Translations under genes and position numbers: made by a program
The notes under the pieces: generated by a model
What the model saw: only the letters and a program-made list of their open reading frames with translations
Told to the model about the DNA's origin: nothing
The model's database searches: none
Source of the DNA: a virus
Strand: one strand, 5' to 3'
DNA length: 37,936 bases
Virus record (IMG/VR): IMGVR_UViG_3300028610_001008
Span: 1-37,936 of that record
Shown: piece after piece, positions 1-37,936 of the stretch
Layout of the letters: every line of letters starts with the position of its first letter
How positions within the stretch are numbered: the stretch's first letter is position 1

Positions 1-144
1 AATAATGAATATAAGGGCGAAAAGAGTATCGTTCATTCTCAAAAGAGAACAATATGAATACATAAAAGCTAGGGCGGATAGAGAACGGGATTCTATCTCG
101 GCTATTCTTAATGACATAATTGATGATTATATGATAAACAACGG
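1..144. repeat. Terminal direct repeat, left copy
   Basis: Identical base for base to 37793-37936, the last 144 bases of the window. It cuts through the ribbon-helix-helix gene that starts at 37785, so joining the ends restores an intact gene. This shows a circular assembly of about 37,792 bp. It could be an assembly overlap or, less likely, a true packaged terminal repeat; its position inside an early gene favours the first. Confidence 0.97.
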
Positions 145-166
145 AGATACCGGGAAAGGAATATAA
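5..166 (+). CDS. Ribbon-helix-helix (Arc/CopG-like) DNA-binding protein, 3' part across the circular junction
   Basis: Read from the internal ATG at 5 this gives 53 residues. The true start is ATG 37785 at the other end of the window, preceded by AGGGAGGA, giving 57 aa after circularisation. The pattern is a short basic beta strand (RAKRVSFILKREQYEYIKA) followed by two helices (DSISAILNDIIDDYM), typical of Arc/MetJ/CopG repressors that bind operators as dimers. The stop TAA overlaps the ATG of the next gene, a second protein of the same fold. Probable phage transcription regulator; the operator is unknown, but the promoter family described elsewhere is a candidate. Confidence 0.75.
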   Translation: MNIRAKRVSFILKREQYEYIKARADRERDSISAILNDIIDDYMINNGDTGKGI

Positions 167-339
167 TGGATGAGAAACAAGTCGATAACGAGTCAAATGA
201 AAAGACTAAAATAGTTTACCTTAGAATGTCACCAGAGAATCATAAGAAACTAAAAGTTGTTGCTGCCCAAAACGGGCAGTTAATGGCAGATATTGTTGAT
301 CGTGTATTAACAAAATATTTAGATACACAGAAATGTTAG
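166..339 (+). CDS. Second ribbon-helix-helix-like protein
   Basis: 57 aa, not related closely to its upstream neighbour but of the same type: a charged N-tail, a strand KIVYLRMSPENHKKLKVVA, then helices ending MADIVDRVLTKYL. This resembles the Arc/CopG fold, in which the strand pair reads DNA. The start ATG overlaps the stop of the upstream gene (TAATG) and the end overlaps the helicase start by 7 nt, so the three genes are translationally coupled. Likely a small DNA-binding regulator or a helicase partner; no direct evidence for its target. Confidence 0.65.
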   Translation: MDEKQVDNESNEKTKIVYLRMSPENHKKLKVVAAQNGQLMADIVDRVLTKYLDTQKC

Positions 340-1742
340 ATCAACCCCTCTGGGAACATCAGGAAATTGGGTTACAGCGGTTAATCCGAGATAAAGGCGG
401 AGTTTTAGCGTGGGATACGGGTACGGGTAAAACCGTGGGGGCTCTCTCGTACTTTAAGTATCTTAGAGGTAAAGACCCTAAGATTTTAGCTATTGTCGTA
501 TGCCCTATTAACCTAATCTCAGACGCTTGGGAACAAGATATTGAGAATTTTACTAACTTTACACATACTAATTTAAGAAATCTTAAAGTTAATGGTCAAG
601 CCGATATATTTATAGTTAATTACGAATCTTATAAAAGAATTCCCGACGCGATTAAGAATGATTCTTTATTGATTTTAGATGAGAGTTCTAAAATTAAGAA
701 TCATCAAAGTAAAGTCACTCGAAGTATTTTAAAAGATTCTTACCTTTACGCTTATAAAGTATGCGCCTCCGCTACCCCCGCCCCTAACAATGAGCTTGAG
801 TATTGGCCACAAGTTCACCTTACGAAACCAGGGTTATTTCCAGAAAACTTTTATAAATTTAGGAACCAATACTTTGTCTTACAACGGGGTGAGAGTATAA
901 TCCAGGGCAATATGGGTCGTAACGTATCCTCAGACTTAATGAAGAAAGGGTTTAAATACGTTTTACATCCCCATAAAAGAAAAGATTTTGAAGAGAAATT
1001 GTCTCAGATTGTGATGAAAGCAGATAAACGGGTGCTTAAAATCCCTGAAATGACGGATGTAAAGAGAACCGTAACTTTAAATGACACTGAGTTACGGGTT
1101 TATAAAGATATGCGATATCAATGTATTACTGAGATTAATAATGAGGACATAACTGCCGATAATGCTTTAAAGAAAATAATGAAACTTAGACAAGCTACTT
1201 CTGGGTTTATGTATGACGAGAATAGTAAAGGACAACTTATTTCAGGTCAGACTTCTAAAATCAAAGAGTTATTAACTATTATTGAAGAGAACAAAAATAA
1301 ACAAATTATTATCTTTTCGTCCTTTAGATATGAGATAATTAAGGTTAAAGAAGAGCTCGATAAAATCGCTCCTACCGTAACAGCTTATGGCGAGACTAAA
1401 GATGTGCTGGGTTCTTTAGAAGATTTTAAGTCTGGAAAAGCAAAGTATATTGTCGCTAACACTAGGTCAATTGGGCATGGGGTACGATTAACGAATTGTA
1501 ATTTAATTGTGTTTATGTCATTAGATTACAGTTTTGAGTTATGGCATCAAGCAAGAGGGCGCACACACCGGCACGGGCAGAAGAATCCTTGTACAAACAT
1601 AGTTTTAGTTGTTAAAAGCACTATTGATGAGAAAATATTAGAGGTTGTACAAGAGAAAAAAGATAAACAGGATATATTGGACGACTTTAATTTTGATCGA
1701 GAAAGACGTAACGAACCCTATAATGAAGTATTTAAAATCTAA
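333..1742 (+). CDS. SNF2-type superfamily 2 DNA helicase
   Basis: 469 aa. Motif I (Walker A) is DTGTGKT at about residues 28-34, motif II is DESS at 116-119 in place of DEAH/DEGH, motif III is SAT at 146-148, and motif VI is QARGRTHRHGQ near residue 410. This is the compact phage SNF2-like helicase that is often encoded beside a VRR-NUC nuclease, as here. It should hydrolyse ATP to translocate on DNA during replication or recombination in the cytoplasm. The start overlaps the upstream gene, and the 3' end overlaps the nuclease. No ribosome site is obvious, in keeping with coupling to the upstream gene. Confidence 0.93.
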   Translation: MLDQPLWEHQEIGLQRLIRDKGGVLAWDTGTGKTVGALSYFKYLRGKDPKILAIVVCPINLISDAWEQDIENFTNFTHTNLRNLKVNGQADIFIVNYESYKRIPDAIKNDSLLILDESSKIKNHQSKVTRSILKDSYLYAYKVCASATPAPNNELEYWPQVHLTKPGLFPENFYKFRNQYFVLQRGESIIQGNMGRNVSSDLMKKGFKYVLHPHKRKDFEEKLSQIVMKADKRVLKIPEMTDVKRTVTLNDTELRVYKDMRYQCITEINNEDITADNALKKIMKLRQATSGFMYDENSKGQLISGQTSKIKELLTIIEENKNKQIIIFSSFRYEIIKVKEELDKIAPTVTAYGETKDVLGSLEDFKSGKAKYIVANTRSIGHGVRLTNCNLIVFMSLDYSFELWHQARGRTHRHGQKNPCTNIVLVVKSTIDEKILEVVQEKKDKQDILDDFNFDRERRNEPYNEVFKI

Positions 1743-1977
1743 GGGCTGTATTATATTTAAAATCAATGATCGTAGTACCTCCGGGATCCCGGACGTTATG
1801 GGTATTACCGGGGACGGTACGGGACGATTGATAGCTTTAGAGATTAAACGACCAAATAGACCCTCAAAATCAAGGATGAAATTACAGGAATTTAACATAA
1901 AACGGTTTAAAGAATTAGGTGGGATCTCTAAAGTAGTATATTCTCTCGACGACGTTAAAGAATTATTAAATATTTGA
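1693..1977 (+). CDS. VRR-NUC domain nuclease (PD-(D/E)XK fold)
   Basis: 94 aa from the TTG at 1693. The core shows KIND..STSGIPDVMGI and then GRLIALEIKRPNRPSK, the PD...EXK pattern of stand-alone VRR-NUC (PF08774) nucleases. ATG 1723 is an alternative start (84 aa) but would remove the first helix with its conserved Glu (IEKD), and a TTG at 1645 would give 110 aa. None has a clear ribosome site; the gene overlaps the helicase end and is probably coupled. VRR-NUC proteins cut structured or double-stranded DNA, and pairing with a SNF2 helicase is common in phages. The start is uncertain, the family is not. Confidence 0.85.
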   Translation: MIEKDVTNPIMKYLKSKGCIIFKINDRSTSGIPDVMGITGDGTGRLIALEIKRPNRPSKSRMKLQEFNIKRFKELGGISKVVYSLDDVKELLNI

Positions 1978-2002
1978 CAAATTTACATCTCTAGAGTATA
2001 GT
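1974..2002 (+). promoter_or_regulatory. sigma70 promoter for a leaderless transcript
   Basis: TTGACA at 1974-1979, a 17-bp spacer, and TATAGT at 1997-2002. The expected start site, 7 nt after the -10 box, is the A of ATG 2009, and there is no ribosome site before that ATG. The -35 box extends as TTGACAAATTTAC, matching the other promoters in this genome. It overlaps the last codons of the VRR-NUC gene. Confidence 0.85.
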
Positions 2003-2008
2003 CTTTCC

Positions 2009-2419
2009 ATGACATCCGCAGACCTCATCAAGATCCACGAACAAATTTTCCGCGAAGCCAAAGAAATCATTAAGAAAAAGAATCACGACTACGGATCTGC
2101 CCATGACCCCTTCTTTAATTTAACCTCAGTTGAGAGATGTAATATTTGTAGTACTGAGCAAGGGATTTTAACAAGGCTATCAGATAAATTTTGTCGTTTA
2201 ATTAATTTTGTTGATAAACGGGAATTAAAAGTTGAGGACGAATCTCTTAAAGACACGGTTATTGATGCTATTAATTATCTCATTTTGATATTTTCTTATA
2301 TTGAGCAGAAAGAAAGTAAGGAAATAGAATGGCCAAATGGCAGAAAATCAAATAATAATATTCTTAAAAAATCAGAAATAAAACAATATTTTGGAAGACT
2401 TAGAAAAAAAGTTAGTTGA
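2009..2419 (+). CDS. DUF1599 / Nmad1-like protein
   Basis: 136 aa. The sequence KKNHDYGSAHDPFFN, then ILTRLSDKFCRLINF, then VEDESLKDTVIDAINYLI matches the DUF1599 (nucleotide modification-associated domain 1, PF07659) pattern, a helical family with MazG/dUTPase-like metal-binding acidic residues. A role in nucleotide metabolism or handling of modified nucleotides is proposed for the family, not shown here. It is the first gene of its operon and its ATG coincides with the predicted transcription start, so translation would be leaderless. The C-terminal 25 residues are basic and overlap the next gene. Confidence 0.8.
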   Translation: MTSADLIKIHEQIFREAKEIIKKKNHDYGSAHDPFFNLTSVERCNICSTEQGILTRLSDKFCRLINFVDKRELKVEDESLKDTVIDAINYLILIFSYIEQKESKEIEWPNGRKSNNNILKKSEIKQYFGRLRKKVS

Positions 2420-2810
2420 GAAATACGCTTACCTCCGAACCCGTCACGATGAGTTAAAGAAGGAAGCGGCGAATGTCTGGTCTGAAATTGAGAAAATCAC
2501 TCATGAATTAGTTGAGCACATGGACGATATGGGGAAAGATCGGACAGCTTCTTATCCTGGAATAGGATTTATTAGTTTAGCTCTTGAAATAAATTATACG
2601 ACGAATTATGAGTATGAAGAAGAATTGTTTTCTTACTTAAAATCTATTGATCGTGAAGATATGATTAAGACTAAAGTTGACGCAAACTCAATGCGTGCTT
2701 TAATTAAACAAACTATCAAATCAGAAAAAGAAGGTGATAAAGATGTTCCGACTTTACCTAATTTTTTAATATACAAAATGTTTATGAAACCGAAATTATA
2801 TAGAAAATGA
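2391..2810 (+). CDS. Conserved phage protein of unknown function
   Basis: 139 aa from a TTG start, overlapping the upstream gene by 29 nt; the only in-frame ATGs lie far inside. The N-terminal 45 residues form a charged helix, possibly a coiled coil, followed by IGFISLALEINYTTNYEYEEELFSYLKSIDREDMIKT and a C-terminal LPNFLIYKMFMKPKLYRK. This arrangement recalls small phage proteins found beside ssDNA-binding and recombination genes, but I cannot name a family. Its place between DUF1599 and the SSB-like gene suggests a replication accessory role. Confidence 0.7.
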   Translation: MEDLEKKLVEKYAYLRTRHDELKKEAANVWSEIEKITHELVEHMDDMGKDRTASYPGIGFISLALEINYTTNYEYEEELFSYLKSIDREDMIKTKVDANSMRALIKQTIKSEKEGDKDVPTLPNFLIYKMFMKPKLYRK

Positions 2811-2822
2811 AAGGGGATCACA

Positions 2823-3545
2823 ATGTCAGAGTCTAAGGAAATGGTAAAAGAAAAATCTCAATCAAATGTAGCGGTATCAGAAAAGAATACTTATCACGGA
2901 TCAGATCAAGATGATAGTGAAGATTTAGCAATCCCTAGAGTGAAACTAATCCATAAAACATCCGAAGAGATTGATGATACTAACTTAAACGTTAAACCTG
3001 GATTTTTAATACATAACATTTCAAAGGATATCTTTGAACAACCCTTATCTTTCGTCCCTATCATAAAAAAAGTATGTTATATGAGATACAATTCTATGAA
3101 CAAAGATGATCCTGGCTTTGATTCTAATTTTAAACCTATGGCTTTAATGTATAGAGTAGATAACAAGGAGCAATGCTGGAAGGATAAAGACGGACATTAT
3201 GATTTTGAATGGATTAACGGAAATAAACCTCTAGCTAATCGTATCATAAGTTTCCTCTCGTTTCTACCTAAATACCCGAAATTATCCCCTATCATAATTG
3301 ACTTTACAAAGACATCTTTGAAGACAGGAAAAGAATTAACTTCTATGTTAAAATTTAGTACAAACAGGAAATTCTTTCTTAGTACCACCTTCTCAGAGAA
3401 TGAAGGGACGAAATATCCTATCCTAAAAATCAATAAAGATGGTGGTGTAGACGAGAATATTCAAAAAGCATGTGATGATATCGTTAAAGATTTTTCTTCT
3501 AGTATGCAAAAGAATCCCCCTGATTCTCCTGAATGGGAAAAATAG
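2823..3545 (+). CDS. Possible phage ssDNA-binding or replication accessory protein
   Basis: 240 aa, start ATG with AAGGGG upstream. The first 35 residues are charged and probably disordered, followed by IPRVKLIHKTSEEID, KPGFLIHNISKDIFEQPLSFVPI and later a beta-rich core. Proteins with this IPR-L-KPG-I-PI pattern are widespread in phage replication regions and are sometimes annotated as ssDNA-binding. The tail PPDSPEWEK is acidic and aromatic, as in SSBs that recruit partners by their C-terminus. The function is inferred from context. It is followed by two terminator-like hairpins. Confidence 0.65.
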   Translation: MSESKEMVKEKSQSNVAVSEKNTYHGSDQDDSEDLAIPRVKLIHKTSEEIDDTNLNVKPGFLIHNISKDIFEQPLSFVPIIKKVCYMRYNSMNKDDPGFDSNFKPMALMYRVDNKEQCWKDKDGHYDFEWINGNKPLANRIISFLSFLPKYPKLSPIIIDFTKTSLKTGKELTSMLKFSTNRKFFLSTTFSENEGTKYPILKINKDGGVDENIQKACDDIVKDFSSSMQKNPPDSPEWEK

Positions 3546-3546
3546 A

Positions 3547-3603
3547 GGTTATTGATAAACCTATCTGTTTTTCCCCCCAATGGGCGCGACAGTATCGCGC
3601 CCA
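3547..3603 (+). terminator. Double rho-independent terminator-like hairpins
   Basis: First, AGGTT/AACCT around a short loop at about 3546-3562, followed by a run of five T. Second, TGGGCGCGA (3581-3589), loop CAGTA, TCGCGCCCA (3595-3603), then TAACTATTTTTATT. The second stem is 9 bp and GC-rich, with an imperfect U-tract. They lie just after the SSB-like gene and before the PrimPol gene, so they probably reduce read-through into it. Confidence 0.7.
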
Positions 3604-3630
3604 TAACTATTTTTATTGGAGAATCTTCCC

Positions 3631-5643
3631 GTGTTCACAAATCAAGAATTCGCACTCTCGTACGCTCATCGAGGATGGGCGGTTTTCCCTCTAGTACCCT
3701 TCCGTAAAGAACCCCTTACAAAACATGGTTTTAAAGACGCTACTACCGACAGAGATAAGATTATTGAATGGTGGCAAGTAAACCCTGAGGCTGGTATAGG
3801 TATGGCGGTAGGTCATGCCTCAAACTTCCTTATCCTTGAAATAGAGGTTAGTCAGGGTATTAACGGATGGGATACGATAAAGAAATATAAAGATATTAAT
3901 ACCGACGATATTATTAGTACTGTAGGATTAACAACCCCTTCAGAAAACCAGCAATGGTTCTTTCAAATGCCAAAAGAGAGAATTAAATCTCTTAAGAATG
4001 CGTTAGGTAAAGGTTTACATATTATCGGTAATGGCGATTACGTGATTTTACCTCCTACAGAGCTGAAACCTTATAATAGGTATAAAGATAAAGGTAAATA
4101 CGAATGGTCAGAAGAACAGATTGATATCTGGGGAGATTTCGAAGAGTTCCCTGGAATATTAAAACAGATCGTTTTAGATAAATTAGAGTTACAAAAAAAA
4201 ACCTCGTTTGAAATTCCCGAAAAACTTGATTCTACAATAGGGAAAGATGAGTTATTTAAAATTGCTTGTCGAGGTCGGCATGTAGGAATGTCAGAAGTTG
4301 AGGTATATAACTCAGTTCTAGAAGTTAATAAAAGATGTGAGGAACCTTTAGAAAAAGATGAGATTCTAAAACTATGTAGAAGCGCGTGTAGTTATGAACA
4401 AGAAGATTCGAATCTTTATTGGGATAAAAACCAATATGGTCATTATAAACCTACGTATAACAACTGCCTTAATTACCTTGAGACAGATACAGTTTTACAA
4501 GGGTTATTTAAATATAACTTATTTTCTTCTCAAGTTGAGGTAGTTAAGAAAGCTTATTGGATGGATTACGGGGACTGTCCTAAGAACGTTGATGACAATG
4601 ATATCTATTATATTAAAAAACATTTTAGGCAAAAAGGGTTTCAACCATCGTCTCTAATGATATTAGAAGCTATTCATTCTATATCTTTAGATAACACTTA
4701 TCATCCAGTATTAAATTATCTTAGAGGTCTGAAATGGGATGGTAAAAATAGATTAGATACGTGGTTACATGACTATATGGGTTCTGAGAATAACGAATAT
4801 AGTCGCTTTGTAGGAAAAATGATGTTAGTTGCCGCGTGCGCCCGGGTAGATAAACCAGGATGTAAATACGATTATGTGATAATCCTCGAAGGAGCGCAAG
4901 GTTTAAAGAAATCTATGGCAGTTGAGGCTTTAGGGGCCCCGTGGTTTAAAGCTATATCACTAACCGATAATCGTGATAGAGATACTATCCAGAAAATGCA
5001 AGGCGCTTGGATTGTAGAAGTCCCTGAAATGACGTGTTTTAAAAGACAAGAGTTAGATTCTTTAAAAGCGTTTATTACAACTCAAGTTGACCATTCAAGA
5101 TTCGCTTATGGTCGTACAGATAAAAAGTATCCTCGTCAATGCATATTTGTAGGTACAATTAACCCTGAGGTTATAGGGTACCTTACTGACAAAACAGGGA
5201 ATCGAAGGTTTTTACCGGTTGATATTGGAGAAATTAACGTAGCTAAAATAAGGATAGATAAAGATATGCTTTTCGCTGAGGCGTGGGCATTATATAAAAA
5301 AGGGTTCCCGCTTTATATTAAGGATAAAAAAATATTAAATTTGGCTCTTGAAGAACAAGGGAAACGGGAAATTCAAGATGGATGGACAAATGAAATATTA
5401 AATTATTTACAGAACCCTTCCGTAGAAAGAATAACAGCTATTGAAATATATGTAAAAGCTCTTGAAGGTAAAAAGGAGAGGTTTAATCCTTTTATTGGCA
5501 GAAGAATCGCTAATATAATGAAGTATTTAGGGTATAACCAATCCTTAAGGACTACTGATAAGAAACAAAGGGCAAGATACTATATTATTCATGAAGAAGA
5601 ACCTATTAGTGAGAGTCCTGCATGGGAGGAAAAGAATGGATGA
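3631..5643 (+). CDS. PrimPol-PriCT-VapE replication protein with a degenerate PrimPol domain
   Basis: 670 aa from GTG 3631, chosen because TTGGAG lies 9 nt upstream. Residues 1-170 follow the bifunctional primase-polymerase (PF09250) layout (RGWAVFPLVPFRKEPLTKHG, WW..NPEAGIGMAVG). The catalytic positions are changed: the usual DxD is EIE (70-72), the His of SGGxH is Gln108, and the Asp of GxDxRG is His130. A PriCT-like helical domain (IACRGRHVGMSEVEVY) follows at about 200-260. The C-terminal half is a VapE-family (PF05272) P-loop ATPase with intact Walker A GAQGLKKS (421-428), acidic motif WIVEVPE near 460, and TDKTGNRRFLPV. It probably acts as replication initiator or helicase. The genome has no DNA polymerase, so the host enzyme must be used. 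Confidence 0.88.
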   Translation: MFTNQEFALSYAHRGWAVFPLVPFRKEPLTKHGFKDATTDRDKIIEWWQVNPEAGIGMAVGHASNFLILEIEVSQGINGWDTIKKYKDINTDDIISTVGLTTPSENQQWFFQMPKERIKSLKNALGKGLHIIGNGDYVILPPTELKPYNRYKDKGKYEWSEEQIDIWGDFEEFPGILKQIVLDKLELQKKTSFEIPEKLDSTIGKDELFKIACRGRHVGMSEVEVYNSVLEVNKRCEEPLEKDEILKLCRSACSYEQEDSNLYWDKNQYGHYKPTYNNCLNYLETDTVLQGLFKYNLFSSQVEVVKKAYWMDYGDCPKNVDDNDIYYIKKHFRQKGFQPSSLMILEAIHSISLDNTYHPVLNYLRGLKWDGKNRLDTWLHDYMGSENNEYSRFVGKMMLVAACARVDKPGCKYDYVIILEGAQGLKKSMAVEALGAPWFKAISLTDNRDRDTIQKMQGAWIVEVPEMTCFKRQELDSLKAFITTQVDHSRFAYGRTDKKYPRQCIFVGTINPEVIGYLTDKTGNRRFLPVDIGEINVAKIRIDKDMLFAEAWALYKKGFPLYIKDKKILNLALEEQGKREIQDGWTNEILNYLQNPSVERITAIEIYVKALEGKKERFNPFIGRRIANIMKYLGYNQSLRTTDKKQRARYYIIHEEEPISESPAWEEKNG

Positions 5644-6070
5644 AACTAAAAAATACGTGGAGATGTGTAGGAAAGCAAAAGAAATTCAGGAGTTAAGAAA
5701 AGATTATCCAAGGAATGTTAATAGTTTTTATGATATTTATTATTTGAAAGGACAATATTTTAGAATTACAGATGTCGTAAAAGACGTCTACTTATCAGAT
5801 GGTGAAGTTGTGTGGCTGCCAATACAAGATCAACTTCAATATATGTTCTGTGAGAAACCAGTTGAGATTGATTTAGAAATTTTCTCTAGTAGACCTTATT
5901 TCCCTCATTGCGATAATAAGAAAACCCCTCTATATTATTTTGAAACTATGCAACAAATTTGGTTAGCTCTTGTAATGAAAGAAAAATATAAAAAAGTATG
6001 GGATGGTAAAGAATGGGAATCTATCTATGATGGAAATATATCTGTAGTTGAAAAAGGAGAACAAAAATGA
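5636..6070 (+). CDS. Hypothetical phage protein
   Basis: 144 aa. ATG 5636 is chosen over the upstream in-frame start because GGGAGG lies 8 nt before it and it overlaps the stop of the PrimPol-VapE gene by 8 nt. The product is hydrophilic and aromatic-rich (SFYDIYYLKGQYFRITDV, YFPHCDNKKTPLYYFETMQQIWLAL), mostly alpha/beta in appearance with no membrane segment or recognised motif. Expression is coupled to the replication protein. Function unknown. Confidence 0.75.
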   Translation: MDETKKYVEMCRKAKEIQELRKDYPRNVNSFYDIYYLKGQYFRITDVVKDVYLSDGEVVWLPIQDQLQYMFCEKPVEIDLEIFSSRPYFPHCDNKKTPLYYFETMQQIWLALVMKEKYKKVWDGKEWESIYDGNISVVEKGEQK

Positions 6071-6270
6071 AAACATTCTTTGTAAAAGTTAGGTGTGATA
6101 TATGCGGAAGTTCAAAAGATTATGAAAGTAAAATGGAAAATTTTTTAACACCAGAATTATTTTTACCAAAAGTATTTCCAAATGTATTACAAGTATGTGA
6201 TGTGTGTGAGAATAAAGTTGCGGAATTTGTTAAAGAGGAAAAGAGGGTTTATAGGGAGAAGAATAAATGA
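6067..6270 (+). CDS. Small zinc-ribbon-like protein
   Basis: 67 aa with CDIC near the N-terminus and CDVC near residue 45, the spacing of a four-cysteine zinc knuckle. The layout (CxxC, about 30 residues, VCDVCENKVAEFV) resembles the two small proteins between the terminase genes at 28955-29427. Overlaps its neighbours by 4 nt on each side (ATGA). Probably a small metal-binding nucleic-acid or protein adaptor; the exact role is unknown. Confidence 0.75.
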   Translation: MKTFFVKVRCDICGSSKDYESKMENFLTPELFLPKVFPNVLQVCDVCENKVAEFVKEEKRVYREKNK

Positions 6271-6458
6271 CAGATGAAATAGATTGGAATAGTCTAATTC
6301 AGGAAGATTTTAAAAGATTAATTGGTAAGCATAAGAAAGAAAATCCAGAGGTATATGAGTTAATTGAAATGGATCCCGATAACGCGTATAATAATTATTT
6401 ATCAATGTATATGATGTTAGTTGGGGAAGAGATTAATGAGGAGAAGAAAAAAATATGA
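6267..6458 (+). CDS. Small acidic hypothetical protein
   Basis: 63 aa, strongly acidic (DEIDWNSLIQEDF, EMDPDNAYNNYL, EEINEEKKK), predicted helical, without cysteines or membrane segments. Joined to both neighbours by ATGA overlaps, so part of the same translational chain. Small acidic early proteins are often inhibitors or DNA mimics, but nothing here proves that. Confidence 0.65.
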   Translation: MTDEIDWNSLIQEDFKRLIGKHKKENPEVYELIEMDPDNAYNNYLSMYMMLVGEEINEEKKKI

Positions 6459-6772
6459 AATGTTTAATTTGTCATGAGGTATACGATACTTCTAAAAAAG
6501 AATATGGGTGGCACTCAGAGAATGGAAGTATTCGACATTGTACATTCAAAGATGGCGTACAACGCCCCATGTGTCTTTGTTCACAATATTTTCGATATCA
6601 AAATGAGACAGCTAAAAGGAGAAAATCAATGTTAAAATCAGTAAGAAACCAAATCATCTTAGAAGTACAGAAGAAAGCGGATACCAAAAAGACTAAAATC
6701 AATGCAGCAGAGGTTTCACGTGTAGCTTCACTTACTTTGGATATTGTACTTCGTTTAATTCGAAGAGCGTAA
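6455..6772 (+). CDS. Cysteine-rich small protein with a basic helical tail
   Basis: 105 aa. The N-terminal 50 residues hold CLIC, HSE..SIRHC and MCLC, enough Cys and His for one or two zinc sites. The C-terminal half is a basic helix pair (KSVRNQIILEVQKKADTKKTKINAAEVSRVASLTLDIVLRLIRRA). Plausibly a nucleic-acid-binding protein. The gene is the penultimate one of the plus-strand operon and overlaps its neighbour by 4 nt. Confidence 0.68.
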   Translation: MKCLICHEVYDTSKKEYGWHSENGSIRHCTFKDGVQRPMCLCSQYFRYQNETAKRRKSMLKSVRNQIILEVQKKADTKKTKINAAEVSRVASLTLDIVLRLIRRA

Positions 6773-6774
6773 AA
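6761..6774 (+). repeat. 14-bp direct repeat, left copy
   Basis: CGAAGAGCGTAAAA, repeated exactly at 6957-6970. The two copies bracket the small gene 6775-6954. This looks like a duplication or an insertion/deletion scar. Confidence 0.85.
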
Positions 6775-6954
6775 ATGAAAATACCATTTAAAAGAATATT
6801 AAGAAGAGGGGATTGTCTTCCTAAATTCTATGGAGTAGCTTATTATCTACCGCATAACTTAACTCTTGTTGCTTATCCATTCCCTTTTAATCATATTATC
6901 GGTTATGTTGTATGGTTTTGGCATAAGATAAGAGATACTCAAATATCTATTTAA
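6775..6954 (+). CDS. Small hypothetical protein at the end of the plus-strand operon
   Basis: 59 aa starting at an ATG only 2 nt after the previous stop. Sequence features: a basic N-terminus (FKRILRRGD) and a hydrophobic aromatic remainder (YGVAYYLPHNLTLVAYPFPF, IIGYVVWFW), so possibly membrane-associated. It is bracketed by exact 14-bp direct repeats and its end overlaps the tail of the convergent late operon by 4 nt. No family recognised; a real gene is likely but not certain. Confidence 0.5.
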   Translation: MKIPFKRILRRGDCLPKFYGVAYYLPHNLTLVAYPFPFNHIIGYVVWFWHKIRDTQISI

Positions 6955-7139
6955 TCCGAAGAGCGTAAAATATTTATCTTCTCATCACAACTACGTTCAC
7001 ATTGAAGTTGAAGGATTTCTTTCTCAACCTCAATTAAAGAGTCATCAACTTCAAAAATCCTTTTGCTTAAAACTAAGAAGATAGTTATTAAGATACTTAA
7101 TACTACCAAGCTTTGAGCAAAAGGATTTTTTACGTCCAT
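6951..7139 (-). CDS. Small one-helix membrane protein, last gene of the late operon
   Basis: 62 aa. One membrane segment (SLVVLSILITIFLVL, residues about 10-25) is followed by a charged tail (EVDDSLIEVEKEILQLQCERSCDEK) that could form a coiled coil and contains two cysteines. It begins by a TGATG overlap with the upstream gene. The topology fits an i-spanin or holin accessory, but there is no overlapping lipoprotein partner. Its stop overlaps the end of the convergent plus-strand gene. Confidence 0.65.
   Translation of the reverse strand: MDVKNPFAQSLVVLSILITIFLVLSKRIFEVDDSLIEVEKEILQLQCERSCDEKINILRSSD
6957..6970 (+). repeat. 14-bp direct repeat, right copy
   Basis: Exact copy of 6761-6774. 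It lies in the C-terminal codons of the minus-strand membrane gene. Confidence 0.85.
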
Positions 7140-7423
7140 CAGTTATTATGTTTAAAGAAATAATCTGCGTCGTCTTTAAAGTCCTTACGTATTTTTTTCA
7201 ATTCTTTATCAGATTCTTCTGTTTTGATGTTACCTAAAAGGATTATCTGATCTAAGATCAATTCACTTTTACGAAACCATTTCTCTGATCTTTCAAGAGC
7301 TTTACGTTTATTTTTTGATATAGTGACCTTCATAGCTTTCTCGATCATATCAGGATCAAGAGTTCTTTTAAGAATAAAGCCTATAATCTCAAGAGCTTTA
7401 TCAATGAAGATCGGTGCCGGCAT
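7139..7423 (-). CDS. Hypothetical helical protein in the lysis-region cluster
   Basis: 94 aa. Mostly charged helices (IEKAMKVTISKNKRKALERSEKWFRKSELILDQI), no transmembrane segment and no enzyme motif. It starts in a TAATG overlap with the holin-like gene and ends in a TGATG overlap with the next, so it is coupled to both. Neighbours suggest a lysis or virion-exit accessory; I do not recognise it. Confidence 0.68.
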   Translation of the reverse strand: MPAPIFIDKALEIIGFILKRTLDPDMIEKAMKVTISKNKRKALERSEKWFRKSELILDQIILLGNIKTEESDKELKKIRKDFKDDADYFFKHNN

Positions 7424-7620
7424 TAGACATCCTTATTAGCTGCTTTTCCAACGTTTGCACCAAAGAAATTAACTACTCTTAAAATTCCTTGTACAATCTT
7501 ATCGTCTGTTTGATTAGGGGTCATAGTTGCTATTAAAGCGAAAGAACCAACAAAAGAAGTTACTATCGGGAGCCATTTAATTAAAAAATCACTAAACGCT
7601 TGAAAAATTGTATCTTCCAT
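7423..7620 (-). CDS. Holin-like small membrane protein
   Basis: 65 aa from ATG 7620, chosen over an upstream in-frame start because AGGAGG lies just before it. One hydrophobic segment (LPIVTSFVGSFALIATMTP, about residues 15-35) is followed by DDKIVQGILRVVNFFGANVGKA. Small phage proteins with this one-helix plus VGKA tail are usually placed in lysis cassettes and called putative holins. No lysozyme-like gene is found nearby, so the assignment rests on topology and place. Confidence 0.62.
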   Translation of the reverse strand: MEDTIFQAFSDFLIKWLPIVTSFVGSFALIATMTPNQTDDKIVQGILRVVNFFGANVGKAANKDV

Positions 7621-7633
7621 ATTATTATTCCTC

Positions 7634-7939
7634 CTATTGTTTAAAAAAAGTGAATACAGTAAAGGCAACACCTAAACTGCAAATCACGTTAAAAAAAGCT
7701 GTGATAAAAATATTAGTTATCTTTGATGTTCGATCTTTTTGAGTGTCAATGTATTCAACCATTAAAGCTATTTGAGTTTTCATAGGTCCTAAAATATCAG
7801 ATATAGCCGTCACTTTAGAGTCTGTTTCTTTCTGAACGACTCTATGGTTATCGACCCTGCTAGTTAAAACTTTCAATTCAGCTAACATCGCCAAGCTTGA
7901 AGCCCTTCGTTCCGGGAGAAACGTATCTGTCTTTTCCAT
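7634..7939 (-). CDS. Coiled-coil protein with a C-terminal membrane anchor (XhlA-like topology)
   Basis: 101 aa from ATG 7939, which follows the stop of the upstream gene by 16 nt with AAGG upstream; a longer reading from 8041 would run over that gene. Residues 15-75 are a charged helix (LAMLAELKVLTSRVDNHRVVQKETDSK), then a membrane segment FITAFFNVICSLGVAFTVFTFF to the end. Hemolysin XhlA and similar phage lysis accessories have this layout. Function inferred from topology only. Confidence 0.65.
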   Translation of the reverse strand: MEKTDTFLPERRASSLAMLAELKVLTSRVDNHRVVQKETDSKVTAISDILGPMKTQIALMVEYIDTQKDRTSKITNIFITAFFNVICSLGVAFTVFTFFKQ

Positions 7940-7955
7940 AACCTTCACCTTAAGA

Positions 7956-8135
7956 TTAATCCTTTTTTTCTGTCTTCTTCCCATTACTTCTCTTTCGAAA
8001 GAATTTAAACCAAGTAATAAGGGCACCAGATAAGGCCACAACGGACCCTATAACTATTGGTAGAATGTCCCACCATCCCTTATGTTTTACGGCATCAATT
8101 ATAGCAATAGTCTGTTCTACTGGTATAGCGCCCAT
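7956..8135 (-). CDS. Small membrane protein, holin candidate
   Basis: 59 aa. A single hydrophobic segment (ILPIVIGSVVALSGALITWF, about residues 24-43) is followed by a strongly basic tail (FRKRSNGKKTEKKD). An N-terminal helix, one membrane span and a basic cytoplasmic tail fit a holin or pinholin. The start ATG has AAAGGA about 5 nt upstream. The downstream gene begins 16 nt after the stop. Confidence 0.66.
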   Translation of the reverse strand: MGAIPVEQTIAIIDAVKHKGWWDILPIVIGSVVALSGALITWFKFFRKRSNGKKTEKKD

Positions 8136-8144
8136 ATCATTCCT

Positions 8145-8210
8145 TTAATAACGTCCACCCTTTTTTACTTTAGGTTTAGGTTTTCTCATAGGTTTCTTTT
8201 TACCTGCCAT
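8145..8210 (-). CDS. Tiny lysine-rich basic protein (21 aa)
   Basis: 21 aa, MAGKKKPMRKPKPKVKKGGR plus Tyr; about half of the residues are Lys or Arg. It is short, but the ATG is preceded by AAGGAGG at ideal distance and the stop lies just before the next gene, so I regard it as real. It is the third of three consecutive tiny basic genes in the late operon. Charge and lateness suggest nucleic-acid binding or DNA condensation in the head; that is inference. Confidence 0.62.
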   Translation of the reverse strand: MAGKKKPMRKPKPKVKKGGRY

Positions 8211-8225
8211 TTTGGGCCTCCTTGG

Positions 8226-8330
8226 TTATCCTTTTTTCCTAGATGATTTAGAACGTGCTCTTGAACTGCTTCTTGCTCTTGACTTACCTTTTGATCTAGA
8301 GCTACTTCTTGATTTTGATCTTTTAACCAT
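8226..8330 (-). CDS. Tiny Ser/Arg-rich protamine-like protein (34 aa)
   Basis: 34 aa made almost only of Ser, Arg and Lys, with RSSSR, KSRAR and SRARSKSS runs, ending SRKKG. The composition recalls protamines and SR domains. AAAGGG lies 7 nt before the ATG. It sits between two other tiny basic genes. Such a protein could neutralise DNA charge or bind RNA; no family assignment is possible. Confidence 0.6.
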   Translation of the reverse strand: MVKRSKSRSSSRSKGKSRARSSSRARSKSSRKKG

Positions 8331-8344
8331 TCTTTACCCTTTGT

Positions 8345-8467
8345 TTATCCTGGACGGTTAGATCCTGGACGCTTGCTACCTGCACGGTTAGTACCTATGC
8401 GCTTACTCCCTGCACGCTTAGAACCTATACGCTTACTTGATGGAATTCTAATTCTTTTCCGAACCAT
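8345..8467 (-). CDS. Tiny basic protein with pentapeptide tandem repeats (40 aa)
   Basis: 40 aa. After MVRKRIRIPS come six consecutive units of the form [S/T][K/N]R[I/A/P]G (SKRIG, SKRAG, SKRIG, TNRAG, SKRPG, SNRPG). AAAGGG lies upstream of the ATG. The start overlaps the end of the membrane gene 8448-8693 by 20 nt. The regular spacing of Arg and Gly suggests an extended polycation wrapping nucleic acid. The DNA shows six 15-bp repeats (8349-8438). Confidence 0.62.
   Translation of the reverse strand: MVRKRIRIPSSKRIGSKRAGSKRIGTNRAGSKRPGSNRPG
8349..8438 (-). repeat. Six tandem 15-bp coding repeats
   Basis: On the plus strand each unit begins CCT and has the form CCTGNACGSTTASNN (two units read CCTATRCGCTTACT). 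The repeats encode the pentapeptides of the 40-aa basic protein. Substitutions between units mostly keep Arg and Gly, as expected under selection for charge. Confidence 0.85.
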
Positions 8468-8693
8468 TCTCGACCCTTTCTTCTAATCTAGTTAATGCTT
8501 TTTCAGCTGCATAAATATATTCTCTATTCTCTTTAACATCTGACCTAACAACCCACATAAACAAAAATTCTCCTAATACTGTAGCCAATAATACGCCAGA
8601 AAAAAATATAGAAACAAACTGCATTATAAGCATAAACTTCCTACTTATAACGTATTCACTCTTTCTTATTTCATCCAAAGAATCTTCTCCCAT
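8448..8693 (-). CDS. Small membrane protein with a charged C-terminal helix
   Basis: 81 aa. Residues about 20-48 are hydrophobic (FMLIMQFVSIFFSGVLLATVLGEFLFMWVV), long enough for one long or two short spans, followed by KENREYIYAAEKALTRLEERVENGSEKN, a likely coiled coil. The start overlaps the upstream 42-aa gene by 28 nt. Probably part of the cluster of small lysis or envelope proteins; no homologue recognised. Confidence 0.65.
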   Translation of the reverse strand: MGEDSLDEIRKSEYVISRKFMLIMQFVSIFFSGVLLATVLGEFLFMWVVRSDVKENREYIYAAEKALTRLEERVENGSEKN

Positions 8694-8794
8694 AAGCTTT
8701 GTACCAACGTACTCACTAGAAACCCTAATAAAAACACTGAAAGATAGATCAATAAAGCAAGAACATTATTAAATACTTTACTCAGCCACCCCAT
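8666..8794 (-). CDS. Tiny hydrophobic membrane peptide (42 aa)
   Basis: 42 aa starting MGWLSKVFNNVLALLIYL and ending LWEKILWMK. Residues 10-33 form one strong membrane helix. The ATG lies inside the last codons of the exported gene 8778-9065 with GGTGAGG upstream, and the end overlaps the next gene by 28 nt. The layout is that of a holin or small toxin-like membrane peptide. The ribosome site and the lack of other coding explanation for 8694-8777 support it. Confidence 0.55.
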   Translation of the reverse strand: MGWLSKVFNNVLALLIYLSVFLLGFLVSTLVQSLWEKILWMK

Positions 8795-9065
8795 TAGCCT
8801 CACCAAAAGCGATAGCTCGATCAATCTCTGCTATTGCCGCATCATAATTAGTTACAGACTCGGACTTACGGGTTACTAAAAGAGCTCGATCTTCTCTAAG
8901 CTGAACCATTGTTTTACTGTTTATATGAGAAACAACGGCAGTAGCTTTCACTTGATCAGCCCCTTCTTTCTCATAAGTCACCGTATCCGCATGACCCCTG
9001 GCTTGAACCTGGCCAATTAAACCCATAAGAAATAACATTACTATTGCTGATTCTCGAATACGCAT
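8778..9065 (-). CDS. Small exported helical protein with Sec signal peptide
   Basis: 95 aa. The N-terminus MRIRESAIVMLFLMGLIGQV is followed by QA, a typical signal peptidase I site (VQA before RG). The mature part of about 70 residues is helical and charged, with no enzyme motif. GGAGAAAG lies before the ATG. It is the last of four consecutive late genes with signal peptides. It would act in the periplasm, perhaps in lysis or as a partner of the exported fibre-like proteins. Confidence 0.72.
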   Translation of the reverse strand: MRIRESAIVMLFLMGLIGQVQARGHADTVTYEKEGADQVKATAVVSHINSKTMVQLREDRALLVTRKSESVTNYDAAIAEIDRAIAFGEANGVAE

Positions 9066-9078
9066 AATTCTTTCTCCT

Positions 9079-10395
9079 TTATTTTACCCTAGTTACAATA
9101 GCACTAGCATGAGTCACTAGAATATCCTCAGCACTAGTTGTATTCCTAATCATTACTTCGATAGTATCATTCATTGTAACATTCCCAAGAGTTTGACCGG
9201 ATAAGAAAGCGGGCTCGTCTTTAAATTTTACAAAGAGTCTTCTAATTGTCTCAGGGACAACTACTCCATTAAGAGCTAAAGAAACCTCGATTAATTGACC
9301 AGTCACACCAGTTATTTCGAATGTTATGACACCCTCAAATTCATATGTAGTATCTATAAAATCACTGGTTAAAGTACTATTAGAAAAAGACCAATTAGAT
9401 AATTGACCAGCAGAAAAGTTTTCAACTTTTTCCCATACATCTACTGTAATAATATCTGTAAGTATCGTATTATCTTGTTGATTCATACTGGCAAAAACGC
9501 GGGGACTATCGGGGATATTTAGGTTTGCTTCGAATCTTATATCAGCAACTTGTTCAATAAGACTTCCAGCTTTAAAAAAACTTCCATCTCCTAAAAAAAG
9601 ATTACCTGTAAATAACATACCTCCAACTAGATTAATCCCCGAATCAATATTCAAACCATTATTTCCACTTGATATATCAAAAATTCCATTATTTACTTGG
9701 ACTATAGCTTGGAACCCTGCCGCTGTTACTGTACTAAAAAGTGGATTAGGTATAGCTAGTAAAGCCCCGGTAGTAGAGATATCTAAAGCAGTATTACCCG
9801 TACCTGTCCCTCCCGTAAATATCAGATTATCTGTTTTTATAACGGGACAATCGACTATTGAAATACCTCCCTCATAATCCGTAACAAAAATGAAATCGAG
9901 AAAAACCGCTCCGGTACAAGTATCAATATCCATTACGGTATTATCGAAAGCCTCAATTGTTATCCGGTTAGTATTAAAAGCTTCGAAATTATCTATATCA
10001 AGAAAAGTCTGCCCTGAGTCAGTACCACTAATAATTATATCTTGTATAGATAATTCATCGAATCCACTTCCCCGTATAAAGGCACCCGTACCAGAATACG
10101 TTAAATCACTATTAAGACTATTTGTGGAAGAGATAATAATTTCACTACTAGAGTCAATAATAAGGGGATTTGATAGGATAATATTCTCACTAAAAATGTA
10201 ATTCGTTTGATCTACTAAGTGGTGCCCTTCGTCAACCCCGGTCCCGGTAATAGGAGGTAAATTATTCTCTGTATAGACTTCAACTATCTTAGTCGTTTGT
10301 ATTCTAAGTCCCATAGTCTGACTATGACTAATAGCTAATAATCCTAGAAAACATCCAGCTAACAAAACAATACAAGTTGACGTAAATTTTTTCAT
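9079..10395 (-). CDS. Exported beta-helix, spike-like protein with Sec signal peptide
   Basis: 438 aa. Residues 1-26 (MKKFTSTCIVLLAGCFLGLL...SHS) form a signal peptide; LAGC resembles a lipobox, but the hydrophobic run continues past the Cys. Residues about 50-290 are repetitive short strands rich in Ile, Asp and Ser (IIISGTDSGQTFLDIDNFEAFN), suggesting a right-handed beta-helix like tailspikes. The last 110 residues (FEGVITFEITGVTGQLIEV...NTTSAEDILVTHASAIV) look like a jelly-roll adhesion domain common at phage fibre tips. A receptor-binding or decoy role is likely; the signal peptide is unexpected for a virion protein. Confidence 0.75.
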   Translation of the reverse strand: MKKFTSTCIVLLAGCFLGLLAISHSQTMGLRIQTTKIVEVYTENNLPPITGTGVDEGHHLVDQTNYIFSENIILSNPLIIDSSSEIIISSTNSLNSDLTYSGTGAFIRGSGFDELSIQDIIISGTDSGQTFLDIDNFEAFNTNRITIEAFDNTVMDIDTCTGAVFLDFIFVTDYEGGISIVDCPVIKTDNLIFTGGTGTGNTALDISTTGALLAIPNPLFSTVTAAGFQAIVQVNNGIFDISSGNNGLNIDSGINLVGGMLFTGNLFLGDGSFFKAGSLIEQVADIRFEANLNIPDSPRVFASMNQQDNTILTDIITVDVWEKVENFSAGQLSNWSFSNSTLTSDFIDTTYEFEGVITFEITGVTGQLIEVSLALNGVVVPETIRRLFVKFKDEPAFLSGQTLGNVTMNDTIEVMIRNTTSAEDILVTHASAIVTRVK

Positions 10396-10411
10396 TATCT
10401 GATATTATTCC

Positions 10412-11995
10412 TTAGATTGCCGTTCGAGAAGTTTCTCTCCAAGTAGTACCGTCAAAAACAAGCATTAAAGTATCGTCTAATGTAGCTGAGAAATTAGCGG
10501 CACCCGACAAAAGTATACTTGCCCCCGTTCCGGCGGTGTTATGAGATACTGTGACTGAAGCGTCAAATTGTAGAATAACAATTGATCCGGCGGTCCAATT
10601 AGTTGAGGCGATTGTATCAATAGTGGTAGTCCCTGTAATATCGAAATAATTCCCACCGCCACTTAAAGTGATATCCGTACCACTCGCAACGTCGGCACCT
10701 TTTGACTGGTTTACTCGACCATTCATATTAATTTGAATGGTTGTGGCCTCAGTCATGCGTATCGCTTCAACACCACCAGCAATAAGAGATAATTGATCTC
10801 CGGCAGCTTGACCTATACCCGTATCAGTATCAGATTCATCGGGTTGAATAGTTGGGTTTGTAGCAGAGGCCGATGAATTTTCTAATCTCCAAGAACCCGC
10901 GGTAGCGGACCCTATACCACTTGTCGCGATATTATAAATATCCGATCCACCAAGAGCCCATCTAAAAGAATCATCTGCATTCTCATAAATCCCGCTATCT
11001 CCATCCCCCCATGCTAGTGAAGGGGTTGCGGCGGCACCGATTACTCCGGCTGGAGCGATAATCAACTGATCTGTAGTAGATACCCCTGTCTCAGATAGAC
11101 GGAGCATTTCTAGTCCACCAGAAACTAAAGATATTTGATCTGTCCCTGACTTAGAAATACCCGTATCTGCATCACCTGCAAAAGTGTATGTAGGAACAGT
11201 CAAAGAAGCAGCAACATTTCTAATCTGACCTCTATCACTAACAACACCACCAAAAACAGTATTGTCCATTCCCCATCTTATAGCCCCGGATATGGTAACT
11301 CGTAAGTTATCATCAGTTTGTTCGAAAATCCCACTATCACCATCACCCCAAGCTAATGATGGTGTGGCCGTATCTCCGATTATTCCAGCAGGTCCTATGA
11401 TCAACTGATCTGTGGTGGCTACCCCCGTTTCAACTAAACGAAGCATTTCTAGTCCACCGGCGATTAGTGAAATCTGATCTGCGGCATTTGTCCCAATTCC
11501 AGTGTCACTATCACTTTTATCAGGTGAAAAACTTGGAACTATATTTGATGAATTAGTATTAAATATCGCTCCGGCACCTGTTGCCACTCCTTGAAAAGCA
11601 GTTGAAGTCCAAGTCCAACGATTAATTCCACCTTGAGTTATTCTTAAAGTATCATCGACACTCTCATAAAACCCTGTATCTCCATCCCCAAAAGATAGGG
11701 TTGGTGTTACTGCGTCATCTTCTAAAGGCAGATGTAATTTTGATGTAGGCGCAGCTATACCTATCCCTAAAAAATCACTTGCATTATCCCAAAAGAAGTT
11801 TGGAGCGTCTGCAAGATGGCCACCGGCACCATCACTGAATTGGACTGATCCGGTAACGCCAGCTGTAGGCGCACTTCCCCCTCCGCCACCACTACTACAA
11901 GTACTACCAAATGCGCATGCACCAAACTCCTGTGCATAAGGTGTGGATACTGTGGATAACAATAATGCTAATGCTATGTATAGAATCTTTTTCAT
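10412..11995 (-). CDS. Exported fibre-like protein with 113-residue repeats
   Basis: 527 aa from ATG 11995, chosen because AGGAGG precedes it. Residues 1-22 (MKKILYIALALLLSTVSTPYA) are a signal peptide. A Gly-rich linker follows, then alternating modules of two kinds: ATPSLAWGDGDSGIYENADD and DTDTGIG..DQISLIAGG(L/V)EMLRL, with a period of 113 residues (339 bp between 11101 and 11440). Such bead repeats are common in phage tail fibres. The C-terminal 95 residues (KGADVASGTDITLSGGGNYFDITG...) match the C-terminal region of the tail fibre at 12540-13859. Function: probable adhesin. Confidence 0.78.
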   Translation of the reverse strand: MKKILYIALALLLSTVSTPYAQEFGACAFGSTCSSGGGGGSAPTAGVTGSVQFSDGAGGHLADAPNFFWDNASDFLGIGIAAPTSKLHLPLEDDAVTPTLSFGDGDTGFYESVDDTLRITQGGINRWTWTSTAFQGVATGAGAIFNTNSSNIVPSFSPDKSDSDTGIGTNAADQISLIAGGLEMLRLVETGVATTDQLIIGPAGIIGDTATPSLAWGDGDSGIFEQTDDNLRVTISGAIRWGMDNTVFGGVVSDRGQIRNVAASLTVPTYTFAGDADTGISKSGTDQISLVSGGLEMLRLSETGVSTTDQLIIAPAGVIGAAATPSLAWGDGDSGIYENADDSFRWALGGSDIYNIATSGIGSATAGSWRLENSSASATNPTIQPDESDTDTGIGQAAGDQLSLIAGGVEAIRMTEATTIQINMNGRVNQSKGADVASGTDITLSGGGNYFDITGTTTIDTIASTNWTAGSIVILQFDASVTVSHNTAGTGASILLSGAANFSATLDDTLMLVFDGTTWRETSRTAI

Positions 11996-11996
11996 T

Positions 11997-12455
11997 TTAT
12001 TTTTCCTCCTGGAAGATAAGTACTGCCGTGACTTCACTATTAGCGTCCGGATCAAACACTATCCTTGTATAAATCGCTAACCTAGGTGTATAAACAATCC
12101 ATCTTGAAACGTTCTGTAAAGCTGTCACAATATTACCTTCTTGAGTAATAACGCCGCCCATATCAGAATCGTATGCTCTATACCAAGTAATCTGATCATC
12201 GGAATATTCGGCATAAATATCAATGTCACCCGCACCGCCCGCAATATCCTCAGTGACAATAAGAGTAGCGAAACCTACATTATGTTTTATGTAGATAGAC
12301 TTGCTCTGAACTGGGACACCTGAAGTCATAGCGTAATCTTCAATTTCTGTATTAGTAGTGTCCCTTAACTGCACCAAGGTACCTTTAGGGGGTGACGCTT
12401 GAGCGGTTGCTACTAACAAGAAAACGATAGCTAAAGATTGAATGATTTTTAACAT
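11997..12455 (-). CDS. Exported beta-sandwich protein with Sec signal peptide
   Basis: 152 aa. MLKIIQSLAIVFLLVATAQA is a classical signal peptide with an AQA cleavage site. The mature 130 residues are beta-rich (FATLIVTEDIAGGAGDIDIYAEYSDDQITWYRAYDS) and look like a small beta-sandwich found in phage adhesion or structural modules. First gene of the exported four-gene set; a promoter candidate lies 44 nt upstream, and AAAAGGAGA precedes the ATG. Its stop touches the start of the next gene. Confidence 0.72.
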   Translation of the reverse strand: MLKIIQSLAIVFLLVATAQASPPKGTLVQLRDTTNTEIEDYAMTSGVPVQSKSIYIKHNVGFATLIVTEDIAGGAGDIDIYAEYSDDQITWYRAYDSDMGGVITQEGNIVTALQNVSRWIVYTPRLAIYTRIVFDPDANSEVTAVLIFQEEK

Positions 12456-12498
12456 TGTAGTCTCTCCTTTTTTAGATTAAATAAGAATACTAATATAT

Positions 12499-12526
12499 AT
12501 AATACATCATATTCTAAACGTTTCAA
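12499..12526 (-). promoter_or_regulatory. Candidate promoter for the exported-protein module
   Basis: On the minus strand TTGAAA (12526-12521), a 16-bp spacer and TATTAT (12504-12499). It lies in the short AT-rich gap between the tail fibre stop and the first signal-peptide gene, giving a leader of about 37 nt with a good ribosome site. It lacks the extended -35 motif of the other promoters. Confidence 0.5.
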
Positions 12527-12539
12527 TATGTTTAAATAT

Positions 12540-13859
12540 TTACTGATCTCCTATTGCTTGAACGCAAATAGTATCAGCATCCCTTAAGACTCCAGCGTCA
12601 TCAAACACTAATATTCCTACTGATCCTACAGCCACTGTACCATTCTTAATAGACGCGATCCTAAATCCGGGAGCGGCTTCTGATGTGACAGTAGCGGTAA
12701 TACAATAATTCGTATTAGCGAAATCCGTATCCCAATTTATGGTATAATCACCTACACCATTATCGAAAATCGAAGTGACATTAAAGCTATCTCTGGTAGC
12801 TATTGTCCCTGTCCCATTAAAGTTTATCCATCCCTTCATAATAGCGTCATTACTGATTATTATTGCGGGACTTCTACTCTTTTCAATCCAATTAACGCCA
12901 TCATCTGAAATCAATACTAAAACAGATTCATTAGCAGTAACGAAATTCCCTTGAAGTTTAAGGTTCCCGCCATCAGTTACAGTCAAAACATCATTGAATC
13001 TTAACTTTACTTCTGTCCCAGTCGTCTTTGCTGTTATAGACGTAATCCCAGTCGTCCCTGTAATAGAGAAGAAGTTACCATCATCCCCTAAAGTCATTGA
13101 CGCGGTAGAGGCTACGTCAGCCCCTTTTTTCCATTTAAATATCCCACCAGCTTGTAAATCCGTTTCTTCTTGGAATTTAGCTATAAAAGTCTGTAAATCA
13201 AAACCATCACCAGCGGCGTTTACATCTAAAATCTTTTGTGCATCAGCTAAAACAACTTCTGGGATCTTAGCGCCTAATTGATATAATGAACCAATAGAGT
13301 TTGCTTGTACAATTTTAAGACCATCTGATCCTGTGATAGGGGGAAGATCAGCAGATCCTTGCGCTCCTTGAACGATATTCGTAACAGCGGTCCCCGCACT
13401 ATTCCAACCTAATAAAGCGTCTGCAAGAGGAGCTAATAAATCAGATGAGATGCCTACAGAAGTGATAGGAATTTTTAATGACCGACCTATTTGTTCATCA
13501 AACTGCTGCTCAACCATAGCTCTACGATCAAAATCCGTTTCAATCGTATCGGCAGGAATCTCGCGCGTATCTTTATAATCACTGTCTTGTAGGGGATCGA
13601 CAACTCTCTCTAAAATGAGTTTTTCTCCTGTCGCGGGAATATCAGGGGCGTTAGTGATTGTAGCCGTCCCTCCCGCGGGATCGCCAATGGTATATGCTAA
13701 TGTATAACTACTAGGAGAAATAATCGTAATTACACCCAAAGCGTCTTCGTTCTGCACTGTCATATCCGCATCAGCTAATAAGGGATAATCAAAAGTAAAG
13801 ACTGTGTTTACACCGTCTCCGGCCGTAATAGTTTTATTTTTATTTGCTGGTACTGTCAT
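12540..13859 (-). CDS. Tail fibre protein with T7 gp17-like N-terminus
   Basis: 439 aa. Residues 1-140 (GDGVNTVFTFDYPLLADADMTVQ ... ERVVDPLQDSDYKDTREIPADTIETDFDRRAMVEQQFDEQ) follow the layout of the N-terminal virion-anchoring domain of T7-like tail fibres. Residues about 240-340 (KKGADVASTASMTLGDDGNFFSITGTTGI...WIEKSRS) match the C-terminus of the exported fibre at 10412. The last 90 residues form a beta-rich tip. There is no signal peptide here, in contrast with the genes downstream. Located directly after the internal virion proteins, as in T7-like phages. Confidence 0.8.
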   Translation of the reverse strand: MTVPANKNKTITAGDGVNTVFTFDYPLLADADMTVQNEDALGVITIISPSSYTLAYTIGDPAGGTATITNAPDIPATGEKLILERVVDPLQDSDYKDTREIPADTIETDFDRRAMVEQQFDEQIGRSLKIPITSVGISSDLLAPLADALLGWNSAGTAVTNIVQGAQGSADLPPITGSDGLKIVQANSIGSLYQLGAKIPEVVLADAQKILDVNAAGDGFDLQTFIAKFQEETDLQAGGIFKWKKGADVASTASMTLGDDGNFFSITGTTGITSITAKTTGTEVKLRFNDVLTVTDGGNLKLQGNFVTANESVLVLISDDGVNWIEKSRSPAIIISNDAIMKGWINFNGTGTIATRDSFNVTSIFDNGVGDYTINWDTDFANTNYCITATVTSEAAPGFRIASIKNGTVAVGSVGILVFDDAGVLRDADTICVQAIGDQ

Positions 13860-13868
13860 TGGATTCTC

Positions 13869-16800
13869 CTATTTTATTAAACTCTTCTTTTTATTGTATG
13901 TAACTATCGCTTGATTTGATATTGAAGTTATTTTTTTTTCTTTTATTCTAATCACCCTCTTTTTTCTCTCAACGTTTAAATCTGAATTTTCTATTTTTGT
14001 AATTTCACCGGTTAATTTTGATATAAAACGCCTTATATCGTTAAAATCTTTATATAAAGATAATTCAAGTGCCTTATCCTTCTTAAGACGCGATAAATCT
14101 TTACTTCTATTCTCTCGTTTATATAAAAGTTGGTCATTATGCGCTTGTGTCATATCCCTCATTAAATCATAAAATTGTCTAGTGCTCTTACTTCTCGTCC
14201 CATACGGACTTCTACTAGCAAATCCTCTTATAACTGGTAAATCAGCCGGCTCGACAACTTTTTCTGGTATATTTTCTCCACCAGCCTTCTTAATTGAGTT
14301 CATAAGAAAATCCGTGGATTCCAAAGCGTATTGACCGGACGTACCAGTATATCCTCTAATCAAGTTATCTACCTTAGATGGAGAAACATTAAGAGCTGCC
14401 CCGATCTGCTTTGCAGTTTCACTGGTAAACCGACCAGCTTGTTCTTTAGGAGACAATTTCTGTTTGCTTTCTGAAACAACTGGACGCTCAAGAAAAAAAT
14501 TAAAGTTTGTAATCCATTCAAGAATTGGTAATACAGCTGTTGGAATTAAACTATCTGCTCCTTGTGCTGGTGATAAGGATTCCCATAAACTTTTATGTAT
14601 TTCGTTAAAGGAATCGGGATCTCTTGAATCAATATATTCAAACATTCTTTCTGGAAGAGAACCATATACTTGTCCAAGCCCAAATGGTTTTGGTATCTTC
14701 CACCATATATTATTTGCTTTAAAATTCCAAAATAAATCTTTTTGCCATCTTGGAATCTCCTTATATTCTTTATCATCCCTATTTACTAAATATAGAATAA
14801 GAGAAGGAATCGTTATATACGCAGACGCTTTCATAGCAGTCCCTAGGGGATCTTCTAAATGTATTCTACTTAATTTATCTGCTGCTTGAATCTGTGCGTT
14901 AAGAAATGCTTTTACTGCATTAAAATTGGCTGTTTTTGAACCTTTCCTAGCAAAATCTAAAGTACCTTCCCTACTCTCAAATGCAGCCGCAATATCAGAA
15001 AGACCTTTCCTTTTAGCTGCCTTATAAATTCCTACTCTCGTCGCTTGTTCGAATAGTTGAGAAGCATCTTGCAGACGCGCTATAATATTTAATTTGCTAA
15101 TAGCTTTTTTATTCTGGGATAATTCTTTATATGCCTTATCCAAAGATTGACGATTAACTTGAATAATTCCAGCATAAGCAGCCCCTGATTTTAACCAATC
15201 ATAATATAAATCGGTCTTACCCATAATATCTGAAATTGCGGTAAAAGAATCAATAAATGGACGAAATCCAATATTACTTTGTATTGCTGCTGTAAATTGA
15301 TCTCTAAAAAAATTCCTGGACATAAACTCTGGAGTGATGGTTGCCCCCACTCTCAGAGTTTGCGCTGGAAACGCGAGAATCTTAACTAGAAGGTTGGATG
15401 TCGCTTCTTGCATCCCTGTCATTGCGGTAAATAACTGCGGAGATACTTCCATGAATTTACGTTTACCATCTTCGTAATATTCAATTATGTTACCCTTTAA
15501 AGTTAGGGTTTTTTCTTTCGGGCCCTTCTTACGCCGTATATAATCGGGCAAAAAATCAGCAAGATCAGCAACACTCCGTGCAACACGGTTTCTACTTGCT
15601 GTATCCATGATCCTAATTGTGTTCCTGATAACAGATGTGTAAACATTTTCAATCTCCTTTTCTGACCCTATTATCTTTTTAATAGGGGACTTCGTTCTTT
15701 GAAAACGACCTTTTCCCTTTGGGGAAAACTCAGAAATCAAATCAACTTCCTCCAATACCCTATCAAAAGGTATGTAGTGTTGATTCTTGTTAATTATAGC
15801 ATCATATTCAGACTGTGCAAGGTTTCCTGAAGAAATTAATAGACTAAGAACCCTTTGCTGATATCCATATAATCTAGAAGATACTTCATCAAAAACATGA
15901 ATTTCATCACCGTATTTATCAGTTAATTCAGCAAGGTCAATTACCGATTGTAATTTCTGTTTATCTGTTACCTTTACATCTTCTCTAGGAACCAAATCAT
16001 TGATAAAACGAGTAGCTTTTAAATATTTCTGAAAATCATCAGCCCTAATATTTTTATTCGGCTCGACGACATCTAACTTCACATCCAAAGTATCCAGTAT
16101 TGGTTTCAACCCTTCCCCAGTATCAATAATATTCCCGCTATCATCAATCCTAAAAGTTTTATCTTCCAGTGTTGCTCGGACTTGTTCCGGTAATCCAAGA
16201 TATGAACGAGACAAAAATTGAGGATCTTTTCCTGGCTCTATATCAATACCTTCTTTTCTTGAAACCTTAGATAATTGTTCAATAGGTTCCATTCGATTAA
16301 CAATATTTGTATAAAAATCTTCATAATTACTCTCAAGATCAGAAATCAATGCACTTTGTAATTTGCTTTCAGTCCCATATTGTTCAACAAGAGTCTCCTT
16401 CTCCGTCTGTGTTAAATTATCCAATATCTTATTTGACTCTTCTTTAAGCATACCTCTTTTTTCAAATTGAATATTAAGATTTTGCGCCGCAATACTTGTT
16501 CCACCAAATATAGAAAATACTCCCAATTCAATCAATGCTTGCTCTGTCCCTGGAAATAACGCCTCAAAATATTTATCTACTGTAGGAATATCTCTCTCAT
16601 CTAATCCTGTCATAGTCCTTAGAAGAGCAGCCATACGCTCCTCTCCATATTCTTCAAGAACTCCATTAAACCCAACCTTTGTGTACATATCTTTAACTTT
16701 AAGATCAGGTATAACCTTCTTAAACGCATCAAATGTTTTTTTAGAAAAGCCTTTTGGTAATGCGTTAGCTGCTTTCGAACCAACCCATCCAAAACTCTTA

Positions 16801-17534
16801 TTTAGAAGTTTACCTCCGTATTCCTCTGTCAACATTTCAATATATAAATCTTGCATAGACTTCATTGCCGAAATAGCTGGCTTCTCTGTTGACTCATCAA
16901 GTAATTTAATACCTTTATCCGTTATAGCTAAACCATGATTAACTTGCCTTTCTCCATAACCGGCAACATATCTTTGAGGCATAGCAATCATACGAGTCCC
17001 ACTCGATACAGCTATGCCCACACCAGATGTAACTACTTTTCCGGCAGTACGCTCCGCGACACTACCTAAAGTCTTAACAATAGCCTTCTCAGCTGCTTTC
17101 TTCGTTGCAGAAGCAATTCCGCCTGTTGAAAGGAATTCAAGCACAAACGCGGGCATTTCCGAAGCCATACGATACCCTTTAGCAAATCCTGTAACTCCTC
17201 TTACCCTTTCTTCTTCACGTTCCAAAACATAATTCGATAATTTCTTTTCATCCCGAATTCTATCCTCTGACGCACCATATTCATTCTTACGTAACGCATC
17301 TGCGGTTACGGCTAAATTCGTTAAGCGCGCTGCCTTAACGGGAATCCAAGGAATAAGCTCAGATGTTCTCTGTTTAGCGGTATATTCGAACCAACCCATC
17401 TTTCCCTTAGATTCCCAAGATTTTCGCTGCTCTTCCGTTGAAACCCAAAACCCTTCATCAGATTGTTCTATTGTTCTTGGATTGCTAAGTACATTAACCG
17501 GACTTCTAGATTTCTTTAATACATTGACTGCCAT
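13869..17534 (-). CDS. Large internal virion (ejection) protein with LPD38-like domain
   Basis: 1221 aa, the largest gene, in the place of T7 gp16. The middle-to-C-terminal region (LRVGATITPEFMSRNFFRDQFTAAIQSNIGFRPF ... RVGIYKAAKRKGLSDIAAAFESREGTLDFARKG) matches the LPD38 pattern of large polyvalent phage proteins. The N-terminal 350 residues are helical with hydrophobic stretches. There is no clear transglycosylase motif as in gp16. It is expected to be packed in the head and ejected with the DNA. The C-terminal 100 residues are very basic and helical. Confidence 0.82.
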   Translation of the reverse strand: MAVNVLKKSRSPVNVLSNPRTIEQSDEGFWVSTEEQRKSWESKGKMGWFEYTAKQRTSELIPWIPVKAARLTNLAVTADALRKNEYGASEDRIRDEKKLSNYVLEREEERVRGVTGFAKGYRMASEMPAFVLEFLSTGGIASATKKAAEKAIVKTLGSVAERTAGKVVTSGVGIAVSSGTRMIAMPQRYVAGYGERQVNHGLAITDKGIKLLDESTEKPAISAMKSMQDLYIEMLTEEYGGKLLNKSFGWVGSKAANALPKGFSKKTFDAFKKVIPDLKVKDMYTKVGFNGVLEEYGEERMAALLRTMTGLDERDIPTVDKYFEALFPGTEQALIELGVFSIFGGTSIAAQNLNIQFEKRGMLKEESNKILDNLTQTEKETLVEQYGTESKLQSALISDLESNYEDFYTNIVNRMEPIEQLSKVSRKEGIDIEPGKDPQFLSRSYLGLPEQVRATLEDKTFRIDDSGNIIDTGEGLKPILDTLDVKLDVVEPNKNIRADDFQKYLKATRFINDLVPREDVKVTDKQKLQSVIDLAELTDKYGDEIHVFDEVSSRLYGYQQRVLSLLISSGNLAQSEYDAIINKNQHYIPFDRVLEEVDLISEFSPKGKGRFQRTKSPIKKIIGSEKEIENVYTSVIRNTIRIMDTASRNRVARSVADLADFLPDYIRRKKGPKEKTLTLKGNIIEYYEDGKRKFMEVSPQLFTAMTGMQEATSNLLVKILAFPAQTLRVGATITPEFMSRNFFRDQFTAAIQSNIGFRPFIDSFTAISDIMGKTDLYYDWLKSGAAYAGIIQVNRQSLDKAYKELSQNKKAISKLNIIARLQDASQLFEQATRVGIYKAAKRKGLSDIAAAFESREGTLDFARKGSKTANFNAVKAFLNAQIQAADKLSRIHLEDPLGTAMKASAYITIPSLILYLVNRDDKEYKEIPRWQKDLFWNFKANNIWWKIPKPFGLGQVYGSLPERMFEYIDSRDPDSFNEIHKSLWESLSPAQGADSLIPTAVLPILEWITNFNFFLERPVVSESKQKLSPKEQAGRFTSETAKQIGAALNVSPSKVDNLIRGYTGTSGQYALESTDFLMNSIKKAGGENIPEKVVEPADLPVIRGFASRSPYGTRSKSTRQFYDLMRDMTQAHNDQLLYKRENRSKDLSRLKKDKALELSLYKDFNDIRRFISKLTGEITKIENSDLNVERKKRVIRIKEKKITSISNQAIVTYNKKKSLIK

Positions 17535-19039
17535 TATTTCCCTAAACCTGTTCGTAACTGATTATATACTTCATCAACCGTCATGCCTTCCTGCTGGGCA
17601 GTAAACTCAATATCCTGAACCGTATATCCTGTTACCGATAAAATTTCATCATTCGGAATTGGATCATTCGAATTGACTTTATCGACCATATCTAAAGATT
17701 CTTCTCTAGTGCGAATATTAAGTGAATCCGCAATACCGTTGGCTATTTTAGCTCCCTCTTCAACCGAAACAGTCTTTCCTTCAACCGCATAAAAATATTC
17801 TCTTAACGCTTCATCCCTCATATAACTTGGCATTGTATTTTTAAAAGATTCATCTGCCTGTTTATATTTATCCGAATATAATAAATCAATAGTGGCCTCA
17901 GATTGTTTCTTCTTCGTAGCTGTTGATAATTCTGAACGAAGTTTATCCGATTCATCTATACTCAACAACCCAGAAGCGTTAAGATCGTTAATATGAACTT
18001 TTATATCTTTTAACTTTTTCAAATAATCACGATCCTTCTCAGCAGAATACCCTTTTTCAAATCTCTGATTCGCATCGTAAATCATACGAATAACTCTTGC
18101 CGATTCTTTAGTCGATGTACTTGCATTAATCGCTTTACGACTCTTAATAACTCGTCTAGCTGATATAGCATACTCTTTAGGTATTAAACCAAGATGCTCT
18201 GCCTGGTTAATAGAAAGAGCCTTATTATCATAAGGAACTTTTGGATCATCAAGAATATTATCAATTTCTTGCATTTTCCCGTTTTGCGTACCCAATAAAG
18301 AGATCTCTTTTTCAAGATCAGATCTATCTCCAACATTTTTCATTTCCTTTAATAATTCATCTTTACGATCATCCGGAACATCATACTCATCATTCTTATA
18401 TTTTTCTAAAGCAATATCTCTGTTAATAGAAGCATCATTAACAGCTCGATCGTAATCCCATTCTTGCAATCTTTTATCTTCATTAAAAACATACTCTTCA
18501 TTAACAAAACCTTTTTCGAACATATCCTTAGTAAGATTTCTTTGCTTATTTAAAAAATCAACATTCCCACTTCTAAAAAAATTATCTCTATTAACCTCAT
18601 ATTGTTTTAATGATTCTACTCTCGTATGACTTATCATCTTCTTACGAAACATATCATCAATTTGAGCTTTAGCTGAATTTATATGATGATTAGCTGTAGG
18701 TTTAAATCTATTTTTAGCATTACTATTAGTGAATCCTTCTAAAGAACTATCAAAGACCTTATCTAAATCAGTATGATACTTTTCATAATTATTATAATCT
18801 GTATCTTCTTGCCCTGTTTTTAATATATCAGACGTCTCTTTTTCTAACTTATTCTGATTAGTTAAAGTCTGATCTAAATCCTGAGCATCTTGCCAAGCGG
18901 AAGCAACCCCTCCTATAGCTCTACTAATCTCTTGTAACCCCCGAGCCGATTGACTCGCGGCATTAGGGTCTAGCTGTCTTGATATAGGTTGAGTCGATAA
19001 CCTTCGTCCTGATATCTCTGGTATTGGTAGTCTTGGCAT
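17534..19039 (-). CDS. Internal virion protein, T7 gp15-like position
   Basis: 501 aa. MPRLPIPEISGRRLSTQPISRQLDPNAASQSARGLQEISRAIGGV is the kind of N-terminus found in podovirus inner core proteins of this size. The rest is long charged helices rich in Lys, Asp and Asn, with no enzymatic motif. It overlaps both neighbours by one base. Role inferred from length, helical composition and order (gp14-, gp15-, gp16-like). Confidence 0.78.
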   Translation of the reverse strand: MPRLPIPEISGRRLSTQPISRQLDPNAASQSARGLQEISRAIGGVASAWQDAQDLDQTLTNQNKLEKETSDILKTGQEDTDYNNYEKYHTDLDKVFDSSLEGFTNSNAKNRFKPTANHHINSAKAQIDDMFRKKMISHTRVESLKQYEVNRDNFFRSGNVDFLNKQRNLTKDMFEKGFVNEEYVFNEDKRLQEWDYDRAVNDASINRDIALEKYKNDEYDVPDDRKDELLKEMKNVGDRSDLEKEISLLGTQNGKMQEIDNILDDPKVPYDNKALSINQAEHLGLIPKEYAISARRVIKSRKAINASTSTKESARVIRMIYDANQRFEKGYSAEKDRDYLKKLKDIKVHINDLNASGLLSIDESDKLRSELSTATKKKQSEATIDLLYSDKYKQADESFKNTMPSYMRDEALREYFYAVEGKTVSVEEGAKIANGIADSLNIRTREESLDMVDKVNSNDPIPNDEILSVTGYTVQDIEFTAQQEGMTVDEVYNQLRTGLGK

Positions 19040-19533
19040 TATCCCGCCGCTCCTGTCGTTGCTGACCCTAAAAATCCTGAGGCAAACTTAGAAACTCCTG
19101 TTAAAATAGTAGAAAAAGCTTTACTCTTACCAGCAGCCCTAGCTTGTGCACCTTCAAACCTTGATAAACTAGCGCCTGCAAGAGCGCTTGTTTTTTGGAT
19201 ATCAAAATTAAAGGCGTTAATAGTCTTATCAATCTCGAATTCCGCAACTGTATCACTCAAGACCTCAAGAGGACTACCAGCAAGCGTCCCGCCAAACGCG
19301 CCAGCTTGCGCGCGGATAGTACTCAATCTTCTTCTTTTCTGTTTCTCAGTTTGTGCTAAATCAATCTTCTTAGCACCCTCAATCTGAGCCGCTTGCTGTT
19401 CTTGGATTCTAGCGTTATATTCAAGAGCAGCTTGCCTTGATTTTCCTTCTTGAAGTTGTGCAGAGGCTTGTGAGACTGTTGATAAAACCGACAGAAGAGT
19501 AGATGCACCAGCTATTGCTTGAGAAAAACTCAC
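19039..19533 (-). CDS. Internal virion protein, T7 gp14-like position
   Basis: 164 aa. Hydrophobic small-residue N-terminus (QAIAGASTLLSVLSTVSQASA), a long Ala/Gln helix (RQAALEYNARIQEQQAAQIEGAKK), then RRRLSTIRAQAGAFGGTLAGSPLEVLSD, the pattern of small podovirus ejection proteins. In T7 the equivalent forms the outer-membrane part of the ejection channel. The C-terminus is glycine- and alanine-rich. AAAGGAG lies upstream. Confidence 0.82.
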   Translation of the reverse strand: MSFSQAIAGASTLLSVLSTVSQASAQLQEGKSRQAALEYNARIQEQQAAQIEGAKKIDLAQTEKQKRRRLSTIRAQAGAFGGTLAGSPLEVLSDTVAEFEIDKTINAFNFDIQKTSALAGASLSRFEGAQARAAGKSKAFSTILTGVSKFASGFLGSATTGAAG

Positions 19534-19541
19534 ATTAAACT

Positions 19542-19610
19542 CCTTTATTCATCATACGTTTCAACTAAAGAATTCTAAAAAACCTTTATTTATCATACGT
19601 CTCAACAAAA
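19542..19610 (-). repeat. 28-bp imperfect tandem duplication at a gene end
   Basis: 19583-19610 and 19542-19569 match at 25 of 28 bases, spaced 41 bp. The upstream copy encodes the last residues of tail tubular protein B (FVETYDK, stop). The second copy would read as LVETYDE, stop, and carries the AAAGG that serves the next gene. Confidence 0.85.
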
Positions 19611-21844
19611 TATGATATAGCTATAATATTCATAGGTAACGGGTCGAATTGTTTAAGACTAATCTGTCCATCTGTCCTGGTTGTATCTTCATAAAAATCT
19701 CTTCGATCCCCGGTAAACAAAGGTATTGGATCTCCTAAAACCAAATCAGTAGGTAAAGGAAATATGTCGCGATCTTTCTCGCCATTATTTAAAGTAAGAC
19801 CTAAAGTTTTATATACTCTTATAACAAACTTATTTATTCTCTTAAATCGTCCTTGAGACGTTCCAAAATTGCCGCCTCCTTCTAAAGGAAAAGTCTTAAC
19901 CACGGGTAGGTATTTTAAACCCGAAATGATAATAAAATGGTTTGAAGATAATGTCGCCGCGCCACTTGAAACGACTGCGTCATCTAAGGCTGAACCGTCC
20001 CCTAAAACTCCCATAGTCTTAGCTTCAAGATGTCCTAACCCAGAAATATCTTTTACGGACTTACCCCATAACCCAGCGGAAACGGAGGTAGAGCCAAAGA
20101 ACCTTTCTGGATTAACGTCAACGGTTACAATGGTTGTAGAGGTAAAAGCTGTAATAGTAGCTTCCCCGACGGTATCGCCGTTAGAATTTACTTCTCTTAT
20201 TCTATTCCCAACATCACTCGAAACGAAATAAGGGGCCGAAGCTGTCGCGGTAACCCCGACCCCAGATACCGCACTCAAAGTCAACCCTATTGAATCATTA
20301 GCGGTATTCTGATAAGCGTCATACTTCAACGCGCTATGTAAATAAAACATTCTACTACGATTATCTAAATTATTTAATTCATCAAAAGGACGAGGGTTTT
20401 TAAACACCTCTACATACCTTTTCGTAACGCTATTAATCGTTCTATTAACAATCACATAAACATCATCGAACCGTTGATTTTCTCTAGGGATACTACCGAC
20501 ACTTTCATAATCTCCATCAGTAGTTTGTAGCGTCCATGACGCGACTTGTTGATCTATCTCCCGTGTCATTGTCGCAATGTCGCCGTCATTCAAGACACAC
20601 CAAATAATGTTATCTTCATTCTGCTGTAAAGCCATTCTTCGAATCCCGGTCCCCGTAATGTATTCCGAAAACAAAGTCGGATTCTTAGAATCATAATTAT
20701 CAAACTCGAATATATAATAAAATTCTAATAATTTCCTTCCTGACCGTTGAACATAAAAAGTCCTATTACGGAGTCTTACGGGAAGAATAGGTTCAGATCC
20801 TTCTACAGTACGACTTCTGGCAACGATATTCGATGGAGTCATTGCCTCATTAATTGATCCCGCCCCAAGAGTAAACTCACCTGCCGATGTACCTGCAACT
20901 AATAAAACTTCTGAACTTAACCATAAAATACTATTAAGTTGTCTTGTAGGTAATTCACGTGAAACGGAATCATCGTCATTACTTCCCGGTGTAAAATCAT
21001 CAAATAAAAATGATTTTGAACCCCATACCTTATTCGGCTGGAATGCTGTGCCACCATACCATAAACGGGATTCATGAAATACAATAGATCTTGGAAACCC
21101 CCGCTCATCTGACCATGCCCCTTCGGCCCATTCATCAGTCGCCGCCGCACTACTTAAAATCTCAACAACATCCGCACTGACCTCTGTCGTACTCGTAAAC
21201 CCTGTTATTCTTAAGTACCCTTGAACCGGAGGAGATCCGACTGTACTAGCCATTTTCCATAACGCACCGACATGATTTGCTGTGAATATTGGAGCAGAAG
21301 AGGTTAATGTAACGGAGCCGGTGGTACCTGTAGAAGTTATGGTTGTTGCCGTAATATTGTCATCTAAAAACGGTCCGCCAAAAAAAACTTCTTCTGTTAA
21401 AACAAACGTTGTAGGCGCGGTCCTAGATAATTTCCTCGTTTTAAAATCGGGATGAACTAAATAAGATACATCTTGACTTTGCGCGAATTGTATAGCCTCA
21501 ACTTCTGAGTCGCTATAAGGAGATACCGTCTCGACGGGTACTGAAGCTACCTCTAATCTGCCACCGTCAATATAAAACCTGAAATATAAATCTCCTGCCT
21601 CAATCATATACGTCTGAGTGATTGAAAATACGAATGGAATTAATACACTGGTTTTAGTGCTATCTTTAGTCTCAGCAATAAACTCTGTTCCAGGTGTCCT
21701 TAACGCACCTCCAAAAGGACGGATTAAAACGTTCTCTAATATCTCCGCACCTTTAAAAAAAGGTTCAGTATCAGTCCTTCCTTTCATCCAAGGCGTCAAC
21801 TGACCTTTTGTAAAACTATTTATTATGGGAGCAAAATTAGCCAT
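19586..21844 (-). CDS. Tail tubular protein B (T7 gp12-like nozzle)
   Basis: 752 aa from ATG 21844 (a GTG at 21859 would add 5 residues). The N-terminus MANFAPIINSFTKGQLTPWMKGRTDTEPFFKGAEILENVLIRPFGGALRTPGTEFI is the diagnostic start of podovirus nozzle proteins. The rest is beta-rich, including RGFPRSIVFHESRLWYGGT, common in this family. It forms the tail end to which fibres and core bind. Overlaps the upstream gene by 8 nt. The C-terminal codons were duplicated downstream. Confidence 0.9.
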   Translation of the reverse strand: MANFAPIINSFTKGQLTPWMKGRTDTEPFFKGAEILENVLIRPFGGALRTPGTEFIAETKDSTKTSVLIPFVFSITQTYMIEAGDLYFRFYIDGGRLEVASVPVETVSPYSDSEVEAIQFAQSQDVSYLVHPDFKTRKLSRTAPTTFVLTEEVFFGGPFLDDNITATTITSTGTTGSVTLTSSAPIFTANHVGALWKMASTVGSPPVQGYLRITGFTSTTEVSADVVEILSSAAATDEWAEGAWSDERGFPRSIVFHESRLWYGGTAFQPNKVWGSKSFLFDDFTPGSNDDDSVSRELPTRQLNSILWLSSEVLLVAGTSAGEFTLGAGSINEAMTPSNIVARSRTVEGSEPILPVRLRNRTFYVQRSGRKLLEFYYIFEFDNYDSKNPTLFSEYITGTGIRRMALQQNEDNIIWCVLNDGDIATMTREIDQQVASWTLQTTDGDYESVGSIPRENQRFDDVYVIVNRTINSVTKRYVEVFKNPRPFDELNNLDNRSRMFYLHSALKYDAYQNTANDSIGLTLSAVSGVGVTATASAPYFVSSDVGNRIREVNSNGDTVGEATITAFTSTTIVTVDVNPERFFGSTSVSAGLWGKSVKDISGLGHLEAKTMGVLGDGSALDDAVVSSGAATLSSNHFIIISGLKYLPVVKTFPLEGGGNFGTSQGRFKRINKFVIRVYKTLGLTLNNGEKDRDIFPLPTDLVLGDPIPLFTGDRRDFYEDTTRTDGQISLKQFDPLPMNIIAISYFVETYDK

Positions 21845-22454
21845 AATATCGACCAGCACGAGGGGGAATAGCCCCGAACTTAGCTAATATAAATTTATCT
21901 TGTTTAGGTTGAGTAGTTGATCCTTCTTGAGAATTCGCGCTAATAGCTTTAGGTAATTCTACTTTTTCATAAATCTCTATTCGCTGCGCGTATTCTTTCA
22001 TATCTCTATTAATCTGATAAGCTAACTCAGCAGCTAATCTCGTCGCTAAAGCCTTAATGAATTTAGGGGAATATTGGGAAGGATCTGTATTTAAAAATAT
22101 ATATCTTATTTCTAAAGAACTCATATCCGTTAAAATGAATTTAGAAGTACCTATAACTTCTACTTTCCAAATTAAGTTATCGTCACTAAGATTCAAGATT
22201 CTTATTGCGTCAGATGGATATAAATACGGAATAATCAAGCCGTCAGCCGTCCAGGGAATAGTAACAACCGCTTGCGCTAATACTGATCTTTTTGTAGAGA
22301 AATTCCATTCAGTCTCTTCTAAAACTTCTCTTAATATATCGTCATATACTTCACTAATAGCATCAGATCGAGATGTTTTATCAGAAAAAGAGGTAATCCC
22401 TGATTGTCCTAATAATGAAAGAGCTTTATTAGCAATACTAACTTTACTAGCCAT
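21837..22454 (-). CDS. Tail tubular protein A (T7 gp11-like gatekeeper)
   Basis: 205 aa. VSIANKALSLLGQSGITSFSDKTSRSDAISEVYDDILREVLEETEWNFSTKR is the typical N-terminal pattern of the adaptor between portal and nozzle, and ALATRLAAELAYQINRDMKEY the typical helical core. It is in the expected place just before tail tubular protein B. A terminator-like hairpin precedes it, so it may have a separate mRNA. Confidence 0.9.
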   Translation of the reverse strand: MASKVSIANKALSLLGQSGITSFSDKTSRSDAISEVYDDILREVLEETEWNFSTKRSVLAQAVVTIPWTADGLIIPYLYPSDAIRILNLSDDNLIWKVEVIGTSKFILTDMSSLEIRYIFLNTDPSQYSPKFIKALATRLAAELAYQINRDMKEYAQRIEIYEKVELPKAISANSQEGSTTQPKQDKFILAKFGAIPPRAGRYYG

Positions 22455-22476
22455 TATTTTACTCCTATATTAGCAA

Positions 22477-22509
22477 AAAGGTGCCTGTCTATAATAGACA
22501 AGCACCTTT
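22477..22509 (-). terminator. Strong hairpin terminator inside the late operon
   Basis: Arms AAAGGTGC and GCACCTTT enclose TGTCTA/TAGACA with loop TAA and one mismatch: a 14-bp stem. On the minus strand it is followed by five U. It separates the capsid genes from the tail genes and should lower tail expression relative to capsid. Confidence 0.8.
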
Positions 22510-22538
22510 GCATGAGTAATTAAGAGTAAGGAGAATAA

Positions 22539-22964
22539 TTAAGCGTATTCTACTTTCCACTTCAAAGTACCTGTCATAGCATTAGCTGTCGTTAATAGAA
22601 TGACATCGTCATCAGTAGCCGTACCGATAACATAGTCAAACCCGTCAACTTCATCTGATACTAGACGACCAGCGGTATCTGTCGCCGAAGCAGCTAAATA
22701 ACGTGCTGCCGCAGTCGAATCTCCAAGAGACGCGGTCGTAGAACCACCTAACGCATCAAAATAAAGAACAATCTGCTTGACACGACTGCCAGAAACTAAC
22801 AACCCACTAGGTGTTAACTGAATAGTACTCGCTCCTGCTAAAGCAGCAGCCTCATAAGAATCTGAATAGAACTTAGTCTCACCCGCAAACTCTTGATCTA
22901 CCCAGTTATCTCCAAAGGCGCCAGCTTCGTTTTTTATTACATTAACTCCTTTAACTGCTGCCAT
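22539..22964 (-). CDS. Probable capsid decoration or head fibre protein
   Basis: 141 aa, low complexity in Ala, Thr, Gly and Asp (GASTIQLTPSGLLVSGSRVKQIVLYFDALGGSTTASLGDSTAAARYLAASATD). Beta-rich with no enzyme motif. It follows the major capsid gene at once and precedes a terminator, the usual place of a small decoration protein in podoviruses of this type. The function is inferred from position. Confidence 0.6.
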   Translation of the reverse strand: MAAVKGVNVIKNEAGAFGDNWVDQEFAGETKFYSDSYEAAALAGASTIQLTPSGLLVSGSRVKQIVLYFDALGGSTTASLGDSTAAARYLAASATDTAGRLVSDEVDGFDYVIGTATDDDVILLTTANAMTGTLKWKVEYA

Positions 22965-22995
22965 TATATTCCTCCTTTATAAATAATATTTAATC

Positions 22996-23868
22996 TTAAG
23001 CTGTTTCATCAATATCAACTTGAACAACTCGCTCTTCCTCTAAACGAACTGATCCGTGATTGATTTCATAATATACTTGATGAGAATAGCTGCGATCTGG
23101 TCGTTTATCTACCTCAACATAGGCTTGCTCTAACATCCCATAACAAATCCCGTATTTATGGAACGCGAAACATTTCCTAATATCAGAAGCGATAGATAAT
23201 CGAGTAGACATAATCCAATTAAATCCCATCCACATACCATTAAGAGAACCCGTCATAATGGCTCTTAATGAAGAGAAATCGGAACTTGTTACTTCCGTCT
23301 GACTCAATAAATCATCAATTCCTTTAGGGGAAGTAACGAAAGTACGATCTTCTTTCTCAACATCATTATCATCAAGAATACGGTTTGTTTGTTTAACTTT
23401 TTCAAAAGTTAAACCAGTACCAGCATCAGCAATAATCTGACCGGCCGGTAAAGCAACCGTTGAAGATCCCGTCTCACCAGTATTAGCCAGACCGGTTGCT
23501 TTATCAATAATCTCATCGTCCATAGTACGACCGATAGACTGAGACGCGGCAACTGTCATTTGGGATTTTGGATCACTTAAAACTTGAAGGTCTAAAGAAC
23601 GATCTAAAAGTCGAGCGTCATTCTCGGTCTTAATAAAAGACATACGACGACTTAGATTAGGATCGTTCTCGGGAGTAACCGCATTAGGAGTGGTTTTTGC
23701 TGACATTTCCCACTGGCCAATACGATCTTGGAAGAATGTCTTACCAGAAATCTCGCCACTGGATTTGACATATACATACGGATAAATCTTACTCGTCTTC
23801 TGTTGCGCAAGATGAATGATATTGCGCCCATAAGCTTGTCCTCGTACAGTTAGTATGGTATCTGGCAC
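22996..23868 (-). CDS. Major capsid protein
   Basis: 290 aa from GTG 23868, chosen because AAGGGG lies just before it; the longer reading from 23901 has no ribosome site. The N-terminus PDTILTVRGQAYGRNIIHLAQQKTSKIYPYV and the region RMSFIKTENDARLLDRSLDLQVLSDPKSQM are typical of podovirus HK97-fold capsid proteins. It follows the scaffold gene and a structured 180-nt leader that is the longest gap in the late operon. Confidence 0.87.
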   Translation of the reverse strand: MPDTILTVRGQAYGRNIIHLAQQKTSKIYPYVYVKSSGEISGKTFFQDRIGQWEMSAKTTPNAVTPENDPNLSRRMSFIKTENDARLLDRSLDLQVLSDPKSQMTVAASQSIGRTMDDEIIDKATGLANTGETGSSTVALPAGQIIADAGTGLTFEKVKQTNRILDDNDVEKEDRTFVTSPKGIDDLLSQTEVTSSDFSSLRAIMTGSLNGMWMGFNWIMSTRLSIASDIRKCFAFHKYGICYGMLEQAYVEVDKRPDRSYSHQVYYEINHGSVRLEEERVVQVDIDETA

Positions 23869-23899
23869 TGTAGACCCCTTTCTTAAAAGAACATTTAAC

Positions 23900-23937
23900 A
23901 CTCATTAAACTGAAAAACTTAACCAGTTTTGATGAGT
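23900..23937 (-). promoter_or_regulatory. Hairpin in the capsid gene leader
   Basis: ACTCAT(T)AAACT at 23900-23911 pairs with AGTTT(TG)ATGAGT at 23925-23937. In the mRNA it lies about 30-70 nt before the capsid start codon. Possible mRNA stabiliser or translation control element. Confidence 0.5.
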
Positions 23938-23989
23938 TGTCCTTTCGGGGTCATCGCCACCTATACCAACTTGGCAGGATCTTTATTTA

Positions 23990-24028
23990 AATTACTAAGG
24001 ACTAATACTTAAGGTTATCTTAGTAATT
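23990..24028 (-). promoter_or_regulatory. Hairpin after the scaffold gene
   Basis: 10-bp perfect arms AATTACTAAG and CTTAGTAATT with a 19-nt loop. No clean U-tract follows on the minus strand, so an RNA processing or stability element is as likely as a terminator. Confidence 0.5.
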
Positions 24029-24050
24029 AATAAAAAGTTATCTGTCACAA

Positions 24051-24905
24051 CTATCCTTCTTTATTACCAGCCGCAACCATTTGTTGCAGACTTTCAACAT
24101 GTCTTACTTGTTCGTTATGTAAAGATTCTGGAATTGGCCGGCCTTCTCTATCCTTCTCTCCCCAATACGGAGAGAATTTATCGGCCAATATACTTTCCAT
24201 TTCTATTTTAGCTTCTCCAGGTGTCTTTGTAAATGACTTATTACCAAAACTTCCAATACCATCTTCGCTCATAATATCTGCAACTTTCGACATACCCTTA
24301 ATGAAATTAACATTATTACCTACTATAGCTTTGAACTGTTTTGCGTCTTCACCAAACAAACTTATAAACTGTTCATTAGCTTTAGAGACTTTGTCTTCAT
24401 ACTTTAAACCCCATTCTTTTCTTAACTCAATTTGGGTCGATTCAGAATTGCGTGACATTGAATCAATAACATCATTTGTATGCCAATCATACACCCCTTG
24501 TGATTGATGCTTTGTCAATTGAAATTTACGACAAACTTGTTCATAACCCGCAATATCTTGCCCTCCTAATTCTTTTGGGGTATCTATAGTATTAATATCA
24601 TATTTCCCGTCGAGAGGCATACCGAGTTTAGAATATATTGCATCCATAGCCTTGTCATCAGAAAGGTCTTTTGGTATAGTAACCTTATCTTCGCCAATAG
24701 CGTTCCTAGTCTCTAAATAACTTTTCGCTAAGTCACCCACATTCTTAAAACGGGACATAGTGGGTTCTGCCCGGATATCTTCTGGTAAACTATCAAGAAA
24801 AGCGTTCTCTGAAGTTGGTACTGGAGTCGGCGTTGGTTCTGGGGTTGGAGTTGGAGTCGGTTCTGGGGTTGGCGTCGGGATTGGTTCTGCAATAGGATCT
24901 GGCAT
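24051..24905 (-). CDS. Capsid scaffolding protein
   Basis: 284 aa. The first 32 residues repeat EPTPTP, then a charged helical body (EELRKEWGLKYEDKVSKANEQFISLFG-type segments) and a helical C-terminus (NEQVRHVESLQQMVAAGNKEG). Low hydrophobicity, acidic, and placed between portal and capsid: the standard scaffold position. The Pro/Thr/Glu repeat is an unusual extension for T7-type scaffolds. Confidence 0.82.
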   Translation of the reverse strand: MPDPIAEPIPTPTPEPTPTPTPEPTPTPVPTSENAFLDSLPEDIRAEPTMSRFKNVGDLAKSYLETRNAIGEDKVTIPKDLSDDKAMDAIYSKLGMPLDGKYDINTIDTPKELGGQDIAGYEQVCRKFQLTKHQSQGVYDWHTNDVIDSMSRNSESTQIELRKEWGLKYEDKVSKANEQFISLFGEDAKQFKAIVGNNVNFIKGMSKVADIMSEDGIGSFGNKSFTKTPGEAKIEMESILADKFSPYWGEKDREGRPIPESLHNEQVRHVESLQQMVAAGNKEG

Positions 24906-24906
24906 A

Positions 24907-25194
24907 TTAGACTTCTCCTTTGTTTTCAGCTTGTTTTAATATTTCATCAGCAATCATCTTCGGTGGCCATTGCTGTATTGTTTTAAGAGTTAAAATAACT
25001 TCTCGTTTCCCGTCATTAACCAATGTCTTCATTAATCCATTAACTCCGTCAATACCGTTATTAAGTGTCGGAAGGTTATAATGACAAATCTGTTCTAGGA
25101 AATCCATCACCCTCTTACCCGGCTCCGTAGAAAACACAAACTCAATATCGGATTTTAATTGTTCTGCGTATTCTTCTTGAGTTTGTTTACTCAT
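24907..25194 (-). CDS. Bbp19-like small structural protein
   Basis: 95 aa. The core IEFVFSTEPGKRVMDFLEQICHYNLPT resembles the Bbp19 phage domain (F-TxxG--VL--L---C). Located between portal and scaffold, which is typical for the family. Its ATG overlaps the portal stop by 4 nt. Probably a head assembly accessory. Confidence 0.7.
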   Translation of the reverse strand: MSKQTQEEYAEQLKSDIEFVFSTEPGKRVMDFLEQICHYNLPTLNNGIDGVNGLMKTLVNDGKREVILTLKTIQQWPPKMIADEILKQAENKGEV

Positions 25195-26831
25195 CCCTGA
25201 GAAGCTTTCTCCGCCACTGCCGTGTCCTTCTCAGCTTTAGCGGATTTCTGTGCAACCTCCGCCCCCTGGTCCGCTGCCGCTAAAGCTTGTTGCATCTGTT
25301 GCATTTGAGCGCGTTTCTCACGTAACTCAGCGACCGTCTCGTCATCATTAAATATCTCCATTGGAATACCACGCGCTTGTGCGAAAACGTCAATCACCAT
25401 ATCAGGATTAATTTTATCTAAAACATTCGGGAACGCTGCCGCCATACTACCGGTTAATGCTAACGCATCTTGAATCGCCCCAATATCCGTGGCTTTTTGT
25501 GCTAATGCTAATGGTGAAATAAACTGAATCTCATAATTAGGGTTATCAATTAATTCACTCGGCATTGGCGGAAGCGCGCCCTTTCTTAAAGCAATAGATG
25601 TAATTCTATGTAAAACCTTCTCCAAAAACTCAGTTTGGTACCGGCCCACCGCGGGTCCTAATAAAGACATTTTCTCAGTTACACGCTCACGTACTTCCGG
25701 AACTGACATTTGTTTTGTTATATCACCAAACGCCATAAAGATATCATTAAACAATGCTTGCCGGATATCTTCACGATACAATTTCTGGAACTCAACCCCA
25801 ATCTGAGGATTCGCCCCGGTAAGTAGCGGTCGGACCGCTTGATCTCTTGTAATAGAAGCCCTACGGATATTTAACGCACCGGGATTAAGATTGAACTGAG
25901 TGATATATCCTTGATCAGGAACATCTAATGGCGGACGGATAACTGTTTGTGCACCGACGAGATTAGTCTCAACAATAGTGTTTAATGTTCGAGTATTCGG
26001 TAAAGAATCCATACATGGACTAAAACCAGTAGGATAATTTGCACGTTTGTAAAATCTATGTACACCAAAAGGGTCCTCTCTATACCCGCCTTCTCTTACG
26101 ACTTTCTGATTATTGTTTTGTATCCATACCGACATCCACGGCATATTCATCTTATCTTTTTTACCGGGATTATAAACACCTCGTCTCCCGACATAATGCA
26201 CGTACTCGGTTTTCTTAATGCTATACCTATTATTCTCTAAATCTTCTCTTACCTCCGTCGATAAATTGTCAAGCCCAAACTCTTGCTCTGCCTGTAACGC
26301 CGTATACTCATGCCGGATATAATACTCAGCTATTCTCTCCCGCGCATCCTCAACTAAAAATATGTCTCTAATAGGTAAAGTCTTAAACCTTACAACGTCC
26401 TCCTCGTCTTCTTCACTGAACATAACGGAGGTACCGTAAACGAAACTCGTTGCGTAAAAAGGGTCGACTTGCTGATCGAAGTTGCTACGGGAAAGGATAT
26501 AAAAAACTTCTTCTGCCGCATCATTCAACCAGCGTCGGACGTCATGGTTATGCTCTAATCTACTCTCACTAATCCCGAAATCAAACCAGCGACTATTTGG
26601 AGGAGTTAAATAAGAATGGACACCAGCAACAGCGACCTGAACAGCGTTAATTGACGTTGAATCCCAAAGGACCGTATGATCTAATTCATTTCCTAACGTA
26701 TAAGTTCTTTGAATATCATTTGAAGTAACATAGAAATAGTCATGCAGCGTCTGCATATACGTATGATGCGCGGCATAATCACCTTTTAATTTCTTATAAC
26801 CTGCAAGAATATCTATTGTACTTTTACTCAT
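25191..26831 (-). CDS. Portal (head-tail connector) protein
   Basis: 546 aa, about the length of T7 gp8. Motifs include NSRWFDFGISE, RRWLNDAAEEVFYILSRSNF, a central RVTEKMSLLGPAVGRYQTEFLEKVLHR and a Gln/Ala-rich C-terminal helix ending AEKASQG, all as expected for podovirus head-tail connector proteins (PF12236). It forms the dodecameric portal through which DNA is packaged. Overlaps both neighbours by 4 nt. Confidence 0.93.
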   Translation of the reverse strand: MSKSTIDILAGYKKLKGDYAAHHTYMQTLHDYFYVTSNDIQRTYTLGNELDHTVLWDSTSINAVQVAVAGVHSYLTPPNSRWFDFGISESRLEHNHDVRRWLNDAAEEVFYILSRSNFDQQVDPFYATSFVYGTSVMFSEEDEEDVVRFKTLPIRDIFLVEDARERIAEYYIRHEYTALQAEQEFGLDNLSTEVREDLENNRYSIKKTEYVHYVGRRGVYNPGKKDKMNMPWMSVWIQNNNQKVVREGGYREDPFGVHRFYKRANYPTGFSPCMDSLPNTRTLNTIVETNLVGAQTVIRPPLDVPDQGYITQFNLNPGALNIRRASITRDQAVRPLLTGANPQIGVEFQKLYREDIRQALFNDIFMAFGDITKQMSVPEVRERVTEKMSLLGPAVGRYQTEFLEKVLHRITSIALRKGALPPMPSELIDNPNYEIQFISPLALAQKATDIGAIQDALALTGSMAAAFPNVLDKINPDMVIDVFAQARGIPMEIFNDDETVAELREKRAQMQQMQQALAAADQGAEVAQKSAKAEKDTAVAEKASQG

Positions 26832-27259
26832 AATTTAGATATATAGTGAGCGTTTAAGAATTTGAATTTAAACCGTTTATATAAATGCCGTAACCCTTTA
26901 TAATTAGAAGCTAAAGCTAACGTCATAAATCTTACACCATGACTCTTTAAATCTTTTTGGACGTCTGTAACGAACCTTTTAACATAACGGGCATACTTCT
27001 TATCAACATAAAACAATGCTTCACTCCACATAGGCTCACCCGTCAACGTAATAGGAATAACGTCACCAGCTAAAACCCCAACTAACTCGCCCTCGTCCGT
27101 CTCTAACCCATAAGTCCAATTTTGATACTGTACCATACCAAACTTTAACTTTCCTTCGTCAACCTCAAACCCTGTCTTATCGTACATCCCAACTATATAT
27201 TCACGCGCTAACCGCCATACTTTATGACAGTCAGATAAATTAAGTTTTCTTATTCTCAT
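26828..27259 (-). CDS. GNAT-type acetyltransferase-like protein
   Basis: 143 aa. MRIRKLNLSDCHKVWRLAREYI, TDEGELVGVLAGDV, SEALFYVDKKYA and LALASNYKGLRHLYKRFKFKFLNAHYISKL follow the beta-alpha order of the GNAT fold. The acetyl-CoA loop (Q/RxxGxG/A) is weak. Such proteins commonly sit beside the portal in podoviruses; the substrate is unknown. Confidence 0.75.
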   Translation of the reverse strand: MRIRKLNLSDCHKVWRLAREYIVGMYDKTGFEVDEGKLKFGMVQYQNWTYGLETDEGELVGVLAGDVIPITLTGEPMWSEALFYVDKKYARYVKRFVTDVQKDLKSHGVRFMTLALASNYKGLRHLYKRFKFKFLNAHYISKL

Positions 27260-27471
27260 CCCAAAATAGTTTTCTTAGTCCCTGTCTCTTCAATTCCTTC
27301 CGGCCCAGTAAGAATAGTCTTTGATCTTTGTTTCTTCTTTAAGAATTCTTTCTCTTCCTTCTTAGCTTGAGCTGCCGCTTTCGATTCTAACTCCTCTGGA
27401 CTCGGTGTTGGTGGTGGCGTAGGAAGAGACGGGGTTGAAGGGGCTTTCGATCCACCAAATAAAAATGACAT
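27256..27471 (-). CDS. Small Pro-rich connector-associated protein
   Basis: 71 aa. MSFLFGGSKAPSTPSLPTPPPTPSPEELES, a charged helix, then RSKTILTGPEGIEETGTKKTILG. This combination of a MSFLFGG start, a proline stretch and the TILTGP ending is typical of small genes beside the podovirus portal. Function unknown, probably a virion or assembly factor. Confidence 0.82.
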   Translation of the reverse strand: MSFLFGGSKAPSTPSLPTPPPTPSPEELESKAAAQAKKEEKEFLKKKQRSKTILTGPEGIEETGTKKTILG

Positions 27472-27488
27472 ATTACTTCTCCTTAAAA

Positions 27489-28946
27489 TTAAACACCTAC
27501 ATAAATGCGATTAGTATTTTGTGCGTCATCATTATACTTAGCATTACAGAGCCTCATTGGTGACCTTGACATTATAGCATACTTCTGATTTGTCGAAACT
27601 CTTTTTATGATATTTTTTATATACCTAATCCCATGTATTGCCATCATTAACGCGTCTGCCGGATCAGGGGATTTTAAGCCTTTCTTTTTCATTTCTTCTT
27701 TTGTCACTATAGCTCGTCGACCATTTGACATGAACCTATACCTAATAGTCCTTAATGAGTCCATTACTATATCGTCTTTTATTTTTAATTTTCTATCTTG
27801 AATTAAGTCTTTAATATTAAAATAAGATTCTGCTTTTAAATTAGCGTACCTTAACTTATCTATATTTTCAACTGATCCCCCACGGAACTCAATTATGTTA
27901 CTTGATATTTTACTAAACAAAGATTTGTCTGTAGACTGAATCTCTTTTAATCTATCAAAAGAACCTATACCTAACCCGTCCCCATCTATAACCGTAACCG
28001 CGGGGCAGTACCGGGTAAGTAAATCGAAAATTCTACCCGTAGTCTCCATCGTATCTTTCTGTTTCCACATCTCACACGATATTACCGCCCAATGATCCGG
28101 CCCTTGATTCTCTAACAACACCGCCGCACTGCTATCTAACCCGTACCGCGCAATGTCAATCCCTAATATCCTATCGCCACTCCTATTTGAAAATATGAAC
28201 TCTGCATTCCTCGTTATAGCTTCATCCTCTTGCGTAATTAAATAGTCGTCGTCGTCCACATCATCAAAACTGTTCATTACATACTGAGCAAACTGATTCG
28301 GTGCGTCTTCCTCTTTAGCTCTTAAATCTTTAATAAAGTCGTCAGGTAAATGATCGGTATTAGCGAAACTATTCGCTGTAATACACTCGTACTCGCCATT
28401 AAGATACGCTTTAACTCCCCCCTCAACATTCAACGTCTCAATCTTACTCGCACGATTAATCCATCTTTGCCACATCCAGTTATGACCCTTAGCATTAGCA
28501 ATGACCGCCATCTGACGTAAACCTTTTACATTACGTCTTAACCTGTCTCTAAGGAAATCAAAGACGCTCGGGACTTCATACTCTTCCGCTTGCTCAATTC
28601 CTATAAAAGATAAGTTGATATTCTTAAGCACATTTATATCCACTACGTCCCCATGCCGGAACATTATCTTTGAACCGTTCTTAAACTCGTACTCTTTATC
28701 TTGACTATGGATACTCACATCGAAATACGTCTCGAAATCTTTTATTGTAGAGTCTCTAAGATCGGTATACTCTTTACGGACTATTAACGCTAACGCGTCC
28801 TCGTTCTCTTCACAATGTCGCCATGCTTTTAAAAGAAGCGCTAGCGTCTTACCAGTCCCTACAGCAGCGATCAGCGCCGGGAAGCGTTTTTCACTAAAGA
28901 CAAACCGGTCTTGATATCCTTGTAGCTTTACTTCGCCTAGACCCAT
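27489..28946 (-). CDS. terL: Terminase large subunit
   Basis: 485 aa. Walker A is AAVGTGKT at residues 27-34, Walker B LSFIGIEQAEE at about 112-122, and the nuclease site starts with GIDIARYG (Asp264), followed by VIDGDGLGIG and DPADAL. ATPase and RNase H-fold nuclease are both intact, so it can pump and cut DNA at the portal. It follows the small subunit and two Zn-knuckle genes. Confidence 0.95.
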   Translation of the reverse strand: MGLGEVKLQGYQDRFVFSEKRFPALIAAVGTGKTLALLLKAWRHCEENEDALALIVRKEYTDLRDSTIKDFETYFDVSIHSQDKEYEFKNGSKIMFRHGDVVDINVLKNINLSFIGIEQAEEYEVPSVFDFLRDRLRRNVKGLRQMAVIANAKGHNWMWQRWINRASKIETLNVEGGVKAYLNGEYECITANSFANTDHLPDDFIKDLRAKEEDAPNQFAQYVMNSFDDVDDDDYLITQEDEAITRNAEFIFSNRSGDRILGIDIARYGLDSSAAVLLENQGPDHWAVISCEMWKQKDTMETTGRIFDLLTRYCPAVTVIDGDGLGIGSFDRLKEIQSTDKSLFSKISSNIIEFRGGSVENIDKLRYANLKAESYFNIKDLIQDRKLKIKDDIVMDSLRTIRYRFMSNGRRAIVTKEEMKKKGLKSPDPADALMMAIHGIRYIKNIIKRVSTNQKYAIMSRSPMRLCNAKYNDDAQNTNRIYVGV

Positions 28947-28954
28947 GATTTTTT

Positions 28955-29164
28955 CTATTCTTTATTTGATGATAATAATAGTAATAAAGCTTGTATCGAA
29001 CGCTCGCATTTACTACATAAATCTATAAAAATATTCCCTTCCTGAGGAAGGGAACTTCTAGAAGTTATATCCATTTCTAAACCTGAATTCTTAAATAAAA
29101 CTTTTGCAGGTTCTTTTTTAAACATCTCATTACAAATGTCACACTTATGTTTTATTATTTTCAT
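28955..29164 (-). CDS. Small Zn-knuckle protein, paralogue of its neighbour
   Basis: 69 aa with CDIC near residue 9 and CSKC near residue 50 (IDLCSKCERSIQALL). The spacing and the IDLC..CE.SI pattern match the upstream gene, so this is a tandem duplicate. The start overlaps the previous stop. Position between the terminase subunits suggests a packaging accessory, but it could be regulatory. Confidence 0.75.
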   Translation of the reverse strand: MKIIKHKCDICNEMFKKEPAKVLFKNSGLEMDITSRSSLPQEGNIFIDLCSKCERSIQALLLLLSSNKE

Positions 29165-29427
29165 GTCTTAGACGCCTTTTCTATATTCTGCCAATGAGGA
29201 TCATCTTTTGGGATTCTTTTCGTTAAACAATCGAAAATAGATAACTCACACTCCTCACATAAATCTATTATCCTCTTCTCTCGATCGAAACCAGGAATAA
29301 AATCAAAGTATCTCTGTATGGATAATATCTTCCCGTCTTTACCTCTACAATAAACATATTTTAACTGCCCGTGATTTCCTTTAATTAACTCTTTACACAC
29401 ATCACACTGGGAATGGTCATACTTCAC
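29161..29427 (-). CDS. Small Zn-knuckle protein between the terminase genes
   Basis: 88 aa from a GTG whose GTGA overlaps the small terminase stop. CDVC near residue 8 and CEEC near 60 (IIDLCEECELSIFDCL) form a probable four-cysteine zinc site. Paralogue of the next gene and similar in layout to the early gene 6067-6270. No known family. Confidence 0.75.
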   Translation of the reverse strand: MKYDHSQCDVCKELIKGNHGQLKYVYCRGKDGKILSIQRYFDFIPGFDREKRIIDLCEECELSIFDCLTKRIPKDDPHWQNIEKASKT

Positions 29428-29918
29428 TCTTCACTCCTGGTTATCGTTAACGGCATCTTTTCTCTCTCTGGATTTCTATCTGGCTCCTTGCTCTCTTGCG
29501 CCTCGATATCTATCAGATCGACTTTCTGGGGTTTTAACGCAGGGGCATCTGCCCGGATGATTATAAGACCCTTGACTCCTCCGTCGCTGGGGGCGTTGGC
29601 GGATTTGTTATTTAAGTCGCCTCGCATTTCTAGGACCATCTTTAGGAAGGTTTGTCGTGCAGTCCAATTTGGTTTTGTATGCTCTGTGCCATTTCTATCA
29701 ATTACTAAGTCGTCGGCTTCACATCCGGACTTTAGTTTTAACGCTAAGTCTTTAACGGTAAGGCCGGACATTTCTAATAACTCTTTTACTTCGTCTTCAT
29801 CTGCTCTGATACCTCTTGCTTTTGATACGGCATATCCCGATAACCTCGCCGAGGCGTAGCCGCTATAGCCGAGCTTGCGGTAGTTTCTATACTTTTTCAT
29901 TTTTAGACTTATTGGCAT
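29424..29918 (-). CDS. terS: Terminase small subunit (probable)
   Basis: 164 aa from ATG 29918. A longer in-frame reading from 29945 would run through the -10 box, so it is rejected. The N-terminal part (LGYSGYASARLSGYAVSKARG) looks like the helix-turn-helix of small terminases, followed by helices and an acidic, Pro-rich tail. First gene of the late operon; its ATG coincides with the predicted transcription start and has no ribosome site. The assignment rests on pattern and its place upstream of terL. Confidence 0.72.
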   Translation of the reverse strand: MPISLKMKKYRNYRKLGYSGYASARLSGYAVSKARGIRADEDEVKELLEMSGLTVKDLALKLKSGCEADDLVIDRNGTEHTKPNWTARQTFLKMVLEMRGDLNNKSANAPSDGGVKGLIIIRADAPALKPQKVDLIDIEAQESKEPDRNPEREKMPLTITRSEE

Positions 29919-29924
29919 ATTACT

Positions 29925-29953
29925 ATTATATTGTTTGTTAGTCAAATTGTCAA
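29925..29953 (-). promoter_or_regulatory. Late operon promoter (leaderless)
   Basis: TTGACA (29953-29948), 17-bp spacer, TATAAT (29930-29925): a perfect sigma70 consensus. The extended -35 reads TTGACAATTTGAC. The A of ATG 29918 is 7 nt after the -10 box, so the terminase mRNA should begin with its start codon. Confidence 0.88.
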
Positions 29954-29964
29954 TAGGAGTATAT

Positions 29965-30038
29965 AAAAAAACCCTCTATGACTAGTCCCAAAAGGGAGCA
30001 CGGCTCGACGCCGATTATTATCATAGAGGATCTATTAT
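29965..30038 (-). ncRNA. Small structured RNA of about 74 nt with its own promoter and terminator
   Basis: Predicted start at A 30038, 7 nt after a consensus -10 box. The RNA contains an outer 9-bp stem (CCTCTATGA at 30029-30021 in the transcript, TCATAGAGG at 29981-29973) that encloses two hairpins: CGGC-GTCGA-GCCG and TCCC-TTTT-GGGA. The outer stem is followed by seven U, so it also acts as terminator. The result is a compact three-way-junction-like RNA immediately before the terminase operon. No convincing open reading frame lies within it. Confidence 0.72.
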
Positions 30039-30044
30039 GGTAAT

Positions 30045-30073
30045 AATATAATTTATAATTATGAGATTGTCAA
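30045..30073 (-). promoter_or_regulatory. Promoter of the small structured RNA
   Basis: TTGACA (30073-30068), 17-bp spacer, TATATT (30050-30045) on the minus strand. Strong sigma70 match. The expected start is about 30038. Confidence 0.82.
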
Positions 30074-30126
30074 ATGGTAAATTTAGTTAGAGAGATAGGG
30101 ACCCAAAAGTACCTTACCTTACACAC

Positions 30127-30212
30127 ACACTATGGGTTCCCTTTATATATATATAAGGTGCAGGGGTTCCAAAAACCGGGTCTGTACCAAGGGAAAAGGG
30201 GACCCATAGTGT
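30127..30212. repeat. Long inverted repeat with 18-nt arms
   Basis: ACACTATGGGTTCCCTTT (30127-30144) and its complement at 30195-30212 match at 17 of 18 positions, around a 50-bp spacer with a TATATATATATA tract and further GGGTTCC-like fragments. Could form a cruciform or a protein-binding array in the control region. No gene is supported here. Confidence 0.85.
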
Positions 30213-30379
30213 ACAGCGTGGCACGAATATGCTATCCTATTGCCATTATTATTGGGCTTTCACAACCGTCATATAATCAGCATTATGTTAACTACGTTTT
30301 AAGTCATTGATATCATTAGACTTATGATATCCCATTTCTAAGAATATACGCCAAATACTATATATAGTGATTAAATGCC

Positions 30380-30407
30380 TGATTAATGAGCATATGCTCA
30401 TTAATCA
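30380..30407. promoter_or_regulatory. Perfect 28-bp palindrome
   Basis: Half-site TGATTAATGAGCAT followed directly by its reverse complement, with NdeI-like centre CATATG. Such a long uninterrupted palindrome next to iterons suggests a dimeric regulator or initiator binding site. Confidence 0.85.
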
Positions 30408-30410
30408 ATT

Positions 30411-30460
30411 TGTCATGGTGTGTCAGGGTATGTCTGGGTATGTCATAGTATGTCAGGGTA
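30411..30460. repeat. Five 10-bp iterons
   Basis: Five contiguous units TGTCATGGTG, TGTCAGGGTA, TGTCTGGGTA, TGTCATAGTA, TGTCAGGGTA. The exact 10-bp period puts every copy on the same face of the helix, as in initiator-binding iterons. Confidence 0.88.
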
Positions 30461-30514
30461 AAATCTATCAAACACACTGGCCTTTTTAGCACTTTTTCAA
30501 TATTCGTCATGTGT

Positions 30515-30568
30515 GTAGTTAACAATAACCGTGGTTATTGTTAACTACAAATGGTTATTGTTAACTAC
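30515..30568. repeat. Three copies of a 16-mer, one inverted
   Basis: GTAGTTAACAATAACC at 30515-30530 is the complement of GGTTATTGTTAACTAC at 30533-30548 and again at 30553-30568. The first two form a palindrome with a 2-bp centre. A shortened fourth copy (GTTAACTACGTTTT) lies at 30287-30300. Confidence 0.88.
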
Positions 30569-30681
30569 GTTTTTATAATATTTGTTTTAATTTAAATATA
30601 TTTTTGATAATTTAACAAATACAGATAAAATAGGGAAAATAGGCCAATTTTGCCCATTTTTAGTGTTCACTTTTTTAAACG

Positions 30682-30813
30682 GGACAGTTCACTTTTTTGA
30701 ACTGTCCACCAATACTACTATATATACCAACGACTTACAAGAAGAGGGGACAGTTCACTTTTCTGAACTGTCCACCTGGAAGTATATGTATACCAACGAC
30801 TTACATCAAAAAA
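30682..30813. repeat. 66-bp tandem repeat, each with an inverted repeat
   Basis: Two copies with an exact 66-bp period. Each begins GGACAGTTCA-6 nt-TGAACTGTCC (30682-30707 and 30748-30773) and ends with TATACCAACGACTTACA (30723-30739 and 30789-30805). The 10-bp arms could be regulator operators. A partial unit GTTCACTTTTTT precedes at 30665. Confidence 0.87.
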
Positions 30814-30820
30814 GGGCCAA

Positions 30821-30939
30821 GTGATACAGATGAAAGTGAGCAAACTTTCTATAGAATGGGAATACTACCTACTTTATACCCTATTCTTACCCAAAATCGC
30901 TAATTAGTTTATATACATACAATGTCCTATCTGTATCAC
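30821..30939. repeat. Distant inverted repeat
   Basis: GTGATACAGAT at 30821-30831 and ATCTGTATCAC at 30929-30939 are perfect complements separated by 97 bp that contain further imperfect pairing (AGAATGGGAATA against TACCCTATTCT). A looping site or a long cruciform; no gene seen. Confidence 0.7.
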
Positions 30940-30984
30940 CTAAAAGGTTAACTAGGGGGTTAAGAAAGAATAAGTTGTTTTATT

Positions 30985-31250
30985 GTGTCCGCTCCTCCCC
31001 ATCTCCGCGCGCCCTCAACTCCAGTGCGACCCCCTTCCTTATATATCCCTCCCATCATATCTTCATCCCACACCCCATCTAGGAACCCCCATAACACCCC
31101 CTCACATTAATCCTAAGCGACGATCTCTAACTAAGCCATATCCTACTACCCCTGAGTTTATGTGTAGCCACTAGTCCGCGCGCCCTCCCTTCTCATGCCC
31201 CCATGGCCCCCCTCCACTCACTATATCATCACCCCTAAAAACTATCTCAA
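30985..31250. other. C-rich, G-poor tract without genes
   Basis: The plus strand is rich in C runs (CCCCC, CCCCCC) and very poor in G, unlike the AT-rich remainder. It contains an exact 13-bp repeat, TCCGCGCGCCCTC, at 31004-31016 and 31175-31187. The complementary strand has clustered G runs that might fold as quadruplexes. No coding signal is convincing. Confidence 0.75.
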
Positions 31251-31258
31251 CAAATACC

Positions 31259-31287
31259 TTGACAACTTTACAAATTGACACTATACT
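31259..31287 (+). promoter_or_regulatory. Early operon promoter (leaderless)
   Basis: TTGACA (31259-31264), 17-bp spacer, TATACT (31282-31287), with extended -35 TTGACAACTTTAC. ATG 31294 is 7 nt beyond the -10 box. Two more TTGACA-like hexamers overlap it (31276, 31289). Confidence 0.86.
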
Positions 31288-31293
31288 TTTGAC

Positions 31294-31392
31294 ATGACCA
31301 AATCAATCACCACTATTAACAAGTTGTTAAAGGTTGTGGATAACCATAACGAAAGGATGGAGAGAAATGAAAGAGCGAGCTATAGTTATTAG
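31294..31392 (+). CDS. Leaderless 32-aa early peptide
   Basis: 32 aa, beginning MTKSITTINKLLKVVDNHNE and ending ERASYSY. The start codon coincides with the predicted transcription start and there is no ribosome site. It overlaps the next gene by 26 nt. The charged helix could be a functional peptide or just a leader that loads ribosomes for the downstream genes. It is first in the early operon. Confidence 0.5.
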   Translation: MTKSITTINKLLKVVDNHNERMERNERASYSY

Positions 31393-31573
31393 AGGAAAAA
31401 CAATCTCAAGAGTAACCTATGACTTTGAGACTGAGATATTACAAGGCCAGAATTTATCTTGTCGCAGAATTATATCCCATAACGAATATAAGAATATGAA
31501 AGATCAAACAATCAAAGTTTCAAAGGAATGCGGGTATAAACTAACTTTTGAGATGGAAGGAGAACGGGAATGA
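31367..31573 (+). CDS. Early hypothetical protein
   Basis: 68 aa from ATG 31367, with GGAG upstream. KERAIVIRGKTISRVTYDFETEILQGQNLSCRRIISHNEYKNM... is a mixed alpha/beta charged protein of no recognised family. It overlaps the leaderless peptide and the next gene (ATGA). Confidence 0.65.
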   Translation: MKERAIVIRGKTISRVTYDFETEILQGQNLSCRRIISHNEYKNMKDQTIKVSKECGYKLTFEMEGERE

Positions 31574-31851
31574 ACATCAAAATACACAGTATGGCAATGA
31601 TAAGACAACCAAAGAGAGAGAAAGAGATAGCGTTAGTTGACGTTTGTTTTAATGATTTTCTTATCATTAAAGGTTTCAGGTTATGTATGAGTGGAGACTT
31701 CATGTTTTTAGATTTCCCTAAAAACTTACCAAACGAAAAGATATGGTGGGACACGATAGAATTTACTGAACAATGTGTTATGAAAACTATCGTAGAATTA
31801 GTTATCTCAAAGTACCGTAGTTTAGAGGAGAAAAGAAATGAAAATGACTGA
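31570..31851 (+). CDS. SpoVG-family-like protein
   Basis: 93 aa. IKIHSMAMIRQPKREKEIALVDVCFNDFLIIKGFRLCMSGDFMFLDFPKNLPNEKIWWDTIEF...VISKYRSLEEK resembles SpoVG (PF04026): the -A-V-V-F-DF-I-G-R-----FM-FP pattern and the closing Y. SpoVG is a small DNA- or RNA-binding regulator, also encoded by phages. The match is by eye and the exact identity is moderate. Start ATG with GAAGGAGA upstream. Confidence 0.6.
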   Translation: MNIKIHSMAMIRQPKREKEIALVDVCFNDFLIIKGFRLCMSGDFMFLDFPKNLPNEKIWWDTIEFTEQCVMKTIVELVISKYRSLEEKRNEND

Positions 31852-32200
31852 AAAAGCTAAAGAAATATTCAGAACGGCAATACTTATTCATAAAAGATCA
31901 GCGTTTAATCCCTCGGAAGTTTTAAAAGTAGCTGAGCGTATATCTAGTTTAGATCACGCTAAAGAGATTAAAGCGGATCATATGGCGGAAGCGATAAACT
32001 ATTATGGCGATATAGATGATTATATTAAAGAGTTTGTTGGTCAAAATCTAGGGGAGGAGTATATGGATAGAAGAGACTACAAATCACTTATTGCTTTCCC
32101 TGATAGCCCGGAAGTTTTAAGATTAACTGAAATTTATGGCCCTGATATCAAGAAAAGATTAATAGAGGTTATAAATACTTTTATAGAGGAGAAAAAATAA
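31838..32200 (+). CDS. Helical protein resembling the ChlI/ComM C-terminal domain
   Basis: 120 aa. The stretch SAFNPSEVLKVAERISSLDHAKEIKADHMAEAINYYG resembles the C-terminal helical domain of magnesium chelatase ChlI and ComM-type ATPases (-A--I-DL---I---H--EA--Y). No ATPase domain is present, so it is a stand-alone lid. The remainder is helical and charged. It could modulate a host AAA+ protein; this is inference. Confidence 0.6.
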   Translation: MKMTEKAKEIFRTAILIHKRSAFNPSEVLKVAERISSLDHAKEIKADHMAEAINYYGDIDDYIKEFVGQNLGEEYMDRRDYKSLIAFPDSPEVLRLTEIYGPDIKKRLIEVINTFIEEKK

Positions 32201-32427
32201 TGTTTAGTCCCGTATTTAAAGAAGATTCCCCTTGGATGGCTATTGGGGGAATTGTAATAATGTTTAGTTTCATAGGTATTTTAAGTTATATTCTTGGAAG
32301 TCCATCCCCTAAACCACAATCAGAAATAATTGATAGAAGTTGCCGTAACGACTGCTCGTCGTGGGGTACGATAGATTATGATTGTGTAATTAAGTGTGTT
32401 GAGTATAAGAAGGAGAAAACAAAATGA
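32200..32427 (+). CDS. Small membrane protein with cysteine-rich tail
   Basis: 75 aa. One membrane span (WMAIGGIVIMFSFIGILSYIL) and a tail with four Cys (RSCRNDCSSW...DCVIKC), which suggests disulfides or metal binding. The start shares one base with the previous stop. Early expression suggests a host-takeover or exclusion role. Confidence 0.65.
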   Translation: MFSPVFKEDSPWMAIGGIVIMFSFIGILSYILGSPSPKPQSEIIDRSCRNDCSSWGTIDYDCVIKCVEYKKEKTK

Positions 32428-32897
32428 GAAAAATCAAGTTTAGAGCGTGGGACATTATTCAAAAGACTATGCATTATGGATCAAAAAAACCTTATATGTA
32501 TTTAACAAATTCAGAACGTTTAATTGGAATTGGTTGTGATTTAGATCCTTCCTTATATCACGATACAAATAGATCGTTTGATAAAGAAATAATTCTTATG
32601 CAATACACCGGCCTTAAAGACAAGAATGGAAAAGAGATTTATGAGGGGGATATAGTTGTAAAAAAAGGTTATATCTGGTTTGACAATAATAAACCTAATT
32701 ATAGAGGTGTTGTTGAGTGGATATTTTGTCAATGGCAAGTTATGACTTATTCTATAAACAAAGAAAAAAGTGGAATGTCAGATGGAATTAATAGAGGGTT
32801 AAATGAATATGGGTGGGAAGATGAAAAAAAATCTGATTGGGAAGTCATTGGAAATAAATATGAGAATCCAGATTTATTAAAAAAGGAGAAAAAATGA
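32424..32897 (+). CDS. YopX family protein
   Basis: 157 aa. KFRAWDIIQKTMHYG at the start and LMQYTGLKDKNGKEIYEGDIV in the middle are the diagnostic YopX (PF09643) motifs. A phage-associated family of unknown role, occurring with early gene clusters. Overlaps both neighbours by 4 nt. Confidence 0.92.
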   Translation: MRKIKFRAWDIIQKTMHYGSKKPYMYLTNSERLIGIGCDLDPSLYHDTNRSFDKEIILMQYTGLKDKNGKEIYEGDIVVKKGYIWFDNNKPNYRGVVEWIFCQWQVMTYSINKEKSGMSDGINRGLNEYGWEDEKKSDWEVIGNKYENPDLLKKEKK

Positions 32898-33106
32898 TGA
32901 ATAAGCATAAACTAACACCACAATACCAATTCGTTTTAGGAGTGGATGAAGTTCGTTACACAATATTTGCTGACACTTTTGAACAGGCAAAGCTAAAATT
33001 CTTTACAATTTTCGGGGGAGAGAAAGGATTTCTTGATACTTATCACGGAACGAATGAAAGCGCACCAATGCTTTTATCAATCATTAGTGTGAGTGAAATA
33101 TTTTAA
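32894..33106 (+). CDS. Early hypothetical protein
   Basis: 70 aa, mixed alpha/beta (YQFVLGVDEVRYTIFADTFEQAKLKFFTIFGGEKG). No recognised motif. AAGGAG lies upstream and the ATG overlaps the YopX stop. Confidence 0.66.
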   Translation: MMNKHKLTPQYQFVLGVDEVRYTIFADTFEQAKLKFFTIFGGEKGFLDTYHGTNESAPMLLSIISVSEIF

Positions 33107-33121
33107 AAAGGAGTTAATCAA

Positions 33122-33295
33122 ATGAAAGTAAACCACCTAACCCCGGTCTCAATTGACCACATCTATATCACCCGGGTAGTTTTAGATGACCACGGCCAAG
33201 AGAAGGTCCTTACTACAATTAATGTAGAGCATTTCAATAAAAACGTAATGGTCCGTAAAAACCGGTATGTAAAGATGGAGGATAAAGTGAGATGA
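33122..33295 (+). CDS. Small early hypothetical protein
   Basis: 57 aa starting MKVNHLTPVSIDHIYITRVV, rich in beta strands (EKVLTTINVEHFNKNVMVRKNRYVKM). AAGGAG lies 9 nt upstream. Stop and next start overlap (GATGA). GC content looks higher in its first half than in neighbours, with CCCGG repeats. Family unknown. Confidence 0.62.
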   Translation: MKVNHLTPVSIDHIYITRVVLDDHGQEKVLTTINVEHFNKNVMVRKNRYVKMEDKVR

Positions 33296-33615
33296 AAAAA
33301 AAATCTCTAAAGATTATTCCCTATTTTGAAGACTGGTGTTTAATAAAAGGCATTGTGGAAAGAATGTCAAATTTATCAGAAGAAAAAAACCTTGATTTTA
33401 ATTCTGAATCCATAACAGATGATTTAATTATGTGTCATTTGAATGGATGTGAATTAGATTTAAAGAAATTATCAGAATCCCCTGATTTCAGTTTCATGCA
33501 CGACATAATTTGTATAGAAAAATATCTAAATAGAGAAACAGGAAAACTAGAAAATTGTTTTCCTCCTGGATGTTCAGTATTAGGAAAGGAGATAGAAAAT
33601 GAAAAAATCAATTAA
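33292..33615 (+). CDS. Early hypothetical protein
   Basis: 107 aa. Helical, acidic, with scattered Cys (DDLIMCHLNGCELDLKKLSESPDFSFMHDIICIEKYL). No motif recognised. Its end overlaps the next gene by 17 nt. Confidence 0.63.
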   Translation: MKKKSLKIIPYFEDWCLIKGIVERMSNLSEEKNLDFNSESITDDLIMCHLNGCELDLKKLSESPDFSFMHDIICIEKYLNRETGKLENCFPPGCSVLGKEIENEKIN

Positions 33616-34048
33616 CATCGGACTTACGATTTCATTAATTATTTTAACAACAACTTTCATAATCCATTTAATTCAAGATGATTCTCAAAAGAAAGAAGTA
33701 CTAAGAGATCCACTAAACGGTTGGCTACAAATCCAAGTTGAGGTTGCAATAGAAGAAACTAAATTATGGAAAGAGGCATATATGACACTTAAAAAAGAAA
33801 AAGATAAGCCCCCGGTAATCACGGTTGGTAATACTGATAAAAATTCAGATATTCCGTATTTCACTAAAGATCAGGGTAAAGAAGACCTCCCTCTTACCTT
33901 AGCTGATACGGACGACCCTAATTGGGATGGCCTATATTTCAAGAAAGACCCGAATATATACACCTTCCCTGAATACGCAGACATGCTAAAGGCGAAAAAT
34001 CTAAAGATTAAATTCTGTAAATATTGTGGAGAGGAGATAACGAAATGA
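33599..34048 (+). CDS. Membrane-anchored protein with C-terminal CxxC knuckle
   Basis: 149 aa. Residues 5-26 (INIGLTISLIILTTTFIIHLI) form a signal anchor, followed by a charged helix and a Pro/Asp-rich region; the C-terminus IKFCKYCGEEITK is a zinc-knuckle half. The next gene has the same layout (N-terminal helix, final FCQLCEE), so the two may be diverged relatives. Role unknown. Confidence 0.65.
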   Translation: MKKSINIGLTISLIILTTTFIIHLIQDDSQKKEVLRDPLNGWLQIQVEVAIEETKLWKEAYMTLKKEKDKPPVITVGNTDKNSDIPYFTKDQGKEDLPLTLADTDDPNWDGLYFKKDPNIYTFPEYADMLKAKNLKIKFCKYCGEEITK

Positions 34049-34302
34049 AACTTTTTAGTGCTTATCATTATTTTACTTTTATTATGGCTTTTATTTTAGG
34101 TTTTGTATTTTGGATGATTGTAGATCCCTACGATTCATCTTTAAATAAACAAGCCTCCCTTCCCTCCCTACAATTTGGGTGTGGAAACTCCGGCTGGGGT
34201 AGTAGTGACGGGATTAACTGGAAGCTCATAATTAATGGTAGAGCCGTTACCGAAGATGAGCAGGTTAGATTCTGTCAACTTTGTGAGGAGAATAAAAAAT
34301 GA
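34045..34302 (+). CDS. Membrane-anchored protein with C-terminal CxxC
   Basis: 85 aa from ATG 34045, which overlaps the previous stop (AAATGA). An N-terminal span (HYFTFIMAFILGFVFWMIV), a Gly/Ser/Trp-rich middle (FGCGNSGWGSSDGINW) and the end VRFCQLCEENKK. Similar layout to the upstream gene. Unknown function. Confidence 0.62.
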   Translation: MKLFSAYHYFTFIMAFILGFVFWMIVDPYDSSLNKQASLPSLQFGCGNSGWGSSDGINWKLIINGRAVTEDEQVRFCQLCEENKK

Positions 34303-34847
34303 AAAAAACATTCGATTCTGAACCAGCAATAATGATCTTAATAATCATCCTATCACTTGCTATCGGTCTACATATTGGCGTTCATGACGAGATTTACGAT
34401 AGTCATTATGAGCGGATGAAATCTAAAGAAGAGAGGGAAAAGTTTTTAAAGAGTATGGACAATGATATGGATCTATGGCAAGAAGGCCTAAGATTGGAAA
34501 GAGAGCTCGGGCTCCATATCCCTTTTATGTTGCCTAGTCCCGAAGAATCCGATACAGACTCCCGTTTAACGATCCCTACCCCAAAAGTCATCTGTCAAGA
34601 ATACTGGTTAAAGAGTGGGTTGATAGTTAAGTGCCGGGGAGCTTTTAGGACTGAGAACTTTAAGACTATCACCATTAAGGAAGGCCCGGAAGTACCAGAG
34701 AATCTCTGGCAAGGCCTAAAAAATTCCGGTTGGTATCTCGATATAAACGGGAATAAAGAATACGTCGTTAATGGTAACTTTGTGACGTTTGACGTTGTAG
34801 GTTTTAATAGTGAGAGGTTGCCGCCTTATATAGGAGAGGAAAAATGA
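34299..34847 (+). CDS. Membrane-anchored early protein
   Basis: 182 aa. N-terminal membrane helix (IMILIIILSLAIGLHIGV), then a charged helix (ERMKSKEEREKFLKSMDNDMDLW) and a beta-rich C-terminal half (VICQEYWLKSGLIVKCRGAF...YLDINGNKEYVVNGNFVTF). No family recognised. Overlaps both neighbours. Confidence 0.64.
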   Translation: MKKTFDSEPAIMILIIILSLAIGLHIGVHDEIYDSHYERMKSKEEREKFLKSMDNDMDLWQEGLRLERELGLHIPFMLPSPEESDTDSRLTIPTPKVICQEYWLKSGLIVKCRGAFRTENFKTITIKEGPEVPENLWQGLKNSGWYLDINGNKEYVVNGNFVTFDVVGFNSERLPPYIGEEK

Positions 34848-35089
34848 CACATAATCTTAAAATAGATAAAGTTTTTTTAGATGCTAAATTAGCAGGCGAT
34901 AAACTTTTTGAAGTAAGGTGCAATGATCGTGGTTTTCAGAAAGGCGATATAATCGAATATCGAGAATATTATGGTGTCAAATATGCAAAGATATATGAAT
35001 TTGTAATAACTTACGTCACAAATTACATGCAAAAGGAAAACTATGTGGTGTTTGGTGAGAAGAGAATCTTAGAGGAGATTAAAAAATGA
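34844..35089 (+). CDS. DUF3850 / ASCH-like small protein
   Basis: 81 aa. HNLKIDKVFLDAKLAGDKLFEVRCNDRGFQKGDIIEYREYYG fits DUF3850: the LKI, the K-FE-R-NDRGF-GD core, and a closing VVFGEKRILEE. This fold is related to PUA/ASCH domains that bind RNA or modified nucleotides. Phage copies are common in early regions. Confidence 0.82.
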   Translation: MTHNLKIDKVFLDAKLAGDKLFEVRCNDRGFQKGDIIEYREYYGVKYAKIYEFVITYVTNYMQKENYVVFGEKRILEEIKK

Positions 35090-35265
35090 AAATATCACTA
35101 TCACATGTCTACCAAGATTACGCTAACAATTTTCAAATAGGAGAAACAGAATATTTACTTTCATATGAAGAAGCAAAAGCTATGGAGATATTCATAAAGA
35201 AAGTCAAAGATTATGATCGCATTAAACAGATAATAAACGCTTATGTGGGGGAGAACAAATCTTGA
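35086..35265 (+). CDS. Small early hypothetical protein
   Basis: 59 aa starting MKISLSHVYQDYANNFQIGE. One beta strand and a C-terminal helix (EEAKAMEIFIKKVKDYDRIKQIINAYV). Start overlaps the DUF3850 stop (ATGA). AGAGGAG precedes it. Family unknown. Confidence 0.62.
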   Translation: MKISLSHVYQDYANNFQIGETEYLLSYEEAKAMEIFIKKVKDYDRIKQIINAYVGENKS

Positions 35266-35276
35266 AGGAGGGGGAG

Positions 35277-35462
35277 ATGATTAAAAGAAAATTTATTTCT
35301 GTTAATGACTTGCACTTGATATATAGCCTAAGTGAGCATTATATTTCTAGGTGTAGAGAAGTAGAAATCACAGAAGAGGAAATTGATAAAGTGGATAAAG
35401 CCTTTAAAGAATTTTATAAAATTCAAGACTTCTTAAAAAAGAGGTTTAGGGGAGAAAAATGA
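35277..35462 (+). CDS. Small early hypothetical protein
   Basis: 61 aa from ATG 35277, preceded by GGAGGGGG; an earlier in-frame TTG is less likely. Basic start (MIKRKFISVNDLHLIYSL) then helical and charged. No motif. Confidence 0.62.
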   Translation: MIKRKFISVNDLHLIYSLSEHYISRCREVEITEEEIDKVDKAFKEFYKIQDFLKKRFRGEK

Positions 35463-35683
35463 AAAGACTAATTAGAAAGTTTATAGGAGTAATTGCCATA
35501 ATTAATGTAGTGGCTTTTTTATCTGCGATTTCTGGATTTATTGGAAGTAAAGACATAAAATTTTCTTTAGAAGTTTTTAAAAGTGTTTTATATCTAGGTT
35601 TAACATTGTTTTTAGGGTACATCTTATTAACTCTCATATTAAATTTTATGGAGGATAAAAAAGAAGGAGGTGATAAAGAATAA
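35459..35683 (+). CDS. Two-helix small membrane protein
   Basis: 74 aa. Two membrane spans (FIGVIAIINVVAFLSAISGFIG and FKSVLYLGLTLFLGYILLTLIL) joined by a short charged loop. Early expression and lack of enzyme motif suggest envelope remodelling or superinfection exclusion, not proven. The ATG overlaps the previous stop. Confidence 0.66.
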   Translation: MKRLIRKFIGVIAIINVVAFLSAISGFIGSKDIKFSLEVFKSVLYLGLTLFLGYILLTLILNFMEDKKEGGDKE

Positions 35684-35898
35684 TGGAATTATTTATATCA
35701 TTCCTTGTACATACGGCAATTGCTTCAGTAGGCATATACGTCGGTTATCGTTTTGCTTATTATAAAAGTTTGTCTCAAATGAAAGAATTAATAGATAAAC
35801 TTAAGCAATTTAATGAAAAATGTCAATTAGATACCAAAATAATTCGTGCTTTAAATGAGAAATTAAAGGAGGACTGTCAAAATGAAAAACAAAATTGA
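35683..35898 (+). CDS. Membrane protein with coiled-coil tail
   Basis: 71 aa. One N-terminal membrane span (LFISFLVHTAIASVGIYVGYRFAY) and a helical tail (SQMKELIDKLKQFNEKCQLDTKIIRALNEKLKEDC). Starts one base into the previous stop (TAATGG). Function unknown. Confidence 0.64.
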   Translation: MELFISFLVHTAIASVGIYVGYRFAYYKSLSQMKELIDKLKQFNEKCQLDTKIIRALNEKLKEDCQNEKQN

Positions 35899-36142
35899 AA
35901 TCATTGTTGTTAAGAGGGTCCCGGGAGGGACAGGATTTAGTTGGGATTTAATTTTAAAGATTGAAGTAATTATTAATGAAGTTATGGTTATTAAGAAAAT
36001 TCTTCTTTATGAAAAAGACGAGAAAGTAACAATAGAATTTTCTCATGAAGGATCAAAACCATCTAGTCTTTTTGACTTTGGTAAGTTGAAAGAAGAGATT
36101 ATTGTTGAGTATAAGAGGATGAAAGAATTGGGGGAGATTTAA
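35882..36142 (+). CDS. Early hypothetical protein
   Basis: 86 aa, beta strands then helix (IEIIVVKRVPGGTGFSWDLILKIEVIINEVMVIKK...LKEEIIVEYKRMKELG). Overlaps the previous gene by 17 nt, with AAAGGAGG upstream. No family recognised. Confidence 0.64.
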   Translation: MKNKIEIIVVKRVPGGTGFSWDLILKIEVIINEVMVIKKILLYEKDEKVTIEFSHEGSKPSSLFDFGKLKEEIIVEYKRMKELGEI

Positions 36143-36170
36143 TAGACATATCACAAAAGGGGGAGAAACC

Positions 36171-36419
36171 ATGTCAGATAAAAAAACTTATTTTATGATA
36201 GCAGCAATTCTTGTATTCTTTATTTGTTTAGCTCTTTATAAAAGTGCGACTCGGATTACTGCGTTGGAATATATTATAAGTGAAGAGATAGAGTGGAATA
36301 TAGCAGGAATTGAAGATAAAATAAGAAAACTTGAAGGGGAGGTGCGAGGAAATATATATACTGATTATCCAGGTCTTTTACATGAAGTAGAAGAAATTCA
36401 GTATAAACTAGGAATGTAA
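36171..36419 (+). CDS. Membrane protein with helical tail
   Basis: 82 aa. TM segment FMIAAILVFFICLALY near the N-terminus, then two helices (ALEYIISEEIEWNIAGIEDKIRKLEGEV). GGGGGAG upstream. Last gene before the RNA locus at 36451. Confidence 0.64.
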   Translation: MSDKKTYFMIAAILVFFICLALYKSATRITALEYIISEEIEWNIAGIEDKIRKLEGEVRGNIYTDYPGLLHEVEEIQYKLGM

Positions 36420-36450
36420 TAAACAATAAACTATTTGATTAAAGTATTAA

Positions 36451-36479
36451 TTGACTATTTTACTAATTTATACTAATAT
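36451..36479 (+). promoter_or_regulatory. Promoter of the tRNA-like RNA
   Basis: TTGACT (36451-36456), 17-bp spacer, TAATAT (36474-36479). Extended -35 TTGACTATTTTAC matches the phage promoter family at 11 of 13 positions against the one at 1974. Predicted start about 36486. Confidence 0.65.
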
Positions 36480-36487
36480 TAATTAAA

Positions 36488-36571
36488 TTGAGGCTTGTGG
36501 CGATTGGATCGCAAGTAACCCCGGGAAGGGTCTATGCTAGACAAGCAGGTTCGAATCCTGTCAAGCCTCAA
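36488..36571 (+). tRNA. tRNA-like RNA, anticodon unresolved
   Basis: A 10-bp closing stem TTGAGGCTTG/CAAGCCTCAA, a D-arm (GCGA-TTGGA-TCGC, with GG), and a canonical T-arm (GCAGG-TTCGAAT-CCTGT) directly joined to the closing stem. Between them lie ACCC-CGGGAA-GGGT and a CTA/TAG mini-hairpin. There is no normal 7-nt anticodon loop with U33, and no encoded CCA. It may be a divergent tRNA, a decayed one, or a tRNA mimic. About 84 nt, with its own promoter. Confidence 0.6.
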
Positions 36572-36591
36572 ACTCAAATACATTTTATAAA

Positions 36592-36750
36592 ATGCTAACC
36601 CATATAATAGTAACAATAATTTTCTTAGTTGCTTGTTGGAATGCCGACCATAATCTACCTAAGACTTTTGATGGTTATGAAGACGGGCATTGTATGGAGA
36701 GGCGGTTATGGATATATTTAGTTTTATATATTTTATATTGGACGGTTTAA
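36592..36750 (+). CDS. Small membrane or lipoprotein-like protein
   Basis: 52 aa. N-terminal hydrophobic stretch ending LVAC (THIIVTIIFLVAC), which resembles a lipobox, and a second hydrophobic segment (LWIYLVLYILYWTV). No clear ribosome site, so the gene is only moderately supported. It fills the gap after the tRNA-like RNA. Confidence 0.4.
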   Translation: MLTHIIVTIIFLVACWNADHNLPKTFDGYEDGHCMERRLWIYLVLYILYWTV

Positions 36751-36754
36751 TGAA

Positions 36755-36898
36755 GTGAAATACCGGGGATATGAAATCAAATCTAATAATAATATCTACG
36801 AAGCCTATTGGTGGAATATAAAGTATTTTGAGGATAAAGATTTATGGGGTTTAAAGAAGATTCTTGATAAGACTTATGAAAGGAGAGAAAATGGATAA
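36755..36898 (+). CDS. Small basic hypothetical protein
   Basis: 47 aa from GTG 36755 (VKYRGYEIKSNNNIYEAYWWN). Aromatic and charged, ending YERRENG. Its end overlaps the next start by 8 nt. No strong ribosome site. Confidence 0.45.
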   Translation: MKYRGYEIKSNNNIYEAYWWNIKYFEDKDLWGLKKILDKTYERRENG

Positions 36899-37064
36899 AA
36901 AATTGGTCTTCTCTGTTATAAATAATTTAGATGATTTAATTTCTATCGAAGAAAAAAGTCATCAATTTTATTCACCAATAGATATGTGGGAGCTTATAAG
37001 AGAGAACAGAAAGAAGATTAATGAGATTATTGATTATTTGAATCAAGAATGCAAGAAATCATAA
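36891..37064 (+). CDS. Small helical early protein
   Basis: 57 aa from ATG 36891, preceded by AAAGGAGAG. Helical and charged throughout (FSVINNLDDLISIEEKSHQFYSPIDMWELIRENRKKINEII). Ends in overlap with the next gene. Confidence 0.62.
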   Translation: MDKKLVFSVINNLDDLISIEEKSHQFYSPIDMWELIRENRKKINEIIDYLNQECKKS

Positions 37065-37270
37065 ACAAACTAGATAAATATTCACAACATAAAACATGGT
37101 TAAAGTTAAAGCGTGATAACCCTAACCACCGGGAGTGGCGGGACTCTTTAAACAAAACATTTATTAAACCTTTAATTCAAGAATTACGGGGTTATGATAA
37201 GGAATCTTTACCAAGAAAGATATTTTATTTAAGTAATAAGTTTAAGGCTCAGAAAGTAGGTGTGATATGA
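37049..37270 (+). CDS. Small basic early protein
   Basis: 73 aa, basic (HKTWLKLKRDNPNHREWRDSLNKTFIKPLIQELRGYDKE). Overlaps both neighbours (16 nt and 4 nt). Potential nucleic-acid-binding helix, no family assigned. Confidence 0.6.
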   Translation: MQEIINKLDKYSQHKTWLKLKRDNPNHREWRDSLNKTFIKPLIQELRGYDKESLPRKIFYLSNKFKAQKVGVI

Positions 37271-37482
37271 GTGCTGAGAAGTTTGTTATTTTACAATTAC
37301 AGACTATTGAAGATGATCTTCTAAACTTAAAAAATGAAAAAGTTATGATTAAAGAATCAACTTTTGTAAGGAAAATGAGCCGGCAAGATAAAATATATTG
37401 TAATTCTTTATTATCAATGACCAAGATAATAAAGCAAGTAATAGAAAAATTAGAGGATATAGAGAAAGGGAATAAAATATGA
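37267..37482 (+). CDS. Small helical early protein
   Basis: 71 aa, mainly helices (EKFVILQLQTIEDDLLNLKNEKVMIKE, SLLSMTKIIKQVIEKLEDIEKGN). Possibly coiled-coil. ATGA overlap with both neighbours. Unknown function. Confidence 0.62.
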   Translation: MSAEKFVILQLQTIEDDLLNLKNEKVMIKESTFVRKMSRQDKIYCNSLLSMTKIIKQVIEKLEDIEKGNKI

Positions 37483-37688
37483 AAGATGATCCTTCAAAAG
37501 CATATCTTGGTGATGGAGTATACGCTTCATTTGATGGTTGCGGAATATCGCTTTATGCCAATGACCCTTTAAATCCTACAGATGAAATTTATCTAGAACC
37601 TGAGGTTATGTCGGGTCTAATTAAATTTAATGAAGAGATTAAGGGCCGAGTATGGTTTAGTAAAAAACCAAATCTAGAATTCAAATAA
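37479..37688 (+). CDS. Conserved phage protein (GDGVY...FDG type)
   Basis: 69 aa. YLGDGVYASFDGCGISLYANDPLNPTDEIYLEPEVMSGLIKF follows a pattern widespread in phage early genes (LGDGVYA-FDG---L------IYLEP-V---L). The role of this family is not known. Overlaps the previous gene; the next ATG shares its last base. Confidence 0.8.
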   Translation: MKDDPSKAYLGDGVYASFDGCGISLYANDPLNPTDEIYLEPEVMSGLIKFNEEIKGRVWFSKKPNLEFK

Positions 37689-37849
37689 TGACACATATAG
37701 AACGACAAAGAATCTTAGATCAGCATGACGGTCAGAGCTTAGCGTTCTTAGATGAATATCTTTGGTTAGATAGGGAGGAATATCATGAAAGGAATAATGA
37801 ATATAAGGGCGAAAAGAGTATCGTTCATTCTCAAAAGAGAACAATATGA
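37688..37849 (+). CDS. Small early hypothetical protein
   Basis: 53 aa starting MTHIERQRILDQHDGQSLAF, then an aromatic acidic stretch and a Lys/Ser-rich end. It overlaps the ribbon-helix-helix gene by 65 nt in another frame. Translation is coupled by TAATG. The long overlap lowers confidence in its C-terminal end. Confidence 0.5.
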   Translation: MTHIERQRILDQHDGQSLAFLDEYLWLDREEYHERNNEYKGEKSIVHSQKRTI

Positions 37850-37936
37850 ATACATAAAAGCTAGGGCGGATAGAGAACGGGATTCTATCTCGGCTATTCT
37901 TAATGACATAATTGATGATTATATGATAAACAACGG
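37785..37936 (+). CDS. Ribbon-helix-helix protein, 5' part (continues at 145-166)
   Basis: The proper start, ATG 37785 with AGGGAGGA upstream, adds four residues (MKGI) before the internal ATG at 37797. The window end interrupts it; after closure, the remaining codons are 145-166. See the entry at 5-166 for fold and role. Confidence 0.75.
   Translation, partial: MKGIMNIRAKRVSFILKREQYEYIKARADRERDSISAILNDIIDDYMINN
37793..37936. repeat. Terminal direct repeat, right copy
   Basis: Identical to 1-144; shows circular closure of the assembly. Confidence 0.97.

Follow-up and report, generated by a model that had tools for sequence, protein, structure and literature searches.

The divergent intergenic region of a podovirus-type phage genome carries, on the minus strand and in this order, a near-consensus promoter, a 9-bp stem enclosing two hairpins and a tract of seven U residues, a combination which is beyond chance expectation. 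The element is probably an orphan phage sRNA gene, judging from its sequence organisation, and is best explained as a stand-alone, self-terminating small RNA gene of the phage lineage whose product would act in trans, a tentative reading that we place just short of an even chance.

The window, i.e. the whole stretch of 37,936 nucleotides analysed here, is an IMG/VR virus record with an exact 144-bp end repeat (bases 1-144 are identical to 37793-37936), which closes the genome at ~37.8 kb; the record is probably a complete genome. For its head and tail the phage has podovirus-type genes like those of the Pelagibacter phage HTVC010P, encoding the portal (PF12236), the capsid (PF19821), tail proteins and internal virion proteins; for replication it has genes of the primase-helicase type, namely a prim-pol/VapE protein and a helicase of the SNF2 type. 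Late genes are read leftward from 29918 and early genes rightward from about 31290, separated by ~1.4 kb of intergenic DNA dense with dyads, with repeats of 10 bp in tandem and with a direct repeat of 66 bp. The early region also holds a tRNA-Pro (GGG) gene at 36490-36570, and two small consecutive minus-strand genes of 88 and 69 amino acids, with zinc-ribbon-like CxxC...CxxC pairs, occupy 28955-29427 between the first late gene and the terminase large subunit (TerL). The features relevant to the present analysis are as follows.

27489 to 28946, minus strand: TerL (Pfam PF04466, E 2.7e-9; phrog_2, E 2.4e-32)
29424 to 29918, minus strand: first late gene, probable start ATG at 29918; small terminase by position only
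29925 to 29953, minus strand: promoter P2 of the late (terminase/head) operon, TTGACA-17-TATAAT, 12/12 by sequence match
29965 to 29971, minus strand: U7 tract of the predicted intrinsic terminator, from the sequence
29966 to 30038, minus strand: predicted ~73-nt RNA, folding into an outer stem with two hairpins
29973 to 30029, minus strand: outer 9-bp stem CCTCTATGA/TCATAGAGG, arms 39 nt apart
29986 to 29997, minus strand: predicted inner hairpin 2, TCCC-TTTT-GGGA, not significant when the interior is shuffled
30001 to 30013, minus strand: predicted inner hairpin 1, CGGC-GTCGA-GCCG, not significant when the interior is shuffled
30045 to 30073, minus strand: promoter P1, TTGACA-17-TATATT, 11/12 by sequence match

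The consensus promoter, the 9-bp outer stem, the two hairpins and the U7 tract noticed in the sequence-only reading are thus all present on the minus strand. The boxes of P1 (TTGACA at 30073-30068 and TATATT at 30050-30045, 17 nt apart) predict a transcription start at ~30038, and the 5' arm CCTCTATGA (30029-30021) pairs with the 3' arm TCATAGAGG (29981-29973) in a stem that could extend into the U-tract. We infer that the RNA is made, as well as its fold and its ends, the start being set ~7 nt past the -10 box and the end within U7; its action in trans and its partner are guesses. A 24-codon frame, MIIIGVEPCSLLGLVIEGFFIYSY, starting in the 5' arm was rejected as a gene, as it has no ribosome-binding site and crosses the terminator.

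The ~73-nt RNA has a folding energy of about -29 kcal/mol, and the 81-nt stretch 29960-30040 folds at -29.6 kcal/mol (z = -5.0), a value equalled by none of 200 shuffles. A strict screen, in which a promoter matching at least 11/12 positions had to be followed within 40 nt by a stem of at least 9 bp and a U-tract, found the combination in none of 400 shuffled genomes and none of 4000 shuffled intergenic regions; a laxer earlier screen (60 nt) gave one combination in 100 shuffled genomes. Promoters of at least 11/12 are themselves rare, with 0.09 expected in shuffles of the intergenic region, and of the promoter matches in 25000-37936 the top three (29953, 30073 and 31259) fall within this single intergenic region between divergent operons. 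These statistics back the proposal that a small RNA is served by a promoter of its own, and support the claim that the outer stem serves at once as the closing stem of the RNA and as a predicted intrinsic terminator. They also bear on whether the arrangement arose by chance and has no function, as the lack of conservation anywhere, the richness of the region in inverted repeats and the frequency of stems of at least 9 bp with a T-run (on average 1.25 per shuffled genome, and several in the real one) could suggest; the complete absence of the combination with a near-consensus promoter from both sets of shuffles makes such an origin hardly credible. One of the other stems with a T-run, at 7058-7125, lies within a small open frame of the opposite strand.

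The interior of the element gives a different result. The 40 nt between the arms alone have z = -1.34, with 22 of 200 shuffles folding equally well, so the inner hairpins show no significance over base composition and the three-way junction is a prediction and not a finding. Of the three-way-junction RNA that had been proposed, the transcription unit is therefore upheld (0/400 and 0/4000), while a selected junction shape is not (22/200 for the interior).

The element had been described as directly abutting the small terminase gene; the 12/12 promoter P2 (29953-29925) in fact lies in between, its -35 box (29953-29948) beginning 11 nt past the end of U7 at 29965. The probable ATG of the first late gene (29918) coincides with the predicted start site of P2, whose -10 box ends 7 nt earlier, and the gene has no Shine-Dalgarno sequence, while many other genes of the phage have one (AGGAG/GGAGAA); its mRNA is predicted to be leaderless. 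The TTG start at 29945 in the list of open reading frames falls within P2. The gene is called the small terminase from its position and from a weak similarity (E = 0.045) to the gene occupying that slot in a close relative (L003, see below); neither Pfam nor PHROGs gives it a name. In that relative the late promoter is nearly as close to the gene start.

The orientation of P1 into the late operon, with a terminator between the promoter and the genes, is also what an attenuated late-operon leader would require. In the bacteriophage lambda, the pR'-tR' layout places a promoter, a short leader and a terminator ahead of the late genes, and the element resembles it in having a promoter, a short RNA and a terminator directed toward late genes, the lambda 6S RNA being ~194 nt as compared with the ~73 nt predicted here. 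By analogy, P1 would be constitutive and transcription would stop at the stem and U7 until a later phage factor let polymerase pass on to the late genes; the short RNA would be an abandoned leader. Overlapping the terminator's 5' arm is a weak hairpin of the nascent transcript, AUAGA-UCC-UCUAU (-1.6 kcal/mol), which a factor might stabilise as an antiterminator; however, no self-contained antiterminator of competing strength was found, and Pfam and PHROGs name no antiterminator among the genes searched, which covered the small early genes in part. The phage also differs from lambda in having no Q-like gene identified and in carrying a second, perfect promoter past the terminator: where read-through alone would otherwise reach the late genes, a P2 of perfect consensus and predicted activity would make it unnecessary. 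An attenuated leader is therefore regarded as unlikely, though, like the attenuator shielding the late promoter that the sequence-only reading had named, it is kept as a rival.

The short distance between U7 and P2 is suggestive of another arrangement, in which the RNA would be a by-product of a promoter-interference or insulator device. A polymerase from P1 halted at U7 would form a paused complex covering and delaying P2, the 11 nt from the U7 end (29965) to the -35 box (29953-29948) being a distance that an elongating polymerase would cover with its downstream footprint; or else the terminator would keep stray transcription arising in the repeat-rich intergenic region from reaching P2. Inner hairpins without significance are as expected of a filler RNA body. 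A plain insulator, however, needs no promoter of its own, whereas P1 is an 11/12 match, and the close relative L003 has no such device. This explanation is considered improbable to the same degree as the attenuated leader. Between a stand-alone RNA that may act in trans, which we put a little under even, and an attenuated leader or a polymerase hold near P2, each clearly less probable, the sequence cannot decide.

The region upstream of the element, 30074-31258, is a probable origin or regulatory region, as suggested by its repeats. Tandem TGTCNNGGTA-like 10-mers lie at 30411-30460, and a direct repeat of 66 bp, with GGACAGTTCA dyads, spans 30681-30805; perfect dyads occupy 30380-30407 and 30514-30568, and the sequence is rich in C from about 30990 to 31240. 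A long imperfect hairpin with 18-nt arms (94%) and a second hairpin within it lies at 30127-30212, and 30090-30225 folds well on the plus strand (z = -4.2). The element could thus be linked to replication, with transcription from P1 opening or priming the adjacent putative origin, with its iterons and dyads, and the terminator limiting the transcript. The tandem 10-bp repeats, the 66-bp repeats and the perfect dyads of 30074-31258, together with a DnaA-type box, TGTGGATAA, at 31335, are in its favour; P1, however, is directed away from the repeats, and such a role is judged very unlikely.

The position before the terminase operon and the predicted three-way-junction-like fold had also invited comparison with the packaging RNA (pRNA) of phi29-type phages, and the element does share with it the absence of coding capacity, a podovirus-type phage as carrier and the proximity to packaging genes. 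The comparison is not supported by the type of terminase and replication, the length or the Rfam searches. TerL is of the ordinary type and retains ATPase and nuclease motifs, as read from its sequence (GIDIARYGLD, VIDGDGLG and SPDPADAL for the nuclease), and replication is of the prim-pol/VapE type, whereas the phi29 type has an ATPase with a vestigial nuclease fold and protein-primed replication. The phi29 pRNA measures 174/120 nt, i.e. a ~174-nt RNA with a 120-nt core (PMC11476376), and lies near the genome end, in contrast to the ~73 nt delimited here by promoter and terminator; the present locus is, by the coordinates of the record, inside a closed 37.8-kb genome, between divergent operons. 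The Rfam pRNA covariance model gave no match to the element at the gathering threshold and none at E<=5, a result which alone is not decisive since pRNAs are strongly divergent in sequence, with 12% similarity (PMC5340915). Relatives with the same portal family have no such RNA. A packaging RNA like that of phi29 thus has the slightest probability of all, and a compact, terminator-closed RNA that binds a phage protein and has a structural or regulatory role in packaging or in a late-gene switch, belonging to a podovirus group other than that of phi29, is highly doubtful as well.

Homologues of the element were not found by any of the searches performed. Rfam gave no matches at the gathering threshold, and what it returned at E<=5 was sub-threshold throughout, namely eukaryotic RNAs and a fragment of a lysine riboswitch; BLASTN against phages and plasmids returned only chance matches of 18-32 nt; and a pattern scan of IMG/VR for the stem arms returned a single GC-rich chance match (L050). 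A descriptor combining promoter and terminator found no second example of the layout in 59 sequences (538 kb), among them the window itself and L001, a partial copy of the window. A promoter followed by a plain hairpin 4 nt past its -10 box, in L054, was set aside as a different arrangement.

Relatives of the phage were sought with TerL, the first late gene, the portal and the capsid in viral contigs and with the portal in genome contigs, the latter search taking in 189 genomes from the family to which the rumen MAG with the contig L051 belongs. The only close relative found was L003 (TerL 62% and portal 60% identical), followed by L051 with a portal identity of 39%. The 540 nt upstream of the late genes of L003 have neither a terminator nor a similar RNA, and five T never occur in a row; neither the stem nor the hairpins are kept, whereas the sequence-only reading had envisaged, as evidence against itself, relatives keeping the stem alone. 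The stretch contains instead a late promoter, in which TTGACA is followed by TATAAT at 19 nt or by TAATAT at 16 nt, and an inverted CCTAACGTTAGG element. At 120-280 of L003, seven CGTCGA cores occur in 150 bp, several of them at the tips of small hairpins with differing stems and with two DnaA-type boxes beside them, so that the region looks like an origin or partition-type site; a tie between these hairpins and the GUCGA loop of the element was set aside, as the window has the hexamer no more often than chance would give. No such RNA was found in L051 or in the upstream regions of three Pelagibacter phages. HTVC010P (L075) and HTVC203P (L076) have in common, just before the terminase operon, the motif TATATATA...GGACT(C/T)GAGGAC(T/A)CCCTTA, which may be a site for packaging or a promoter. 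It may be that only the lineage of this phage has the element, or that relatives carrying it are so far unsampled; the lack of homologues in Rfam, phages, plasmids and IMG/VR and the absence from L003 count against a small RNA gene.

The small RNA gene is nevertheless the simplest reading. The intergenic region upstream of the element has no gene and no strong minus-strand promoter, so P1 is the only evident client of the terminator, and the operon downstream is equipped with a perfect promoter, which would make a leader role unnecessary. Host sigma70 RNA polymerase would initiate at P1, with the predicted +1 at about 30038, and produce a compact ~73-nt RNA whose 5' and 3' ends would pair; as the closing stem and U7 would form the intrinsic terminator, RNA body and terminator would be one structure, with the inner hairpins reducing the effective loop and helping the arms to meet. 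The finished RNA would most likely be regulatory in trans, binding host or phage mRNA or a protein, with the late genes transcribed separately from P2.

OOP RNA of lambda has its own promoter and terminator, as predicted for the element. The element differs from OOP, sar and c4 in having no antisense overlap with a phage gene and no sequence or Rfam relation to them, and in that the closing stem of its RNA is itself the terminator. The predicted ~73 nt falls within the size range of known phage sRNAs (sar 68/69, StxS 74, c4 77 and OOP 77 nt), and lambda OOP, P22 sar and P1/P7 c4 similarly lie between phage genes (PMC12197685). Complementarity beyond chance, of the kind shown by antisense RNAs such as OOP, sar and c4, was not found, the longest perfect complement elsewhere being 11 nt, and predicted pairing with the starts of phage mRNAs is at chance level, the best duplex being equalled in 18 of 100 shuffles. 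The longest unpaired run of the RNA is 6 nt (AAUAAU), which offers no obvious base-pairing seed and counts against a base-pairing sRNA.

The element is of modest interest until transcription is evident, and would gain greater weight only with a role in late-gene control or packaging. If transcribed, it would add an orphan sRNA from an undersampled phage group to the short list of phage sRNAs, and would mark a position where the timing of late-gene transcription could be set.
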